Positions 1-6,890 of a DNA stretch of 6,890 bases are shown one piece after another. This stretch comes from Thermus kawarayensis JCM 12314 (GTDB taxonomy: Bacteria > Deinococcota > Deinococci > Deinococcales > Thermaceae), in the NCBI GenBank assembly GCA_001311545.1, contig BBBL01000079.1:1-6890 (forward strand), read 5' to 3'. How positions within the stretch are numbered: the first letter of the stretch is position 1; each line of letters opens with the position of its first letter. A program made the position numbers and the translations under genes. The notes beneath the pieces are model-generated. The model worked only from the letters and a program-made list of their open reading frames with translations. It was not told where the DNA came from and made no database searches.

Positions 1-378
1 CCCCCGCCGTAGGGCGCCCGCACCACCACGGGAAGCCCACCCGCCCCGGGAACGGTGCCGCCAGCGGCCCAGGTGGGAGAGGATCTGGTCTAAGGCGGGG
101 TACAGAAACCCCGCGAACTGGACCTCGGCCACCGGGCGCATCCCCCCCATGGCGAGGCCGATGGCCAGGCCCAGGATGCCGCTTTCCGCCAAGGGGGTGT
201 CAAAGACCCGCCTTTCCCCGTACTTCTCCTGAAGGCCCTCCGTCACCCGGAAGACGCCCCCAAGCCTCCCCACGTCCTCCCCGAAGACCAAGACTCTCTC
301 GTCCCGGGAAAGGGCCAGGTCCAGGGCCTCGTTGACCGCCTGGACCAGGTTGAGGACGCGCGTCTTTTCCCTCACCAT
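1..378 (-). CDS. pdhB: 2-oxoacid (pyruvate-type) dehydrogenase E1 beta subunit, 3'-truncated by window edge
   Basis: This is the N-terminal third (about 127 residues) of the beta subunit of a thiamine-diphosphate E1, which with E1 alpha decarboxylates a 2-oxoacid and passes the acyl group to E2 lipoyl groups in the cytoplasm. Visible family motifs are [31 protein letters not shown] (the Glu of TPLAE is the family's cofactor-activating residue) and [19 protein letters not shown]. The ATG is chosen because GTGGAGG lies just upstream, and it overlaps the E1 alpha stop codon by 7 bases, implying translational coupling. Near the window edge the frame breaks twice, in short runs at about 40-42 and 30-32. 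Restoring one base at each recovers [14 protein letters not shown], the expected continuation. Substrate (pyruvate or branched-chain 2-oxoacid) cannot be fixed from this fragment; the symbol follows the E1 alpha similarity. Confidence 0.88.
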
Positions 379-1411
379 GCTTCCTCCACGTGGAGGCCCC
401 GCTTGAGCGCCTCAAAGGCCCTTTTCTGGTCGGGGCCCATCTCCTTGTAGACGTGCTCCACAATCTCCTCGGGGCGAGGCTCCGGGGCTTCATCCGCCAG
501 GGCGAGCTCTTTAGCGAACTCCTCCTCCAGCTCCTGGAGGAGGGCCTTTTCCGCCTCCTCATCCCAGAGGCCCCGTTCCTCCAGGGCCTTCCTCAGGCGG
601 AGGATGGGGTCTTTGGCCCGCCAGGCCTCCTCCTCCTCCCGGGTGCGGTAGCGGGAGGGGTCGTCGGAGGTGGTGTGGGGGGCGAGGCGGTAGGTGAGGG
701 CCTCGAGGAGGGTGGGGCCTTCTCCCTTCCTGGCCCTTTCCACCGCCTTCTTGGCCTCCAGGTACACGGCGAAGGCGTCGTTCCCGTCCACCACCACCCC
801 GGGCATGCCGTACCCCTCGGCCCTTCTGGCCACGTAGTCCACCCTCATCTGCCTGCTCCGGGGGACGCTGATGGCGTAGCCGTTGTTCTGCACCAGGAAG
901 ACCACGGGGGCGCTAAAGACCGCGGCGAAGTTCAGGCCCTCGTGGAAGTCCCCCTCGCTGGTGCCGCCGTCCCCGATGGAGGTGGCCACCACCCAGTCCT
1001 CCCCCCGGTGCCGCCCCGCCAGGCCAGGCCCACCGCCTGGGGGATCTGGGTGGCGATGGGAATGTAGGGGTTCACCGCCCTAACCCCCTCGGGGAAGCCC
1101 CAGCCCGCGGGGTGGGCCCGCCAGTAGAGGATCAGGGTGTGGATGGGAAGCCCTTGGCCAGGAGCATGGCGCTTTCCCGGTAGCTCGGCACCACCCAGTC
1201 CCCCTCCTCCAAGGCCAGGGCCACCCCCACCTGGGCCGCCTCCTGGCCCATGAAGGGGGCGTAGACCCCAAGCCTCCCTTGCCGCTGGAGGGTGAGGGCC
1301 TTCTCGTCAAAAAAACCGGGCCCGGCGCATGGCCCGGTAGAGCCTCAAGGCTTCCCCCTCCCCTAGGGGGAACTCGCCCTTCTCCAGGTACTGGACCACT
1401 TTGGGCTTCAC
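372..1411 (-). CDS. pdhA: 2-oxoacid (pyruvate-type) dehydrogenase E1 alpha subunit, frame-disrupted
   Basis: Alpha subunit of the ThDP-dependent E1 component, about 346 residues after frame repair. The ThDP motif runs from [13 protein letters not shown] to FLVQNN, with the expected spacing between GDG and NN. The phosphorylation-loop-like segment [14 protein letters not shown] and the N-terminal [18 protein letters not shown] match the Gram-positive PdhA type more closely than the classical Thermus branched-chain E1 alpha. I chose the GTG at 1411: it overlaps the aminotransferase stop as GTGA and gives [14 protein letters not shown]. Three single-base breaks are seen: a T7 run (1309-1315) that should be T6, and a missing base in the runs at 1151-1153 and 1019-1020. 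Only the part from 992 downwards is open as it stands. Branched-chain or acetoin dehydrogenase specificity is not excluded. Confidence 0.88.
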
Positions 1412-2525
1412 ATGGGGGAGTTTACCACGGGCCCCAGCCTTTCCAGGGCCAGGCCAAGCTCCTCCTCGGCCTTGCAGAAGGCGAAGCGGAAGAGGTCCTT
1501 AGGGGGGTCTTCAAGGTAGAAGGCCGAGGCGGGGATGAGGGCCACCCGGGCCTCCTCCACGAGCCGGAAAGCGTCCCAGCCCGGGAGCTCGGCCATGAGG
1601 AAGTAGGTGCCTCCGGGGCGAAGGCCTTAAGGCCCAAGGCGGCAAGCCCCGAGAGGAGAAGGTCCCGCCTCCTGCGGTAGCCCTCCCTCAGGGCCTCGTA
1701 GAACCCCTCCTTCCGGGCCACCCTCAGGGCCTCGGCCACCCCCGCCTGGAGGGGCGTGGGGGCGGAGAAGCTCGTCCACTGGCGCATGCCCGCGAGGAGG
1801 GGCATGAACTCCTTGGGGCCCACGATCCAGCCCACCCGGTAGCCGGTGGCCTCGAGGCGCTTCCCCGCGCTCCCCACGGTGAAGGTGCGCTCCGGGGCGA
1901 ACTCCCTAAGGCGCCTGGGCCTCTCCCCGTAGTAGAGCTCGTCGTAGACCTCGTCGGATATGAGGAAGAGGTCGTGCTTCTGCGCGAGGCGGGCGATGGC
2001 CTCTAGCTCCGCCTCCTTGAAGACGAGGCCCGTGGGGTTCATGGGGGTGTTGAGGAGGAGGGCCCGGGTCCTTTGGGTGAGGGCCCCTTGCAGGGCGGAA
2101 AGGTCCAGGCGGAAGCCCTCAGGGGTGAGGTCTAAGCGCACAAGCCTGGCCTCGGCCCCCGCCAGGAAGGCGTCCGGCAGGTAGACGTCAAAGAAGGGCT
2201 CCAGCACCACCACCTCGTCCCCGGGGCCCAAAAGGCTTTGCAGGAGGACGTAGAGGGCCTCCGTGGCCCCGGAGGTGACCACCACGCTTTCGGGCTCCAC
2301 GGCGAACTCCTCGGCGAGGGCCTCCCTAAGGGTGGGAAGCCCCGCCGGGGGGGCGTACTGGTCGTAGCGGCCCAAGGCGCGGCGCACCGCCTCCAGGAGG
2401 AAGGGAGGCGGGGGATTAGAGGGAAACCCCTGGCCCAGGTTCACCGCGCCCAGGCGCTGGGCGAGCTGGCTCATCCTGGGGAAGATGCTCTCCTTGGCGG
2501 CTTGGGTGCGGGGGTGGAGGCGCAT
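1408..2525 (-). CDS. PLP aminotransferase, class I, glutamine/aromatic (kynurenine aminotransferase-like) type, one frameshift
   Basis: A fold-type I PLP aminotransferase of about 372 residues, which moves an amino group from glutamine or an aromatic/sulfur amino acid to a 2-oxoacid. Visible landmarks in order are LGQGFPSNPPP near the N-terminus, VVTSGATEALY (phosphate-binding region), NTPMNPTG, SDEVYDELYY (Asp for the pyridine nitrogen), SAGKRLEATGYRVGW (Schiff-base Lys) and DLFRFAFCK (Arg for the substrate carboxylate). From memory it is close to the T. thermophilus glutamine aminotransferase over its whole length. The frame breaks at 1610-1611, where one base is missing; repair gives FAPEGTYFLMAELPGWDAF. 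ATG 2525 is used because conservation begins there (MRLHPRTQAAKESIFPRMS). There is no clear ribosome binding site, but a TACCCT box lies six bases upstream. The stop overlaps the E1 alpha GTG, so product keto acid and E1 may be metabolically linked. Confidence 0.9.
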
Positions 2526-2531
2526 GGGGAT

Positions 2532-2537
2532 AGGGTA
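2532..2537 (-). promoter_or_regulatory. possible -10 box for a leaderless aminotransferase transcript
   Basis: TACCCT lies six bases before the aminotransferase ATG, and no Shine-Dalgarno sequence is visible. Leaderless starts with a -10 box just upstream of the start codon are common in Thermus/Deinococcus. No convincing -35 is seen, and the preceding ATPase gene ends only 20 bases upstream, so read-through from that operon is an equally good explanation. Confidence 0.3.
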
Positions 2538-2545
2538 GCGCAACT

Positions 2546-3449
2546 TTATGCCCGGGGGGAGGGGTCCCCGAAGAGGTGGAGGAAGAGGGCCTCGAGGCTC
2601 GGCGTCCCCCGGGAGACCTCCAGCACCTCCACGGGGAGCTTGCCCAAGGCCTCCCGCAGCGTCTCCCACGGCCCCAGGAAGAAGAGGACCTCGGGGCCTT
2701 CCGCGCTCCAACCTGGGCCTAAGGCCTTAAGGAGGGCCTCCGCCTTGGGCTCGGCGAGGCGCACCCGGTACCCCTCCCCGGCCCACTCCCGGAGGAGGGC
2801 CCGGGTGGGGCCCTCCTTCAGCACCTCTCCCCGGCGGAGGAAGGCCACCCGGTCGCTCACCCGCTCCACCCCGTCCAGGTCGTGGGAGGTGAGGAGGATG
2901 CCCCAGCCCTCCTTCTTGAGCTCCAGGAGAATCCCCTCAAACTCCCTCCGGCTCACGGGGTCCAGGCCCAGGGTGGGCTCGTCCAGGAGGAGGAAGCGAG
3001 GCTTGAGGGCGAGGGCCAGGGCCAGGGCCGCCTTCTGCTGCATGCCCCGGGAGAGGGAGGCGAGGGGGGCGTGGAGGCGGTCCTTTAGGCCAAAGCGCTC
3101 CAGCCAGGCCTCAAACCGGGGGCGGACTTCCTTTGGGGGAAGCCCCCGGATGCCCCCGAAGTAGAGGCGTTCGCCAGGAGGCTCAGGTTGACGTAGAGGT
3201 TGCGGCTTCCCTCCAGGAGGACGCCGAACTCGTGGCCCTGGGGCCTGCGCCGCACCCCGCCCTCTTCCAGGACCACCTCTCCCGCGTCGGGGAGGAGGAG
3301 GCCGAGGACGACCTTGATGAGGGTGGTCTTGCCCGCCCCGTTGGGGCCCAAAAGGCCCAGGATCTCCCCGGCCCCAAGCTCCAGGCTCACCCCCTTGAGG
3401 CCTCCAGCTTGCCGAAGCGCTTGTGGACGTTCTGCACCGAAAGCCGCAT
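2546..3449 (-). CDS. ABC transporter ATP-binding protein (ABC-2 exporter type), frame-disrupted
   Basis: Nucleotide-binding subunit, about 301 residues after repair, that powers the permease encoded just upstream. Motifs in order are Walker [11 protein letters not shown]-loop-like segment [15 protein letters not shown], signature LSRGMQQK (a variant of LSGGQ), Walker B FLLLDEP followed by D-loop TLGLDP, and the H-loop [14 protein letters not shown]-terminal extension ([15 protein letters not shown] onward) is typical of DrrA/CcmA-type ABC-2 exporters. The ATG at 3449 ([15 protein letters not shown]) shares its A with the permease stop in TGATG, and GGGAGG precedes it. The frame breaks at 3399-3400 (repair gives [15 protein letters not shown]) and at 3166-3167 (repair restores [19 protein letters not shown]). 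The exported substrate is not known from sequence; context suggests a peptide or self-protection role. Confidence 0.88.
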
Positions 3450-4213
3450 CAGTACCTCCCTAAAATCCCCCGCAGACGGACCAACTTGTGCATGTAGCCC
3501 AAGGCGAGAAGGCCGAAGCATACCAACAGCAAGGCCTGCAGGAAGGCAGAAAAGGCCACCCACCCCGTCCACTCCCCCCCGGCAAAGCTCCGGCTCAAGA
3601 GGTGGGCAGCTGGGGCCAGGGGAAGGTACACCATGTAATCCCGCCAATGGACTACCGAAAAGAAGTAGAGCAGGAGGCCAAACTGGATGATGGTAAAAAA
3701 AAGCTCAGGATCTGCTTGAAGTAGAGAGCGAGGGCAGCCATACCCAGGGAAAACCCCAAGGCCGCTACCACCAAAAGCGCCAGGGCAAGCAGCCAGAAGG
3801 TTCCGGATTGAAAGAAACGCCCGTCAGCAACAACAGAACCCCCAAAAGAACGCCCGTCCTGAACAGGATAAACAAGCTATCCGATGCTCCCCTAAAGAGA
3901 AGCTGGACCACAAGACCCCCTCGGGCCAAGGCTAAGTGCTCTAGCGTCCCCCTCTGAGCTCCTGAGCGATCGTGAAGGCCACAGATTGAAAAATACCCAC
4001 CACTACGCCAAAGACGGCATACATGAAGAGGATGTCCTGCCCTCCGCCAAAGTCAGCGCTCGGGCCGGACACGACAACCGATCCCAGGGCCATCCATATG
4101 GCGTAGAAAAACGCCATATCCGCGAAGAGGCCAGCCAGAAAGTCAGGCCAGTAGGTCCGGTAAAAGTTCAAGTTGAGCCAAACCTCTGCGAAAAATTGGC
4201 GTAGATAAGCCAT
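3449..4213 (-). CDS. ABC-2 type transporter permease, frame-disrupted
   Basis: An integral membrane exporter subunit of about 255 residues after repair, with around six predicted hydrophobic spans. It begins [19 protein letters not shown] and then has a membrane stretch ([14 protein letters not shown]), a second ([21 protein letters not shown]) and the conserved cytoplasmic stretch [15 protein letters not shown] seen in ABC-2 permeases. Later spans include [54 protein letters not shown] and [24 protein letters not shown] upstream of the ATG supports the start. Three runs each lack one base: C5 at 3948-3952, A3 at 3811-3813 and A8 at 3695-3702. Each repair rejoins the membrane-protein reading exactly. 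The gene is visibly less GC-rich than its downstream neighbours. It overlaps the ATPase start by one base and likely forms its dimeric membrane domain. Confidence 0.82.
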
Positions 4214-4217
4214 ACTT

Positions 4218-4224
4218 TCCTCCC
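4218..4224 (-). promoter_or_regulatory. ribosome binding site of the ABC-2 permease
   Basis: GGGAGGA, four bases before ATG 4213, is a good match to the anti-Shine-Dalgarno sequence. It fixes the permease start and shows that this gene can be translated independently of the mini-peptide gene 115 bases upstream. Confidence 0.6.
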
Positions 4225-4286
4225 TATATGAGAGCTAGATGAACCGCGTATCGTGAAGCTCCGTATTGGGGCCGAGGACCAACCTA

Positions 4287-4318
4287 ACCCTTAGTCGCTT
4301 GATCCACGACCCTTAATC
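4287..4318 (-). repeat. two direct repeats GAYTAAGGGT spaced 22 bp, in the leader between mini-peptide and permease
   Basis: On the minus strand GATTAAGGGT (4318-4309) and GACTAAGGGT (4296-4287) differ at one base and start exactly 22 bp apart, two helical turns. They occupy the 115-bp gap between the 26-codon gene and the permease. This could be an operator or chance. No convincing promoter or terminator was seen in the same gap. Confidence 0.35.
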
Positions 4319-4328
4319 AGCCTAAGGC

Positions 4329-4409
4329 CTAGCACTTGCCATTAACGATGCAGAACGAGCCGCAAATGAACTCACGCTTTGTGCTATCCGGCTTGAGAAT
4401 CCACCGCAT
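4329..4409 (-). CDS. 26-residue Cys-rich mini-peptide (candidate secreted or RiPP-like precursor)
   Basis: A short gene of 26 codons plus TAG. The N-terminal half is MRWILKPDSTKR and the rest reads EFICGSFCIVNGKC, giving C-x3-C-x5-C with Cys as the last residue. I accept it as a real gene because AAGGAGGTGA, close to the ideal Shine-Dalgarno sequence, lies five bases before the ATG, in the same layout as the lipoprotein start. It sits between the lipoprotein/Cys-rich gene and the ABC-2 exporter on the same strand. It has no classical signal peptide. The charged N-terminal half followed by a Cys/Ser half would suit a short leader plus modified core, or an unmodified disulfide peptide. No modifying enzyme is visible nearby. 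I do not recognise the family. A small metal-binding or regulatory leader peptide is the main alternative. Confidence 0.6.
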   Translation of the reverse strand: MRWILKPDSTKREFICGSFCIVNGKC

Positions 4410-4414
4410 CTTCC

Positions 4415-4424
4415 TCACCTCCTT
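4415..4424 (-). promoter_or_regulatory. near-consensus ribosome binding site of the 26-codon gene
   Basis: AAGGAGGTGA, five bases before ATG 4409, is among the strongest Shine-Dalgarno sequences in the window. It is the main evidence that the very short reading frame is translated. Confidence 0.7.
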
Positions 4425-4430
4425 TCCCTA

Positions 4431-4465
4431 GCCCGTGCAGGGCCGAGGTGCCAGCTTTGCCTCGG
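4431..4465 (-). other. two adjacent small hairpins between the Cys-rich gene and the mini-peptide gene
   Basis: On the minus strand CCGAGG pairs with CCTCGG across an 11-base loop (4465-4443). It abuts a second stem, GCCC/GGGC with a five-base loop (4443-4431), immediately before the mini-peptide ribosome binding site. No T-run follows, so this is more like an RNA processing, stability or attenuation element than a classical terminator. Confidence 0.35.
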
Positions 4466-4473
4466 TTGCCCCA

Positions 4474-4845
4474 CTAAAAACACCTGGAGTTAGAAGAATA
4501 GCGAATGTTAGAGTAAAACCTGAAATCGCCCAACTGGTAGTAGTAGCCCGACCAGGCATCGCTGTAGCATCCCGTGGCCCCGTAAGCCACGCTCCGGCAG
4601 TGGGAAGAGGGCCAACCCGAACCGTAACAGGTGGGAGAACTGCTGCTGGCCGTCCAAGCGTTGGTCCGGGTTTCCACCCAGCCCCAAATGATGCTACTCA
4701 TAGAACAAATGGCGGTGGCGTACACCTTCGCCCCAGGGGAAGCGGTAGTGGGCATGGCGGAGGCACTCAGGCTACAGGAGGGGAAAAGGGACTGGGGGGC
4801 GAGGTACTGGACCAGGAGGGGAAAGGTGTCTAAGCCCACCACCAT
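4474..4845 (-). CDS. Cys- and aromatic-rich secreted segment, probably the C-terminal part of the upstream lipoprotein
   Basis: A 123-residue frame with six Cys and many Tyr, Trp and Ser residues. The second half reads like a disulfide-bonded extracellular domain (WGWVETRTNAWTASSSS, then CYGSGWPSSHCRSVAYG, then CYSDAWSGYYYQLGDF, ending SRCF). Its first residues lack the positive charge and long hydrophobic core of a signal peptide, so it is a poor stand-alone secreted protein. It starts 16 bases inside the end of the lipoprotein frame. Adding one G to the five-G run at 4846-4850 joins the two frames directly (PPALKTPDGG followed by MVVGLDTFPLL), and equivalent one-base gaps occur in nearly every other gene here. 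I therefore favour a single lipoprotein of about 319 residues. A coupled separate gene is the alternative. I do not recognise the domain family. Confidence 0.6.
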   Translation of the reverse strand: MVVGLDTFPLLVQYLAPQSLFPSCSLSASAMPTTASPGAKVYATAICSMSSIIWGWVETRTNAWTASSSSPTCYGSGWPSSHCRSVAYGATGCYSDAWSGYYYQLGDFRFYSNIRYSSNSRCF

Positions 4846-5432
4846 CCCCCATCGGGGGTTTTCAAAGCGGGAGGCAGATTCTCCCTTTCTCCACCTGGGG
4901 GTAGATTATCGGGGCCGTACCGCTTCACCTGCCGAACGATTTCCCTCAGCTTAGCCCTGAGCTCCTGGCGTTGCGGTTCCTTGAGGGGAAGAGGGAACTT
5001 TCTCAAGAAGGCGTTCTCCAAGACGCTTACCACAAGCTCCTCGTCCGACCAAAGAGCGTGCTGCTCCTTCACAAAGCGGAGCTGTTCCTCCCAGAATGCC
5101 TTTTCCTCAAGGGTGGCTTGGGCCATCCTCCCTTGGGCGTATTCGGCGAACTTCTGCACGCTTTCCTCGCTCAAGAGGGGTGGCACTATATCCAGGGAAA
5201 CCCTCCCCTCCTTCTCCCAGTACCGGACCCCGGGGGCGAGTTCTATCCAAGCGCCGGATTGATCTAGGGATTGGGAAGGTGTTGCGGTTGCCGCTCCCTG
5301 CCCGCAGCCTGCAAAAAGACCAGAGAGAACGACCAGGAGCGCCAAGAGCACTTTTGGATTCCAGGCGAAGGGCCTCACGTGGACCCGCCGTGTCCGGCCG
5401 CCGGCTTTGACCTCCTGGACCTCCTTGCACAC
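4830..5432 (-). CDS. lipoprotein with helical ectodomain (N-terminal part of a likely longer protein)
   Basis: The 200-residue frame has a basic N-region (GGRTRRVHVRPFAWNPK), a hydrophobic core (VLLALLVVLSGLFAG) and the lipobox FAGC with Cys at about residue 43, so it should be lipidated and anchored on the outer face of the cytoplasmic membrane. The ectodomain has a short GQGAATATPSQS linker, then charged helices (EESVQKFAEYAQGRMAQATLEEKAFWEEQLRFVKEQHALW and onward). GTG 5432 is chosen over the in-frame GTG at 5441, because the latter lies within the Shine-Dalgarno GGAGGTGA, while 5432 keeps the same five-base spacing seen at the mini-peptide gene. A shorter start inside VHVRPF is also possible and would give a more compact signal peptide. 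It probably continues into the Cys-rich segment through a missing base at 4846-4850. It is the first gene of the minus-strand accessory operon. Function is unknown. Confidence 0.75.
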   Translation of the reverse strand: MCKEVQEVKAGGRTRRVHVRPFAWNPKVLLALLVVLSGLFAGCGQGAATATPSQSLDQSGAWIELAPGVRYWEKEGRVSLDIVPPLLSEESVQKFAEYAQGRMAQATLEEKAFWEEQLRFVKEQHALWSDEELVVSVLENAFLRKFPLPLKEPQRQELRAKLREIVRQVKRYGPDNLPPGGERENLPPALKTPDGGWWWA

Positions 5433-5437
5433 CTTCT

Positions 5438-5445
5438 TCACCTCC
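5438..5445 (-). promoter_or_regulatory. ribosome binding site deciding the lipoprotein start
   Basis: GGAGGTGA, five bases before GTG 5432, matches in sequence and spacing the site before the mini-peptide gene. It overlaps the alternative GTG at 5441, which makes that earlier start unlikely. Confidence 0.6.
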
Positions 5446-5461
5446 CTTCCAAGTTAGTCCC

Positions 5462-5494
5462 AGGGTAGCAAAAGGAAGGTAACGCCCGCGTAAC
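5462..5494 (-). promoter_or_regulatory. activator-type promoter of the lipoprotein gene (site A): heptamer direct repeat plus -10
   Basis: On the minus strand heptamer GTTACGC (5494-5488), a four-base spacer GGGC, heptamer GTTACCT (5483-5477), nine bases, then TACCCT (5467-5462) as -10. The repeats start 11 bp apart, one helical turn, and occupy the -35 region, where no consensus -35 is seen. Transcription would begin near 5455, leaving a short leader with the ribosome binding site. This is the layout known for SARP activators in Streptomyces, with direct heptamers 11 bp apart close to the -10 box. Confidence 0.65.
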
Positions 5495-5523
5495 TCAGGA
5501 AGCTCTCATAAAGACTCCAGGGC

Positions 5524-5556
5524 GTTACGCGGAGGTTACGTGGGCCGGGGTAGCCT
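5524..5556 (+). promoter_or_regulatory. activator-type promoter of the small plus-strand gene (site B): heptamer direct repeat plus -10
   Basis: On the plus strand GTTACGC (5524-5530), four bases GGAG, GTTACGT (5535-5541), nine bases, then TAGCCT (5551-5556). The core is nearly identical to site A (14 of 16 bases) with exactly the same spacings, but points the other way. The -10 ends six bases before ATG 5563, so the transcript would be leaderless. The two sites are separated by 29 bp. Confidence 0.65.
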
Positions 5557-5562
5557 TTGGGC

Positions 5563-5661
5563 ATGCGGCTCCTGTGGCTTCTCCTCGCCCTCCTCGGAGG
5601 CTTTAGGGTCCTTCCCCAGTGCCTCGTCCCCCACTGCCAGCCCCCGGGGCCGGGGCTTTAA
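5563..5661 (+). CDS. small secreted-type peptide, 32 residues, leaderless
   Basis: ATG at 5563 opens a 32-codon frame ending in TAA. The N-terminus MRLLWLLLALLGG is a short basic plus strongly hydrophobic segment. It is followed by FRVLPQCLVPHCQPPGPGL, with two Cys (residues 20 and 25) and a Pro/Gly tail. No Shine-Dalgarno sequence is present, but a -10-like TAGCCT sits six bases upstream, typical of leaderless genes. It runs opposite to every other gene here and is divergent from the lipoprotein through a shared regulatory region, which is the main reason to believe it. The Gly-Gly before the Cys part could be a double-glycine cleavage site or simply the end of a signal peptide. Product could be a pheromone, a bacteriocin-like peptide or a membrane mini-protein. 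A base missing in the G/C runs near its end could also have truncated the frame. No family is recognised. Confidence 0.45.
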   Translation: MRLLWLLLALLGGFRVLPQCLVPHCQPPGPGL

Positions 5662-5727
5662 GTGCCCGTACCTCGGTCTCGCAACATGGGATGCCCAAGC
5701 CGGGGCTAGGGGGAGACTTTTTGGGGC

Positions 5728-5755
5728 CCCCACCGCGGCTTGGGCCGCGGTGGGG
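5728..5755. terminator. perfect 11-bp hairpin between convergent genes
   Basis: CCCCACCGCGG and CCGCGGTGGGG pair perfectly across a six-base loop. The hairpin starts three bases after the regulator stop codon on the minus strand, and 66 bases after the small plus-strand gene ends. There is no T-run on either 3' side, which is not unusual in very GC-rich genomes. It probably ends regulator transcription and insulates the divergent promoters from it. Confidence 0.65.
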
Positions 5756-5758
5756 TAC

Positions 5759-6890
5759 TTAGAGGCCCCACTCCCTCCTGAGCCTTTCCGCCCGGGCCTG
5801 GGCGATGGGAAGGCGGGGGTCTTCGGGGGGTAGCCTCTCCAGAAGGGCCTCCCAGACCTCCAGGTCCTCCCCCAGGCGCTCGGCCAGGAGGAAGGGGGCG
5901 TCCGGGTCCTGGGAGGCCAGGGCCGCCCGCCTCAGGGCCTCCTCCAGCTCCAGGCGGAGGGCCTCCACCCAGGGGCCTGGCTTTGGGGAAGGAGGGGGCC
6001 CCGGTAGCGGGCGAGGGCTCCCCTCAGGTCCCCCTGCGAAGGGCCTCCCACACCTCCAGGAAGTCCGCCCGTAGGGCTGGGCCAGGCGGTAGGGGCGGCT
6101 TTCCACGGCAAGCCCTCGCCGCCTCAAGCGCAGGACCTCCATGCGGAGGGCGGGCCCGTTGGCCTCCCCGTAGAGGGCCTGGGCCAGGTCCTCCCCCCTC
6201 CACCCCTCCTTCCGGGCGAGGAGGAGGGCAAGGAGCTCTGCCTGGCGCAGGGGGAGGGGCTCGCCGCTAAGCCTTGGCTCCCCCAGGGCCTGGAAGTGGG
6301 CCCAAGGGCTTGCGGACCAAAGGAGCTCCTGCCCCCTCTTGGAGAGCTCTCCCAAGAGGGGTGGGGCCTCCCCAGGAAGAGGAGGCCCCGCATGGCCTCC
6401 TCCGCCGCCTCCTCCAGGAGGAGGGACAGGGCCTCGGCCACCCCTTCCCCGTCCCCCCGGTAAAGCCCCTGGGCCAGGGCGAGGAGGGCCTGGGTGAGGG
6501 GCTCCTTGGCCCAGGGCCTCGCCGCCTGGAGGAAGGGGAGGGCCTCCTTCCCCAGGAGGCGCACCCCGGGGGGGGCGAGGTAAGGGAGGGCGGGAAGAGG
6601 GGCCTCCTCCAGGGCCTTCCGCAGGTAGGCCCGGGCGGTGGCCTCCTCTCCCTGGAGAAGGCGCAGGTGGGCCATGAGGAAGCGGGCGTAGAGCGGTACC
6701 TCCCCCCAGGCCCAAAGGCTCCACCTGGCGGAGGAGGTCGGGGAGGGGAGGGTCTTCCTCGGCGAGGAGGGCGAGCCAGGCCCACTCCAGGAGGGCGAAG
6801 GGGGTAAACCCCCGGGCATGGGCTAAGGCGGCGTAGTCCAGGGCCTCCCTCAGGCGGCCAATCCGCCTCAAGGTGCGGGCCAGGGCGAGG
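5759..6890 (-). CDS. SARP/BTAD-like transcriptional regulator with N-terminal helical repeats, 5'-truncated and frame-disrupted
   Basis: The C-terminal 375 or so residues of a larger regulator; the start lies beyond the right edge. From the N-terminal side there are TPR-like helical repeats (LREALDYAALAHARGFTPFALLEWAWLALL and RFLMAHLRLLQGEEATARAYL), then at about 6260-6080 an OmpR/SARP-type winged helix. That domain shows RQAELLALLLARKEGW, RGEDLAQALYG, the likely recognition helix NGPALRMEVLRLRRR, and the wing LAVESRPYRLA. A BTAD-like start follows (DFLEVWEALRRGDLRGALARYRGPLLP), with helices up to the stop. Four frame breaks are inferred: one extra base in C6 at 6702-6707 and one missing near 6370-6373, 6068-6070 and 5968-5975. 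Each repair restores regulator-like sequence. It is a candidate to bind the paired heptamer repeats downstream. An ATPase domain further upstream, outside the window, is possible. Confidence 0.75.
   Translation of the reverse strand, partial: LALARTLRRIGRLREALDYAALAHARGFTPFALLEWAWLALLAEEDPPLPDLLRQVEPLGLGGGTALRPLPHGPPAPSPGRGGHRPGLPAEGPGGGPSSRPPLPRPPRGAPPGEGGPPLPPGGEALGQGAPHPGPPRPGPGALPGGRGRGGRGPVPPPGGGGGGGHAGPPLPGEAPPLLGELSKRGQELLWSASPWAHFQALGEPRLSGEPLPLRQAELLALLLARKEGWRGEDLAQALYGEANGPALRMEVLRLRRRGLAVESRPYRLAQPYGRTSWRCGRPFAGGPEGSPRPLPGPPPSPKPGPWVEALRLELEEALRRAALASQDPDAPFLLAERLGEDLEVWEALLERLPPEDPRLPIAQARAERLRREWGL

Follow-up and report, generated by a model that had tools for sequence, protein, structure and literature searches.

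A two-way promoter with mirrored repeats joins a regulator gene, a probable two-cysteine peptide gene and varied cargo operons in Thermus and its relatives

The window is the whole stretch of DNA that was analyzed, 6,890 nucleotides from Thermus kawarayensis JCM 12314. It contains a cargo operon on the minus strand, two mirrored repeat sites, a tiny peptide gene on the plus strand and the 3' part of a regulator gene. The features are as follows.

2546..3390, minus strand: ABC transporter ATPase gene of the cargo operon, in two frames in this record
3449..4213, minus strand: region resembling a permease (ABC-2 type, judged from position and by eye), spread over several frames in this record
4329..4409, minus strand: Cys-rich mini-gene of 26 aa, MRWILKPDSTKREFICGSFCIVNGKC, resembling a RiPP precursor, with a strong ribosome-binding site before it
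4474..5441, minus strand: first cargo gene, lipoprotein-like and Cys-rich at its end, with 318-319 aa in relatives, in two frames here (4830-5441 and 4474-4845)
5494..5462, minus strand: site A, GTTACGC-GGGC-GTTACCT-TCCTTTTGC-TACCCT, a direct repeat (GTTACGC-N4-GTTACCT) followed after 9 nt by a -10 element
5467-5462, minus strand: -10 element TACCCT of site A with TGC directly before it, candidate promoter for the lipoprotein operon, with transcription expected to begin near 5455
5495..5523, no strand: conserved linker of 29 nt between the mirror sites, the two 16-mers being a fixed 45 bp apart from start to start
5524..5556, plus strand: site B, GTTACGC-GGAG-GTTACGT-GGGCCGGGG-TAGCCT, a direct repeat (GTTACGC-N4-GTTACGT) followed after 9 nt by a -10 element
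5551-5556, plus strand: -10 element TAGCCT of site B, candidate promoter of the peptide gene
5563..5661, plus strand: tiny peptide gene of 32 aa, MRLLWLLLALLGGFRVLPQCLVPHCQPPGPGL, with a predicted hydrophobic signal sequence and a C-x4-C-x-P-P core; the -10 ends 6 nt before its ATG
5759..6889, minus strand: 3' part of the regulator gene, cut by the window's end and carrying a frameshift in this record; its domains were read from relatives

The regulator, lipoprotein and ABC ATPase genes are each split over frames, by sequencing errors or by decay. The window's own pieces of the permease region had no Pfam match; the L003 homologue matched at E 0.044.

An earlier note on this DNA had described sites A and B as equal in architecture, with an identical spacing that would be hard to get by chance. 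Both sites were located as claimed. The pattern GTTACGC-N4-GTTACNT-N9-TANCCT had exactly two matches in the window, sites A and B, and no match in 200 dinucleotide shuffles. GTTAC-N6-GTTAC occurred in the window at these sites only. The paired-site observation is exact and far beyond chance. The N9 between heptamer and -10 depends on how the heptamer is chosen, and the distance that is constant across families is GTWAC-N11-TANNNT. The note had also described -10 elements without a good -35, and this agreed with a promoter scan of 5380-5780, which found no sigma-70 promoter with a -35 box; such a promoter was rejected for this region. A known RNA element was rejected for the window, as no Rfam match was obtained at gathering score over its whole length. 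The plus-strand start expected near 5563 is the ATG of the small ORF. Because the predicted start coincides with the ATG, with six nucleotides between -10 and start, the plus-strand mRNA is predicted to be leaderless. From the sequence, the regulator would bind sites A and B and activate transcription at the two candidate starts.

The earlier note had staked its reading on the repeats recurring in related Thermus genomes, and they did. With the lipoprotein as query, five Thermus loci were found in genome contigs. Both 16-mers and the 29-nt linker were nearly invariant in 6/6 aligned loci. Among these six, L001-L003 had other DNA where the regulator would be; in L003 it looks by eye like a transposase gene. 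Across 27 Thermus genomes, the pattern GTTACG-N5-GTTAC was enriched over control, with 50 occurrences in 18 genomes against 2 for the reversed pattern. By our own count, the 27 genomes held 11 mirror pairs in 7 genomes, every pair 45 bp apart. The mapped loci contained 45 distinct GTTACG sites, of which 22 lay 151-331 bp past the 3' end of a regulator gene; the remaining 23 were promoter copies without an adjoining regulator, or unrelated-looking repeats. The regulator was absent from 12 loci fetched around single repeat matches (L137-L148). Not every repeat match is such a promoter.

Past the regulator stops in mapped loci, the repeats were followed by a TGC-TANNNT element and then by the first gene. 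The GTWAC-N11-TANNNT layout recurred next to homologues of the regulator gene in Thermus, Meiothermus and their relatives, with gene order, sites and spacing kept. The two divergent promoters with the same sites, which the earlier note had tied to the adjoining regulator gene, are an architecture kept across genera. Spacing was counted in 33 de-duplicated intergenic regions, and the counts are conditional on the peptide because only peptide-bearing regions were covered. On the peptide strand, GTWAC-N11-[TC]ANNNT-N6-start was present in 26/33 distinct regions; with a strict TANNNT, spacing 11 was present in 14/33 and was still the mode (next most frequent spacing, 7/33). On the cargo strand, GTWAC-N11-TANNNT was present in 22/33 regions (next most frequent spacing, 10/33). 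The GTWAC-N11 layout is common to both promoters.

The pattern GTTACC-N10-TAGGGT-N6-ATG occurred 10 times in 18 Meiothermus-type genomes and 0 times when reversed; it was drawn from these loci, and 8/10 matches are loci of origin. Eight matches stood at full-length regulators, two at regulator remnants and none elsewhere. The label Meiothermus-type rests on peptides identical to proteins from named organisms (L174 to P0149 of Meiothermus luteus, L184 to P0148 of Calidithermus roseus, and L171 to P0161 of Truepera sp.). Regulators were about 490-540 aa long, and the Thermus proteins, of about 490 aa, formed two main families, REG1 and REG2. The repeats varied with the regulator family. REG1 loci had mirror pairs with a period of 11 bp, and REG2 loci had clustered GTTACGCG and GTAACCT with a period of 10 or 11. 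Single loci had GTGACGC (L083) or GGTAACGTCTG (L082).

The repeats might instead be operators for a different or repressive factor, with the adjoining regulator a bystander. The 23/45 mapped sites that are not just past a regulator are consistent with this, as are promoter copies without an adjoining regulator (L001, L002 and second copies in L120 and L070). However, 5/5 genomes with an unaccompanied mirror pair (G001, G002, G003, G008 and G016) have a regulator-family gene elsewhere, and the repeats change with the regulator family. In addition, 10/10 pattern matches in the 18 Meiothermus-type genomes adjoin a regulator or its remnant, and the spacing is like that of activators compensating a poor -35, as described in the available part of the source (PMC10936776). 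We consider a separate factor very unlikely and take the adjoining regulator as the probable ligand of the repeats.

With the C-terminal half of the L005 relative as query, regulator matches were found in 21/27 Thermus genomes. A regulator profile had matches in at least 93 of the 111 genomes of the phylum, many of them long proteins in which only the C-terminal part is common. In a profile comparison using alignment A3 (the regulators without the L079 row), the C-terminus matched SARP-type proteins over A3 columns 320-426, with probability 89.9 and E 1.7e-6. Two matches to elongation factor Tu (E 0.24 and 0.36) came from alignment A2, which had one row out of frame, and were taken as chance. 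In the relative P0141, PF00486 (Trans_reg_C) matched the corresponding C-terminal end at 640-696 with 25.1 bits, below the cut-off of 26.2. PF03704 (BTAD) at E<=0.1 had no match at the listed regulator positions in 8 genomes, though every one of the 8 had matches in other proteins. The three regulators scanned gave no Pfam 2025 or NCBIfam match at the model's cut-off. TPR-type matches were weak; the best was NCBIfam TIGR02917 (E 4.9e-4, 18.1 bits vs a cut-off of 312), and Pfam TPR models matched at E 0.07-0.6. These results suggested a regulator with a TPR-like N-terminal region and a C-terminal winged-helix/BTAD-like part. A SARP-like winged helix next door had been proposed; the C-terminal kinship to SARP-type domains rests on the profile comparison. 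A canonical SARP was rejected, as the winged-helix-like part is C-terminal and BTAD had no Pfam match; judged by its predicted domains, the regulator is SARP-like but not a SARP.

The regulator at L079 3058-4914 is nearer REG1 overall (726 vs 326 bits) and looks, by eye, like REG2 in its C-terminus and promoter. In its peptide frame, an ATG is missing at the usual place. This regulator is possibly a natural recombinant, of use for mapping peptide specificity.

The C-x4-C-x-P-P motif was first read antisense past the REG2, L082, L083 and L126 regulators and in the window's plus-strand ORF, all from Thermus. Twenty further regions were chosen, and the 11 loci outside the genus of G003 among the profile matches listed served as a non-Thermus test. 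All 11 carried the antisense ORF, 10 with the exact motif and one with a variant core (L172, CNNPQCVSP). These ORFs start 118-153 bp past the regulator stop, and their cores are mostly AC..P.C.PP. Contexts were then reduced to distinct ones on the 200 nt following the stop; those with an ORF match short of profile position 485 or with less than 200 nt downstream were dropped. An antisense peptide ORF was present downstream of 29/35 distinct full-length short regulators. It was also present beside 5/18 partial regulator ORFs, and it was found beside 0/7 long regulators with the same DNA-binding C-terminal end. The motif occurred on the sense strand in 0/35 full-length contexts, in 20/7000 shuffles, and in 6/20000 windows away from regulators and sites, those overlapping 700 bp around regulators and sites having been left out. 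A further set of random windows (421/19857) includes the real loci many times and is not a null. On the sense strand, shuffles, distant windows and long regulators, a chance origin of the motif was rejected.

Six full-length regulators had no peptide ORF. L129 is followed by other DNA, by eye a transposase gene. L088 (also read as L117) keeps the peptide frame, PQCLTPHCPPPGLGL, with the start codon absent where expected. L096, L097 and L098 are three similar Thermus regulators (likeness judged without a tree) without the two-Cys peptide; L122 and L124, copies of L096 and L098, retain a related frame whose corresponding part contains one Cys. L182, the most distant, has a one-Cys ORF. Broken peptide copies with a frameshift, lost start or early stop were seen in L003, L004 and L005.

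For dN/dS analysis, peptide genes were grouped by regulator family and identical rows were merged; the broken L003, L004, L005 and L117 and the lone L079, L082, L083, L108/L126, L171 and L172 were left out. The dN/dS was 0.38 for 11 REG2 sequences, 0.40 for 9 Meiothermus-type sequences, and 0.61 for 5 close REG1 sequences, which are the window's group and count as weak evidence. In a six-frame control with REG2 and Meiothermus type (REG1 left out), the annotated frame was lowest, at 0.37 and 0.38, and the other frames gave 0.50-1.76. The peptide is under coding constraint. Length differences in whole codons are not evidence of this, because the ORFs were chosen as open from start to motif. Independent gene calls contained 22 matching proteins at E<=0.1, the named ones called hypothetical protein. 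Mlute_01947 is one such gene-caller peptide, numbered beside the regulator Mlute_01948, and TTHN1_00826 of T. thermophilus is another. Residues around and between the Cys vary between families. The end of the mature peptide is uncertain in REG2 loci, because the frame runs on antisense into the regulator gene. The tiny gene belongs to a conserved family of two-Cys peptides that are probably secreted. This peptide family is the main finding. The earlier interpretation held as to divergent promoters, common sites and the regulator link; it failed as to SARP membership, and it had missed the peptide family.

The cargo varied, and the first cargo genes differed between locus copies in which the peptide was kept. 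Radical SAM/SPASM proteins were found in L131, L126 and L067. The best NCBIfam match of the L131 and L126 proteins was the RiPP maturase family TIGR04463 (362.7 and 250.7 bits vs a cut-off of 525), and that of the L067 protein was the peptide maturase WgkB (99.7 bits vs a cut-off of 650). Other first cargo genes encode ABC-2-like permeases (L122, by eye) and a QueC-like protein (L128). Propeller-like cargo proteins gave weak matches, and MFS transporters lie further on in some loci, e.g. L067. On a plasmid of T. thermophilus JL-18, genes for the regulator, a radical SAM protein and an MFS transporter stand in that order, with the peptide ORF between regulator and radical SAM protein.

An MRW..KP start is common to the window's mini-gene and to Cys-rich mini-genes that were selected by eye in L005 and L075. 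Because RiPP precursors share leaders, this start suggests a RiPP precursor family with a short common leader and a variable core.

Several further observations were made around the cargo. About 28 N-terminal aa of the lipoprotein (window 5358-5441, minus strand) are common to propeller-like proteins and very short ORFs elsewhere (L003, L067, L068, L074 and L119), as if promoter and first codons were a recombining module. This common N-terminus, KEVQEVKVGGRTRRVHVRPFAW, was not relied on as a universal RiPP leader, because by eye it resembles the start of the propeller-like protein, put on the lipoprotein by recombination. L070 has a second mirror promoter (4447-4507) with its own peptide ORF, MQFLWLLLALLGGSGVLPQCLAPHCPPPGPGL (4531 onwards, plus strand), before a radical-SAM-like gene and downstream of the first cargo operon, the module being duplicated within the locus. 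Cys-rich RiPP-like precursors lie near long regulators at L199 212-406 (minus strand) and L200 4336-4530 (plus strand); they end in CNSNCNSNC or CNTNCNANC, with a SPASM-type maturase end nearby by eye. Short first cargo ORFs in L175 (3326 onwards) and L181 (3370 onwards), in regulator orientation, end in PCTAGI or PCAAGI and look like another precursor family in Meiothermus-type genomes. OppB/OppC-like genes were seen by eye near the regulator in L122 (2850-4713) and L125 (9598-10608), and they are a possible import route for the peptide.

The varied cargo bears on whether the peptide is itself the product, that is, an exported disulphide or RiPP peptide of minimal size, or a helper of the cargo, with the regulator following another cue and the promoters merely co-regulated. 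RiPP-like cargo is found at many loci, and two Cys with a predicted signal sequence in the peptide would suit a product. However, the peptide tracks the regulator and not the cargo, being kept beside propeller-like, transporter, QueC-like and radical-SAM operons, and it has its own divergent promoter outside the cargo operon. It is also absent at the 7 long regulators, although what looks by eye like the end of a radical-SAM maturase gene adjoins three of them (L196, L199 and L200). We regard the peptide as unlikely to be the product. A role in or on the producing cell, with a membrane or periplasmic partner (anti-activator or export sensor) and no intercellular signal, would fit the strong hydrophobic segment, the very short mature part, and most loci having no visible dedicated importer. 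Against it, the residues flanking the two Cys and separating them vary from family to family, which specificity of a pheromone would require, and the OppB/OppC-like genes adjoin the L122 and L125 regulators, of one regulator type only. A purely own-cell role seems less probable still. We favor a pheromone with positive feedback, because the peptide is kept with the regulator whatever the cargo and would be expressed from a mirror copy of the same promoter.

The window sites are, on our reading of the sequence, one copy of a switch made of a regulator gene, a tiny peptide gene, a swappable cargo operon and a common two-way promoter. We hold with moderate confidence that this is a self-contained peptide-signaling switch in which regulator, peptide and cargo are linked by positive feedback. 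In this model, the regulator would bind GTWAC direct repeats on each side of the two-way promoter region and recruit RNA polymerase to both promoters, each of which has a -10 but lacks a -35. From one of them would come a leaderless mRNA encoding a small peptide for export; the peptide has a C-x4-C-x-P-P core and may be cut at AxA and form a disulphide. The second would drive the cargo operon, in many cases a radical-SAM RiPP-type locus that includes exporters. On accumulation, as in density sensing, the peptide would be re-imported or sensed, bind the TPR-like region and turn the regulator on, so that peptide and cargo would rise together.

In PlcR/PapR and ComR/ComS, the genes for a regulator and its secreted peptide are neighbors, and feedback is positive. 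The present module differs from them in its DNA-binding domain and peptide, and in a two-way promoter common with the cargo. Rgg is a cytoplasmic regulator of TPR build, and RRNPPA receptors including Rgg carry their DNA-binding HTH at the N-terminus. In the Thermus regulator, unlike these receptors, DNA-binding similarity was found at the C-terminal end, as a SARP/OmpR-like winged helix. An adjoining pro-peptide gene, another RRNPPA feature, was found in 29/35 distinct full-length contexts, with secretion predicted from the sequence. In RRNPPA systems, the TPR region serves as receptor for the peptide after its re-import by an oligopeptide permease. The two-Cys C-x4-C-x-P-P peptide and the Deinococcota hosts also differ from Rgg/SHP. 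The module is most likely a peptide-pheromone/TPR-regulator circuit driving RiPP-type operons and working like Rgg/SHP. According to the available part of the source, Rgg/SHP controls radical-SAM RiPP operons in streptococci by the same logic and, as here, has a small adjoining peptide gene (PMC13361665). The accessible sections of an RRNPPA survey of Firmicutes place all but one genus with matches in Bacilli (PMC9765709).

SARPs, in the portion of the source at hand, have an N-terminal winged helix and bind direct repeats with a distance of 11 or 22 bp between them, the -10 lying 8 bp away (PMC10936776). The winged helix of SARPs is of OmpR type, with BTAD next to it on the C-terminal side, and SARPs activate operons for antibiotics or other natural products. 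As in SARPs such as AfsR, the repeats here are direct, about one helical turn apart, and upstream of a -10 without a good -35; the winged helix is related, and natural-product operons are the targets, here predicted (PMC10936776 and PMC10972967, each in part). Unlike in SARPs, the winged helix is C-terminal, BTAD was undetected by Pfam, a peptide gene is linked, the repeat period in REG2 is 10 or 11, and 9 nt instead of 8 (by heptamer count) separate the repeats from the -10. No description of this peptide or of the peptide/regulator pair was found in the literature searched, with most subscription journals outside its reach.

A broader reading is that these loci represent an unrecognized peptide quorum-sensing family of Deinococcota, to which we give barely better than even chances. 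Its parts would be a pheromone with the C-x4-C-x-P-P core, a TPR regulator whose SARP-like winged helix is C-terminal, and a common two-way promoter; together they would form a portable module, evolved independently of Rgg/SHP, for turning on interchangeable RiPP-type operons. Peptide signaling via cytoplasmic receptors is best known from Gram-positive bacteria. If our reading is true, the Thermus/Meiothermus pair of peptide and regulator extends it to a deep diderm lineage, which includes the genetically tractable model T. thermophilus. From the model, a specific synthetic peptide can be predicted, as can two start sites for each locus. The model also offers a rule for searches: look for a two-Cys mini-gene that lies antisense, immediately downstream of a TPR/winged-helix regulator. 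If true, the peptide would be a possible inducer for RiPP-type operons in that lineage.
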